From positions 1 through 46,739 of IMG/VR virus record IMGVR_UViG_3300037010_001408: 46,739 bases of DNA. The stretch is one strand, 5' to 3'. This DNA comes from a virus. Positions 1-46,739 of this stretch are shown one piece after another. A program made the translations under genes and the position numbers. The notes beneath the pieces were generated by a model. It was given only the letters and a program-made list of their open reading frames with translations. It was not told the DNA's origin and did not search any database. Every line of letters begins with the position of its first letter. Position 1 is the stretch's first letter.

Positions 1-1
1 T

Positions 2-211
2 GATAATGGTGTGATAAAAATATCAGATGGTTTACCACTTAAAGTTTTAGATTCAAAACAATTAACTGAAGTATCATACAAAATCAAATGTATAAACTAT
101 CTAAATGATACGTTAATTACATATGTACATATTAATAAAAATAAATCAGCAATTATAACATTCAAATATCCACAATATACATATATGTATATTTGTAAGT
201 TTGTTAGGTAG
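2..211 (+). CDS. Hypothetical protein, 5'-truncated by window edge
   Basis: The reading frame is open from the first complete codon at base 2 to a TAG at 209-211, with no stop upstream, so the gene very probably begins outside the window. A GTG at 11 could serve as a start, but nothing favours it over continuation upstream. The visible 69 residues are rich in Ile, Lys and Asn with alternating hydrophobic residues, consistent with a small beta-rich domain. I recognise no family. The next gene starts two bases after the stop, so they are probably cotranscribed. Confidence 0.5.
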   Translation, partial: DNGVIKISDGLPLKVLDSKQLTEVSYKIKCINYLNDTLITYVHINKNKSAIITFKYPQYTYMYICKFVR

Positions 212-213
212 TT

Positions 214-465
214 ATGATAATAACCATAAATGATGACAAATATAATGCACTTTATATTTATAAAAATAACAAAGAGAATGAAGTTGACTTAAATTCTCGA
301 AAAGGTGATTCATATACAATTATTAAAGGTTCAGATGGATATTTATACGTATGTGAAAAAATATTAGATGCCGAATTTGAAATTATAAATGAAGAAACAG
401 GATTATTAAATGAGAAACAAGAAGAAAGTGTTGAGTCTTCTCAACACGGTGAACAATCAAATTGA
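214..465 (+). CDS. Hypothetical acidic protein, 83 aa
   Basis: An ATG sits two bases after the previous stop. The first 60 residues look like a small beta-rich fold (MIITINDDKYNALYIYKN, then a YTIIKG strand), followed by a Glu/Gln/Ser-rich tail. No recognised family. The last 56 bases overlap the start of the next gene in another frame, so the hydrophilic tail may partly reflect the overlap. TATATTTATA occurs inside it at 253-262; I treat that copy as chance because it is coding. Confidence 0.55.
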   Translation: MIITINDDKYNALYIYKNNKENEVDLNSRKGDSYTIIKGSDGYLYVCEKILDAEFEIINEETGLLNEKQEESVESSQHGEQSN

Positions 466-595
466 TGCGATAAATAGAGTTGTAAATTCTAATACTGTTG
501 ATAAGACATCATTAGAAAGAACTCTTATTGTTCTATTAGAAGAGTTAACACAATTAATTGAAGTTGTTGAATTAGAAAACGAAACACAATTTTAA
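410..595 (+). CDS. Hypothetical small helical protein, 61 aa
   Basis: A 61-residue ORF starts at ATG 410 with AGGA about ten bases upstream, and ends three bases before the next start. The sequence is amphipathic and Leu/Val-rich (LLNTVNNQIDAINRVV, then LIVLLEELTQLIEVVELE), as expected of a helical hairpin or short coiled coil. It overlaps the preceding gene by 56 bases, which is more than usual here. Its reality therefore rests on the tight junction with the downstream gene and the plausible ribosome binding site. No known family recognised. Confidence 0.5.
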   Translation: MRNKKKVLSLLNTVNNQIDAINRVVNSNTVDKTSLERTLIVLLEELTQLIEVVELENETQF

Positions 596-598
596 TCA

Positions 599-1558
599 AT
601 GAAGTTTAATTCATTCCTTACATTAGTGTCATTATCTGCGGCTGCATTGACTATGTCAGCCGCATTCTTTTCTGTATTTGGTATATCATTGTTATTTTCT
701 GGTCATTATTATTCTGTAATGATTATGGCATCAACATTAGAATATTCTAAATTCATATTATCTACATTTCTATATAGATATTGGAAAACTGTTAATACAT
801 TAATGAAAAGTTATATGACAATTGCATTAATGGTTTTAATGTTAATAACTTCCGCAGGAATTTATGGATTCTTATCAGATGCATATCAAAAAACTAAAGA
901 ATCATATTCGGCGAATAGTAATAATGTTACATTATTGGTAAATAAAAAATCATATTTCAAACAACAGTTGGATTATTCAAACAATCAATTAACATCATTA
1001 AATAAGTCATATAATCAACAACAAGATAGGTTAGACACCTTATATAAGCATAACAGATATCAGATTGGTAATCGTGTTGAATCAACAATCTCAGGTAATT
1101 TAAGTGATATTAAATTATTAAATAAAAACATATCTGCATTAAATGATTCTATAATGTCATGTGATTTTCAAATATCTACATTAGAAACATCCAATCTAAA
1201 GGGTGAATTAGGTCCTATAATTTATATTAGTAAAATACTAAATAAAGATATTGATGTAATATCTCAATATTTTATGTTATTATTTGTGTTTGTATTTGAC
1301 CCACTTGCAGTATGTTTAATTATTGCGGCTAACTATATTTATAGTGGAGGCGGTAAAACTCAGGATGATATTTTAGATGCGTTTAAGTCTAAAAAAGAAG
1401 AACCTAAAATAAATGATCCTGTAAGTGATCCCATAAATGATACTCAACATGATACTCTAATTAAACCTGAAACTTTTAATGTTTCTGAAGAATTAAATAA
1501 ACTACAATCTTCTAAACCACAAGCACCACCTTTTAGGTCATCAATGCATAATGGTTAA
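599..1558 (+). CDS. Multi-pass membrane protein with periplasmic coiled coil
   Basis: 319 residues. Hydrophobic segments lie at about 7-34, 37-56, 71-93 and 223-248. Between the third and fourth is a long polar Asn/Gln/Ser/Leu-rich stretch (about 95-200) with heptad-like spacing, so a coiled coil outside or between membranes is likely. The last membrane segment holds FVFDPLAVCLIIAANYIY, a motif I recall from conserved membrane proteins of other large phages. The tail after 250 is polar, proline-rich and probably cytoplasmic. Function is unknown; envelope modification or superinfection exclusion would fit but is speculation. It is the last gene before the promoter-like gap at 1568-1600. Confidence 0.7.
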   Translation: MKFNSFLTLVSLSAAALTMSAAFFSVFGISLLFSGHYYSVMIMASTLEYSKFILSTFLYRYWKTVNTLMKSYMTIALMVLMLITSAGIYGFLSDAYQKTKESYSANSNNVTLLVNKKSYFKQQLDYSNNQLTSLNKSYNQQQDRLDTLYKHNRYQIGNRVESTISGNLSDIKLLNKNISALNDSIMSCDFQISTLETSNLKGELGPIIYISKILNKDIDVISQYFMLLFVFVFDPLAVCLIIAANYIYSGGGKTQDDILDAFKSKKEEPKINDPVSDPINDTQHDTLIKPETFNVSEELNKLQSSKPQAPPFRSSMHNG

Positions 1559-1567
1559 AAAACTCAA

Positions 1568-1600
1568 TTGACATTTGGTTTATAAATGGTTATATTTATA
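1568..1600 (+). promoter_or_regulatory. Promoter: TTGACA-17-TATATT plus TATATTTATA motif
   Basis: In the 67-base gap before the zinc-ribbon gene, TTGACA (1568-1573) is followed after exactly 17 bases by TATATT (1591-1596), a near-consensus host sigma-70 promoter. The -10 element is the first part of TATATTTATA (1591-1600), the string repeated in five other gaps of this window. This site may therefore serve both host-type and phage-type polymerase, unlike the others, where I see no -35 box. Confidence 0.6.
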
Positions 1601-1625
1601 TTATAAAAATTAAACGGTTATAGAA

Positions 1626-2099
1626 TTGAAAAAACAAAAACGTAAAATTGTTAAAATGTCAGGTGCTCAAGCAGATAGATTATTGAATGCTAAAAAATCT
1701 CAAGATCTAAAATGTAAATGTGGTACCGTTGTTCCACATACTAGTACCGATGCTGTTTCTGTCACTTGTTCAAAATGTACAAGTGCTTTAGTTCCATTTG
1801 AATTACCTTCAAAGAAAGCAAAAGTTGAGAAAAAAGTAGGATATCCACGTGGGTGGAAATTAATGCAGCAATTTGTTTACAAAGATGGTACTGTTTATAG
1901 ATTTGGTGTTGAATCTCCAAAATTAAAAGGTACTTTACCGGTAACCGATGTTGATGCAATTAAAGAAACTCAACGTAAAAATCGTGAAGCAAATAAAATT
2001 AAAAAAGAAGCACGATTGTTAAAAAGATATAACAAAGCTAAAAAAGAAAAGAAAATTTCAAAAAAGAAAGCAAAGGCAAAATTAAATGTTACTGAATAA
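1626..2099 (+). CDS. Zinc-ribbon, lysine-rich protein
   Basis: 157 residues from a TTG start. The frame is closed by a stop at 1611-1613, and an internal ATG about ten codons in is the alternative. CKCG near residue 31 and CSKC near 51 form a four-cysteine zinc ribbon. A basic aromatic segment follows (YPRGWKLMQQFVYKDGTVY, then FGVESP), and the last 45 residues are almost all Lys/Arg/Ala helix. A zinc ribbon plus a polybasic tail suggests nucleic-acid or ribosome binding; the exact role is unknown. It overlaps the deformylase gene by 14 bases, suggesting coupled translation. AACGGTTATAG upstream resembles the GGTTAT-type leaders of other genes here. Confidence 0.7.
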   Translation: MKKQKRKIVKMSGAQADRLLNAKKSQDLKCKCGTVVPHTSTDAVSVTCSKCTSALVPFELPSKKAKVEKKVGYPRGWKLMQQFVYKDGTVYRFGVESPKLKGTLPVTDVDAIKETQRKNREANKIKKEARLLKRYNKAKKEKKISKKKAKAKLNVTE

Positions 2100-2913
2100 T
2101 TCCAATGATTTAAGCGCTGTTAAACAAGCATTTCCTGTGATTGATGAAAAATTAAATTCTGCCGAAGATGCTGAAGTTGTTTCATCTGAAAATGTTATGG
2201 CTTCGGATAAAATAGAAAGTGTAGATTATTCCAATGTTGGAAATGATCCTAGTATTACATTAGGACTTGATAGTGTTGGTAGAATTAATATTATAAAAGA
2301 TAAAAATAAACTACGCCAAGTTTCACAAAAAGTTGAATCCGTTGAGTATGGTGAAAAAATTGCATTGTTACTTTTACAATCAATGAAAGAAAATCCATGT
2401 ATCGGTTTATCAGCTCCACAAATTGGTATTTTTAGAAAGGTCTTTGTTGTAAACGTAAAAGAACCTGAGATTTTTATAAATCCTGAAATTATCGAAGCCT
2501 CATATGAAACAGTTCCTTATGTAGAAGGCTGTATGTCAATTCCAAATAAATCAAGCAAAACCGTTCGTAGACTTTCAATAAAAGTTAAAGCAGATAATTT
2601 TGAAGGTGTACGTGAGTTTGGTATTAAAGATCCTGATTCTATTAAAAGCAAAAAGGCATTATATGCCGATTTGGATTTATTAGAATGTGTTGCTATTCAA
2701 CATGAATATGATCACTTGATGGGTATTCTAATGACTGATAGATCATATGCAGGTATTACTCATGTTCGTACTGAACCTAAAATTGGTAGGAATGAAAAAG
2801 TTGAATTTATTAATGATAATAATGAAAAAATCATTGATAAATATAAAAATGCAGATAAGCATTTCAAAAATGGTTATAGACTTTCAGTAAAAGAAAATAA
2901 GGAAAATAAATGA
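2086..2913 (+). CDS. def: Peptide deformylase with N-terminal extension
   Basis: 275 residues. All three deformylase signatures are present: GLSAPQIG (107-114), EGCMS (147-151, with the metal-ligand Cys) and QHEYDH (205-210, with the two metal-ligand His and catalytic Glu). The enzyme removes the formyl group from nascent N-termini at the ribosome. Bacterial enzymes are about 170 residues. This one has about 85 extra N-terminal residues, acidic and low-complexity up to about 58, then a segment matching the usual deformylase start. Phage deformylases are known in marine phages. It starts inside the zinc-ribbon gene and ends ATGA-coupled to the next ORF. An intact active site predicts an active enzyme. 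Confidence 0.93.
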   Translation: MLLNNSNDLSAVKQAFPVIDEKLNSAEDAEVVSSENVMASDKIESVDYSNVGNDPSITLGLDSVGRINIIKDKNKLRQVSQKVESVEYGEKIALLLLQSMKENPCIGLSAPQIGIFRKVFVVNVKEPEIFINPEIIEASYETVPYVEGCMSIPNKSSKTVRRLSIKVKADNFEGVREFGIKDPDSIKSKKALYADLDLLECVAIQHEYDHLMGILMTDRSYAGITHVRTEPKIGRNEKVEFINDNNEKIIDKYKNADKHFKNGYRLSVKENKENK

Positions 2914-3236
2914 AAACTATTTTAATTAGACATGGTGAATTTGCACCTGAATTAGTCTATATAAATATTGATTTAGATGAACCTAAACTTTTAGCATGGC
3001 TTAATGAAAATTATGGTCATTCTAAAGATGATCGTCGTGATAAGATGTTTGATACAAAAAGAAAACTAATACCAAGACCTGAAGTTGAAAGTGAATTAAA
3101 TTCAATTTTAACGGCTGGTGTTGCAACACGTGTATTTTTATATAATAATGATGTTGGTGCTCGTGTTTGGACATGCGAAGATCTTAAAGATCTTATTTTC
3201 AAATTTTATGGAAGAGTTGGTCATTATGGTAACTAA
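2910..3236 (+). CDS. Hypothetical protein, 108 aa
   Basis: The start overlaps the deformylase stop (ATGA), so translation is coupled. It is a small soluble alpha/beta protein: beta strands at MKTILIRHG and ELVYINI, a helical LLAWLNENYG, then TRVFLYNNDVGARVW. IRHGE superficially recalls phosphoglycerate mutases, but the rest of that fold is absent. No cysteines, signal or membrane segment relevant to function. Unrecognised; position suggests an accessory early or middle gene. Confidence 0.65.
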   Translation: MKTILIRHGEFAPELVYINIDLDEPKLLAWLNENYGHSKDDRRDKMFDTKRKLIPRPEVESELNSILTAGVATRVFLYNNDVGARVWTCEDLKDLIFKFYGRVGHYGN

Positions 3237-3567
3237 AGTAAAGATTAAAGAAATTGAGACTAAAGTTTTATCAAAAATCAAAGTGTATTGTTTATCATTT
3301 TGGAAATTTGTAAAACTTTATAGCTTAATAATATTATCTATTGTCTTTGGTTATTTAGTGCACACTGTTAGAACAACAGTTCAACATAAAGTCTTTGAAT
3401 TTAAGACAGGTGATAGTATTAGTATTATGGTTGATGATAAAGGTCAATTAAATATAATTGATTTTAAAGCAAATTCGGTTACTATATTTGATGATTCATC
3501 AACTACAATTATTAACGGTCAAATACAAGCGCAAATGCAACGTTCATATTTGAATAAAATAAAATGA
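3226..3567 (+). CDS. Single-pass membrane protein, 113 aa
   Basis: The start is placed at ATG 3226, overlapping the previous stop by 11 bases. A longer version from 3118 would add 36 residues overlapping the previous gene and has no benefit. A basic N-terminus is followed by one transmembrane segment (about 27-46, LYSLIILSIVFGYLVHTV) and a C-terminal beta-rich domain (residues 55-100), probably periplasmic. It overlaps the start of the membrane-anchored transglycosylase by four bases, so the two may act together at the envelope, for example as a lysis accessory. No family recognised. Confidence 0.65.
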   Translation: MVTKVKIKEIETKVLSKIKVYCLSFWKFVKLYSLIILSIVFGYLVHTVRTTVQHKVFEFKTGDSISIMVDDKGQLNIIDFKANSVTIFDDSSTTIINGQIQAQMQRSYLNKIK

Positions 3568-4076
3568 AATTAACACATTTATATATGTCACTGTTATTTT
3601 TTATAACAGTGACTATGTTTATTACTGATATAGTTAGAATAAATAATATAGAAGCAGAAGTTGTAAAAATTCATAATATACAAACAAAGCAAAATATTAT
3701 TTCACCTGAAGTGCAGGTTTATTTAAGTACTGTAAAATATTCTAAAGAATATAATGTACCAACGAAATATGCACTAAGAATGTTATATCATGAATCAACA
3801 TATCGTGGCCCAATAGATAAAGATTATAATGCAAATTTAATTTCAAATCAAAATGCATTAGGAGCTGCACAAGTAATGTTAAGTACGGCAAATTCAATGT
3901 CGGATAGTGTATTAACATATGACCAAGTGTTATATGATATAGACCTTAACATAAAAGTGTCAATGAAATATTTAAGTACATTATATGCAAAATATCATAG
4001 ATGGGATATTGCATTTGGTGTATACAATACTGGGCATAAAGTGGTTAATGATTATGCCAAATCAATTACAAAATAA
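3564..4076 (+). CDS. Membrane-anchored SLT-type lytic transglycosylase
   Basis: 170 residues. An uncleaved-looking N-terminal anchor (about 7-26) is followed by a transglycosylase SLT domain: YALRMLYHESTY with the likely catalytic Glu77, ALGAAQVM (98-105, the GxxQ element) and AFGVYNTG (150-157, the AYNxG element). Such enzymes cleave the MurNAc-GlcNAc bond non-hydrolytically. The domain is compact, as in virion-associated or assembly-related phage transglycosylases. The anchor suggests action from the inner membrane toward peptidoglycan. ATGA-coupled to the upstream membrane protein. Whether it acts in lysis, with the CHAP enzyme at 32631, or in local wall remodelling cannot be told. Confidence 0.85.
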   Translation: MKLTHLYMSLLFFITVTMFITDIVRINNIEAEVVKIHNIQTKQNIISPEVQVYLSTVKYSKEYNVPTKYALRMLYHESTYRGPIDKDYNANLISNQNALGAAQVMLSTANSMSDSVLTYDQVLYDIDLNIKVSMKYLSTLYAKYHRWDIAFGVYNTGHKVVNDYAKSITK

Positions 4077-4088
4077 AGAGGTTATTAA

Positions 4089-4862
4089 ATGAAAGAATTA
4101 ACACCAGAACAAGTTCAAGCAAATTATGATAGATTAATCGAATGGATTAAAGATTCATCTAAACATGGATTTTCACAAGATCGTATTGATAAACTATTAA
4201 AATTATATGGTGAATTTGAAGAGAGAATTACTATGATGCCGGCATCAGGTAAAGAACATTTTCATTCATGTTTTGTTGGTGGTTATGTTCATCATGTTTT
4301 GAATGTTATCAGATGTGCAGAAGAATTGCATGAATTGTGGATTCGTATGGGTCAATTTGAGAATTATGAATATTCAGAATTAATGTTCGTTGCATTAAAT
4401 CATGATATTGGTAAATTGGGAGATTTAGATAATGAATTATATGTTCCAGTAACTGAAGATTGGAAACGCAAACGTGGTGAAATGTATGATACAAATACAA
4501 CTATTAAAAATGTAATGCCACATCAAGATAGAGCTTTATGGTTCTTACAAGAATATGATATTCGTATTACTGAAAATGAATTTATCGGAATTAGACTTCA
4601 TGATGGTTTATATAATAAAGGTAATGAAGAATATTTAGTTTCTTGGTATGATTCTAAACAAATCAAAAATAACTTACCATATATAATTCATCAAGCCGAT
4701 ATGATGGCTATGCGTATTGAATACCAAGATTGGAAATTTGGTGAAAAGAATATAAAGGTTCTTAAATCAGGAAAACAGTCGGCACAAGCAAAAGCAGTTG
4801 ATGTTTTCAAAGAATTTACTTTAGGTGACATGTCAGCAATATTAAATAAAAAGAAGTCATAA
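4089..4862 (+). CDS. HD-domain metal-dependent phosphohydrolase-like protein
   Basis: 257 residues. HD-superfamily metal ligands are visible: GGYVHHVLNV (64-73), ALNHDIGKLGD (His105-Asp106) and a later QADMMAMR element carrying the distal Asp. Other members hydrolyse nucleotides or cyclic nucleotides. The substrate cannot be read from sequence; nucleotide-pool or second-messenger hydrolysis are both possible. The start is preceded by AAAGAGGTTATTAA, a good match to the ribosome-binding pattern in this phage. It is followed one base later by a small membrane-protein gene and then the late sigma gene. Confidence 0.8.
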   Translation: MKELTPEQVQANYDRLIEWIKDSSKHGFSQDRIDKLLKLYGEFEERITMMPASGKEHFHSCFVGGYVHHVLNVIRCAEELHELWIRMGQFENYEYSELMFVALNHDIGKLGDLDNELYVPVTEDWKRKRGEMYDTNTTIKNVMPHQDRALWFLQEYDIRITENEFIGIRLHDGLYNKGNEEYLVSWYDSKQIKNNLPYIIHQADMMAMRIEYQDWKFGEKNIKVLKSGKQSAQAKAVDVFKEFTLGDMSAILNKKKS

Positions 4863-4863
4863 T

Positions 4864-5169
4864 ATGGAAATACATATTGAATTATATAATACAATAGTTA
4901 CTATATATGCATTAGTTGCAACATATGTTGCTATTAATACTTATAGAAAACTAACAGTTATGGAATCTATATTAATTTCATTTGAACATTATAAAAGTTT
5001 AATGATATTACGATTTAATGATGCACTTAAGAAAATTAAGGATATTGATATTCGTGGTTCATTTGAAGCCGATGATGAAATTGGATGGACTTATAAATTT
5101 ATAACAAATGAAATTAAAGAGTTACACGAAAACGTTGTTAACTATTTTACTAATAAACCTACGGAATAA
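4864..5169 (+). CDS. Small membrane-anchored protein, 101 aa
   Basis: Begins one base after the HD gene stop. One hydrophobic segment near the N-terminus (about 8-28, ending VAINTYR) is followed by a charged helical cytoplasmic-looking domain with KKIKDIDIRGSFEADDEIGW and a helical tail. No family recognised. Being sandwiched between an HD enzyme and the late sigma factor with gaps of only one and two bases, it is very probably expressed with them. Confidence 0.65.
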   Translation: MEIHIELYNTIVTIYALVATYVAINTYRKLTVMESILISFEHYKSLMILRFNDALKKIKDIDIRGSFEADDEIGWTYKFITNEIKELHENVVNYFTNKPTE

Positions 5170-5171
5170 AT

Positions 5172-5915
5172 ATGTTAACTCAATTGAGTAAAATTAAAAA
5201 GAAAAAGGGTAAGGTGTATTTTACACCTGATACTGAAGCTGCAGTGTTAGAATATATTGCTGAACCTGATGTGTTAAAACGAAGTATTATCTATAAAGAT
5301 CGTATTGAGTTTGCATTGGATAAAATGGCAGAAAGTATTATTAATACTAAAAAGTTTTCATATATTAATGAATCATTTTATGATATTAAGCATGAATTAG
5401 TTGCTCATATTTTATTAAACATAAGTAAAATATCTCCAGAAAAAGGTAGGGCATTTTCATACTTTACACGTTCTATGATTAATTATTTAATATTATGGAA
5501 TAGGCGATGTGAAAGACGAATGAAAAATGAAATGTCAATGTCAGGTAATGATGATTCTGAAAATAGTTTTGCATTGGACATAAAAGATGAATCATATGAT
5601 ATTGATGAAAAAAATGATGATATATCAACATTCATACAACAGTTTATAATTTATCTTAAAGAAAATTCATATGAAATATGTAAAGGTAGAAAAAAATACC
5701 AAAATATATTATCAGCAATAATACACCTATTGGAAAATAAGGGAATGGACATCATTTCAAAGAAATCAATATTTGTATACATCCGCGAAATGACAGATGA
5801 CACATCTCAAAACATCAACAGAATATTAAACGTAATGAAAAAAATATACCTAAATGCATATTCTTCATATAAAGAACATGGTTATTTAGATATGTCAAAA
5901 AAATATTATAATTAA
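5172..5915 (+). CDS. 55: Late-transcription sigma factor (T4 gp55-like)
   Basis: 247 residues. The N-terminal pattern VYFTPDTEAAVLEYI, a helical segment YKDRIEFALDKMAESII, then KISPEKGRAFSYFTRSMI matches the diverged sigma-region-2 core of gp55-type late sigma factors in T4-like marine phages, as I know that family. A charged linker (about 118-152) and a helical C-terminus follow. Such proteins bind host RNA polymerase core and read a short -10-only element at late promoters. It is the last gene before a hairpin terminator. The repeated TATATTTAT(A/T) motif in six gaps would be its natural target, but that link is inference. T4 gp55 is shorter (185 residues). Confidence 0.78.
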   Translation: MLTQLSKIKKKKGKVYFTPDTEAAVLEYIAEPDVLKRSIIYKDRIEFALDKMAESIINTKKFSYINESFYDIKHELVAHILLNISKISPEKGRAFSYFTRSMINYLILWNRRCERRMKNEMSMSGNDDSENSFALDIKDESYDIDEKNDDISTFIQQFIIYLKENSYEICKGRKKYQNILSAIIHLLENKGMDIISKKSIFVYIREMTDDTSQNINRILNVMKKIYLNAYSSYKEHGYLDMSKKYYN

Positions 5916-5934
5916 TCATTATACTCCTACAAGC

Positions 5935-5966
5935 AGGCGGTTATCGTAAGGTACCCGCCTTTTTTA
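5935..5966 (+). terminator. Rho-independent terminator
   Basis: AGGCGG (5935-5940) pairs with CCGCCT (5955-5960) around a 14-base loop, extendable by two inner pairs after one mismatch, and runs directly into six T residues. It is the most GC-rich stretch in an AT-rich gap and closes the operon ending in the late sigma gene, separating it from the tail operon that starts at 6031. Confidence 0.85.
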
Positions 5967-5985
5967 TTTATTTTTAGTACTTTCT

Positions 5986-5995
5986 TATATTTATA
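5986..5995 (+). promoter_or_regulatory. Candidate phage late promoter (TATATTTATA)
   Basis: TATATTTATA followed by TAGAC lies 35 bases upstream of the first tail gene and just after the terminator. No TTGACA-like -35 is seen at the right distance, consistent with a -10-only late promoter. One of six copies of TATATTTAT(A/T) in gaps. AAGGTTATAATATAA downstream could be an alternative -10. Confidence 0.6.
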
Positions 5996-6030
5996 TAGAC
6001 AAGGTTATAATATAACAATTCAAGGAAAGT

Positions 6031-6468
6031 ATGGATAAAGATACTACAATATTTGGTGAGATATCACTATCAAATATTTATGCAGATATTTATAATAGTT
6101 CTAAAAATAAATCAAGTCAAATAGACTTCTTTTTAGAAAAATTAAATAGTCTAATTAAACAACCACAAGATGCTATGATTATTGTACCTTTAATTAAAGA
6201 ATATTTTGAGGTTGCGGTTGCTAATGATGGAAATATGGTTAAATTAGCAGCTATTATACAACGTATGATAAGTGCTATAAAAATAGGCGGAGGTGGTGAA
6301 ACAGGTGCATTCACTGAAGATGAAAGACAAAGTTTAATTAAAGATATTAATGCCCAACGTGCATTAGCAAAATCAGTAGATACAAATGTTAGTAATAGAT
6401 TAACAACATTAATTGATAAAGCGGATGCCGCTATAAAAGATTTAGAAGGTGAAAATGTAAATGTTTGA
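6031..6468 (+). CDS. Conserved phage protein at start of tail operon
   Basis: 145 residues, preceded by CAAGGAAAGT, a good ribosome binding site. Mostly helical: FFLEKLNSLI, then AMIIVPLIKEYFEVAVAN and VKLAAIIQRMISAI, a short GGGGETG linker, and a helical C-terminus. The IVPLIKEY and VKLAAIIQR pattern is one I recall from unnamed proteins adjacent to baseplate genes of other large T4-like phages, but I cannot assign a function. It overlaps the spike gene by eight bases, so a baseplate-assembly role is the best guess. Confidence 0.65.
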   Translation: MDKDTTIFGEISLSNIYADIYNSSKNKSSQIDFFLEKLNSLIKQPQDAMIIVPLIKEYFEVAVANDGNMVKLAAIIQRMISAIKIGGGGETGAFTEDERQSLIKDINAQRALAKSVDTNVSNRLTTLIDKADAAIKDLEGENVNV

Positions 6469-7528
6469 AAATAACAATGAATTAATAAGTAGTTCAACAT
6501 TATCAAGTAAGTTACCACAGAATCAAAATGGTATTAAATCAAACATTGCAGAAGTAACTGATATTATATTAGATGAAAATCATGTACTTTATACGGGTCC
6601 AAATGACATTGGTAAGGCCGTTATAAATATACTTGATGGAAATCCTAATCCTGAAGGTGTATTAGCAACACCTGGGACTAAAAATATTTTTGTAATACCA
6701 ATTATTGGTGAATTGGTAAAATTTTATTATATTTTAGATAAAGTATATTATGAAGCCCCTATTAGTTATATTGGAGATGTATTTGAAAATACAAGTAATA
6801 AGTTAGTTACTGGTGATAAAGTAACATCATCATCTACCAACATTTCAAACTTCAAATCAAGTGGCCCTAAACCAACGGTCGCACCATCATCAACACCAAC
6901 AACGGATAATAAGCTAAATAAGCTAAATAAATCTAAACAGGTTGATATGGTCCCTGGAATGTTAATGATTCAAAGTAGGTTTGGAAGTGCTATGATATTT
7001 TCATACGATAAAGATGCAAGATATCAAAACATAACAATTACTAATAATGCATTGAACAATGATAATAGTATATTTATATGTGAGCAAAATGTCGAATTTA
7101 ATGCATCAACAAATGGTAAACAGTATTATTATAATAATTTATCAGAACCTGTTTTTAAGGGTAAACAAATAATATTAAATTCAGATAGAATAATATTAAA
7201 TTCAAATCAAAATGAAATTTCAATATTTTCAAAACGTAGTTTATATGGTAGTGCTAATGAAAAAATAATATTTGAATGTGGTGATAATATAATACTTTCT
7301 ACAGCAAAATCAATTTCATTGAAAGCAAATAAAATTACCATTGGAGATGGTGCAACAATCCCAGCAGTTTTAGGAACAAAATTAACACAATTAATTTCTA
7401 AGATAATACAAGAAATGACTAAACTTACATTTGGTGCACCTGGGACACCACCTGTTAATTTACCTTCAATATTAGCATTGAATAGTGAAGTAACTGGAAT
7501 ATTAAGTAATAATGTAAAAATAATATAA
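6461..7528 (+). CDS. 5: Baseplate spike/needle protein (gp5-like, no lysozyme domain)
   Basis: 355 residues. The N-terminal region (about 30-110) has the spacing of a gp5/gpV OB-fold (PNDIGKAVINILDG, then IFVIPIIGELVKFYYI). A Ser/Thr/Pro linker (110-160) follows, then PGMLMIQSRFGSAMIFS (165-181), typical of spike proteins. The repeating strands IILNSDRIILNS, EISIFSK, IILSTAKSISLKA and KITIGDG (235-297) read as a trimeric beta-helix needle, and AVLGTKLTQLISKI is a common C-terminal element. It would form the membrane-puncturing device under the tail tube. T4 gp5 carries a lysozyme domain between these parts; here there is only the short linker. Confidence 0.8.
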   Translation: MFENNNELISSSTLSSKLPQNQNGIKSNIAEVTDIILDENHVLYTGPNDIGKAVINILDGNPNPEGVLATPGTKNIFVIPIIGELVKFYYILDKVYYEAPISYIGDVFENTSNKLVTGDKVTSSSTNISNFKSSGPKPTVAPSSTPTTDNKLNKLNKSKQVDMVPGMLMIQSRFGSAMIFSYDKDARYQNITITNNALNNDNSIFICEQNVEFNASTNGKQYYYNNLSEPVFKGKQIILNSDRIILNSNQNEISIFSKRSLYGSANEKIIFECGDNIILSTAKSISLKANKITIGDGATIPAVLGTKLTQLISKIIQEMTKLTFGAPGTPPVNLPSILALNSEVTGILSNNVKII

Positions 7529-7532
7529 TTCA

Positions 7533-7542
7533 TATATTTATT
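7533..7542 (+). promoter_or_regulatory. Candidate phage late promoter (TATATTTATT)
   Basis: TATATTTATT then ATAAAAAGG occurs in the 32-base gap between the spike gene and the 7561 gene, 18 bases before the start codon. It belongs to the TATATTTAT(A/T) set. The short distance means a transcript from here would have a very short leader containing AAAAGGTTAAG as ribosome binding site. Confidence 0.5.
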
Positions 7543-7560
7543 ATAAAAAGGTTAAGAAAA

Positions 7561-7920
7561 ATGGATGAAGCAAGATTTATAAAAATACTAAGAACTGTTG
7601 TTAGACAAGAGTTAGAAATAGCATTTAAGAAATTAGAAGAAAATAATATTCTTTCTGATGATAAAGATGATGTATTAAAACTTATTAATAATAACGTTCC
7701 AAGAGTTGGTCAAAAACAACAAAAAAAAGTACAAGAATCACAACGCCCTAAAATACAATTTAAGAATCCAGTATTGAATGATATCATGAATAATACTATA
7801 GATGATATTCCTGAAGGTGATACCGCTCCTAATGCATTAGATGCGATATCAGTAACAGATAAAAAATATGGTACATTTTTAGATAATGTTTTCAACAAAG
7901 ATTATTCAGGTCAAATTTAA
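7561..7920 (+). CDS. Hypothetical protein in baseplate operon, 119 aa
   Basis: Starts nine bases after AAAAGGTT. The N-terminal third is a helix (IKILRTVVRQELEIAFKKLEE), the middle is polar and Gln/Lys-rich, and the rest looks extended (FKNPVLNDIMNNT, then YGTFLDNVF near the end). Such a helix-linker-peptide layout suits an assembly factor or clamp, but I recognise no family. The gp25 gene starts three bases after its stop. Confidence 0.6.
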   Translation: MDEARFIKILRTVVRQELEIAFKKLEENNILSDDKDDVLKLINNNVPRVGQKQQKKVQESQRPKIQFKNPVLNDIMNNTIDDIPEGDTAPNALDAISVTDKKYGTFLDNVFNKDYSGQI

Positions 7921-7923
7921 TAA

Positions 7924-8286
7924 ATGATAAGTAACCCATTAAGTATTAAATATCCTATAGAACCATCAAAAAAAGATGGATCTTTTAGTTTAAATTATAC
8001 AACGCTTGAACATATAAAAACAAAAATAAGAATATTGTTTTCATGTGAAGAAAATGAAAGATATTTCAATCTTACTGGTATGTCATTAACAAAGTATTTA
8101 TTTGAACAAAATGATGAAACTAGCAATAAGAAAATAAAAAAAGATATTATTGATAGCCTACGGACTTACATTCCAGAAATAACGGTTACTAATGTTACAA
8201 TAGAAAAAATAACGGATCATGATACTCAAGTTTCAATAAACTTTATGTATTTTGGTACATCAGCAGTAGTTAAAATTAAAGTTTAA
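7924..8286 (+). CDS. 25: Baseplate wedge protein gp25
   Basis: 120 residues, the usual size for the GPW/gp25 family. The pattern TTLEHIKTKIRILFSCEENE, then MSLTKYLFE, KKIKKDIIDSLRTYIPEI and VTNVTIEKI follows the family order: helix with the ENER (GER-like) turn, 'lFe' element, helix ending in 'PEI/PRI', and terminal sheet. In T4 this protein with gp6 and gp53 forms the wedge core that triggers sheath contraction. It lies directly before gp6, as expected. Confidence 0.9.
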   Translation: MISNPLSIKYPIEPSKKDGSFSLNYTTLEHIKTKIRILFSCEENERYFNLTGMSLTKYLFEQNDETSNKKIKKDIIDSLRTYIPEITVTNVTIEKITDHDTQVSINFMYFGTSAVVKIKV

Positions 8287-8291
8287 GGTAT

Positions 8292-10172
8292 ATGATAACT
8301 AAAGACATAAATAAAAACGTAAAATATATTAATAGAAATTTTGAAGATGTTAGAAATGCATTAATTGAATTTCTTAAAGTATATTTTCCAAATGAATTTA
8401 CATCAATTTCAAATGAATCAGTTGAAATGATAATAGTAGAATTATTATCATATATAACCGATTTAACTGGATTTTATCAAAATGTAAAATTTACAGAATC
8501 ATTATTCTTTTCGGCAACCGATAGGACTAATATTATAAATCAAGCACAAAGTCTTTTTGGATATAGACCAAAAGTAAGTGCACAATCACATGCACAATTT
8601 ATGTTATATCAATTAATACCTGCTACAACAGAAATGCCTCAAAAACCAGATTGGAATTATTCGTTAATATTATCGGATTTACAAATAGGTGCAGATGGTA
8701 GCGATACGACATTTATTCCTAATGATGGTATAATTGATTTTTCAAATACATTAACAGATGGAACTGTAATATCGGAATATTCAAAAGGTAATGATGGAAG
8801 TGTATTGTTTTATTTATTAGAAAAACCAATAGCTGGAAAATCGGGTAGTATTGAAACATATACTTATGATGTAGGTAATGCTCAAAAGTTTTTAACTATA
8901 ACAATACCTGATGATAATGTTTTAGAAATTATTGATGTTGTAGGTAGTGATGGTACAGTTTGGTATGAAGTACCATATTTAGCATATAATAAAATAGTGG
9001 ATGATATTCCTGTAAAAAATGATTTAAGATATGCGCATGCGCAACATAATACACCTTATATATTAAACTATAAAAATGTAGATACTAGATTTATATCACG
9101 ATTAGTTGATAATAAATTAATGATACAATTTGGTAGTGGTGTTACACAATTATCAGATATTGATATATTACCTAGCCCAAAATATATTGGTACCGCAACA
9201 TTTAATAAAAATATAGACCCAAGAAATTTTCTATTAAATAGAAGTTATGGTTTAAGTCCAAGTAATGTTACATTAACAATTAGATATCTAAAAGGCTACA
9301 CCGGAAATACAAATTTTGCGGCTGATAGTTTGAATAAGATAAAGAATGTTAATTTTATAAGTAATGGTGCTAATTTAATTGGTAGTGATTTACAAACATT
9401 TAATTATATTAAATCAACATTAACAGTAAACAATATAACAGCCGCAACTGGTGGAAGAGGACCTGAATCATTATATGAAATTAAGGAAAATGCAATTGCA
9501 TCATATCCTACACAAAATCGTTGTGTAACTACACCTGATTATGAAATAAGAATTTTATCATTACATCCTAAATATGGTTCAGTTGCAAAAGTAAAAGTTG
9601 TTAATAATTCAAACTTAATAGCAACTACAAATTCACCTGATGAAACATTGAATAAATTATCAGTTTCTTCATTGAGTGCATTTTGTTTAGGATATGATGA
9701 AAATAACAATTTGGTACCATTATCAGATTTAATAAAAGGTAATATAAAAACATACTTAGATGAATATCGTATGGCTACTGATACTATAGAAATAAGAGAT
9801 GCGTATGTTATTAATATAGGTGTTAATTTTAGTGTATCAATATTTGATGATATTATTGATAAAAAGGAAGTTCTATTAAAATGTATTACTGCATTAAAAG
9901 ATTATTTTGATATTTCAAAATGGACAATTGGTCAACCAATTATTATTCATGAAATTTATAATCTATTAGCAGTTATCCCAGGTGTAAGATCTATAGTTGA
10001 TATTGAGATAGTAAATAAATCAAGTATTGGTGGTTCACCATATTCAAATGTCTATTACCCAGATATAATGTCAAAGGCAAATGTAAATGGTGTAATTTAT
10101 ACGGCACTTGACCCATCTATTTTTGAAGTCAAATTACCAGACAATGATATTGTTGGTACAATTGTTAATTAA
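8292..10172 (+). CDS. 6: Baseplate wedge protein gp6 (baseplate J-like)
   Basis: 626 residues, close to T4 gp6 (660). The N-terminus has the family pattern FEDVRNALIEFLKVYFP followed by MIIVELLSYITDLTGFYQN and SLFGYRPK. The C-terminal half carries TTPDYEIRILSLHPKYGS and a helical-sheet dimerisation part (IGVNFSVSIFDD, then KWTIGQPIIIHEIYNLLAV). In T4, gp6 dimers form the ring that holds the baseplate together and changes shape on contraction. It starts five bases after gp25, the conserved order. Confidence 0.9.
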   Translation: MITKDINKNVKYINRNFEDVRNALIEFLKVYFPNEFTSISNESVEMIIVELLSYITDLTGFYQNVKFTESLFFSATDRTNIINQAQSLFGYRPKVSAQSHAQFMLYQLIPATTEMPQKPDWNYSLILSDLQIGADGSDTTFIPNDGIIDFSNTLTDGTVISEYSKGNDGSVLFYLLEKPIAGKSGSIETYTYDVGNAQKFLTITIPDDNVLEIIDVVGSDGTVWYEVPYLAYNKIVDDIPVKNDLRYAHAQHNTPYILNYKNVDTRFISRLVDNKLMIQFGSGVTQLSDIDILPSPKYIGTATFNKNIDPRNFLLNRSYGLSPSNVTLTIRYLKGYTGNTNFAADSLNKIKNVNFISNGANLIGSDLQTFNYIKSTLTVNNITAATGGRGPESLYEIKENAIASYPTQNRCVTTPDYEIRILSLHPKYGSVAKVKVVNNSNLIATTNSPDETLNKLSVSSLSAFCLGYDENNNLVPLSDLIKGNIKTYLDEYRMATDTIEIRDAYVINIGVNFSVSIFDDIIDKKEVLLKCITALKDYFDISKWTIGQPIIIHEIYNLLAVIPGVRSIVDIEIVNKSSIGGSPYSNVYYPDIMSKANVNGVIYTALDPSIFEVKLPDNDIVGTIVN

Positions 10173-10180
10173 GGAACACA

Positions 10181-11314
10181 ATGCAAATTATTTTTTATGT
10201 AGATAAAGATACTACTTTATATCATAGTCAATCATATGATAATAAAAATACAGGTGAAGATGAAATTTTAGAATTAACTAAAAGAAATATAAATATAGAA
10301 CCTGTAATATCAAGGTCATTAGTATATTTTGATTTAGATAGATTATTTACAGCGTTAGGTAGAATGCCAGATAAGGTTGAATTGTCCCTACCTATTTGTA
10401 TAGCAGGTGATCGCATTAAAGGTTTAACTTTAGAATGCTTCCCAGTTAAACATTATTGGAGTGAAGGTTTTGGTAAATTCACAGAAACAAAAATAAATAC
10501 AAATGATTCAAATTGGTTATATTCCACTGATAATGTTGCTTGGGATGTTGCTGGAGGAGATGTAGCAAGTGTTAATCCAAAGACTTGTACAATTATCGAA
10601 AAGGTTAAAGGTAGATTAAATGAATCTACAATGTTAGAGGATCCAAAATTTGATATTACCGAATTTGTTCAATCATATTATATAAGTGGTTCATCAGATC
10701 TAAAATATGGATTTTTAGTTAAGTTTCAAGATGCCGTAGAATCAAATGATTCTGATTATGGAACTTTATGTTTTTATTCAAAACAATCAAATACAATATA
10801 TAGACCAAAATTAAATATCTATTTTGATGATTATGTACGAGCTTTAGAGATTACCGATGAGGACACTATTCTATCATTAGTTACCGATGATAATTATGTA
10901 CCATCAAATATTAATACATCTATATATGAGTTATCAGGTAATGTATTATTAAGTAATATTTTTATTTTTTATAAAAATTTATCTAAAGAATATTCCGCTA
11001 ATGATGTTGTTGCAATACGACTTAATAGTAGACCAAAATGGCAAAGAGATTCATATAATTTATTTTTGGCCGATACACCTGTGTTGTATTTACCAACTGA
11101 ATCTTTTTATGGTATATTTGATGCAGTAACCGATGAACAAATTATAGGTTTTTCGGAATATACAAAAATATCATCTGACATTGATGGTAATTATTTTAAC
11201 ATTTGGATGGACTCTTTAGTACCACAAAGAATGTATAAAATAAAAATAAAATTAACATATGGAAATAATTTACATATATTTGATAATAACAATACATTTA
11301 TGGTTACTGACTAA
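10181..11314 (+). CDS. Structural baseplate/tail protein with DNRLRE-like domain
   Basis: 377 residues, with ribosome binding site AAGGAACACA. The segment SRSLVYFDLDRL, then KVELSLPICIA and LECFPVKHYWSEGFG has the layout of DNRLRE-type beta-sandwich domains ('S-R-a-L-v-F-D-l' and 'W-s-E-G'). The C-terminal 140 residues look like Ig-like strands (VPSNINTSIYELSGNVLL, then YKIKIKLTYGN). I infer a baseplate periphery or fibre-connector protein. It sits between gp6 and two large structural proteins, where T4 has gp7 and gp8, but I see no homology to those. Confidence 0.65.
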   Translation: MQIIFYVDKDTTLYHSQSYDNKNTGEDEILELTKRNINIEPVISRSLVYFDLDRLFTALGRMPDKVELSLPICIAGDRIKGLTLECFPVKHYWSEGFGKFTETKINTNDSNWLYSTDNVAWDVAGGDVASVNPKTCTIIEKVKGRLNESTMLEDPKFDITEFVQSYYISGSSDLKYGFLVKFQDAVESNDSDYGTLCFYSKQSNTIYRPKLNIYFDDYVRALEITDEDTILSLVTDDNYVPSNINTSIYELSGNVLLSNIFIFYKNLSKEYSANDVVAIRLNSRPKWQRDSYNLFLADTPVLYLPTESFYGIFDAVTDEQIIGFSEYTKISSDIDGNYFNIWMDSLVPQRMYKIKIKLTYGNNLHIFDNNNTFMVTD

Positions 11315-13197
11315 TGGGATTTGACCTTGATAAAATTAAAGATGGGACATATTTAACTCGCAGTGCAAATTTAGAACCTATTTTCTTAAATGATTCTAAA
11401 CTTGATGCATCCGATATGTTATATGTGCATGCAGGAAACAACCCACCTTTTACATTAACACATATAGATGATATAGCGGAAGTTGTTAATACTGAATTAC
11501 CTAATGATATTGAAGAAGTAAAAAAGGAAGATTATAAAAATTTATATTTAACAGGCGCAAATCTTCAAGTTAACTTAGAAGAAATTAAAGATAATATTGT
11601 ACAATATAAACAATCATTTAATAATGAAATGCATAATGTTGGATTTGCATTAAATAAACCTAATACTTTTTATTACTTAAATGCAGCATTGAAATATATT
11701 TATAATTCATTACCAACACAAAGCGCAGGTATATTACCGGATCCAACGGCTTCAGCCGTAATACCAACTTGGGTTATAACACACTATTCAAATGATGAAA
11801 TAATAAATTTTACAAGATCCAATGAAATTAACATTTCCGATAATATTAAACTTATACAAAAAACAGATGCTATAACATATATAAGAGATTTATTAAATAA
11901 AATATATTCATTACCTAGACCATTTTGCAATGGTGATGATAATATGTTTAATTATATATTTGATTATACTATTGAGAATAGTAATTATATTTTACGTAAT
12001 CTTAATAATAACAACAATCTTTCATTATTTCAATATACTGGAAGTAGTGAAACTGGTTTTAATTTTTTACCTATTTCTAGAAATGCTAGTATTAATTATG
12101 ATTTACCAACATATTTTTATATAAATGTTGTAGGGCAAATACTTAATAACTCAAATGTATTGTTAAGTACAAATGCATTAAATCTAAATATAAATTTCAA
12201 ATCATACAATTTAGATTTATTTACATTAGGATATTATAATATAGGTAATTATTATACTGATGATATGTTAAAAGCATTCAATTATGGTTATGTAAAATAT
12301 TATGGTGGAAATTATGTAAATGTTACATATGATGGTATTGATGATTTTATTTCATCTTTAGATGATGAAAGTGAAGTTGTTGTTTTAGATTATCTAAATC
12401 ATTTATTGTCAATTTTTAAAGCAATGTCTAATAGGTTATTTAAGAATTTAACAAATAAAATATATCTTAACTCTACATTTGAAAGCTATTTCTTTGGTAA
12501 TGATAATTATATAGATATTGTATGGGCACCCGAAGTAAGATATACTCGTGGTATTTATTGGAGCTCAAGCAAAACTGTACGTCCGCTATTGGCACCGGTG
12601 TTAGTATTAAATGATGGTATAATAGAAACTACAAATTATATTAAAATGAACACTAATATAATGAACACTCATTATAATGGTAGTAATTTAAGTAATTATT
12701 TTTATAACATTCCTGGGATTGGAATAGATTCTGCATTATTTAATAGGGATACTAAATTTAATGGGTCATTTGAAACTTGTGATGAAGATACAGGTTATGA
12801 TTGTTTAGCTTTACAGGTAAAACAAGAATCTATGAATAGTGATAGATTACATACAATAATAGAATATATAGGTTCTCATGAAGGTACGTTTATAGTACGT
12901 GCCACAGGTAATGGTTCATTGGATGAAAATGGTTATAGGTCCAATAATGGAACTTGTTATTATAGTAATAAAGGATATGTACCATTTTTTGGAATAAGAC
13001 CTACTGATGAAATAAAGGATTTTGCTTATTATGATTTATTAGAAAACTTTCTAAATAAATATAAAATACGTTCAAAGGATGAAGCATTTTCATGGTTATT
13101 AGATACTCGTAATGAGTCATCAAATTTTTATAATATTAATTTAGGTACTACATATTATATGTCAAGTACTTCAGGAATAATAGCAAATAGCAAATGA
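11314..13197 (+). CDS. Large structural (baseplate/tail) protein, 627 aa
   Basis: Start codon overlaps the previous stop by one base (TAATG) and the end overlaps the next gene by four. N-terminal 100 residues are mixed helical. LPRPFCNGD (200-208) recurs as LPYPFCNGD in the next protein, suggesting a shared domain or ancestry. The remainder is Asn/Tyr-rich, beta-looking, with WAPEVRYTRGIYWSSS near 408 and a compact domain near 500-560. The composition suits an extracellular virion part. Position after gp6 suggests a wedge or fibre-attachment protein. No named family recognised. Confidence 0.65.
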   Translation: MGFDLDKIKDGTYLTRSANLEPIFLNDSKLDASDMLYVHAGNNPPFTLTHIDDIAEVVNTELPNDIEEVKKEDYKNLYLTGANLQVNLEEIKDNIVQYKQSFNNEMHNVGFALNKPNTFYYLNAALKYIYNSLPTQSAGILPDPTASAVIPTWVITHYSNDEIINFTRSNEINISDNIKLIQKTDAITYIRDLLNKIYSLPRPFCNGDDNMFNYIFDYTIENSNYILRNLNNNNNLSLFQYTGSSETGFNFLPISRNASINYDLPTYFYINVVGQILNNSNVLLSTNALNLNINFKSYNLDLFTLGYYNIGNYYTDDMLKAFNYGYVKYYGGNYVNVTYDGIDDFISSLDDESEVVVLDYLNHLLSIFKAMSNRLFKNLTNKIYLNSTFESYFFGNDNYIDIVWAPEVRYTRGIYWSSSKTVRPLLAPVLVLNDGIIETTNYIKMNTNIMNTHYNGSNLSNYFYNIPGIGIDSALFNRDTKFNGSFETCDEDTGYDCLALQVKQESMNSDRLHTIIEYIGSHEGTFIVRATGNGSLDENGYRSNNGTCYYSNKGYVPFFGIRPTDEIKDFAYYDLLENFLNKYKIRSKDEAFSWLLDTRNESSNFYNINLGTTYYMSSTSGIIANSK

Positions 13198-16100
13198 TAA
13201 CAGAAACAACTGAAATAATAGCTGACAAATTCAGTATAGATGATTCTGATTTTAATACGGAATTTGAAGTTGAACATATATTACATGAAAAAGATGTAAA
13301 ATATATTTATGTAACATCAAGTCAATATTTGAATGATAAATATAATTATGATGAAGTGTCAGGTGCCGTTGCTAATTTATTAAATAATCAAAAGGATATT
13401 TATTCAGAAAATAAAACAACAAATTTTGAAATATTGCGTGATACTAGAAGTGATATAATAGACTTTAATATGTCATTACCAAACAATCCATTGGGATTAG
13501 TTGAAACATATAATCTCATTCCATCAAAAACAAATATTAGCCCATTTAATTATACTTCATCATTAATTAATACTATGCGGTATGCAGGTACATTATCAAA
13601 TGAATCAAAACAAATAGCAGAATATATAAATAATAGTTCAAGATTTGAAAGTGCATTTAATCTAAATACATCACAATCAATGTCAGATTTTACTGGTAAT
13701 TTAATTTCAAATATATTAACGTTACCATATCCATTTTGTAATGGTGATGCTGAAGTTGCTGCAAAATTATTTAGACCATTCTTTATACCATATTCTGATA
13801 GTGAATTAAATGATCTAAAGGAAGATGATAGATATTTTTTAATAAAATTTATTAATGAAAGATATCTTAAAGATCCATATATGAAATCAATACCAACAAA
13901 TTTAAAGACAGTATTACATTTCGATACTTATGGTATATTATCATCTTCATCTAAGCGTTCTAATCATAGAGATGGTTTTCCTCCAATTAATTATATTACA
14001 CCAACTACACAATCAAGTAATATTTCATTTGCAAATATGACTAAAGATAGTATGTGGATTACTTGGACTAGAGGTAATGGTCATGACCATTATATTTTGT
14101 TAAATACTATAAATGAATTTACTGACCCTATAAATGGTACGGATCCTATAGCAGATTCTCATTATAAAGGTTCAGGACAGCAATTAATATATGATGAATA
14201 TTTTCCTCAAGATGGTGCTTTTAAAGTAACCGGATTAACTGAAGGTACAGAATATTATTGTAGAATATATGATAGATTAGGAAGTGGCACTGACACTGGA
14301 TATAATCTAGATACAATGACACTAAATCCTAATGGAGTTATATTAAAAAATACATCACTAATTACAACACCACCAACAAAACAAGCATCAAATTTGAATT
14401 TTACAAATTTAACATCTGATAGTGTTACTATAAATTGGTCTCGTGGTGATGGTGAAAAATGTATGGTTATATTTGGTGTCCAAGAACTATATGACCCACA
14501 AGATGGAGCTACTAATTTTAATTTTAGTAATGTATTTAATTACGATACCGCAAATGGATTTGATAATGGTCAATTTGTATACATTGGTACTGGAACGACG
14601 GTAACGGTAACAAATTTAATGCCAAATAAAATATATCAATGTAGAGTTTATGAATTTAATGATAATGGAAATCCCTCAAATGGTAAATATTTAAGAACAT
14701 TAACAAATGATAATAATAAAAATGTTACATTATCACCACCTATTATTGTACCTATTAACGTACCAACTATTCAGGCATCCGATATCATCGCAAATGTTTC
14801 ATCAAATGGTAGAGTACAATTATCATGGACTCGCGGTAATGGTAATGGTTGTGTTGTAATTCTATCAACATTTTTTAACGGTGGTGTATGGTTAAATGGT
14901 AATACTGATGAAGTTGATTCATATCCAATAATAGCAGATTCTTCAATAAGTAGTAATGTTTCTGAAATAGTATACTCAGGTAATGAAAACACTGTTATAT
15001 TATCAAAAGTAATTGATGGTATGAATTATTATTGTTTAGTATTAGAATATAATACAAATGGTACTGAAGTTAAAACATTAAAAACATTAAATAATAATTC
15101 ATCAAATACTAATCATTTTGTAGGTGTTAATAATACAAATCAAAGCTTATATCCAAAGACACAATCATATAATATAATGACAGGTTCATCAGGTTCTGAT
15201 TATGTTGATATTATTTGGGATAGAGGTGATGGTAATAGATGTATATTATTAATAAGTGATATAAACAATCCACAATGCCCGTTAGACGGTAATTATATTG
15301 TACCTAATTCAATATACACATCAGGTACACAGGTTGTTTATAATGATTATCATCGTCTAACAATTGGTGGTGATAATAATAAAGCAAAAGTTACCGTGAC
15401 AGGTTTAAAAGAAAATGTAAGATATTATGTTAAGGCTGTTGAATATTATGGAGCTCCGGATATTGAATGTTTTTATTTAACAAATATTGGATTTTCTAAT
15501 CCAATTAATTTTACATTAGTGTCTAGTGTAAAGGTACCTGAAATTCAAATAAGTAATATTGCATTTAATACAATGAATATTGATAAGATGAATATTACGT
15601 GGAATAAAGGTCATGGTGAAAAGCGATTGATAATAATGAGCAAATCCAATACTATAAATGATCCTAAAGATGGTGAAGATATTATTGGAAATTCAACATT
15701 TGGTAATAATAATCAACAAGTAATTTATAATGGTTTAGGTGAAACCGTAAGTGTTAATGGTTTAATAAATGGCACTACTTATTATGTTAAAGGATATGAA
15801 TTTAATGGTTCAGGAGCAAATACCAAGTATTTATTAGAAAATGCGATTGATAATCCAAAAAGTACTACATTCATATCAGGTGTAAATCCACCAAATGAAC
15901 AAGCAAGCGGTTTAACATTTACTGATATAACAGATCATGCAATGACGGTACATTGGGAACGTGGTAATGGTGAAAAATGTTTAGTTGTTATTAATAAGAA
16001 TAATAAATTTGATACTCCTCCACTTAATGGAACGGATCCTGTTAAATTTAATAATGTTTCATCTAAATATGATAAAAATTTAACACAACAATTTATATAT

Positions 16101-17102
16101 GGTGGAACTGGAACATCCGTTAAAGTAACAGGTTTGGCATCAGGTACTGAATATTACTTTAAAGTTTATGAATATAATGGTAATGACCAATTTACAAAAT
16201 ATTTGGTAAATGATAGTAATGATAATCCTAATTCTGAAAAAACAACAGGAATATTAATATCAACAGCAAATGGATATGATTATACATTAGAGTATACAGG
16301 ATTAGTATCTTTAAGTAATCCATTGATTTTTATAGATAATGATACAACACCTATAACACTTGGTGACTATCTAAGATCATGGTATCCTTATAATCAAATA
16401 TTACAAATGTATGATTCAAATAGTACATATATGCCTATATTTGGTACAAATGGAAGATACAATTATCACACCACTTCATCGGTGCATGTTGAAGATTATG
16501 GACTATTTATAAAGGATTATTATAATACATATTATAGTGAAATAATTAAAAATGATACTAATATTTTATTGGACATTTTCAAGTATATTGCATCGCTTTC
16601 TATAAAATATAGAACATATGATATTACTGCATTAAAGTCATTTTATGAAACATCTAATTATTATTTAATACCACATCAAACTGATGATACTTTATTATTA
16701 GAATATTCTAAAACTGGTGATGTTTTAATACCTAATCAACCAAATACATATACATATATTGGTGAAAATATTTATGTAAATAATGTTACAAATAAAATGA
16801 TATTATGGCATGGTGATATTTATATAAACAAACAATATGTTGAAAGTACTAATGCTAATGTATTATATAATGAATATATTGATGGTTACATACAAGTTGA
16901 TAGAAATCTATTAAATTATAATACATTTATGGACGAGTCAATGAAAAATGATGTACATGATAAAATCAATACATCATTAAATGTACCATATAAATTATAT
17001 AATAAATTTCAAGTTTTTGATTTTTGTATAGATAGTAATAATACAAAATCAATTACATTTGGAATGAAGTATAATTCAACTATTAAATTTTTGGATAAAT
17101 AA
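13194..17102 (+). CDS. Giant tail/baseplate protein with six FN3 repeats
   Basis: 1302 residues, the largest protein here. Residues 1-268 resemble the previous protein in LPYPFCNGD (177-185). Residues about 270-1018 hold six tandem fibronectin-III-like repeats, each with a W-x-(R/K)-G-(N/D/H)-G core (WTRGNG, WSRGDG, WTRGNG, WDRGDG, WNKGHG, WERGNG) and a later Tyr-Tyr or Tyr-x-C strand ending in the YEFNGSG type. The final 285 residues form a separate Tyr/Asn-rich domain ending in a compact beta region. FN3 modules in phage tails usually mediate weak binding to cell-surface sugars. The repeats look inserted between N- and C-terminal structural parts. Confidence 0.8.
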   Translation: MITETTEIIADKFSIDDSDFNTEFEVEHILHEKDVKYIYVTSSQYLNDKYNYDEVSGAVANLLNNQKDIYSENKTTNFEILRDTRSDIIDFNMSLPNNPLGLVETYNLIPSKTNISPFNYTSSLINTMRYAGTLSNESKQIAEYINNSSRFESAFNLNTSQSMSDFTGNLISNILTLPYPFCNGDAEVAAKLFRPFFIPYSDSELNDLKEDDRYFLIKFINERYLKDPYMKSIPTNLKTVLHFDTYGILSSSSKRSNHRDGFPPINYITPTTQSSNISFANMTKDSMWITWTRGNGHDHYILLNTINEFTDPINGTDPIADSHYKGSGQQLIYDEYFPQDGAFKVTGLTEGTEYYCRIYDRLGSGTDTGYNLDTMTLNPNGVILKNTSLITTPPTKQASNLNFTNLTSDSVTINWSRGDGEKCMVIFGVQELYDPQDGATNFNFSNVFNYDTANGFDNGQFVYIGTGTTVTVTNLMPNKIYQCRVYEFNDNGNPSNGKYLRTLTNDNNKNVTLSPPIIVPINVPTIQASDIIANVSSNGRVQLSWTRGNGNGCVVILSTFFNGGVWLNGNTDEVDSYPIIADSSISSNVSEIVYSGNENTVILSKVIDGMNYYCLVLEYNTNGTEVKTLKTLNNNSSNTNHFVGVNNTNQSLYPKTQSYNIMTGSSGSDYVDIIWDRGDGNRCILLISDINNPQCPLDGNYIVPNSIYTSGTQVVYNDYHRLTIGGDNNKAKVTVTGLKENVRYYVKAVEYYGAPDIECFYLTNIGFSNPINFTLVSSVKVPEIQISNIAFNTMNIDKMNITWNKGHGEKRLIIMSKSNTINDPKDGEDIIGNSTFGNNNQQVIYNGLGETVSVNGLINGTTYYVKGYEFNGSGANTKYLLENAIDNPKSTTFISGVNPPNEQASGLTFTDITDHAMTVHWERGNGEKCLVVINKNNKFDTPPLNGTDPVKFNNVSSKYDKNLTQQFIYGGTGTSVKVTGLASGTEYYFKVYEYNGNDQFTKYLVNDSNDNPNSEKTTGILISTANGYDYTLEYTGLVSLSNPLIFIDNDTTPITLGDYLRSWYPYNQILQMYDSNSTYMPIFGTNGRYNYHTTSSVHVEDYGLFIKDYYNTYYSEIIKNDTNILLDIFKYIASLSIKYRTYDITALKSFYETSNYYLIPHQTDDTLLLEYSKTGDVLIPNQPNTYTYIGENIYVNNVTNKMILWHGDIYINKQYVESTNANVLYNEYIDGYIQVDRNLLNYNTFMDESMKNDVHDKINTSLNVPYKLYNKFQVFDFCIDSNNTKSITFGMKYNSTIKFLDK
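14001..16248 (+). repeat. Array of six FN3-type protein repeats
   Basis: Six protein repeats with a period near 127 residues begin at about residues 270, 396, 525, 655, 783 and 900 of the 1302-residue protein. The (R/K)G(N/D/H)G cores fall at residues 293, 417, 547, 677, 805 and 923. Repeats differ clearly at DNA level, so this is an old array and not a recent duplication. Repeat 3 has lost the Tyr pattern slightly (YYCLVLEYN). Confidence 0.8.
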
Positions 17103-18553
17103 TGGCTAACATGACTGAGACATATTCTATAACAAATAAATTACATTATACTATTGTATTTTTAGATGCAGGTATATATGAAGGTTTTATTGATTATACG
17201 AGTGCACCTTTCAAAGATTTTATAACATTAACTATTCTAAATGATAAATCAGTAGACATTATAGCCGATATTCCATTATTATTTGATAACTTAAATATAT
17301 TTGATGAAGGTCAATGTAATGTACAATTTCAATTATTTGGTACATATGAATATGAATTACCAGTATATGATAAAGATGGAAATGTTACATATGTGCATAC
17401 ATTATTAAATGCACAAAATTTGAAAGTAAAACAAATTTCAAATTCAAAAGTTGAATTGGTTATAAATTCTGATTATGAAATAAATGATATTATAGTAAAT
17501 GCATTAAAAACAGAATTTAATTCATATGTTTATAATAACGGTAGTTTTTATCTAATATTAAATGCAAAGAAAACGAATACATCATCCACAACAGTAGGTA
17601 TAGTTAATAACATATCACTTCTATTAAAATTAGAATCTGAATATGACCAACGTGTAAATACTTCATGTGAAATTTATAAAGCATTAAGTGCAGTAACATC
17701 ATTAGATATAAACTATTATATAAAATATGATCCTCCTGTTATTACTGATACTAGATTAGCATTAACACCACAAACAAGTGTCGGTAGTTCGATTATTGAT
17801 GTCAATAATAATTATAATTATAATCAATTGACATCAGGTTCAAAATATGATATAGAAACATATTTTAATATAAACGACTCAAAATACGTCCATGATGCCG
17901 TTGGTAATATTGACTATTCTAATTTATCAAATTTTTCATTTTTTGGTTCTGCTGAAAGTAGAATTAAAATATTCATGAATAAAATAATATCATTGGAATA
18001 TTTATCATCCATACCAACATCATCGGTTAACTATTCTGCATCTTTGGATGAAATAAGTTCACTAAAATCAAAATTTGATGCATATGAAAGATATTTATAT
18101 TTTGAAATTGATGAACAAGTTAATAATGAATATACTATACAACCATATCCAAAAGATGGTTCAACATTATTACCATTATTATCAACCAATATAATAGTTA
18201 AAAATTGGTTAAGCGGATCATTAAATGTTGCTATAAATTATGATAATGATAATATGAATAGATTGATTTATGGTATACCAACACAAATTTATGATGACTC
18301 TAATAATATATCACTTGTTAAATTAATAGATATGTGTGGCCATTATTATGATCATATGTATAATACGGTAAAATATTTTGATTTATATAACTTTGATAAT
18401 AGATTAAATAGTGGTAATGATCCAAATAATATTAATTTACTTTTATATAATTTTGGATTTAATCCAACTCCAAAAATAGATTCAAATGATACTACATTAT
18501 ATGATAGTATTAAAGAACAACAAATTGAAACGGTATTAAATACCTTAGGATAA
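17102..18553 (+). CDS. Structural protein, N-terminal part of a split tail protein
   Basis: 483 residues, one-base overlap with the previous stop. Features I recall from large structural proteins of other phages: FFGSAESRIKIFMNKIISLE near 281-300, FDAYERYLYFE (about 330) and IYGIPTQIYDDSNN followed by MCGHYYDHMYNTVKYFD and NRLNSG. In those proteins the following residues match the start of the next ORF, so this gene and 18555 look like two halves of one polypeptide. The role is inferred as baseplate or tail structure. Confidence 0.65.
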   Translation: MANMTETYSITNKLHYTIVFLDAGIYEGFIDYTSAPFKDFITLTILNDKSVDIIADIPLLFDNLNIFDEGQCNVQFQLFGTYEYELPVYDKDGNVTYVHTLLNAQNLKVKQISNSKVELVINSDYEINDIIVNALKTEFNSYVYNNGSFYLILNAKKTNTSSTTVGIVNNISLLLKLESEYDQRVNTSCEIYKALSAVTSLDINYYIKYDPPVITDTRLALTPQTSVGSSIIDVNNNYNYNQLTSGSKYDIETYFNINDSKYVHDAVGNIDYSNLSNFSFFGSAESRIKIFMNKIISLEYLSSIPTSSVNYSASLDEISSLKSKFDAYERYLYFEIDEQVNNEYTIQPYPKDGSTLLPLLSTNIIVKNWLSGSLNVAINYDNDNMNRLIYGIPTQIYDDSNNISLVKLIDMCGHYYDHMYNTVKYFDLYNFDNRLNSGNDPNNINLLLYNFGFNPTPKIDSNDTTLYDSIKEQQIETVLNTLG

Positions 18554-18554
18554 T

Positions 18555-20549
18555 ATGAATTATTTATCACAATCATTTAGAAACTCTGATTTAGAAATTA
18601 AGAATCGTATTCTTAATAATCTTTTATATATGTACAAATCTAAAGGTACTATAAATTCATTACGAATGTTAATGGCTTGTTATGGTGTACCTGAACATAT
18701 GTTAAAGATTAGAGAGTTTGGTAATTCACATGCCGCTATTAAAAATTTTAGTAGAGAAAAAGTAACATATTATAAACATTATTTATACGGTCAAAATACA
18801 TCACAAAATATTGATTTTTATTTATCAGGTATAACGGATGTACATCAGTATACTATGTTATTCAAACCTGAATTAATGGAACATGGTGATATATTTACAT
18901 ATACTAATAGTGACGGTGATTTAATGTATACATTATCATGTCATAAAGAAAATGGTAATTATATATCATTCAAAAATACCATAACTGATGTAGATACATC
19001 AACAACAGTACAAAAGATATCATCACATATAAAATGGTATGAAGGTATTACTATTTTAATTGAAATAAATCAACCTGAAGATGGTAATGTTAATTTTTCG
19101 TATAGATATTTAGACCAACTTACACAAGATGTTGAATATATATCCGATAGTGGTGTAATTGCTAGTTCAGGTGGAAATGGTTTAATGGATGGTGCACATG
19201 TTATTATAAATTTATCACCACATTATGGTTTAGCAGAATTACGGTTATTTGCAGGTATATGTAATTTTGAAACACTAAATAAACATATAATGTTTCAAGA
19301 TTCTATATTATGTGAAGGTTATTTTAATAAAGATACGACTGCATTATTGGATAGATATTCATTAGATAAACCACAAGATTTACATTTAACTTCATCTATA
19401 TTTAATGATTCTACAAACAGTGATTATGCAGGTGAAGTTGCAATTGCAAATAATTTTACATCATCAATGTCATATCCTTATGGTTATCAATTAAAACCAT
19501 ATACCGCATTTATTGATTATCCTAATACATCTATTGCACAATTATCATCGGATAATATTCAAATAGTAAGTACAAATAATGATATAAATACATTAACACA
19601 ATTATCATATGATTCAAGTATTACTGATTTTTCAAATTCAATTACATCACTACCATATTTAGGTATATACCTATCACCAACTGATTTTATAAATGAAAAT
19701 ATAATAAAGAATTTGGCAATATCAAATTATGATGATTTACTTGCAGATCCCGCCGATTATTATTCTGATTCATATTATGCTCTAGATGAAATAAGAAAAC
19801 TATATATAAATAATTTTAATACAATTGATATTAAAGAATTTATTGATTATATTAATAATTTAGATCCTACAATGTATAGTGCATTAACTCAATTTATACC
19901 GTCAAGAGTTATTCCATTATTTGGTTTATTATTTGAACAATCTATGGTTGAACGAACAAAACCTAAACATATTAAACCAACTGCTCAATTATTAGATAAT
20001 TTTGTTGTTTTAGATACTAAACCTAAAAATAATATAGGTTATAATATAAATGATTCGTTTGGTTTAATTAGGACATCTATAAATGTACAAAGTGCATCAT
20101 ATAATGATATATCTAATATGTTACCTATAGGATTAAATATAAATTCATCATTTGATGTTGGAAATGATGTAAAAACAACAATAAAAATAAATGAAATTAA
20201 TAATACACAATATTTATTTATAAATGGTTTTATAAGCAATGTACTATCAGCAAGTATTGATGATACTCAATATTTTTCAACTTCTGCTGATTTTATGAAT
20301 ATTGGGTCAATGTATGTTGATATTGATACAAATGCAATAATATTTAATGATATTAGAAGATATGCAGAAAATCAAACATATACAACATCATATCCAAGTA
20401 AACATATTATAAGTAATAATTTTTACTTAGAAGGTGACAAACGAATGAGATTTACAGGATGCTTAAATGATGCATCAACGTCATATAATGGACAAAGTCC
20501 TATCATTGTAAATGATACATATGATACACAATTACCATTAATAAATTAA
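18555..20549 (+). CDS. Structural protein with lectin-like domain (second half of split protein)
   Basis: 664 residues, starting one base after the previous stop. It begins with RILNNLLYMYKSKGT, then MLMACYGVPEHMLKIREFG, a pattern I know from the middle of larger phage structural proteins. Residues about 75-245 read as a concanavalin/LamG-like sandwich (KWYEGITILIEINQP, then LAELRLFAG). Residues about 360-470 contain YLGIYLSPTDFINENIIKNL and YALDEIRKLYINNFN, then MYSALTQFIPSRVIPLFGLL. Likely a receptor-contacting or baseplate-peripheral protein; function is not proven by sequence. Confidence 0.65.
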   Translation: MNYLSQSFRNSDLEIKNRILNNLLYMYKSKGTINSLRMLMACYGVPEHMLKIREFGNSHAAIKNFSREKVTYYKHYLYGQNTSQNIDFYLSGITDVHQYTMLFKPELMEHGDIFTYTNSDGDLMYTLSCHKENGNYISFKNTITDVDTSTTVQKISSHIKWYEGITILIEINQPEDGNVNFSYRYLDQLTQDVEYISDSGVIASSGGNGLMDGAHVIINLSPHYGLAELRLFAGICNFETLNKHIMFQDSILCEGYFNKDTTALLDRYSLDKPQDLHLTSSIFNDSTNSDYAGEVAIANNFTSSMSYPYGYQLKPYTAFIDYPNTSIAQLSSDNIQIVSTNNDINTLTQLSYDSSITDFSNSITSLPYLGIYLSPTDFINENIIKNLAISNYDDLLADPADYYSDSYYALDEIRKLYINNFNTIDIKEFIDYINNLDPTMYSALTQFIPSRVIPLFGLLFEQSMVERTKPKHIKPTAQLLDNFVVLDTKPKNNIGYNINDSFGLIRTSINVQSASYNDISNMLPIGLNINSSFDVGNDVKTTIKINEINNTQYLFINGFISNVLSASIDDTQYFSTSADFMNIGSMYVDIDTNAIIFNDIRRYAENQTYTTSYPSKHIISNNFYLEGDKRMRFTGCLNDASTSYNGQSPIIVNDTYDTQLPLIN

Positions 20550-20572
20550 AAACATAATAAGGAAATTACATT

Positions 20573-21193
20573 ATGGGCTATATAGCAAATGATACATTAA
20601 CAATAGATGCTATCCTAACACGAAGAGGTCGTGAGTTGCTTTCACAAAGTAACTTTAAAATAACAAAATTTTCAGTTAGTGATGATGAAGTTGATTATAG
20701 ATTATATAATAATACATCAAATTCAGGTTCATCACATTATGCAGATGCTATAACAAGTATGCCTGTATTACAAGCAATTACCGATGAAACAAAATTAATG
20801 AAATATAAATTAGTTAATGCAAATAAAGGACAATATAAACAAGCTATCGTTTCTATAGGTGCAACAACTATAAGAGTTCCTGCAATTACAACATCTCATC
20901 CTACACCTTGGGCATTGCTTGAAGTTGTACCAAGTACATCAAATGGTAATAATGATACATACACAATGCAAATTTCAGATGATACTTATTTAGGATTATA
21001 TGATAATGAAGGTAATTTGAGTGGTAAATCATCAACAGGACCATCATTCATGTTAAGAGGTAAAACTCTACCAGCAGGTCAATCTTCAGTAACGGTTCAA
21101 GGAACAATAACTGGAAATGATGACGGTGGTGTAATTAATTTTTCAATTTTAGTATATGATAAATCATCACAAGCTGGTGATATTTTAGTTTAA
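20573..21193 (+). CDS. Conserved phage tail/baseplate protein
   Basis: 206 residues, ribosome binding site AATAAGGAAAT. The N-terminus ILTRRGRELLSQSNFKITKF followed by SVSDDEVDYRLYN and MPVLQAITDE is a recurring signature in large T4-like phages, always in structural regions in my recollection. The C-terminal 100 residues look like an immunoglobulin-like beta sandwich (YTMQISDDTYLGLYD, then SVTVQGTITG). Probably a tail or fibre component; the biochemical role is unknown. Gap from the previous gene is 23 bases with no promoter motif. Confidence 0.7.
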   Translation: MGYIANDTLTIDAILTRRGRELLSQSNFKITKFSVSDDEVDYRLYNNTSNSGSSHYADAITSMPVLQAITDETKLMKYKLVNANKGQYKQAIVSIGATTIRVPAITTSHPTPWALLEVVPSTSNGNNDTYTMQISDDTYLGLYDNEGNLSGKSSTGPSFMLRGKTLPAGQSSVTVQGTITGNDDGGVINFSILVYDKSSQAGDILV

Positions 21194-21210
21194 CACGGAG
21201 AAATATATAA

Positions 21211-22317
21211 ATGACAAATCCTAATATAAATAGTAATGGTACTTTACCATCACCTTTACCAGTAGTAAGATCAACAAACTTTAAAACATTGGATCCTGAT
21301 ACTGATGTTATTTACGGTACACCAACTAAAACATCATATGCTTTATGGGCAGCCGGTTCATTAGGTTTAATAAATACATTTACCGTAATTACAGGATCAT
21401 CTGAACATTATAGAAATATAACAATAACAGGTTCAACAAATTCATATGAATATTCAATTGCATTTGGACATGTTAATGGTAGTGGTTCAAATAATGCAGA
21501 AACGGCAAGTGGAATTTATTTCACAAAAACGGTTTATGACCAATTTAGAAATTTATTGCTAAGTTCACCAACATCATTATTTAATGATGGTGATAGTCCA
21601 ATGACATCAGTTTTATTCATTTCAATAAATAGAAATAATATTAAACAACGCCTTGACCCAGGTAATTGGGAATTACATTTATCTGGACTTATAACAGGTT
21701 CAGGTGCAGCTGGTAGTAAAACTATTAGTTTGATTGATAACAGTGGTGATTATACAAATACAAATAATGCATATGCATCACAATATCAAATAGTATCAGG
21801 TTCGAACGGTGTTGCATTTAATTCAGGTGGTTATGTTTATGGTTTAGTTTATCCTGATTATGGAATTATAGCATTAAATGCTAGCAAATTATTTTATTCT
21901 GCATCTGCAGATTGGCAAGCAGAAACAATTGCATCAAGCGGTAGTTCAAATACAAGTTGGTTGAACTTAGGAATTGCTGGACCTACTAGTGTTATTAAAG
22001 CATATAGTATGGATATGTTTTGTACTGCATCTTTAAGTGGTTCTTACTTTTCAGGTAGAAGTTTAGATACTGTTAACTCTCAATATTATTTCATTCGTAT
22101 AATGAATAAAGATTTTAACTATAGTGTTAATCCTTCATTCTTCACTGCATCTGGTGATTTATTATACAATGATTTTAATAGTGATCCTCATGTGTTTATG
22201 ACAAGTGTAGGATTGTATGATGATAATAATGAATTGTTAGCAATTGCAAAATTATCAAAACCAATCGAAAAAACATTCACAAAAGAAGCTACATTACAAA
22301 TTAGACTGGATTATTAA
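21211..22317 (+). CDS. Structural protein, paralogue of the next gene
   Basis: 368 residues, Ser/Gly/Asn-rich and beta-looking throughout. Its C-terminus (SVGLYDDNNELLAIAKLSKP, then an alternating-strand end LQIRLDY) is shared with the C-terminus of the 22317 gene. This 'GLYnd-NELLAiAK' element is one I recall from structural proteins of other T4-like phages. Ribosome binding site CACGGAGAAATA. The two genes overlap by one base. Likely subunits of the same tail appendage. Confidence 0.65.
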   Translation: MTNPNINSNGTLPSPLPVVRSTNFKTLDPDTDVIYGTPTKTSYALWAAGSLGLINTFTVITGSSEHYRNITITGSTNSYEYSIAFGHVNGSGSNNAETASGIYFTKTVYDQFRNLLLSSPTSLFNDGDSPMTSVLFISINRNNIKQRLDPGNWELHLSGLITGSGAAGSKTISLIDNSGDYTNTNNAYASQYQIVSGSNGVAFNSGGYVYGLVYPDYGIIALNASKLFYSASADWQAETIASSGSSNTSWLNLGIAGPTSVIKAYSMDMFCTASLSGSYFSGRSLDTVNSQYYFIRIMNKDFNYSVNPSFFTASGDLLYNDFNSDPHVFMTSVGLYDDNNELLAIAKLSKPIEKTFTKEATLQIRLDY

Positions 22318-23606
22318 TGATCTATAAATCTTTCGTTGGTGCTGATAAAATTGAAAATTATCAGCACTACGGATATAAAAGTCAACAATTTGTTTATACT
22401 GACTTTTTAATTACTGGAAGTGGTATGTATACCATATATGCGACACTACATCCTGAATTATCTATGTCAAATTTCAATCCTAATAATCCTAATTTCATTT
22501 CAAAAGCAATGTATAATAAAATTGCTACACAATATGAAATGAATGAATTGTTTACAAATCCAATTATTTCTGATATAGTATTACCACCTAATGATTCATC
22601 AATTGTTGGTTATAGAATGATATCTTTATCTCATGATGTAATTGGTGATGGTATAAAACCAGAATCAATAAGATTAACTATAAATGTTTCAGGTTCAGGA
22701 CTTGAGCCTTATGATGGCGGTGTAATACATTTATTTGATGATGGTAATAATAACATATACACTATGGATGCATTCAAAATATTATATGAAAGTGATTTTT
22801 ATAATAGTGTTAGTGAATGGATTCCATTAGATAAACAAAAATCATCAATTTCTTTAGATTCAAATAATGGTGCATTACGATTAAATGTTAACGCAACCGG
22901 TTCTACAAATCAAGGATTAAAAATACCAGATGAATTTATTGCTAACCTAAATACTTCATCATCGATGATACTTTCATTTGAATGCATGGCAACTGGTGAT
23001 TTTGTTGGTAAACAAATTAATAGTAATATTGGTTCTCCGGTATTATTAAGTGGTATGACAACCGCATCATTAGATAATATGTGGCAACGAAATGTATACT
23101 ATTTTAATAGTGGTTCAGCTGCATATTCATTTAATCTAAACTTCAGCGGTTCAACAATAAACAATGGTACATTTAGTATTAAAGATGTTACAATGTATTA
23201 TGCAAATGGTACTGCATCAGCCGATAGTATTTATGTAGGTAATGTTTCATATGAAAGTGGAATGATATGTTTATATGATAAAGTTGGACAAATACCTTAT
23301 GGTGATTATTTTGATAAATATAATAGTATTGTAGATTTTAAGTCTACTGTATTATGTTCTGAAAATAATTATATTATAAACATTCACCCAGGTGAGTTTA
23401 ATAAGTCAAACAATCCAACATCGGCAACATTTGATAATGAAACTGGAATATCGGATGATACATTTAATAATGAATATCCAACATTTATATCATGTATAGG
23501 ATTATATAATGATGTAAACGAATTATTGGCAATTGCAAAAGTTCCATACCCACTAGAAAAAAGTAAAAAGTTTCATACTACATTTGTGGTAAAATTAAAT
23601 TATTAA
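22317..23606 (+). CDS. Structural protein, paralogue of the previous gene
   Basis: 429 residues. The C-terminal 80 residues correspond to those of the previous gene: an NIHPGEFN element, CIGLYNDVNELLAIAKVPYP, and a terminal beta strand VVKLNY. The middle has a beta-sandwich flavour (LILSFECMATGDFVG-like region near 215-290, with LNLNFSGSTI) that could bind carbohydrate. The N-terminal 110 residues differ from the paralogue. Last structural gene before the nuclease-primase island. Confidence 0.65.
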   Translation: MIYKSFVGADKIENYQHYGYKSQQFVYTDFLITGSGMYTIYATLHPELSMSNFNPNNPNFISKAMYNKIATQYEMNELFTNPIISDIVLPPNDSSIVGYRMISLSHDVIGDGIKPESIRLTINVSGSGLEPYDGGVIHLFDDGNNNIYTMDAFKILYESDFYNSVSEWIPLDKQKSSISLDSNNGALRLNVNATGSTNQGLKIPDEFIANLNTSSSMILSFECMATGDFVGKQINSNIGSPVLLSGMTTASLDNMWQRNVYYFNSGSAAYSFNLNFSGSTINNGTFSIKDVTMYYANGTASADSIYVGNVSYESGMICLYDKVGQIPYGDYFDKYNSIVDFKSTVLCSENNYIINIHPGEFNKSNNPTSATFDNETGISDDTFNNEYPTFISCIGLYNDVNELLAIAKVPYPLEKSKKFHTTFVVKLNY

Positions 23607-23615
23607 AGGTTATAT

Positions 23616-24128
23616 ATGAAAACTAGGTCCGCAAAAAATAAAGGACGTCGTTTACAAGTGTTTGTACAAAACACACTAAGAGAAATATATTGTAATGAAA
23701 CAACTGAATTAATAGAAGAAGATATTGCATCTAATATTATGTCAGAAAATGGTGTTGATGTTAAATTAACTCCTGCCGCAAAAAAATATATTCCTATGGA
23801 TATTGAATGTAAGAATGTTGAAAACTTAAATATTTTTACAGCAATGGAACAGGCTACCGCAAATTGTAAAAATAACAGAATACCTGTTGTTATATTTAGT
23901 AGAAATAGATTTCCTGAGTTTATATGTTTTCCATATAATAAAATTTATGTATTAAATGAGAATGTAATACATAAAGAAATTAAGTCAGGAAATATCTGGT
24001 TACATGTACATAAAGATACTGATAGTTTTAGTTTTACAATGAAAAATAATATATATTATATTATGAATTATAAAAGCTTTTTAAAGAGGTTTTGTTCAAA
24101 TCCATATAAAATTACAGTCCAACAATAA
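23616..24128 (+). CDS. PD-(D/E)xK endonuclease-like protein
   Basis: 170 residues. The N-terminal KNKGRRLQ (7-14), then GVDVK with Asp48, DIECKN (62-67, the E-x-K pair Glu64/Lys66) and a helix with Gln79 match a known group of small phage nucleases of the restriction-endonuclease fold. Such proteins are thought to cut structured or foreign DNA during recombination and repair. Start follows AAAGGTTATAT. It heads the group nuclease, small ORF, primase and gp47-gp46, consistent with DNA metabolism. Substrate specificity cannot be inferred. Confidence 0.78.
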   Translation: MKTRSAKNKGRRLQVFVQNTLREIYCNETTELIEEDIASNIMSENGVDVKLTPAAKKYIPMDIECKNVENLNIFTAMEQATANCKNNRIPVVIFSRNRFPEFICFPYNKIYVLNENVIHKEIKSGNIWLHVHKDTDSFSFTMKNNIYYIMNYKSFLKRFCSNPYKITVQQ

Positions 24129-24280
24129 AAAGCATCTGGTCATCATCTGAGAGTGCCATTTATGCATTGATTTGGGATAGTTGTGGTTAATTTTAACAGA
24201 ACCTGAAAAATTATGATTTTTGTGAATATAATTTGTGAATATTACAATATATTTATTTTTAACAAATAATAGGTTATAAA
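24129..24280 (+). other. 152-base non-coding gap with direct repeat
   Basis: No ORF of useful length on either strand. Bases 24131-24200 are less AT-rich than the surroundings (for example CATCTGGTCATCATCTGAGAG), which is unusual here. An 11-bp direct repeat TTTGTGAATAT occurs at 24219-24229 and 24232-24242 (13-base spacing) immediately before the promoter motif at 24248. It may hold an operator or a small RNA. I see no strong terminator hairpin. Confidence 0.5.
24248..24257 (+). promoter_or_regulatory. Candidate phage promoter (TATATTTATT)
   Basis: TATATTTATT, followed by TTTAACAAATAATAGGTTATAAA and ATG 24281. Member of the six-site set. It would drive the small ORF, primase and gp47-gp46. 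Unlike the other copies it has the tandem TTTGTGAATAT repeat directly upstream, so it could be separately regulated. Confidence 0.55.
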
Positions 24281-24535
24281 ATGTACATACATACCACTCC
24301 AGTGTGGATAGAAAAATCAATAGGTATTGAACCCATAGCAGTTAATTATGATGGTGATATTATTGAATTTTTAGTACCTCATACATTTATATTAAATGAT
24401 AATCATATTTATGAATTAAAATATTATTTTAATTATGATAGATTGGAAATTTCTGCATTAATGAATGTTACGGATAATATATATTTGAAAATTACAATGC
24501 GTTCTAGAACGTTCAATTCAAGTGATTCGGAATAG
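24281..24535 (+). CDS. Hypothetical protein, 84 aa
   Basis: Start supported by AATAGGTTATAAA and by the promoter motif in the gap. Beta-rich small protein (VNYDGDIIEFLVPHTFIL, then YELKYYFNYDRLEISALM) without Cys and with a hydrophilic C-terminus. No family recognised. It precedes the primase by five bases, so it may be a replication accessory protein, but this is only positional. Confidence 0.6.
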   Translation: MYIHTTPVWIEKSIGIEPIAVNYDGDIIEFLVPHTFILNDNHIYELKYYFNYDRLEISALMNVTDNIYLKITMRSRTFNSSDSE

Positions 24536-24540
24536 TTTTT

Positions 24541-25515
24541 ATGTATGAAGTTCAATCACTCCTTGAAGCCGCTATAAATCAAAAAGGCATTCTTAAAGGA
24601 AATGAAGTTATGTTTTGGTGTCCAAAATGTAATAAGTCATTTTCTAATAAAAAGATGTCTATAAATATAAATCCAAAATCTCCAAAATATGGACATTGGC
24701 ATTGTTGGGTTTGTGAAAATGATAGCGGTACTCGTGGTAAACGAATTAAAACTTTTTTTGATTTATATAAAGTAGATCCTACATATTATCATAAGTTAGA
24801 TTATGATTATGTACAAAATAATGGTTCACCAAAAATACCAGATCATAGACAACGATTAGTAGTAAATTTACCTGCCGAATTTATATCACTTAAGAATCCA
24901 ACAAAAGGTGATACATATAAAATAGCTATGGCATATTTGAAAAAACGTAATATTACATATTCTGATATAATAAAATATAATTTAGGATATTGTGATGTAG
25001 GCCCATTTGCAAATATGATTATTATTCCATCATATGATTCATTTGGTAAATTGAATTATTTTGCTGGTAGATCATTAGAAAAATACACTCGCTTCAAATA
25101 CAAATATCCTGAGATTGATAAAAGTTCAATAGTATTTAATGAACTATTTATAAATTGGGATGAACCTGTGGTTTTGGTTGAAGGACCATTTGATTTTTTA
25201 GCAACTAAAATAAATACTATTGCATTATTAGGTAAAAGTATTTGTGATGATATGAAAGAACTGTTGGCTGAAAAACGTATAAAGGAAATATATTTATGTT
25301 TAGATTCGGATGCAATGAAAACTGCAATAAAGCATACTGAGTACTTTATTAAAAGAGGTATAAAAGTATACTTTATTGAACTTGATAAAAAGGATCCAAG
25401 TGAATTAGGATTTAATAAAATGAAAGAATATTTATTATCAGCAACACCGGTTGGTGTAAATGATTTTAGGAAAATGTTAATGCTCAAACTAAAGGCAACA
25501 AATAAGGTTAATTAA
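24541..25515 (+). CDS. 61: DnaG-type primase (T4 gp61-like)
   Basis: 324 residues. An N-terminal zinc finger (CPKC 27-30 with HCWVC 54-58), then a TOPRIM catalytic core: VLVEGPFDFLAT (Glu near 214) and YLCLDSDAM (Asp-x-Asp near 255-257), followed by KKDPSELG as in primases. It would make RNA primers for lagging-strand synthesis. Size is close to T4 gp61 (342). It overlaps the gp47-gp46 gene by one base. No helicase is fused; the gp41-type helicase is not in this window. Confidence 0.88.
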   Translation: MYEVQSLLEAAINQKGILKGNEVMFWCPKCNKSFSNKKMSININPKSPKYGHWHCWVCENDSGTRGKRIKTFFDLYKVDPTYYHKLDYDYVQNNGSPKIPDHRQRLVVNLPAEFISLKNPTKGDTYKIAMAYLKKRNITYSDIIKYNLGYCDVGPFANMIIIPSYDSFGKLNYFAGRSLEKYTRFKYKYPEIDKSSIVFNELFINWDEPVVLVEGPFDFLATKINTIALLGKSICDDMKELLAEKRIKEIYLCLDSDAMKTAIKHTEYFIKRGIKVYFIELDKKDPSELGFNKMKEYLLSATPVGVNDFRKMLMLKLKATNKVN

Positions 25516-28500
25516 TGGATTATATTAAATTAAATATAAAAAGAGATGTTAAAAAAATAATTCATCTTGCTGATATTCATATAAGACAATATAAAAGATA
25601 TGAAGAATATGAAGAAGTATTCAAGGAAATGCATAATGAAGTTAAAAAACATTATGATGAAAATACATTAATTGCCGTACTTGGAGATGTTGTTCATTCT
25701 AAAAATGAACTATCACCTGAGTTAGTTGAATTAACTGCTTATTTTCTAAAATCATTATCAGATATAGGTCCTACAATATTAGTTGCAGGAAATCACGATG
25801 CAAACCTTAATAATAAAAATAGAATAGATTCATTAACACCAATTGTTAATTTAATAAGTAATGATAATTTATTTTATTTAAGATCATCTGGACTATACAC
25901 GGTTGGTAATTTATGTTTTTCGGTTATGTCAGTTTTTGATGAAATGACTCATTATATAAAAGCTAAAGATATTGATGACAAATATGTAAAGATTGCATGT
26001 TATCATGGTCCTCTTAATGGTGTAAAGAATGATTCTAATTATACACTATCAGGTAAGATGACTAATATGTTTTTTACAGGATATGATTCGGTATTATTAG
26101 GAGATATACATAATAGACAAATAGTATCAAAAAAACCACTGATAGTTTACCCTGGTAGTTTATTATGCCAAAATTATGGTGAACATCCAACGGATCATGG
26201 ATTTGCTGTACATGATATTGATACTATGACATGTACATTTGTTGATGTTAAAAATGATTATAGTTATTATACAATAGATGTTGATGATTCTTTAGTTATA
26301 CCAAAAGTTAATATACAATCAAAACATCCAAGAATACGTGTTAGATTTAAAGATGTTAAGTTAGAATTGATTGCTGGAACTTTAGATGTTATAAAAAGAA
26401 CATATCATCCATCGGAATTAATATATGTTAAAAATAATACGGTAGCAAATAATTCAGTTTTTAGTAAAAATCAAATATCTGATATTTCAAATATTAAAAA
26501 TGTTGAAGTACAAAATAAATTTATACAACGTTTTCTAGATAAAAAATATAAATTATCTAAAGATATCGTTCAAGGCATATTGGATGTAAATCAAGAGACA
26601 AATGCTAATGTAAAGTTAGAAACATTCTTTAACACATCAATGTGGAATCTTTTAGAATTTCGTTGGTCAAACATGTTTTCTTTTGGTGAAGATAATTATA
26701 TTAACTTTACTGATATGAATGGTGTTTATGGTTTATTTGGTGCTAATGCTACAGGTAAAAGTAGTTTTAGTGAATCATTAGCTTTTGCATTATTTGATAA
26801 AACATCAAAAGAATCTAAAATGATTAATTTATTAAATGTTAGAAAACAATCTTTCAAATGTTCAATAACGTTGGAACATTGTGGTAAAAAATATTTAATA
26901 AGAAGGGTTGGTACAAAAAATAAAAAAGGTACCGCCTTAAAATATGAAATTGATTTTTTTGAATATGAAGGTGATAAATTAGTATCATTAAATGGTGAAG
27001 ATAAATGGGGTACCAATAGAAATATAAGATATATAATTGGTGACTTAGATGATTTCTTATTATCATCATATAGTGTACAAAATGATAATCTAGGATTTGT
27101 TAATAAATCAAATTCAGAAAGAAAAGATATATTATTAAAATTCTTAGGATTAAAAATATTTGACTTATTATTTGATATTGCAAATGTAAAGTTAAAAGAA
27201 TATAATGTATTATTACGTGACATTGATATTGATGCAATTTTAGATGATAAGTTAAAATTAGAAAAGCAAATAAGTATCATACAAAATGATATAGATAAAG
27301 CAAATGAATCTAGTATAAATGTACAACAACAAATAATAGATACTAAAGATAATATACTTAATACCCATAAAACTCTTATACAAATTAATGAAAATGAAAA
27401 TGTTATTGATACTATGCAAATTACAAATGATTTGGAAGCATCAAAGTCAAAATTAAGTTCATTGGAAATTCAATTAAAAGATAATGAAATTAAGATATTA
27501 AAATATAAAGAAGCATATGATATTGCTCAGGATGCTTTAGTTGATAAAGACATTATAATTAAAAAATATCAAGAATATTTAATTGATGAATCACAGTACA
27601 AATCGCTTAAAAAACAGCTTGATATTAATAAGATTGATTTAGATAAATTAGAAAAAGAAGTTGCAACCGTTCATGAACTAGAATATGATCCAAATTGTGA
27701 ATTTTGCCAAAAGAATTTTGGTTATCATTTTGATTCCGTTACATCAAATTATAAGTCACGTAAAGAACGTTATAACGATATGCAAAATGAATGTAATGAC
27801 GCATACACTCGTATGATTAGTCATGATAATATAGTTGACCAATACGGTACCGTTAATTCTATAATAGATAAAGTCCCAAGAATAACAAAGGAAATTTCAT
27901 TACTTAATGATTCAATTGCAGCTACTAAAGCAGCTATAATAAAACATGAAAAACAAATAATAGATTGGACAAATACTTTATCAGAATCAAAAGCAATTGC
28001 GGCAGCACAACTAAATAATAAGAATGCAAATGATAAAATAAAAATATTAGAAAATAGATTAAAAGATGAAGAGTCTAGACTAAATGTATTAAAGACTAAA
28101 GTCATGGATAGTCTAATGAAAATGAATCAAGTATCATCAAAAATAGATGATTATTCTAAAGATATTGATAAACATGCAAATATGGCCTTTAACAAAGAAT
28201 GTCAATCAATGTATTGTGATATTGTTAAAAGAGATGGTATACCTTATGAAATAATTTTAGATATCTTACCTCAAGTCGAAGTTGAAGTTAATAATATATT
28301 ATCACAGATTGTTGATTTTTCTTTACTTATATTACCTGATGAAAATAAAAACATCAATATTTATATAGTATACGATACGGAGCGCTATTGGAATCTTGAT
28401 CTTGGTAGTGGAATGGAAAAGTTTATTTCATCATTAGCATTAAGAATTGCATTAACAAATCTATCAAATTTACCAAGACCTAACTTCTTAATAATTGATG

Positions 28501-28700
28501 AAGGTTGGGGTAATCTTGATAGTGAAAATATAGGTTCAATACAAAGGTTATTTGATTATCTTAGAAGCAAATATAAGTTTATATTAGTTATAAGTCATAT
28601 TGATTCGATAAAAGATTCCGTAGATAGTATAATAGATATTAAATTAAAGGATACTTTTAGTAAAATAGAATATGGCAACACTAGCACAACAATTACTTAA
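25515..28700 (+). CDS. 47/46: Fused recombination nuclease gp47-gp46 (SbcD-SbcC/Mre11-Rad50 type)
   Basis: 1061 residues in one frame. The N-terminal phosphoesterase has LADIHIRQ (18-25), GDVVHSKN (57-64), GNHDAN (92-97), YHG (163-165) and GDIHNRQ (196-202), the Mre11/SbcD metal ligands. From about 380 comes an SMC-type ATPase: Walker A GANATGKS (409-416), long coiled coils (about 560-720 and 745-890) around a zinc hook CEFC (728-731), LGSGMEK signature (963-969), Walker B FLIIDEGWGNLD (991-1002) and SH switch (1027-1028). In T4 these are two genes (339 and 560 residues) that resect DNA ends for recombination-dependent replication. All key residues look intact. No stop or start separates the halves. 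Confidence 0.93.
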   Translation: MDYIKLNIKRDVKKIIHLADIHIRQYKRYEEYEEVFKEMHNEVKKHYDENTLIAVLGDVVHSKNELSPELVELTAYFLKSLSDIGPTILVAGNHDANLNNKNRIDSLTPIVNLISNDNLFYLRSSGLYTVGNLCFSVMSVFDEMTHYIKAKDIDDKYVKIACYHGPLNGVKNDSNYTLSGKMTNMFFTGYDSVLLGDIHNRQIVSKKPLIVYPGSLLCQNYGEHPTDHGFAVHDIDTMTCTFVDVKNDYSYYTIDVDDSLVIPKVNIQSKHPRIRVRFKDVKLELIAGTLDVIKRTYHPSELIYVKNNTVANNSVFSKNQISDISNIKNVEVQNKFIQRFLDKKYKLSKDIVQGILDVNQETNANVKLETFFNTSMWNLLEFRWSNMFSFGEDNYINFTDMNGVYGLFGANATGKSSFSESLAFALFDKTSKESKMINLLNVRKQSFKCSITLEHCGKKYLIRRVGTKNKKGTALKYEIDFFEYEGDKLVSLNGEDKWGTNRNIRYIIGDLDDFLLSSYSVQNDNLGFVNKSNSERKDILLKFLGLKIFDLLFDIANVKLKEYNVLLRDIDIDAILDDKLKLEKQISIIQNDIDKANESSINVQQQIIDTKDNILNTHKTLIQINENENVIDTMQITNDLEASKSKLSSLEIQLKDNEIKILKYKEAYDIAQDALVDKDIIIKKYQEYLIDESQYKSLKKQLDINKIDLDKLEKEVATVHELEYDPNCEFCQKNFGYHFDSVTSNYKSRKERYNDMQNECNDAYTRMISHDNIVDQYGTVNSIIDKVPRITKEISLLNDSIAATKAAIIKHEKQIIDWTNTLSESKAIAAAQLNNKNANDKIKILENRLKDEESRLNVLKTKVMDSLMKMNQVSSKIDDYSKDIDKHANMAFNKECQSMYCDIVKRDGIPYEIILDILPQVEVEVNNILSQIVDFSLLILPDENKNINIYIVYDTERYWNLDLGSGMEKFISSLALRIALTNLSNLPRPNFLIIDEGWGNLDSENIGSIQRLFDYLRSKYKFILVISHIDSIKDSVDSIIDIKLKDTFSKIEYGNTSTTIT

Positions 28701-31116
28701 AAATAAATTAGTTGAAAATTTACACTTAATTGATGCAGTAGAATCTAATGCATTTGTAATTTCTGGCCTACCTGCGGAATGTTCGTATGGTAGGCATTCT
28801 TTTTTATTATACACTAATGATGATAGTGTAAATGGTAAAATACAAATACAATTAGAAATATTAGATTCGTTACAAAATAGAGTCGATTATAGTTATGAAA
28901 ATTATAAAGAATCTAATAAAATATTAGTTACTGTTATTATTGATGAACCACTTGAAAATGGTAATGCAACTATGACTTTAATTTTTAAGAATAAAAACGG
29001 TGATACGTTAAAACAATATCATTATTTTAATATAAACAAATCAACACAAAATACATCAACACTTCGATTTGCAACAAATCCAATAATAAATGCAAACGTT
29101 ATTAAAAAATATGTACAAGGATATGATTATAATAGATTTTCACAATCATTAAATGTAACAAATTCATATACAGAATTAATTGATAATGCCCCAGAACGTC
29201 GTATGATTAAATATAAGGCCGATGTTTATAACACTGATTATACATATATAAACCTCTTATTACCTGATAATTTAACAAGTAGTCAACAAACTTTAGTTGG
29301 TGCAAAAGTGACTATACCTGATAGTGCTTTTTCATATTTAGGTTCAAATTATATAACATCTTCATTTACAGCAACTATACAATCATATGTTTCAGCAGGC
29401 CCATCAAATTATTATAAATTTAAGTTAAATGCAATACCAAAATCATACAATAATACAGATGGATTATATTATAATGTTACCGCATCTACACACACTACAT
29501 TTATAGAATATTTTAATAAATCAACAGATATAATAAATACTATAAATTCATATTATAATAATTATGTAAGAATAACTGCTGATAATCTAAAATTACTATC
29601 AGGTAAAATTGATTCAATTGATGTTTATAAAAAATCATATATGAATGATCATAATTCATTTGAATTTGTCTATTCATTTGATACTTCAAAATTTAACATA
29701 TTACAATATACATATAATACACTATCATATGATGCAGGTAATTTTTCAAACTATTTTTCAGGATCTTTATTTGATACATCAAAATTTAATAATATTTGGA
29801 GATTAGGTTATAATCAAGTAATTGATTCTACATCATTAATAAACACAACATTAAATAATGATTATTTTTCAAATGCATTGTGTATAAATAATAGTGATAA
29901 CTTATTTTTATCAGGTTCAACATTTCTTATGTTAAACAATAACATAGAATTAGTTCCACATTCTAATTATGAAATTATTTATGATTTTGCTGCTGATTAT
30001 TCATCAACCACATCTAACACATCATTTAATTGGAATGTTAGTATTAATAATCAAAGTTATAATAGATTATATAATGATATTGCAACACCAATTATTAAAA
30101 CAATGATAAAAATAAATGAATCAATAAAGTTTAATTCTGAAAATAATACATCCTTATCATTAGGATTTTGGGGTCATATTGATAACTTTACTAGTTCATC
30201 AATGTCATTAAGATTAGGTAATATAAAGATTCGTAGAATTGATGCATATTCTGGATTTAATAATACTAATTATATTTTTGATGTACCTATAAGTAATACA
30301 AATATAGATGCAACTATTTTTAAGTTAAAGTATAAAAACACAATAGGATATTCTTCATTTGAAAGTGATACATTATTACCTCTAGTAAATAATAATTTAA
30401 ATGATACATATTTAGTTTCAAATGCATCACATGTTGCAAATAGAGGAAGTATACATTATACATCATCAGGAACAACAGATTATTATATTAATATAAATGA
30501 TTATACACTAATATATTCCGGTTCATATAATATGAATTATTATTTACCTGAATATGCATATTATGGTAAAGAATATTATATAAAATCATTAGGGCCTGGG
30601 AAAATAACAATGACACTTGGTACTGCATCTGCTAATTTTTTTGAAGATGAATCAGGTTTTGATACAGCCGGTCCAGATATTTTCCCAGGTGAAAATTATA
30701 CATTTAAGTTTATAAAAAACAATAATAATAATGCTTGGGTTGTAACTAATAAATTTTTAATGACAAGTAGTTATGCTAATATGTTTGGAATTGGTACATC
30801 TAATACAAACAGTACATTACAATTAAGTGGTTCATTTGGTGTATCCGTATTAAAAACAACAAATAATATAGCATTAGGAATTGACCATTATTTTGTACTA
30901 TGTGACACATCAGCAAATAATATATTAGTAAATCTACCATATGCACAAGACTGTTTTGGTAGGATTTATGTAATTAAAAAAATATCAGGATCATATACGG
31001 TAACAATATCTGGAGTTTTAGGTCAATTAATTGACAATTCCAGTTCACAAACAATAACATCGGCATATACATCAATAAGTATTATTTCAGATGGTGCAAA
31101 CTGGTGGATAACATAG
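28672..31116 (+). CDS. Tail fibre/structural protein, 814 aa
   Basis: Starts inside the 3' end of the gp47-gp46 gene (29-base overlap). Asn/Ser/Tyr-rich beta protein. Residues 20-130 look like Ig-like sandwich domains (ATMTLIFKNKNGDTLKQYHY). The C-terminal about 130 residues (FGIGTSNTNSTLQLSGSFG, then YFVLCDTSANNILVNLP and a final GANWWIT) are typical of fibre ends with repeated short strands and a closing tryptophan-rich strand. Probably part of a tail fibre or its adaptor. No chaperone or peptidase domain is visible. Confidence 0.7.
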   Translation: MATLAQQLLKNKLVENLHLIDAVESNAFVISGLPAECSYGRHSFLLYTNDDSVNGKIQIQLEILDSLQNRVDYSYENYKESNKILVTVIIDEPLENGNATMTLIFKNKNGDTLKQYHYFNINKSTQNTSTLRFATNPIINANVIKKYVQGYDYNRFSQSLNVTNSYTELIDNAPERRMIKYKADVYNTDYTYINLLLPDNLTSSQQTLVGAKVTIPDSAFSYLGSNYITSSFTATIQSYVSAGPSNYYKFKLNAIPKSYNNTDGLYYNVTASTHTTFIEYFNKSTDIINTINSYYNNYVRITADNLKLLSGKIDSIDVYKKSYMNDHNSFEFVYSFDTSKFNILQYTYNTLSYDAGNFSNYFSGSLFDTSKFNNIWRLGYNQVIDSTSLINTTLNNDYFSNALCINNSDNLFLSGSTFLMLNNNIELVPHSNYEIIYDFAADYSSTTSNTSFNWNVSINNQSYNRLYNDIATPIIKTMIKINESIKFNSENNTSLSLGFWGHIDNFTSSSMSLRLGNIKIRRIDAYSGFNNTNYIFDVPISNTNIDATIFKLKYKNTIGYSSFESDTLLPLVNNNLNDTYLVSNASHVANRGSIHYTSSGTTDYYININDYTLIYSGSYNMNYYLPEYAYYGKEYYIKSLGPGKITMTLGTASANFFEDESGFDTAGPDIFPGENYTFKFIKNNNNNAWVVTNKFLMTSSYANMFGIGTSNTNSTLQLSGSFGVSVLKTTNNIALGIDHYFVLCDTSANNILVNLPYAQDCFGRIYVIKKISGSYTVTISGVLGQLIDNSSSQTITSAYTSISIISDGANWWIT

Positions 31117-31126
31117 GAGATATAAT

Positions 31127-32342
31127 ATGTCATATATAGAAGATATAAGAATATCATCTGCAAATTCAATGTCAACAGATGCTTTTGGTAGATTTAGAGT
31201 ATCAGAAGCGCATACTTTATTTGATAGCAAAAACTTAAATGAATCCGGATCTTTATTTTGGGATTCATTAACAACCGGTGGGGGGAAGTATACTATATTC
31301 TACATCATCTAATGAAACGGTGTTATAAGTATCAAATGGTAATGTTGGTAGATCTGTTAATCAAACAAAACGTAGATTTAATTATTGCCCAGGGAAAAGT
31401 CAATTATTTATGCTAACTGGTATTTTAGGTACTAGTTCATCAGGTATAATAAAGCGTATATGTGGATATGATGATAATAATGGAATATATTTTATGACAT
31501 CAGGATCTCAATTTTATGTTGGTTTAAGAAATAATATATCAGGAGCAGTTATTGATACCGTTATACCACAATCATCATTTAATATTGATATAATGGATGG
31601 TTCTGGACCAAGTAAAGTAATATTAGATTTAACTAAAAATCAAATATTTCATTTTGATTATCAGTGGTTGGGTGTAGGTCGTGTACGAATGGGCATAAAT
31701 TATAGAGGTGATAATATATGCATGCATGAATTTTATAATGCAAATGAAACATGTGGTGTTTATATTGGTACACCTAACTTACCAATTAGATATGAAATTA
31801 TAAATTCAGGATCTGGTCAAGCTAGCTATATTAGACAAATATGTTCTACCGTTATAACTGACACCGGTCAAGAAGTTAATGGACAAATGGGATCTAATGG
31901 ATGTAATGTTGGAATTTCAGTTACGACCGGACAAAAGATTGGTGTTGTTGGTATACGATTAAAATCAACATATATAGACACTACGGTTGTACCTAATATA
32001 TTATCATTATTAGGCACTAGTACAAATAGGAATTATAGATGGTTTGTTAGTATTAATCCTAGTATATCAACATCAGGTTCTTTAATTTGGCAAGATGGTA
32101 CCGTACGTCCAGTAGAATATGCTACTAGTAGTGCTAGTGTACCTGCAACTATTACAAATGAAGGTGTTGTATTATATCAAGGTTATGTATCAAATTCAAA
32201 TCCAAGTATTACATTTCCTACAAATACTACATTATTAATAGGTACCGATATTAATAATAAACCTGATGAACTTTGGTTATGTACTGATAATTTTGAAGGT
32301 GCAAATACCTTTTATGGTGCAATAAATTGGATATCTATGTAA
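31127..32342 (+). pseudogene. Broken structural gene: frameshift in G6 run plus in-frame TAA
   Basis: The first 53 codons (start 31127, good site GGAGATATA) read SYIEDIRISSANSM, then FGRFRVSEAHTLFDSK and LFWDSLTTGGG. Translation then leaves the coding frame at GGGGGG (31280-31285) and stops at 31310. Shifting by one base restores a continuous homologous-looking frame (SILYSTSSNETVL, then VSNGNVGRSVNQTKRRFNY and PGKSQLFMLTG) to 32342, except for one TAA at 31326-31328 where a Ser codon (TCA) would fit. The family is a large-phage structural protein I recall from similar gene neighbourhoods. Two lesions suggest a real pseudogene or local sequence errors; programmed frameshifting alone would not pass the TAA. 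Confidence 0.75.
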
Positions 32343-32355
32343 TTTCAAATTGTTT

Positions 32356-32365
32356 TATATTTATA
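32356..32365 (+). promoter_or_regulatory. Candidate phage late promoter (TATATTTATA)
   Basis: TATATTTATA then ATAAAATC lies in the 53-base gap upstream of the lysis cassette, 31 bases before the holin start. No -35 is evident. Late control would suit holin and endolysin genes. Member of the six-site set. Confidence 0.6.
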
Positions 32366-32395
32366 ATAAAATCATTAATTAAATGGAGTTATATT

Positions 32396-32689
32396 ATGTT
32401 TGGATTCGTTTCTGAGTTTTTAAAGAAAGAAAATGCAAAAAAATTAGCAACTATGCTAATCGTATCCGTTCTTTCTATGATATTTATTGTTTATAATTTT
32501 GTAGAATTTTCTACATTTCTTATAACGTTCGTTAAAGCAATTGCAGGTATTATGATATTTTGGTGGGTAGATGAATACTTACTAAAAGGTGTTGATACAA
32601 TTCAAGAAATATTAAAAGGAAATATTGCATATGCGTTATTCTTATTTTCTATCGCTGCTATTATTGTTGGCGCTATTGTCGCTGGGTAA
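32396..32689 (+). CDS. Holin-like small membrane protein
   Basis: 97 residues from ATG 32396, with GGAG eight bases upstream. An upstream in-frame extension to 32327 would overlap the previous gene and the promoter, and is rejected. Three hydrophobic segments (about 19-35, 41-58 and 78-95) follow a charged N-terminus. The third segment ends at the C-terminus (FLFSIAAIIVGAIVAG). Size, topology and position directly before a cell-wall hydrolase are those of a class I holin. It overlaps the endolysin gene by 59 bases, so both are made from one transcript. Holins have no signature, so the call is contextual. Confidence 0.6.
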   Translation: MFGFVSEFLKKENAKKLATMLIVSVLSMIFIVYNFVEFSTFLITFVKAIAGIMIFWWVDEYLLKGVDTIQEILKGNIAYALFLFSIAAIIVGAIVAG

Positions 32690-33185
32690 TATCCCACAAA
32701 AAAGCACAACACCACATGTAGATACTGCATTAACATATGTAGGAACTATGGAAGCAACTGGTCATAATGACGGTCCAGTAGTTGAAAAATTCTTACATAG
32801 TGTAGGACGCCATAAAGGAGATTCTTGGTGTGCCGCATTTGCTTCATATTGCATGCAAGCAGCTCACGTAAAAGCACCTACATTAAAAAGTGGTATGGCT
32901 CAAGCATATTTTAATAAAAAATCAATTAAAACAAATGATGTATTAATTGGTAAAAAGAAAATAACTAAAGGTTATTTAGTTATTTGGAAACATGGTAATA
33001 CAATGTCAGGTCATATTGGTATAGTTACTGGTGATTGGACAAATAAAAGTGGCCCAACAGTTGAAGGAAATACATCAGGACCAACAGGCAGTCAATGGGA
33101 CGGTGGTGGTGTATACAAAAAGATTAGATATTTACAACCAGCAAATGCATTCAGAATTATAGGATTCTCGGAGGTTACTTATTAA
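32631..33185 (+). CDS. CHAP-domain cell-wall hydrolase (endolysin) with N-terminal signal/anchor
   Basis: 184 residues from ATG 32631 (AAAAGGA ten bases upstream; a TTG at 32625 is possible but less well spaced). The first 18 residues are a leucine-rich hydrophobic signal or signal-anchor (YFLSLLLLLALLSLG). The CHAP core has GDSWCAAFASYC (catalytic Cys67), SGHIGIVTG (His128) and PTVEGNTSG (Glu145/Asn147). Such enzymes cut peptide cross-links or the amide bond of peptidoglycan. A signal sequence suggests export independent of the holin, as in signal-anchor-release endolysins. The gene ends on TAA overlapping the apparent ATT start of the next gene. Confidence 0.82.
   Translation: MRYSYFLSLLLLLALLSLGNIPQKSTTPHVDTALTYVGTMEATGHNDGPVVEKFLHSVGRHKGDSWCAAFASYCMQAAHVKAPTLKSGMAQAYFNKKSIKTNDVLIGKKKITKGYLVIWKHGNTMSGHIGIVTGDWTNKSGPTVEGNTSGPTGSQWDGGGVYKKIRYLQPANAFRIIGFSEVTY
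33170..33174 (+). promoter_or_regulatory. Shine-Dalgarno GGAGG deciding an ATT start
   Basis: GGAGG, the strongest ribosome binding sequence I see in the window, ends six bases before ATT 33181. The reading frame of the following gene has no ATG, GTG, TTG or CTG between its upstream stop (33160) and 33559, well inside conserved coding sequence. This makes ATT the best start. Confidence 0.6.
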
Positions 33186-34980
33186 ACACAAGAAATATGT
33201 TGATGCTATAGTTAAAAGAATTATAGCATCAAATGAATATAAATTAATTCTAGAATCTACCAAAAAAGATTATGTTGTTACATACCCAGGTAGATTTCAA
33301 CCGTTTCATAAAGGTCATTATGAAACATATAAATACTTATGTAATAAATTTGGTTCTAATAATGTATATATATGTACATCAAATTCAACTAACGGTAATA
33401 ATTCCATATTAAATTTTGCTCAAAAAAAGGCAATAATACAATCATATGGTATACCTGCATCACATATTATTCAATGTAGAGTTCCATTACAACCAACCGA
33501 ATTATTAAATAAATTTCCAAAAAGTGTATCATTAATTATTGGTACTGGTGATAAAGATATGAATCGCCTTGCTGGAAAATACTTTAAGCCATTTAAGAAT
33601 ACTGATGATATGTTACCGTTTGAAAAAGCAGGATATATGATAAGTATACCAACTGTTAAAATAAGTGCAACTGATGTTCGTGATGGTATAAAATCTGGAA
33701 AAATTACATTAAAGAATATAAGCCAATATATGAATCCTAATATAACACAACAAACTTATGATTTACTTAAAGGTAAATTATCAGAAGGTGGTGGTTATGG
33801 TCATATGCAACATATTTATGAAGATGCAAATTTAACATTTGGTGATATTAAAAAAATAATTGATTTAGGTTTAGGTGGTAAATTAAAATCCGTTACTGAA
33901 AAAACTGACGGTCAAAATTTAATGATTACTGTTGTTAATAATGAAGTAAGAGCGGCTCGTAATAAATCACATATTAAAAATTTTGCAAAAGATTCATTAT
34001 CTATTGATGGTTTATTTAAGATGTTTGCCGGCCGCGGTGATATATCAAATGCATTTTCATTTGCTATGAATGATATGGCGGCCGCATTAAATGCATTAAG
34101 TAAAGCAGAAAAAGAAGATATCTTTAAAAATGGAAAAAGATTTTTATCATTTGAAGTAATATATCCAAAAACAACAAATGTTATTCCTTATGGAATGAGT
34201 ATGTTAGTTTTTCATGGTATATATGAATATAATAAAGATGGTGATAGAATTTCAGAAGTTAAAACAGGTGCAGGAAAATTATATAAATTAATTCAAAATG
34301 CAAACGCACATGTACAAAATACATTCACAATTAAACCAAAAGCTGACATTCATTTGAATGCTATAGAAAATGGACAAAATCTTAAAAAGGATTTATATAA
34401 ACAATTATCAGCGATACAAGGTAAATGTGGAGCAAAGGATAGTGATAAACTATCAAAGTATTTTGAATTTAATTGGAGACATTATATTACATCATTAAAT
34501 ATAAACGATGATAAAGTAAATGAGATTTTATTAAATCGTTGGTTATATGATGATAAATCAACATCATTAAATGATATTAAGAAAATGGTTGATGAAAAAC
34601 AATTTTCAGATATTAAGGCAACGGAAGGTGCTAAAGTCAAAACATTAAATAATACGTTTGTTGAACCAATACGTAATATGACTATGAATCTTGGTATTGC
34701 AATACTTAGTAATATGAAAAGTGTATTGACCGTTAACCCAAGTAAGGCAATTCAATCACTACAAGATGAAATAACAAGTACTATAGCGGCTATAAAGGCA
34801 TCTAAAGATGATAGCCTTATAAATAAGCTTGATATTGAATTAACAAAATTAAGAGGTGTAGGTAACATCGTATTACCAACCGAAGGAATTGTATTTACAT
34901 ATAAAGGCAATATTTATAAATTAACAGGAAGTTTCAACCCAATAAATCAAATATTAGGTATGTTGAAATATGCAAGATAA
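33181..34980 (+). CDS. Bifunctional NMN adenylyltransferase-like / polynucleotide-ligase-like fusion
   Basis: 599 residues if started at ATT 33181. Residues 30-180: a cytidylyl/NMN adenylyltransferase fold with GRFQPFHKGH (37-46) and ISATDVRDG (161-169). From about 195: a nucleotidyltransferase of the ligase superfamily with motif I EKTDGQN (Lys241 as nucleotide acceptor), motif III FLSFEV (321-326), motif IV TEGIVF (567-572) and motif V YKLTG (579-583). The first part would make NAD or a related dinucleotide, and the second would seal RNA or DNA, so the two could be linked by NAD/adenylate chemistry. A normal start at ATG 33559 would lose the first active site. It lies between lysis and packaging genes. 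Confidence 0.8.
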   Translation: MKHKKYVDAIVKRIIASNEYKLILESTKKDYVVTYPGRFQPFHKGHYETYKYLCNKFGSNNVYICTSNSTNGNNSILNFAQKKAIIQSYGIPASHIIQCRVPLQPTELLNKFPKSVSLIIGTGDKDMNRLAGKYFKPFKNTDDMLPFEKAGYMISIPTVKISATDVRDGIKSGKITLKNISQYMNPNITQQTYDLLKGKLSEGGGYGHMQHIYEDANLTFGDIKKIIDLGLGGKLKSVTEKTDGQNLMITVVNNEVRAARNKSHIKNFAKDSLSIDGLFKMFAGRGDISNAFSFAMNDMAAALNALSKAEKEDIFKNGKRFLSFEVIYPKTTNVIPYGMSMLVFHGIYEYNKDGDRISEVKTGAGKLYKLIQNANAHVQNTFTIKPKADIHLNAIENGQNLKKDLYKQLSAIQGKCGAKDSDKLSKYFEFNWRHYITSLNINDDKVNEILLNRWLYDDKSTSLNDIKKMVDEKQFSDIKATEGAKVKTLNNTFVEPIRNMTMNLGIAILSNMKSVLTVNPSKAIQSLQDEITSTIAAIKASKDDSLINKLDIELTKLRGVGNIVLPTEGIVFTYKGNIYKLTGSFNPINQILGMLKYAR

Positions 34981-35001
34981 TAAAAATAACATGAGGTTAC
35001 A

Positions 35002-35766
35002 ATGGATGTTAAATCCAATGCAATAAATAAAGATTTCGTTGCAAGACGAAATAAAAAAGCACCATCACCATTAGATATTAATTATAGTAATCTTAAAGAT
35101 GCTATTAATGGTAAATTATCTGAAGATATAACAGTTGGTGGTTATACGGGTATTCGCAAGCACTATAAAACTGGCGAAATGATTCAATTTAGAGATAAAG
35201 AATATGAAGAATGGTTTAATCCAAATTCAAATACAAAATATATTAATATAGCACCTGGGTATACAATAAATGACGGTGTATACACTGATAGATTTGCCGA
35301 TAATAAAATGTTCGAAACCTGTCCAGTTTGTAAAAAAACTATAAGAAAACAATTTGATTATAAAATGTTTACAAAAACAGGAATGTGTTTAGATTGTAAA
35401 GTACATGAAGAAAACCAAATAAAAGAATCAGGTGGTTTTGAAAAATATGTACAAAATAAAATATTAAATAATAAACTTTCATATATGAAAGATACAAAAG
35501 GTCAAGTAGAAACGCTTATAAGTGGATTGAATAAAAAAATGACATATGTCAATGAAGACGGTTCAATTGATACTTGGGATAATGGTTCATATGATTCACA
35601 AAAGGCATTTTTAGAGTTACAATTAGCTGATATTGAAAAACTTATAATAGGTTTGGAAAAAACATTATCAGGTGAAATAACCGAAGATGAATTAATGTTA
35701 ATATATGATGAAGTAAAAGCAAATGGTGCACCTGAAACTGCTAGCACTGAGGAAGTAAAAGAGTAA
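35002..35766 (+). CDS. Zinc-finger protein upstream of terminase (possible gp16 analogue)
   Basis: 254 residues, start preceded by GAGGTTACA. CPVCKKT (about 107-113) and CLDCK (about 133-137) form a four-Cys zinc module. The C-terminal half is helical with acidic ends (LELQLADIEKLIIGLEKTL), the N-terminal 100 residues are mixed. Position immediately before gp17 with a one-base overlap is where T4 has the small terminase gp16, which is helical and lacks zinc. So a packaging-accessory or gp16-analogue role is plausible but unproven. Confidence 0.6.
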   Translation: MDVKSNAINKDFVARRNKKAPSPLDINYSNLKDAINGKLSEDITVGGYTGIRKHYKTGEMIQFRDKEYEEWFNPNSNTKYINIAPGYTINDGVYTDRFADNKMFETCPVCKKTIRKQFDYKMFTKTGMCLDCKVHEENQIKESGGFEKYVQNKILNNKLSYMKDTKGQVETLISGLNKKMTYVNEDGSIDTWDNGSYDSQKAFLELQLADIEKLIIGLEKTLSGEITEDELMLIYDEVKANGAPETASTEEVKE

Positions 35767-37382
35767 TGGAACTCGATGACATTGTAGTTAAAAAACCTAC
35801 AATAAAAGAATTAATGGCTGAAGAATTTACACGATGTGGATTGGATTCAAAGTACTTTATTAAAAAATATTGTACAATAGTTCATCCTCAACGTGGTAAA
35901 ATTTTATTTGAAACATATCCTTATCAAGATGATTTACTTGATATATTTGAATCTAAACATAGAACGATTATATTAAAAGGTAGACAATTAGGTATATCAA
36001 CATTATCAGCAGGTTTTATTTTATGGCGTATGATTTTTAATGATGATTATAATGTTGTTATTGTTGCTACAAAACAAAAAGTAGCAAAAAATCTTGTTAA
36101 GAAGGTAAAGATTATGAATGATCTTTTACCATCTTGGATGCGAAGTGAATGTATAGAAAATAACATGTTAAGTGTTGTTTTATCAAATGGTTCGCGTATT
36201 ATTGCAGAAACAACGGCAGAAGACGTAGGTCGTTCTGAAGCTGCATCATTGGTTGTTATTGATGAATGTGCTCACATTAAACGTATGAGTGATATTTGGA
36301 CAGCATTACAACCTACACTTTCAACAGGTGGTGATTGTATTGCTTTAAGTTCACCTAATGGATATGGTAACTGGTTTCATAAAACATGGTGTGATGCTGA
36401 AGAAGGACGTAATAGTTTTCAAACTGTAGAACTTCCTTGGAGTGTTCATCCTGAACGTACTCAAAAATGGAGAGATGAACAGGAAATTGAACTTGGTCCA
36501 AGAAGAGCTGCACAAGAATGTGATGCTAAGTTCTTGTCATCAGGTAATACTGTTATTGCTCCTGATATTTTAGAATGGTATCAAAACAATACAGTAAAAC
36601 AACCTATTCGTAAAATTACACCAACTGTTAGTTATAGCTCAGATCTTAAAGATACTATTTGGATTTGGAAAGATCCTGATTTTGATGCAAAGTATATTAT
36701 AAGTGGTGACGTTGCTCGTGGTGATGGTGATGATTATAGTACATTTCATATTATAGATACAAAAACATATGAACAAGTTGCTGAATTTGAAGGTAAATTA
36801 CCACCAAATAATTTCGGTGATTTAATATTAGAATATGCTGTAAAATATAATGATGCATATGTTATTGTTGAAAATGCAAACATTGGTATGGGTACATGTC
36901 AACGTTTAATTGATAGAGGATGTAGGAATCTTCATTATACAAAAGAATCTGATAAAAGAGGATTTGTTAATGAAAAGACAAAATTTTCATCGGCTATTAA
37001 AAAGAGTGATGTACCTGGGTTTACAATGTCATTAGCTACACGCCCATTAGTTATAAGTCAAATGGAAGAAATTATAAGATTAAAGCAAATTATAATAAAT
37101 TCACAAAGAACAATAACCCAATTACGTACATTTGTATACTTAAATAATAAACCACAAGCTGCATATGGTTATAATGATGATATTGTTATGGCATTATGTA
37201 TTGCTATTTTTGGTAGGGATGTTGCATTAATTAATATATCACGAAATGATTCAATGGTTACCGCAATGTTAGGTGCTATACATGTTAGCAGGTCAGAACA
37301 AAATACACATGGTAATATAATAACCAATCCTTGGCAATATGGAACTGGTAGACAAGCAATAAATTTAACGGAGTTTTTATAA
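35766..37382 (+). CDS. 17: Terminase large subunit (gp17)
   Basis: 538 residues. ATPase: KGRQLGIST (71-79, Walker A), VVIDECAH (163-170, Walker B plus Glu) and LSSPNGYGN (194-202, motif III). Nuclease: SGDVARGDGDD (313-323), IVENANIGMG (367-376) and YNDDIVMALC with Asp471/472, equivalents of the T4 catalytic acidic residues. It would pump DNA into the prohead and cut concatemers at headful. No intron or intein interrupts it. T4 gp17 is 610 residues. The downstream neighbours are an HD gene and the portal gene, not gp18/gp19 as in T4. Confidence 0.96.
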   Translation: MELDDIVVKKPTIKELMAEEFTRCGLDSKYFIKKYCTIVHPQRGKILFETYPYQDDLLDIFESKHRTIILKGRQLGISTLSAGFILWRMIFNDDYNVVIVATKQKVAKNLVKKVKIMNDLLPSWMRSECIENNMLSVVLSNGSRIIAETTAEDVGRSEAASLVVIDECAHIKRMSDIWTALQPTLSTGGDCIALSSPNGYGNWFHKTWCDAEEGRNSFQTVELPWSVHPERTQKWRDEQEIELGPRRAAQECDAKFLSSGNTVIAPDILEWYQNNTVKQPIRKITPTVSYSSDLKDTIWIWKDPDFDAKYIISGDVARGDGDDYSTFHIIDTKTYEQVAEFEGKLPPNNFGDLILEYAVKYNDAYVIVENANIGMGTCQRLIDRGCRNLHYTKESDKRGFVNEKTKFSSAIKKSDVPGFTMSLATRPLVISQMEEIIRLKQIIINSQRTITQLRTFVYLNNKPQAAYGYNDDIVMALCIAIFGRDVALINISRNDSMVTAMLGAIHVSRSEQNTHGNIITNPWQYGTGRQAINLTEFL

Positions 37383-37383
37383 A

Positions 37384-37881
37384 ATGAAATTATTGGAAGT
37401 ATCATTAATACAAAAGGCAGAACAATTTGCTAGAGAAGTACATACTGGACAGTTTAGAAAATCATCGATGAAACCTTACATTGTTCATCCATTATTAGTT
37501 TATAAACTAACAAAACATTTTGGTTTTGGTAAGAATGAACAAATAATTGCATTATTACATGATACATATGAAGATGGTGCAGATCCAAAAGCAATTGCCG
37601 ATTATATTGGTAAAACATTTGGTAGTAATATATTGTCTATTGTTTTACTATTATCACATGATAAATCGGTTGAATATAATACCTATTTATTAGCATTAGC
37701 AAAAAAATCACCATTTGCATTGAATGTTAAATTATGTGATATGATTGCAAATTTATCAGATGCACCAACACAAAGTCAATATAATAAATATAAGTCAGGA
37801 TTCATGAATTTGAAATCTAACAATATTTATATACAGGACAACTTACTAAAGACATTAAACAAGATTTTCAAATTAGGATAA
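37384..37881 (+). CDS. SpoT/MESH1-like HD hydrolase (putative (p)ppGpp hydrolase)
   Basis: 165 residues. The signature AEQFAREVHTGQFRKSS (His20), PYIVHP (31-36), ALLHDTYED (56-64 with His59-Asp60 and Glu63-Asp64) and KLCDMIANLSD (Asp119) is the metal-binding set of the RelA/SpoT hydrolase domain and small alarmone hydrolases. There is no synthetase domain. It would remove pyrophosphate from (p)ppGpp, or a related nucleotide, lowering the stringent response during infection. It starts one base after the terminase stop and the portal gene starts three bases later, so it is embedded in the packaging operon. Confidence 0.83.
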   Translation: MKLLEVSLIQKAEQFAREVHTGQFRKSSMKPYIVHPLLVYKLTKHFGFGKNEQIIALLHDTYEDGADPKAIADYIGKTFGSNILSIVLLLSHDKSVEYNTYLLALAKKSPFALNVKLCDMIANLSDAPTQSQYNKYKSGFMNLKSNNIYIQDNLLKTLNKIFKLG

Positions 37882-37884
37882 TAC

Positions 37885-39690
37885 ATGAGTGTATTCAGCT
37901 CTATAAATAAACTTTTCAGTACCGACCTTATTATACGAAACTATAAGGGCGTAAACATGAAACCTATGGATGTTTACAACCCTAAAGTAGTTGGTAATAT
38001 GGCTAATAACTATATGGGTTCAAGATATCAAAATCTTTACTCAACATTAGCTATGGTTAATTCACAAAACCAAGGTATGCCAATTCATACTATGAGACTT
38101 ATGATGTTTAGAGATTATGAATTAATGGACCAAGATCCAATACTTCACTCTGCATTAGACTTATATTCTGAAGAATGTGCAATACGTAATGAATTTGGTG
38201 AAATAGTAAAAATAAAATGTGAAGATGAAGAAATTAATGAAGTACTTCATAATTTATTTTATAATGTATTAAATGTTAATTTTAATCTTAGATCATGGGT
38301 AAGATCATTTGTTAAGTATGGTGATTTCTTTATGAAATTAAACATAGTCGATAAATTAGGAATAGTTGATACCGTAACAATGTCACCATATGACGTAACT
38401 CGAGTTGAAGAAGTTAATAAATCAACTGGTAAAATAGATACTAAATATGCTATTGAAGGTTATAAATTCCGTGGTGAATTACAACCATATGAAATGGCTC
38501 ATTTTAGATTACAAAGTGATATTAACTTTTTACCTTATGGTAAATCCGCAATTGAAGGAGCACGTCGTGTTTGGAAACAATTAAACCTTGCTGAAGATGC
38601 AATGTTAATTCATCGTATTATTAGAGCTCCACAAAAAAGAGTATTTAGTATTGAGGTTGGTAACTTAAATGCAAATGAAGTTGACCCATACATGAAGAAC
38701 ATGATTAATAGTATGAAAAAAGTACCATTAATCGATGAACAAACTGGTGATTATAACTTAAAATATAATATACAAAATATTACTGAAGATTTTTATCTTC
38801 CTGTTAGAAATGGTGAAAGTGGTAATAAAATTGATACACTTGAAGCATTAGGTAATGAAACTATTGAAGATATTGAATATTTTAAGAATAAAATGTTTGC
38901 GGCATTACGTATACCTAAAGCATGGTTAGGTTTTGAAGAATCCGTTGGTTCTAAATCATTGCTTTCGGCTGAAGATGTTCGATTTGCTAGAACTATTGAA
39001 AATATGCAAGCAGTTATTGTTGGTGAATTAACAAAAATAGCAAAAATACATTTATTTGCTCAAGGATATAATGAAGATGATTTAGAATCATTTACCATTA
39101 GCTTAAATAGCCCATCTATAGTATATGAACAAGAAAAATTAGAATTATGGAAAGGCCGAATTGAATTAGCCGATAGTATACGTGCAGGTAAAATGTTATC
39201 TGAAAAATGGATATATGAAAACATATATCAAATGACATCTAATGAAATAGAATCACAAAAAGAAGAAGTACTTAATGATGCTCATAGAGATCATAGACTT
39301 ACTCAAATTGTTGAACAAGGAAATGATCCTAATGTTTCAGGTGAACATGCAACAGATACAACATCGAGAATAGTAAATAAACCCGATGATGTACAATACG
39401 CAGGTCCTACAGGCCGTGGGGGCGGTGTAGCATCACCTCAACTTAATCAAGGTGGAAAACCACAACCAGAAGGTGCACCCGTACAAAGAGGTTCTAATTA
39501 TGGTACTGATAAATCTACATTTGGTAGAGATGCATTAGGAAAGAATAAAGCTCCTGCAGGATTAGATAAATCTACAGGTTTAGACTTTAAAAACAATTCA
39601 CCTTTAGCTACTGAAGATGAATTTACCGAATTACACTTGACAGAAGAAGATGAAATTAAATTTGATGATAAAATGATAGATTTAATATGA
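37885..39690 (+). CDS. 20: Portal vertex protein (gp20)
   Basis: 601 residues. Family features are RDYELMDQDPILHSALDLY, then SWVRSFVKYGDFFMKLN, LPYGKSAIEGARRVWKQL, and AALRIPKAWLGFEE with LSAEDVRFARTIENMQ. The C-terminal 110 residues are Gly/Pro/Asn-rich and acidic at the end (LTEEDEIKFDDKMIDLI). The protein forms the 12-fold ring through which DNA enters. T4 gp20 is 524 residues, so the C-terminal low-complexity extension here is additional. Directly upstream is the small HD gene. Confidence 0.94.
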   Translation: MSVFSSINKLFSTDLIIRNYKGVNMKPMDVYNPKVVGNMANNYMGSRYQNLYSTLAMVNSQNQGMPIHTMRLMMFRDYELMDQDPILHSALDLYSEECAIRNEFGEIVKIKCEDEEINEVLHNLFYNVLNVNFNLRSWVRSFVKYGDFFMKLNIVDKLGIVDTVTMSPYDVTRVEEVNKSTGKIDTKYAIEGYKFRGELQPYEMAHFRLQSDINFLPYGKSAIEGARRVWKQLNLAEDAMLIHRIIRAPQKRVFSIEVGNLNANEVDPYMKNMINSMKKVPLIDEQTGDYNLKYNIQNITEDFYLPVRNGESGNKIDTLEALGNETIEDIEYFKNKMFAALRIPKAWLGFEESVGSKSLLSAEDVRFARTIENMQAVIVGELTKIAKIHLFAQGYNEDDLESFTISLNSPSIVYEQEKLELWKGRIELADSIRAGKMLSEKWIYENIYQMTSNEIESQKEEVLNDAHRDHRLTQIVEQGNDPNVSGEHATDTTSRIVNKPDDVQYAGPTGRGGGVASPQLNQGGKPQPEGAPVQRGSNYGTDKSTFGRDALGKNKAPAGLDKSTGLDFKNNSPLATEDEFTELHLTEEDEIKFDDKMIDLI

Positions 39691-39748
39691 AAAATGATTG
39701 TTTTCTTAAATCTGTAATAATTATATTAAAAAAACGTTTGGAGATGTC

Positions 39749-40645
39749 TTGGTGAAAATCAAACACAATAAGTTAAAAAATACATACATATTATTTGAAT
39801 TACTTTCTCGTCAAATTGCGACCGATGCATTAAATGATATGCCGACGTCAAATGCAATTAATATTATAAAGAAACATTATTCAAAATCATCAGAATTGTT
39901 AAAAGAATATAATTTATACAAAAAATTATTAGAAACAAATTTTTCTGCCGAATCAAAAGCGCAAACTTATATTGATTTTGTTCTAAATGAAAGAAAGAAG
40001 CTAAATGCAGAATTACTTAGAACTGAAAAATACAATGTAGTAAATGAGATATCTAAACAATATGATATTAAAACACTATTTAATTCAAAAATAAGCAATT
40101 ATAAAGAATGTGCATCAATATATAAATTATTTGAATATGGTTGTTTAACCGAAGCTATACAAAATACTGAAGAATTAGTTGATTCTAGAGATAATATATT
40201 AAGTATAATAACAAATAAAAAAATTACAACTGAGACTTCAAACGTTGTTAATGAATTTATGTCACAAAGTAAAGACTTACGTGCATTATCATATAATATT
40301 TTGGTTGATAAATTCAATTCAAAATATGGCAAATCTTTAAACAAATCACAATGTGAAATACTTCGTACTTATTTATATAATGCTACCGATAGTATAGCAT
40401 TAAAAGAATACATTAATAAAAAAACCGAATCATATATTTTTAACATTAAAAAATTGTTAGAAATGCATGATGATAAAGTATTAAAAGCTAAACTGAGTGT
40501 TGTTTTGGAATCATTAGAAAAAATAACAAAACAACCAAAAATTAAAGAATCATATATTGTAGCTTTAATGGAAACATCCAATTTAATTGTTGAAATGAAA
40601 AAATCTCTTAAATTAAAACAAGTGGAAGTTGCCAATGATACCTAA
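39749..40645 (+). CDS. Conserved head-region protein, 298 aa
   Basis: Starts at TTG 39749 or GTG 39752, both within good distance of TTTGGAG (39737-39743). The N-terminus KLKNTYILFELLSRQIATD, followed by INIIKKHYSKSSELLKEYNL, is a recurring pattern in proteins located between portal and prohead protease in T4-like marine phages (family recollection, function unassigned). It is helical throughout with no membrane segment. A role as a prohead core component, like T4 gp67/gp68, would fit position but is inference. Confidence 0.68.
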   Translation: MVKIKHNKLKNTYILFELLSRQIATDALNDMPTSNAINIIKKHYSKSSELLKEYNLYKKLLETNFSAESKAQTYIDFVLNERKKLNAELLRTEKYNVVNEISKQYDIKTLFNSKISNYKECASIYKLFEYGCLTEAIQNTEELVDSRDNILSIITNKKITTETSNVVNEFMSQSKDLRALSYNILVDKFNSKYGKSLNKSQCEILRTYLYNATDSIALKEYINKKTESYIFNIKKLLEMHDDKVLKAKLSVVLESLEKITKQPKIKESYIVALMETSNLIVEMKKSLKLKQVEVANDT

Positions 40646-40808
40646 AAAAAATAAATCTTTAAAACGTCATGTTAAAACGTGTATAAAAGATCTACTTGAT
40701 GAAATGACTTCATCAGGAGCAGTTGGAGCATATTCTACTCCGTTTTTCATAAAACCAGATAAGACTAAAAAGAATAACATAGTACGTAGACGTATGACGG
40801 GTAAGTAA
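40635..40808 (+). CDS. Small basic head-region protein, 57 aa
   Basis: ATG 40635 overlaps the previous gene by 11 bases, and TAA 40806-40808 overlaps the next ATG by one base, so it fills the gap exactly. The sequence has a Lys/Arg-rich start, LLDEMTSSGAVGAYSTPF in the middle and a basic end. The 'TSGAVGAYsTP' motif resembles a short element I recall in small head-region proteins of related phages. It is too short for routine ORF cutoffs. Possibly a core or decoration peptide. Confidence 0.7.
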   Translation: MIPKKNKSLKRHVKTCIKDLLDEMTSSGAVGAYSTPFFIKPDKTKKNNIVRRRMTGK

Positions 40809-41134
40809 TGGCTGAGGAAATTACAATTGATGAAAAAATAAGCAAGATGTATACAAACAGTAAATGTTCATATTGCGTTCTAAAATTAAATTTCAAAAAA
40901 TATAATCCGGATAATCCATTTTTTGATATAACCTTTAATAAGGGAGTAGATGGTCATCCAAAAACACAAATTTGTCAGTTTCCAGAAGGCGTTAAAACAA
41001 TTAATGATAGAGAAGCATACTTAAAAAAATTTAAGGATATGTTATATATTGAATTAATAGATTTATCAATTAAATATGATAATGAATTAAAGGAAAGATT
41101 AAAAGGAATAGAAACAAAATGTCTAACACAATAA
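40808..41134 (+). CDS. Hypothetical head-region protein, 108 aa
   Basis: TAATG junction with the previous small gene, and 16-base overlap with the next. Contains CSYC near the N-terminus, a beta region (FFDITFNKG) and a helical C-terminus. No recognised family. Context between portal and prohead protease suggests a head-associated protein or assembly factor. Confidence 0.6.
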   Translation: MAEEITIDEKISKMYTNSKCSYCVLKLNFKKYNPDNPFFDITFNKGVDGHPKTQICQFPEGVKTINDREAYLKKFKDMLYIELIDLSIKYDNELKERLKGIETKCLTQ

Positions 41135-41472
41135 AAATGATGAGCTTGCTTAAAGAAGCTCCAGAACGTAAAGCACCACTATTAAAGACAAGTTCTAATA
41201 TAAATTTTAAGAAACCTGAAGCTAATTGGTTATATGCCGATTGGATATCTGAAAAGAAACCAAACATGGGATTTAGTGTTGTAAAAGTTGGTGATAAAAC
41301 TATTTGTATAGCAGGTTCTGATTCAGGTAATAAAAAAGGTACAAGAGAAGATTATATTCATGACCAAAGTAGACGTCCAATTGGTATAGGTGTAACATTG
41401 GATTCTGCTAAAATAACAAATTTACACCCATTAGCACAATATGGTACATTACCATTGTTTGTATATAAATAA
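41119..41472 (+). CDS. Possible internal head protein with CTS-like N-terminus, 117 aa
   Basis: ATG 41119 lies inside the previous gene. The N-terminus MSNTIKMMSLLKEAPER resembles capsid-targeting peptides of T4 internal proteins (short Met-Lys-hydrophobic stretch ending in a Glu site cleaved by the prohead protease). The rest (about 30-117) is a small beta-rich domain (FSVVKVGDKTICIAGSD, then LHPLAQYGTLPLFVYK). Function unknown; if packaged, it could be ejected into the host with DNA. Confidence 0.6.
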   Translation: MSNTIKMMSLLKEAPERKAPLLKTSSNINFKKPEANWLYADWISEKKPNMGFSVVKVGDKTICIAGSDSGNKKGTREDYIHDQSRRPIGIGVTLDSAKITNLHPLAQYGTLPLFVYK

Positions 41473-41483
41473 GAAAGTATATA

Positions 41484-41822
41484 ATGAAAATAATGAAATT
41501 ACTTGAAGCTAGCCCTATTGCTTTAACAGATGAGCAAAAAAATAAAATTAAAGCATTTGTAGATAAATTAAAAAAATATGGTGCAACAAAAGTAAAATAT
41601 GAAAAAGAATACCATGTAGTTATATGTGATTCATATAATGTATATTTTGGTAATAGTACATTTCGTCAACATGTATGTTCATGTTTTTCTAAAGAAGATG
41701 CAAACTATATAGCAGATGTCATAAATAAAAAATCAGCAGCCGCAAAGGAACCATCTTTAAAAGATAAAGCAACTATTAAATTAGATGATAGATTAACCTT
41801 TGATATGCATGATTTTGTATAA
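41484..41822 (+). CDS. Possible internal head protein with CTS-like N-terminus, 112 aa
   Basis: Ribosome binding site AAGAAAGTATA. The N-terminus MKIMKLLEASP is even closer to a capsid-targeting peptide than its neighbour. Helical start (EQKNKIKAFVDKLKKYG), then beta strands (KYHVVICDSYNVYFG-like region) with CSCFSK, and a Lys/Ala-rich end. Unrecognised small domain. Gap to gp21 is eight bases. Confidence 0.6.
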   Translation: MKIMKLLEASPIALTDEQKNKIKAFVDKLKKYGATKVKYEKEYHVVICDSYNVYFGNSTFRQHVCSCFSKEDANYIADVINKKSAAAKEPSLKDKATIKLDDRLTFDMHDFV

Positions 41823-41830
41823 GGAATATA

Positions 41831-42466
41831 ATGGGTAATATAATTAAATATGATGCGGAACATCCTTTAATAGAAACAATAGGAACTATAACATATAAAG
41901 GCGATACTAAATTATTAACAGAATCAATGAGTACTGATGAACCTATATATGTAGATACATTATTGCAAATGGCTGATACTGAAAATGGTAATGGTAGGGA
42001 ATATCCTTATAATATTCTTAAACCATCAATAGATCGTTATGCAGCAAGATTTATTCCTAAAAGATCTTATGGTGAATTAGACCATCCTGATAGTGCAGAG
42101 CCTCCAGCATTACAACGTGCTTCTCATAGAATTGTAAAGATTTGGTGGGAAAATAAAATTGAATGTTACGGTCGTCTAAAGATTCTTAACACTCCCCTTG
42201 GAAAAATAGTAAAAATAATATTAGCCGAAGGAGGTGAAGTCGCAGTTTCCTCAAGAGGTGTAGGTTCTGTAGAAGAGTTAGGCTCTGGACTATATCGGGT
42301 TATGGATGATTTTGAAATGATATGTTGGGATATTGTTTCAAATCCATCAACAAAAGGTGCATGGGTACACGTGGTGAATGAAAATCAAAAAATTAATACA
42401 AATATCAATAAACAAAATACAAAGATTGATAATATCATTGGTGATATTTTATCATCATTAAATTAG
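41831..42466 (+). CDS. 21: Prohead core protease (gp21)
   Basis: 211 residues, about T4 size (212). ENGNGREYPYNIL (51-63) is the family entry motif, GELDHP (81-86) holds the catalytic His85, and VAVSSRG (147-153) the catalytic Ser. It belongs to the herpesvirus-assemblin-like serine protease group and would cleave scaffold, capsid and internal proteins at sites ending in Glu after prohead assembly. It lies between CTS-like small proteins, which are plausible substrates, and gp22/gp23. Confidence 0.92.
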   Translation: MGNIIKYDAEHPLIETIGTITYKGDTKLLTESMSTDEPIYVDTLLQMADTENGNGREYPYNILKPSIDRYAARFIPKRSYGELDHPDSAEPPALQRASHRIVKIWWENKIECYGRLKILNTPLGKIVKIILAEGGEVAVSSRGVGSVEELGSGLYRVMDDFEMICWDIVSNPSTKGAWVHVVNENQKINTNINKQNTKIDNIIGDILSSLN

Positions 42467-42472
42467 GATTAT

Positions 42473-42931
42473 ATGAAATTAATAAATTTAATAAATGAAG
42501 ATTTGAAAGTTACATTAGATATTCCTAAAAATGATCCAAATTACTGGAATGGTAAAGGATTTTCAAATTATAGTACATCCGGAATTGAAACTATTGCAAA
42601 AGGCTTACATAATTATATAAATAAATTTTATAAAAAATATGCAGACAAAGATTTGGTTACTGACTTTAATGATATGCAATTAATGTTAAATGAAAAGGAT
42701 GATGTGATTAAAATAAAATTTGGCGTACAAATGTCATATAATATATTTAATCATGATGTACCATTACCGGTTAAAATATTTGTTAAATTATTAACTAAAC
42801 AAAATATACCATTTATTATTAAAAACGGTGAACATAAAAATTGGCGTGGTAAAGTAATTACCGAAAAATCAATTGATTTTATTACAATTAAAACTGACGA
42901 TTTCTTAAAAATTAAGACATCAAATTTATAA
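42473..42931 (+). CDS. Possible internal head protein, 152 aa
   Basis: Starts six bases after gp21. The N-terminus MKLINLINEDLKVTLDIP resembles the CTS-like starts of the 41119 and 41484 products. The remainder is a mixed alpha/beta domain (IFNHDVPLPVKIFVKLLTKQ, IIKNGEHKNWRGKVI). No known family. Location next to the prohead protease and the N-terminal likeness suggest a head-internal protein processed by gp21. Confidence 0.58.
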   Translation: MKLINLINEDLKVTLDIPKNDPNYWNGKGFSNYSTSGIETIAKGLHNYINKFYKKYADKDLVTDFNDMQLMLNEKDDVIKIKFGVQMSYNIFNHDVPLPVKIFVKLLTKQNIPFIIKNGEHKNWRGKVITEKSIDFITIKTDDFLKIKTSNL

Positions 42932-42952
42932 TAACAAACAAAAGAGGTTCTA

Positions 42953-43168
42953 ATGGGTGCACATAATTATTCAAATGCCGGAGTTTTAGTAAAAAATGGC
43001 AATGTTGAAAAAGCACTATCTATATTCAAAAAAAGAATTAAAAATTGTGGTATCATGAACGAGTTAAAAGAAAGAACTCATTATATAAAACCATCGGCTA
43101 AAAAAAGAGCCGCTAAATTAACTATATTAAATAGAATTTCAAAAGAGAAAAAGACAGAAACACAATAA
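42953..43168 (+). CDS. rpsU: Ribosomal protein bS21 homologue
   Basis: 71 residues, start after AAAGAGGTTCTA. The pattern VKNGNVEKALSIFKKRIKN, then NELKERTHYIKPSAKKR, matches bS21: variable N-terminus, 'vekALr-FKR-k-k-G', 'E-rer-yY-KPS-k-rR'. bS21 binds the 30S platform near the anti-Shine-Dalgarno site and affects mRNA selection. Phage copies are known in pelagiphages and large phages and may replace host bS21. Its position between head genes is unusual for translation factors, but tight spacing suggests late expression. Confidence 0.85.
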   Translation: MGAHNYSNAGVLVKNGNVEKALSIFKKRIKNCGIMNELKERTHYIKPSAKKRAAKLTILNRISKEKKTETQ

Positions 43169-43206
43169 TTATTAATTATTGATAAACTATAAAGGATTTT
43201 TAATTG

Positions 43207-43752
43207 ATGAATGATAATATAATACAACCAACTGGTGATGATTGGAGCAAATGGGGTACATATGTTATAAATCAATTAAAGGAAAATCAAGAGTCTGTAA
43301 AGGATGTATCTAGTAAAATAAATGCAATTCATACTGATTTAGTTGATAGATTATCCGATAGTATTTCTCTAACTGAAAAGGACGTTGCTTCATCAATTCG
43401 TAACTTGGAAGAAAAAGTTGCAAAAATGATTGGTGAAATTGACTTTAAAATTAATACATCATTACAAAACATTCAAAATAAAAATGATAGAATGGTTGAT
43501 GAATTAAAACTTGAAGTTAAATCATTAAAAACGTTTGAAATGAGAGAAATGAACTCAACCATTAATAAGTTAACTGAACGTGTTAGTGGAATAGAATTAA
43601 GTTTAACAAAAGATATTAATAGCATTGATAAAGATGTTAATGGTCAAAAGAATTTTACTTTAGGTAAATCCGCTATTTGGGGTGCCATAATTACAATATC
43701 ATTAACATTATTAATGTCAGCTATAAATTTATTTGTTAAATTTGCAAAATAA
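43207..43752 (+). CDS. Coiled-coil protein with C-terminal membrane anchor
   Basis: 181 residues from ATG 43207 (TTG 43204 would add one). The start IIQPTGDDWSKWGTYVINQL recalls a short N-terminal motif of other phage proteins. Residues 30-145 are heptad-rich coiled coil (LEEKVAKMIGEIDFKI, then LEVKSLKTFEMREM). One transmembrane segment (about 158-178, AIWGAIITISLTLLMSAINL) ends in a short basic tail. A tail-anchored coiled coil could act in assembly at the membrane or as a spanin-like lysis factor; neither is shown. Confidence 0.65.
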   Translation: MNDNIIQPTGDDWSKWGTYVINQLKENQESVKDVSSKINAIHTDLVDRLSDSISLTEKDVASSIRNLEEKVAKMIGEIDFKINTSLQNIQNKNDRMVDELKLEVKSLKTFEMREMNSTINKLTERVSGIELSLTKDINSIDKDVNGQKNFTLGKSAIWGAIITISLTLLMSAINLFVKFAK

Positions 43753-43933
43753 ATATATAGAATAAATAGAATAAATAATTATTCTATATATTTATATAGA
43801 TACGAATCAAATCGAAAAATACATCATATATATGATGTCATACCAAAAATTAACTGCATTAAACTTCTAATAAGTTTAAAGATTAAATTCATTGTATTAA
43901 CATTATACAATTTTATTGAATTTAGGAGACCCT
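43753..43933 (+). promoter_or_regulatory. Capsid-operon leader: promoter motif, hairpins and palindrome
   Basis: 181 bases without a gene upstream of the scaffold-capsid genes. In order: an AT hairpin ATAGAATAA/TTATTCTAT (43766-43787), the promoter motif TATATTTATA at 43787-43796, a perfect 18-bp palindrome ACATCATATATATGATGT (43821-43838), a TTAAACTT/AAGTTTAA hairpin with five-base loop (43859-43879), and Shine-Dalgarno AGGAG (43924-43928) six bases before ATG 43934. The long leader and strong site fit high late expression of the capsid; the palindrome could be a protein or RNA-stability site. Confidence 0.65.
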
Positions 43934-45040
43934 ATGAAAAACACGCTATTAAGAGATGCTATTGCTGATGCAAAGTTAGTGAAGAAACTAGCAATTGACC
44001 AAGCAAGAGAACGTCTTAACGAAGAATTAACTGGTAAAGTTAGAAAAATCGTATCTAAAAATTTGAATGAAGATGAAGATCTTGATTCTGAATTAAATAA
44101 AGATGATTTGGATGAAGCTTTTGAACCAGATGAAGATGACAATCTTGATGAAAATCTTAACGAAGATGACAATCTTGATGAAAATCTTAACGAAGGTGAC
44201 GAGCCTGACGAAGATAATCTTGATGAAGATTTAGATACAACAGATGATGACGAAGATGATCTTGATGATCTTGACGGAACATTTGATGATGAAAACGACA
44301 AGTTAGATGAAGGTACCGAACCTGATGCTGATGATGATATTACTGAAGGTGAAGATCATACTGAACCTGATGCTGATGATATTGATGAAGCATTGTTACC
44401 TGAAGATGAAGACTTTAGCGATCTTAACATCCCAGATGAAGATGAAACTAAAGATGATACTGATATTATGGCTGAACTTGATGCACTTGACCAAGACAAT
44501 GACGGAGACGTCGATGATGTAGATTCAACATTAGTTCCAGAATCTTCAGATGGTACTGGTGATGTAACGGCAGCTGCTGGTGATACTGAACCTGATGCAG
44601 ATGATCTTAAATCTAAATTAGAAGCTGTTGACAAACAACTTCAAGCAACGGTTAAAGAAAATATTAAATTGAAAAAAGCCCTTAAAATTCACGAGAATGC
44701 GGTAACGTATTTAAAGAAAGAATATGCTAAGGTTAACTTATTCAATAGCAAGCTTTATTACACAACCAAAGTATTAAAAGCTATTGGTCTTGATGAAGCA
44801 CAAAAACGTAATGTAATTGCAATGTATGATCGCGCTAATTCACTTCGTGAAGTTCGTTTGATACATGATACTGTTGTAAAGACATTAAACAAAATCAAAA
44901 CAAAAAATCTTTCAAAGATTGCTGAAAGCGCAGGCTCAAGTCGTTCAGTGAAAGTTGTTAATGGAAAGAAACGCGAAGTAATATTCGAAGATAAAAACCT
45001 TAACAGAATGAATCAATTAGCATTCAATGGTAAAAAATAA
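43934..45040 (+). CDS. 22: Prohead core scaffolding protein (gp22) with long acidic insert
   Basis: 368 residues from ATG 43934 (AGGAG upstream; a TTG at 43916 is rejected). The C-terminal region with NLFNSKLYYTTKVLKAIGLD, then NVIAMYDRANSLREVRLIHD, matches gp22 cores. The N-terminus is basic helical. Between about 45 and 204 is an extreme Asp/Glu-rich segment with DQDNDGDVDDVD (186-197), an EF-hand-like loop, and a 30-bp exact tandem duplication. gp22 forms the internal scaffold that is degraded by gp21. T4 gp22 (269 residues) is also acidic but lacks such a long insert. Confidence 0.85.
   Translation: MKNTLLRDAIADAKLVKKLAIDQARERLNEELTGKVRKIVSKNLNEDEDLDSELNKDDLDEAFEPDEDDNLDENLNEDDNLDENLNEGDEPDEDNLDEDLDTTDDDEDDLDDLDGTFDDENDKLDEGTEPDADDDITEGEDHTEPDADDIDEALLPEDEDFSDLNIPDEDETKDDTDIMAELDALDQDNDGDVDDVDSTLVPESSDGTGDVTAAAGDTEPDADDLKSKLEAVDKQLQATVKENIKLKKALKIHENAVTYLKKEYAKVNLFNSKLYYTTKVLKAIGLDEAQKRNVIAMYDRANSLREVRLIHDTVVKTLNKIKTKNLSKIAESAGSSRSVKVVNGKKREVIFEDKNLNRMNQLAFNGKK
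44132..44191 (+). repeat. 30-bp exact tandem duplication within gp22 acidic region
   Basis: The unit starting GAAGATGACAATCTTG occurs twice in perfect tandem (44132-44161 and 44162-44191), encoding EDDNLDENLN twice. A diverged third copy follows. Identical DNA in an otherwise diverged acidic stretch indicates recent slippage expansion, in frame. Confidence 0.85.
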
Positions 45041-45067
45041 TTAATTAAAATCACTTAGGAGTGAAAT

Positions 45068-46738
45068 ATGAAAAAAATAAAATATCAAAACTTGTTTGAA
45101 GGCCCAAGCTACGAAGAAAAGTTAGCTGTGTCTACTAAAGGACTTGTTGCGAAATGGCAAAAAACTGGACTTTTACGTGGTCTTAAGACTCAACGTGAAG
45201 TCTCTGCTATGAGCTTAGTTCTTGAAAATCAAGCAAAACAATTGGTTAAGGAATCTTCTTTAGTCAATGGCCCTGGTACTGAAGAGTGGAGTGGTATTGC
45301 ACTTCCATTAGTAAGACGTCTTATTGCTGATATCGCAGCACAAGAGTTCGTTTCAGTACAACCTATGGCTCAACCTAGCGGTCTTGTATTCTTCTTAGAC
45401 TTCAAGTACGGTAGCGGTGCTCAATTAGGCTTTACTCAAAACGCATCAATTTATGGTGGTGATAAAAATGCAGATGGTACTACAGGTTTATTCGGTCGTA
45501 CTAACTCAGCAACTGGTGGTCTTTACGGTGCTGGTCATTTTGCATATTCAATTAACAACTTCCAATCGGCTAGCTTAACAGCAACTGTAACAACTGGTAG
45601 TTGGATTGATGTTAACTTGTCAACTGCTTTAAGCGCATCAGCTGCTGTAAGTAACATTAAGAAATTAGCTGTTACCGCAGGTCCTGAAATTGACGTTTAT
45701 GCAGCACGTGCATTTAACCTTTCATCAGCAAACGCAACTAACGCGGCATTAGTATTCTATCACGACTATACAACTGTTAGTCAAAGTGGTGCTAATTATG
45801 TTGTAACATTTGTAGCCGACGCAACAGCAGCAACTGCTTTAGCAGCAGGTACAAACGCTTTAACACATGCATCTGCTTCAGCAGCATCAGCATGGACATT
45901 GGATTACGTAAAACAAACCACAGCTGATAACCGTGGTGATTTCGAAGATATTTCAGTTTCAGGTTCTTTTGTTGCTCTTGACATCCCTGAAGTTGACATT
46001 ATGATTAAATCTGAGACTGTAGTTGCTAAGACTCGTAAGATGAAGGCAGTATGGACTCAAGAAACCGTTCAAGATCTTCAAGCTTACCAAGCTGTTGATG
46101 CAGAAATGGAATTAACAAACATTCTTAATGAACACCTTGCTCAAGAAATTGACTTGGAAATCTTAGAAATGTTAATCCAAGCTGCTCCAACAATAGACTA
46201 TTGGTCAGCAAGAATCGGTTATGAGTACAATGCAGGTACAAAAACATTACAAAATAATGGTACCAATGCAATGGCTTATACACAACAAACATGGTTCCAA
46301 ACATTAGGTACAAAGATTACCAAGATGAGTAGCCGTATACATCAAAAAACATTACGTGGTGGTGCAAACTTCCTTGTATGTTCACCTGATGTTGCAACCA
46401 TCTTAGAATCTATCCCTGGTTATGCAACCGATGCAGCTGGTGATGAAAAAGAATTTGCTATGGGTATATCTCGTTCAAGTTCATTCAAATCACGCATCAA
46501 GATTTATAAGAACCCTTATTTCACAAATAACGTAATGTTACTTGGTTATAAAGGTACCAGTTTCTTCGAAAGTGGAGCTGCTTATTTACCTTACGTGCCT
46601 TTGATGAGCACACCTGTTATCTATGATCCTGTTACATTTACTCCACGTAAAGGTATCATGACAAGATATGCAAAGAAGGTTCTTCGTCCTGAGTTCTTCG
46701 GCTTAATTGGCGTAGAAGGTATCGACGTTGTATTCTAA
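45068..46738 (+). CDS. 23: Major capsid protein (gp23)
   Basis: 556 residues, complete: the stop TAA is at 46736-46738, one base before the window end. Family features are NGPGTEEWSGIALPLVRRLI, then AAQEFVSVQPMAQPSGLVFF near residues 80-115, and KAVWTQETVQDLQAYQAVD and FLVCSPDVATILESIPG later. An N-terminal about 60-residue segment ending before the conserved core could be the part removed by gp21 (LFEGP near residue 9-13). Start is preceded by TTAGGAGTGAAAT. Codons look less AT-extreme than elsewhere, consistent with high expression. Confidence 0.95.
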   Translation: MKKIKYQNLFEGPSYEEKLAVSTKGLVAKWQKTGLLRGLKTQREVSAMSLVLENQAKQLVKESSLVNGPGTEEWSGIALPLVRRLIADIAAQEFVSVQPMAQPSGLVFFLDFKYGSGAQLGFTQNASIYGGDKNADGTTGLFGRTNSATGGLYGAGHFAYSINNFQSASLTATVTTGSWIDVNLSTALSASAAVSNIKKLAVTAGPEIDVYAARAFNLSSANATNAALVFYHDYTTVSQSGANYVVTFVADATAATALAAGTNALTHASASAASAWTLDYVKQTTADNRGDFEDISVSGSFVALDIPEVDIMIKSETVVAKTRKMKAVWTQETVQDLQAYQAVDAEMELTNILNEHLAQEIDLEILEMLIQAAPTIDYWSARIGYEYNAGTKTLQNNGTNAMAYTQQTWFQTLGTKITKMSSRIHQKTLRGGANFLVCSPDVATILESIPGYATDAAGDEKEFAMGISRSSSFKSRIKIYKNPYFTNNVMLLGYKGTSFFESGAAYLPYVPLMSTPVIYDPVTFTPRKGIMTRYAKKVLRPEFFGLIGVEGIDVVF

Positions 46739-46739
46739 A

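Follow-up and report, generated by a model that had tools for sequence, protein, structure and literature searches.

A nucleotidyltransferase-like domain joined to a predicted ligase fold in an unnamed family of phage proteins

We describe a 599-residue protein, encoded in a 46,739-nucleotide stretch of viral DNA (IMG/VR record IMGVR_UViG_3300037010_001408, referred to here as the window), in which a HIGH-superfamily nucleotidyltransferase (NT) half resembling archaeal NMN adenylyltransferases (NMNATs) precedes a half predicted to adopt the adenylation-domain fold of covalent ligases. The fusion is confirmed as real and well beyond chance, because structure prediction and fold search recover both halves; the family it belongs to is built from known folds and goes unnamed in the libraries searched. 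In our preferred reading, to which we give about an even chance, the protein is an AMP-transfer enzyme with two heads that serves to repair nucleic-acid ends, most likely those of RNA (tRNA) that host defence has broken. Repair of RNA ends is favoured because of the fold, the motifs and the domain company of the family.

Table 1. Features of the fusion gene and its neighbours in the window.
Feature	Position	Strand	Basis
CHAP-domain endolysin-like gene, upstream, overlapping the start of the fusion gene	32625..33185	+	Pfam CHAP, E 4.5e-7
GGAGG, likely ribosome binding site	33170..33174	+	6 bases 5' of ATT, read directly
NT-ligase fusion gene	33181..34980	+	599 aa, probable ATT start
NT half, archaeal NMNAT-like (about residues 29-185)	33265..33735	+	Pfam, profile, VIA
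NT motif 1, GRFQPFHKGH (37-46)	33289..33318	+	sequence and alignment
NT motif 2, ISATDVR (161-167)	33661..33681	+	sequence and profile alignment
Ligase-like half (200-599)	33778..34977	+	predicted fold and motifs
GG-GHMQH box (203-211)	33787..33813	+	G203, G204, H208, H211 in 46/46 rows
Motif I, EKTDG; K241 presumed nucleophile	33898..33912	+	46/46 rows; strand 236-241 in model
Motif Ia-like, ARNK (259-262)	33955..33966	+	R260 in 46/46 rows, N261 in 44/46
Motif III strand (320-327), E325	34138..34161	+	E325 in 46/46 rows; strand in model
Mostly helical insertion between motifs III and IV (about 361-559)	34261..34857	+	DSSP of model
Motif IV, EGIVF (568-572), within TEGIVF	34882..34896	+	E568, G569, F572 in 46/46 rows
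Motif V, YKLTG (579-583), K-x-T form	34915..34929	+	K580, T582, G583 in 46/46 rows
Conserved downstream gene with CxxC...CxxC	35002..35766	+	relative downstream in 66/79 loci (best 80 of at least 580)
Terminase large subunit	35766..37382	+	44% identical to annotated Mel-JY01 large terminase

The reading frame stays open over all 599 codons, within a stop-free frame of 605 residues. Translation probably begins at the ATT at 33181, which overlaps the stop codon of the CHAP gene before it (TAA, 33183-33185). This start is assigned from position, since relatives of more than 300 aa with a frame closed on the 5' side, 47 in all, begin with ATG (41), GTG (4) or TTG (2), each start being the first such codon picked in frame. 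The first ATG, GTG or TTG in the frame of the window gene lies at 33559, and a start there would cost the protein its HxGH motif. Three other IMG/VR contigs (L001-L003) carry identical DNA across the gene and the 500 bases flanking it at either end.

The NT half matches Pfam CTP_transf_like (PF01467; residues 35-89, E 1.1e-4, 22.9 bits, over the cut-off of 21), and its PHROG match is labelled 'cytidyltransferase'. It carries the motif pair of NadM-type enzymes (GRFQPFHxGH and SGTxxR), the second of them within the stretch ISATDVRDG at residues 161-169. R38 and H46 are kept in all 31 alignment rows with letters at those positions; counted by eye, the second His of HxGH is invariant in 27 of 27 rows, and the first is His in 13 of the 27 and otherwise Gly or Ala. 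The family profile lies nearest archaeal NMNATs, with MJ0541 at E 1.7e-7 and the MTH NMNAT at E 3.4e-6, both ends (GRFQP and SGTxxR) being aligned. VIA-align of the predicted model likewise places residues 31-204 on MthNMNAT (1m8f; Z 13.3, 145 residues, 2.8 A).

This likeness is the ground for an explanation that we consider unlikely, namely that the NT half is a true NMN adenylyltransferase refilling NAD by synthesis or salvage, with the ligase half as an accessory or a user of the product. Passages of two papers on cyanophage virion proteomes, which also count in its favour, report NMNAT-like proteins and read them as NAD regulators, while cautioning that contamination could account for them (PMC10665884, PMC9602691). 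Against this explanation, the central segment of the profile, where NMN would bind, does not align with archaeal NMNATs, and phosphopantetheine adenylyltransferase (PPAT) folds fit the model nearly as well (Z up to 12.8). The protein scores 17.8 bits on the NCBIfam equivalog TIGR01527, against a cut-off of 181.2, its matches to the NCBIfam NMNAT models in general being far under cut-off; its best NCBIfam E-value, 1.8e-5, goes to another HIGH model, PRK13671 'nucleotidyltransferase' (24.4 of 238 bits). NadV (PF04095) occurs in one of six larger related records and is found neither in the Microcystis phage Mel-JY01, titled complete, nor in a 140-kb contig that carries the identical gene (G001) and may be a fragment, as may other IMG/VR records among the six. 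A role in NAD supply also leaves the constant ligase half unexplained. Moreover, the NT half differs from NadM in that its partner is a ligase instead of a Nudix domain. The first-pass annotation had proposed that the protein restores NAD after NAD-depleting defences, and more broadly that one chain both makes a cofactor and acts on nucleic acid; our data lend no support to the former as it was stated, nor to the latter.

In the C-terminal half, motifs I, Ia, III, IV and V of the covalent nucleotidyltransferase (ligase and capping enzyme) superfamily follow one another in order in 46 of 46 alignment rows, and E240, K241, D243, G244, R260, E325, E568, G569, F572, K580, T582 and G583 are invariant throughout. 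(The alignment and the tree were built without the loci L062 and L063, both of which are included in the NT and terminase locus counts given below.) Motif V has the K-x-T form in every row. We considered whether this form disables self-adenylation, as in the comparison case of T4 Rnl2 K227Q (part of PMC3149579), and dropped the idea: the active archaeal ligase MthRnl, according to a portion of PMC3514331, naturally has K246 and T248 here.

To examine the fold, we used an AlphaFold2 model of the whole protein, computed from 67 alignment rows (mean pLDDT 88.1, pTM 0.67), and a model of the ligase half alone (pLDDT 87.5, pTM 0.83). In a Foldseek search of the PDB with the whole model, the first 50 rows consist solely of NMN, NaMN or phosphopantetheine adenylyltransferases and RNA or ATP-dependent ligases. 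With the ligase half, VIA-align ranks 1-24 are all RNA ligases (Z 8.9-7.5). The best match is the Naegleria ligase 5cou (Z 8.9, 187 residues, 4.3 A; the best Z spans 187-191 residues), and TbREL1 (8.6), T4 Rnl1 (8.4), Trl1 (8.1) and Rnl2 (7.8) are also matched. AsfvLIG (7.4) and the archaeal RNA ligase 2vug (6.8) score lower, as do the DNA ligases of Chlorella virus (5.5) and T4 (5.1); this lower rank is no proof of specificity for RNA. Apart from one poxvirus F8-A22-E4 row, the 50 rows are covalent-superfamily ligases. By VIA's own scale a Z below 9 is middling; the list is nevertheless consistent and the motifs agree with it, which points to a predicted adenylation-domain fold.

Sequence searches with the ligase half return little. 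In Pfam it finds only Prismane (E 0.028) and Bet_v_1 (E 0.21), both under cut-off, and in PHROG only the weak phrog_14324 (E 0.021); the window protein matches no RNA ligase model in Pfam at E 10 or in NCBIfam at E 0.1. Matches to eS6 ribosomal proteins in PDB profile searches (E 7e-5 to 1e-3, with weaker ones) were taken for chance. The domain calls of the first-pass annotation are borne out, for the NT half by Pfam, profile and predicted fold and for the C-terminal half by predicted fold, in which the motif I strand ends with K241, and its motif positions (37-46, 161-169, K241, and III, IV and V) fall on the residues it named. Its refuting outcome, a structure prediction in which the C-terminal half is not a ligase fold, did not occur. 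The profile search it proposed for each half succeeded for the first (PF01467, MJ0541) and found no RNA ligase family for the second.

The window ligase half shares its predicted adenylation-domain fold and motifs I, Ia, III, IV and V with RNA ligases of the Naegleria Rnl, T4 Rnl1, T4 Rnl2, MthRnl and Trl1 types, and the K-x-T motif V with those of the MthRnl type, which we take to be Rnl3. It differs from them in having no significant sequence match, in a mostly helical insertion of about 200 residues between motifs III and IV, and in its fusion to an NMNAT-like NT. The ligases Rnl1, Rnl2 and Rnl3 have a C-terminal domain of their own after motif V; the window chain, unlike them, ends 16 residues past motif V (G583).

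A parallel is found in cyanophages, where the DUF6267 family (PF19782) resembles the window ligase in its motif order (an HxxHxED-type box, KxDGAP, EGxV and K(L/I)V(D/N)R, the last three kept in ligase order in all nine DUF6267 rows) and in being paired with an NT. In S-PM2d138 the two are fused, DUF6267 (E 1.6e-111) preceding CTP_transf_like, which is the reverse of the window order. In P-RSM6, S-SM1, S-RIM44 and contig L162 they are neighbouring genes, overlapping or nearly touching, and a same-strand motif search of the 8.5-9 kb round DUF6267 in S-SCSM2R, EniLVp02 and ACG-2014f found no NT. S-PM2d138 is matched by 522 phage records, some through the NT half alone, and in 201 of these records 80% or more of it is covered at a single place. 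Foldseek also matches the window model to the S-PM2 entry A0A0M6VVW4 (591 aa, E 1.3e-5, 10% identity), which, judging by length, is the same protein as S-PM2d138. Motif order and this structural match suggest common descent of DUF6267 and the window ligase half. Profile comparison does not: hhalign gives probability 0.2 and E 0.32, which is not significant though the motifs line up, and the window protein does not match PF19782 in Pfam. We further asked whether the virion-borne cyanophage NMNAT-like proteins lie beside DUF6267, and dropped this candidate after testing 11 genes of S-SCSM1 and S-CREM2 (two NTs and nine nearby), none of which matches DUF6267 or the ligase profile at E 0.1; the NT profile matches only the two NTs among them. 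DUF6267 is not mentioned in the literature searched, and the comparison offers a first functional reading of this family, which has an NT in many of the 201 records.

Next, we compared domain architecture across relatives. A four-row alignment was used as the query in an IMG/VR scan, from which the best 80 of at least 580 loci were retained, one being the window's gene. Among the other 79 of these best 80 of at least 580, the NT lies in the same frame as the ligase in 51, in another frame in one and is missing in seven, and 20 are cut at the 5' side; of 59 informative loci, near-copies included, 52 thus pair the ligase with an NT. Since the 79 contain near-copies (for example L031, L034, L035 and L041), such fractions count contigs, which are not independent lineages. 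The seven NT-less loci with a complete 5' end (L020, L028, L029, L037, L051, L071 and L074) argue against the NT half being strictly required; the six of them other than L071 match no Pfam family over cut-off. The ligase half is C-terminal in all 77 parsed proteins (again of the best 80 of at least 580), with 359-375 residues from motif I to the chain end. In the phage record LR756500, ligase and NT occupy neighbouring genes.

Additionally, some relatives carry domains that handle RNA ends. A Pfam scan of 40 family proteins, the window's included and some near-copies or cut at the 5' side, found an accessory kinase, HD, CCA-adding-type polymerase or DEDD exonuclease domain in ten, each over a Pfam cut-off: an AAA_33/Zeta kinase in six (L022, L027, L061, L064, L066 and L069), an HD domain in two (L019 and L059), a PolyA_pol/CCA-adding head with its RNA-binding domain in one (L055; E 4.8e-31) and an RNase_T exonuclease in one (L013). 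The scan found no such healing domain in 30 of the 40 members, the window protein among them. DUF5661 occurs in four relatives and GNAT in two, just over one cut-off in L040 and just under in L031. On a 40-row ligase tree, where the label 'none' means that no Pfam family was found, all labels together require at least 13 changes, compared with 20.7 by shuffling, and the kinase label requires at least four, indicating that accessory domains were gained or lost repeatedly round a constant core. The window row has the longest branch of this tree (1.11) and its placement is unsure. Such swappable domains of RNA-end type, with a near-constant NT partner, offer a direct lead, open to testing, on a second route of RNA repair in phages, and they strengthen the earlier proposal of RNA or tRNA repair. 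Fungal Trl1 likewise joins a ligase to a kinase. Phage polyvalent proteins, as treated in part of PMC5512222, are also mosaic multidomain proteins near virion genes; in contrast to them, the Pfam tables of the scanned members contain no MPTase or ArdC-N.

The genomic setting is that of packaging and head genes. A large terminase gene lies 3' of the ligase gene in 72 of the 79 loci (best 80 of at least 580), at a median distance of 1.29 kb, and within 3 kb in 68 of them. The intervening CxxC...CxxC gene of the window has no Pfam match at E 0.01, and the upstream CHAP gene has no match among the 79 loci (best 80 of at least 580). Because of this setting, synthesis of the protein may fall late in infection, and virions may carry it. 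The adjoining terminase would also suit a ligase of DNA ends or nicks that readies DNA for packaging, a role that we regard as rather improbable. It is in keeping with the DNA ligase content of the related records, PF01068 and PF01653 each being found in one of six and neither in four of six, with weak ParB-like matches in P0003 (Pfam, under cut-off, and PHROG) and L031 (PHROG), and with the one ligase-type hit of the sequence searches, a weak match of the relative P0004 to LigA, a DNA ligase model (E 0.055; 12 bits, cut-off 369). However, the predicted structure is nearer to RNA than to DNA ligases, the CCA-adding-type polymerase and HD domains of relatives point to RNA, and in cyanophages the counterparts neighbour replication genes, the primase-helicase among them, instead of the terminase. 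The same packaging and head neighbours would fit a morphogenesis or virion protein whose enzyme folds have been kept for a different purpose, T4 Rnl1 (gp63) being a precedent with its second role as tail-fibre attachment factor; we think this very unlikely, as the catalytic-motif positions are invariant in 46 of 46 rows.

In the favoured reading of nucleic-acid end repair, the C-terminal half would act as a covalent ligase in which K241 accepts AMP from ATP and hands it on to a 5'-phosphate end, which is then joined to a 3'-OH, and the kinase, HD phosphohydrolase, CCA-adding-type polymerase and 3'-5' exonuclease present in the same chain of some relatives would be its healing tools. The NMNAT-like half may transfer AMP to a phosphate, the candidates being NMN, another nucleotide or an RNA 5' end; the normal acceptor of an NMNAT is a nucleoside 5'-monophosphate. 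A bolder version, which we hold to be improbable, has both heads on the same RNA end, the NT adding or removing AMP at the RNA 5'-phosphate (AppRNA) and the ligase sealing, in a virion-packed, injected repair kit with swappable healing modules. Several observations count against RNA repair. The site among packaging genes is atypical of a repair operon, healing domains are found in a minority of members, and there is a second, canonical repair pair: in five of six larger related records a PF09414 RNA ligase is encoded separately, scoring over cut-off in four of them, and every one of the five has an AAA_33 kinase no more than 3 kb away. The window-type ligase must therefore have another task or be redundant. 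In addition, the AAA_33/Zeta domain of relatives could be a toxin-type instead of a healing kinase. Such a ligase, new and joined to an AMP-transfer partner, may find use as a reagent.

The first-pass annotation had suspected that the fusion is widespread yet uncharacterised, and this holds. Relatives are encoded in at least 580 IMG/VR stretches from uncultured viruses, yet a search of 50,697 phage records with the threshold relaxed to E 10 yields just three, namely Microcystis phage Mel-JY01, LR756508 and LR756500, and searches at E 1e-3 agree. Mel-JY01, whose relative is 639 aa long, is the sole isolate among the three, and we found no literature on it. Nor did we find a description of an NT-RNA-ligase fusion in the parts covered of the literature on phage RNA repair, which, with NadM, NadR and NadV and with polyvalent proteins, is the subject of reviews (PMC9503650, PMC7824862, PMC5512222). 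A pattern-limited scan of 84,980 cellular species confirmed eight loci, all on contigs of up to about 20 kb titled MAG, which are therefore probably phage contigs.

In the NT-ligase proteins, which join an N-terminal nucleotidyltransferase (NT) half to a C-terminal ligase-like half, the most telling accessory domain is the CCA-adding/poly(A) polymerase head found in L055, a locus in another virus sequence. In LR756500, a phage record with ligase and NT in neighbouring genes, the NT-bearing protein contains a SENLDGS stretch in its N-terminal part, which may be a degenerate ligase-like motif. The DUF6267 part of the cyanophage S-PM2 protein S-PM2d138, assigned to a Pfam family of unknown function, shows the ligase motifs in order.

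Positions of the loci and window genes discussed
Sequence	Position	Feature	E-value
L055	5328-9233	NT-ligase protein containing CCA-adding/poly(A) polymerase head	4.8e-31
L006	4289-6250	NT-bearing protein, adjoining solo ligase gene of LR756500
L102	33486-35261	S-PM2d138, DUF6267 fused to NT
Window	2086-2913	Peptide deformylase gene (Pfam)	2.5e-27
Window	23616-24128	Phage endonuclease, PDDEXK_15	5.5e-8
Window	31127-32342	Two successive frames, 61 and 310 aa
Window	35002-35766	254 aa protein, two CxxC pairs
Window	37384-37881	HD_4 domain protein, directly downstream of terminase

The CxxC-containing protein of the window, whose gene adjoins NT-ligase, matches no Pfam family at E 0.01 and may be a packaging factor. 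Of the 79 loci (near-copies included), 66 encode a relative of it downstream of the NT-ligase gene. The two successive frames look like a single virion gene, split by a frame shift and a stop near 31300-31400; either the assembly is wrong here or the gene has decayed. An annotated peptide deformylase is also present in Mel-JY01, a Microcystis phage with an NT-ligase relative.
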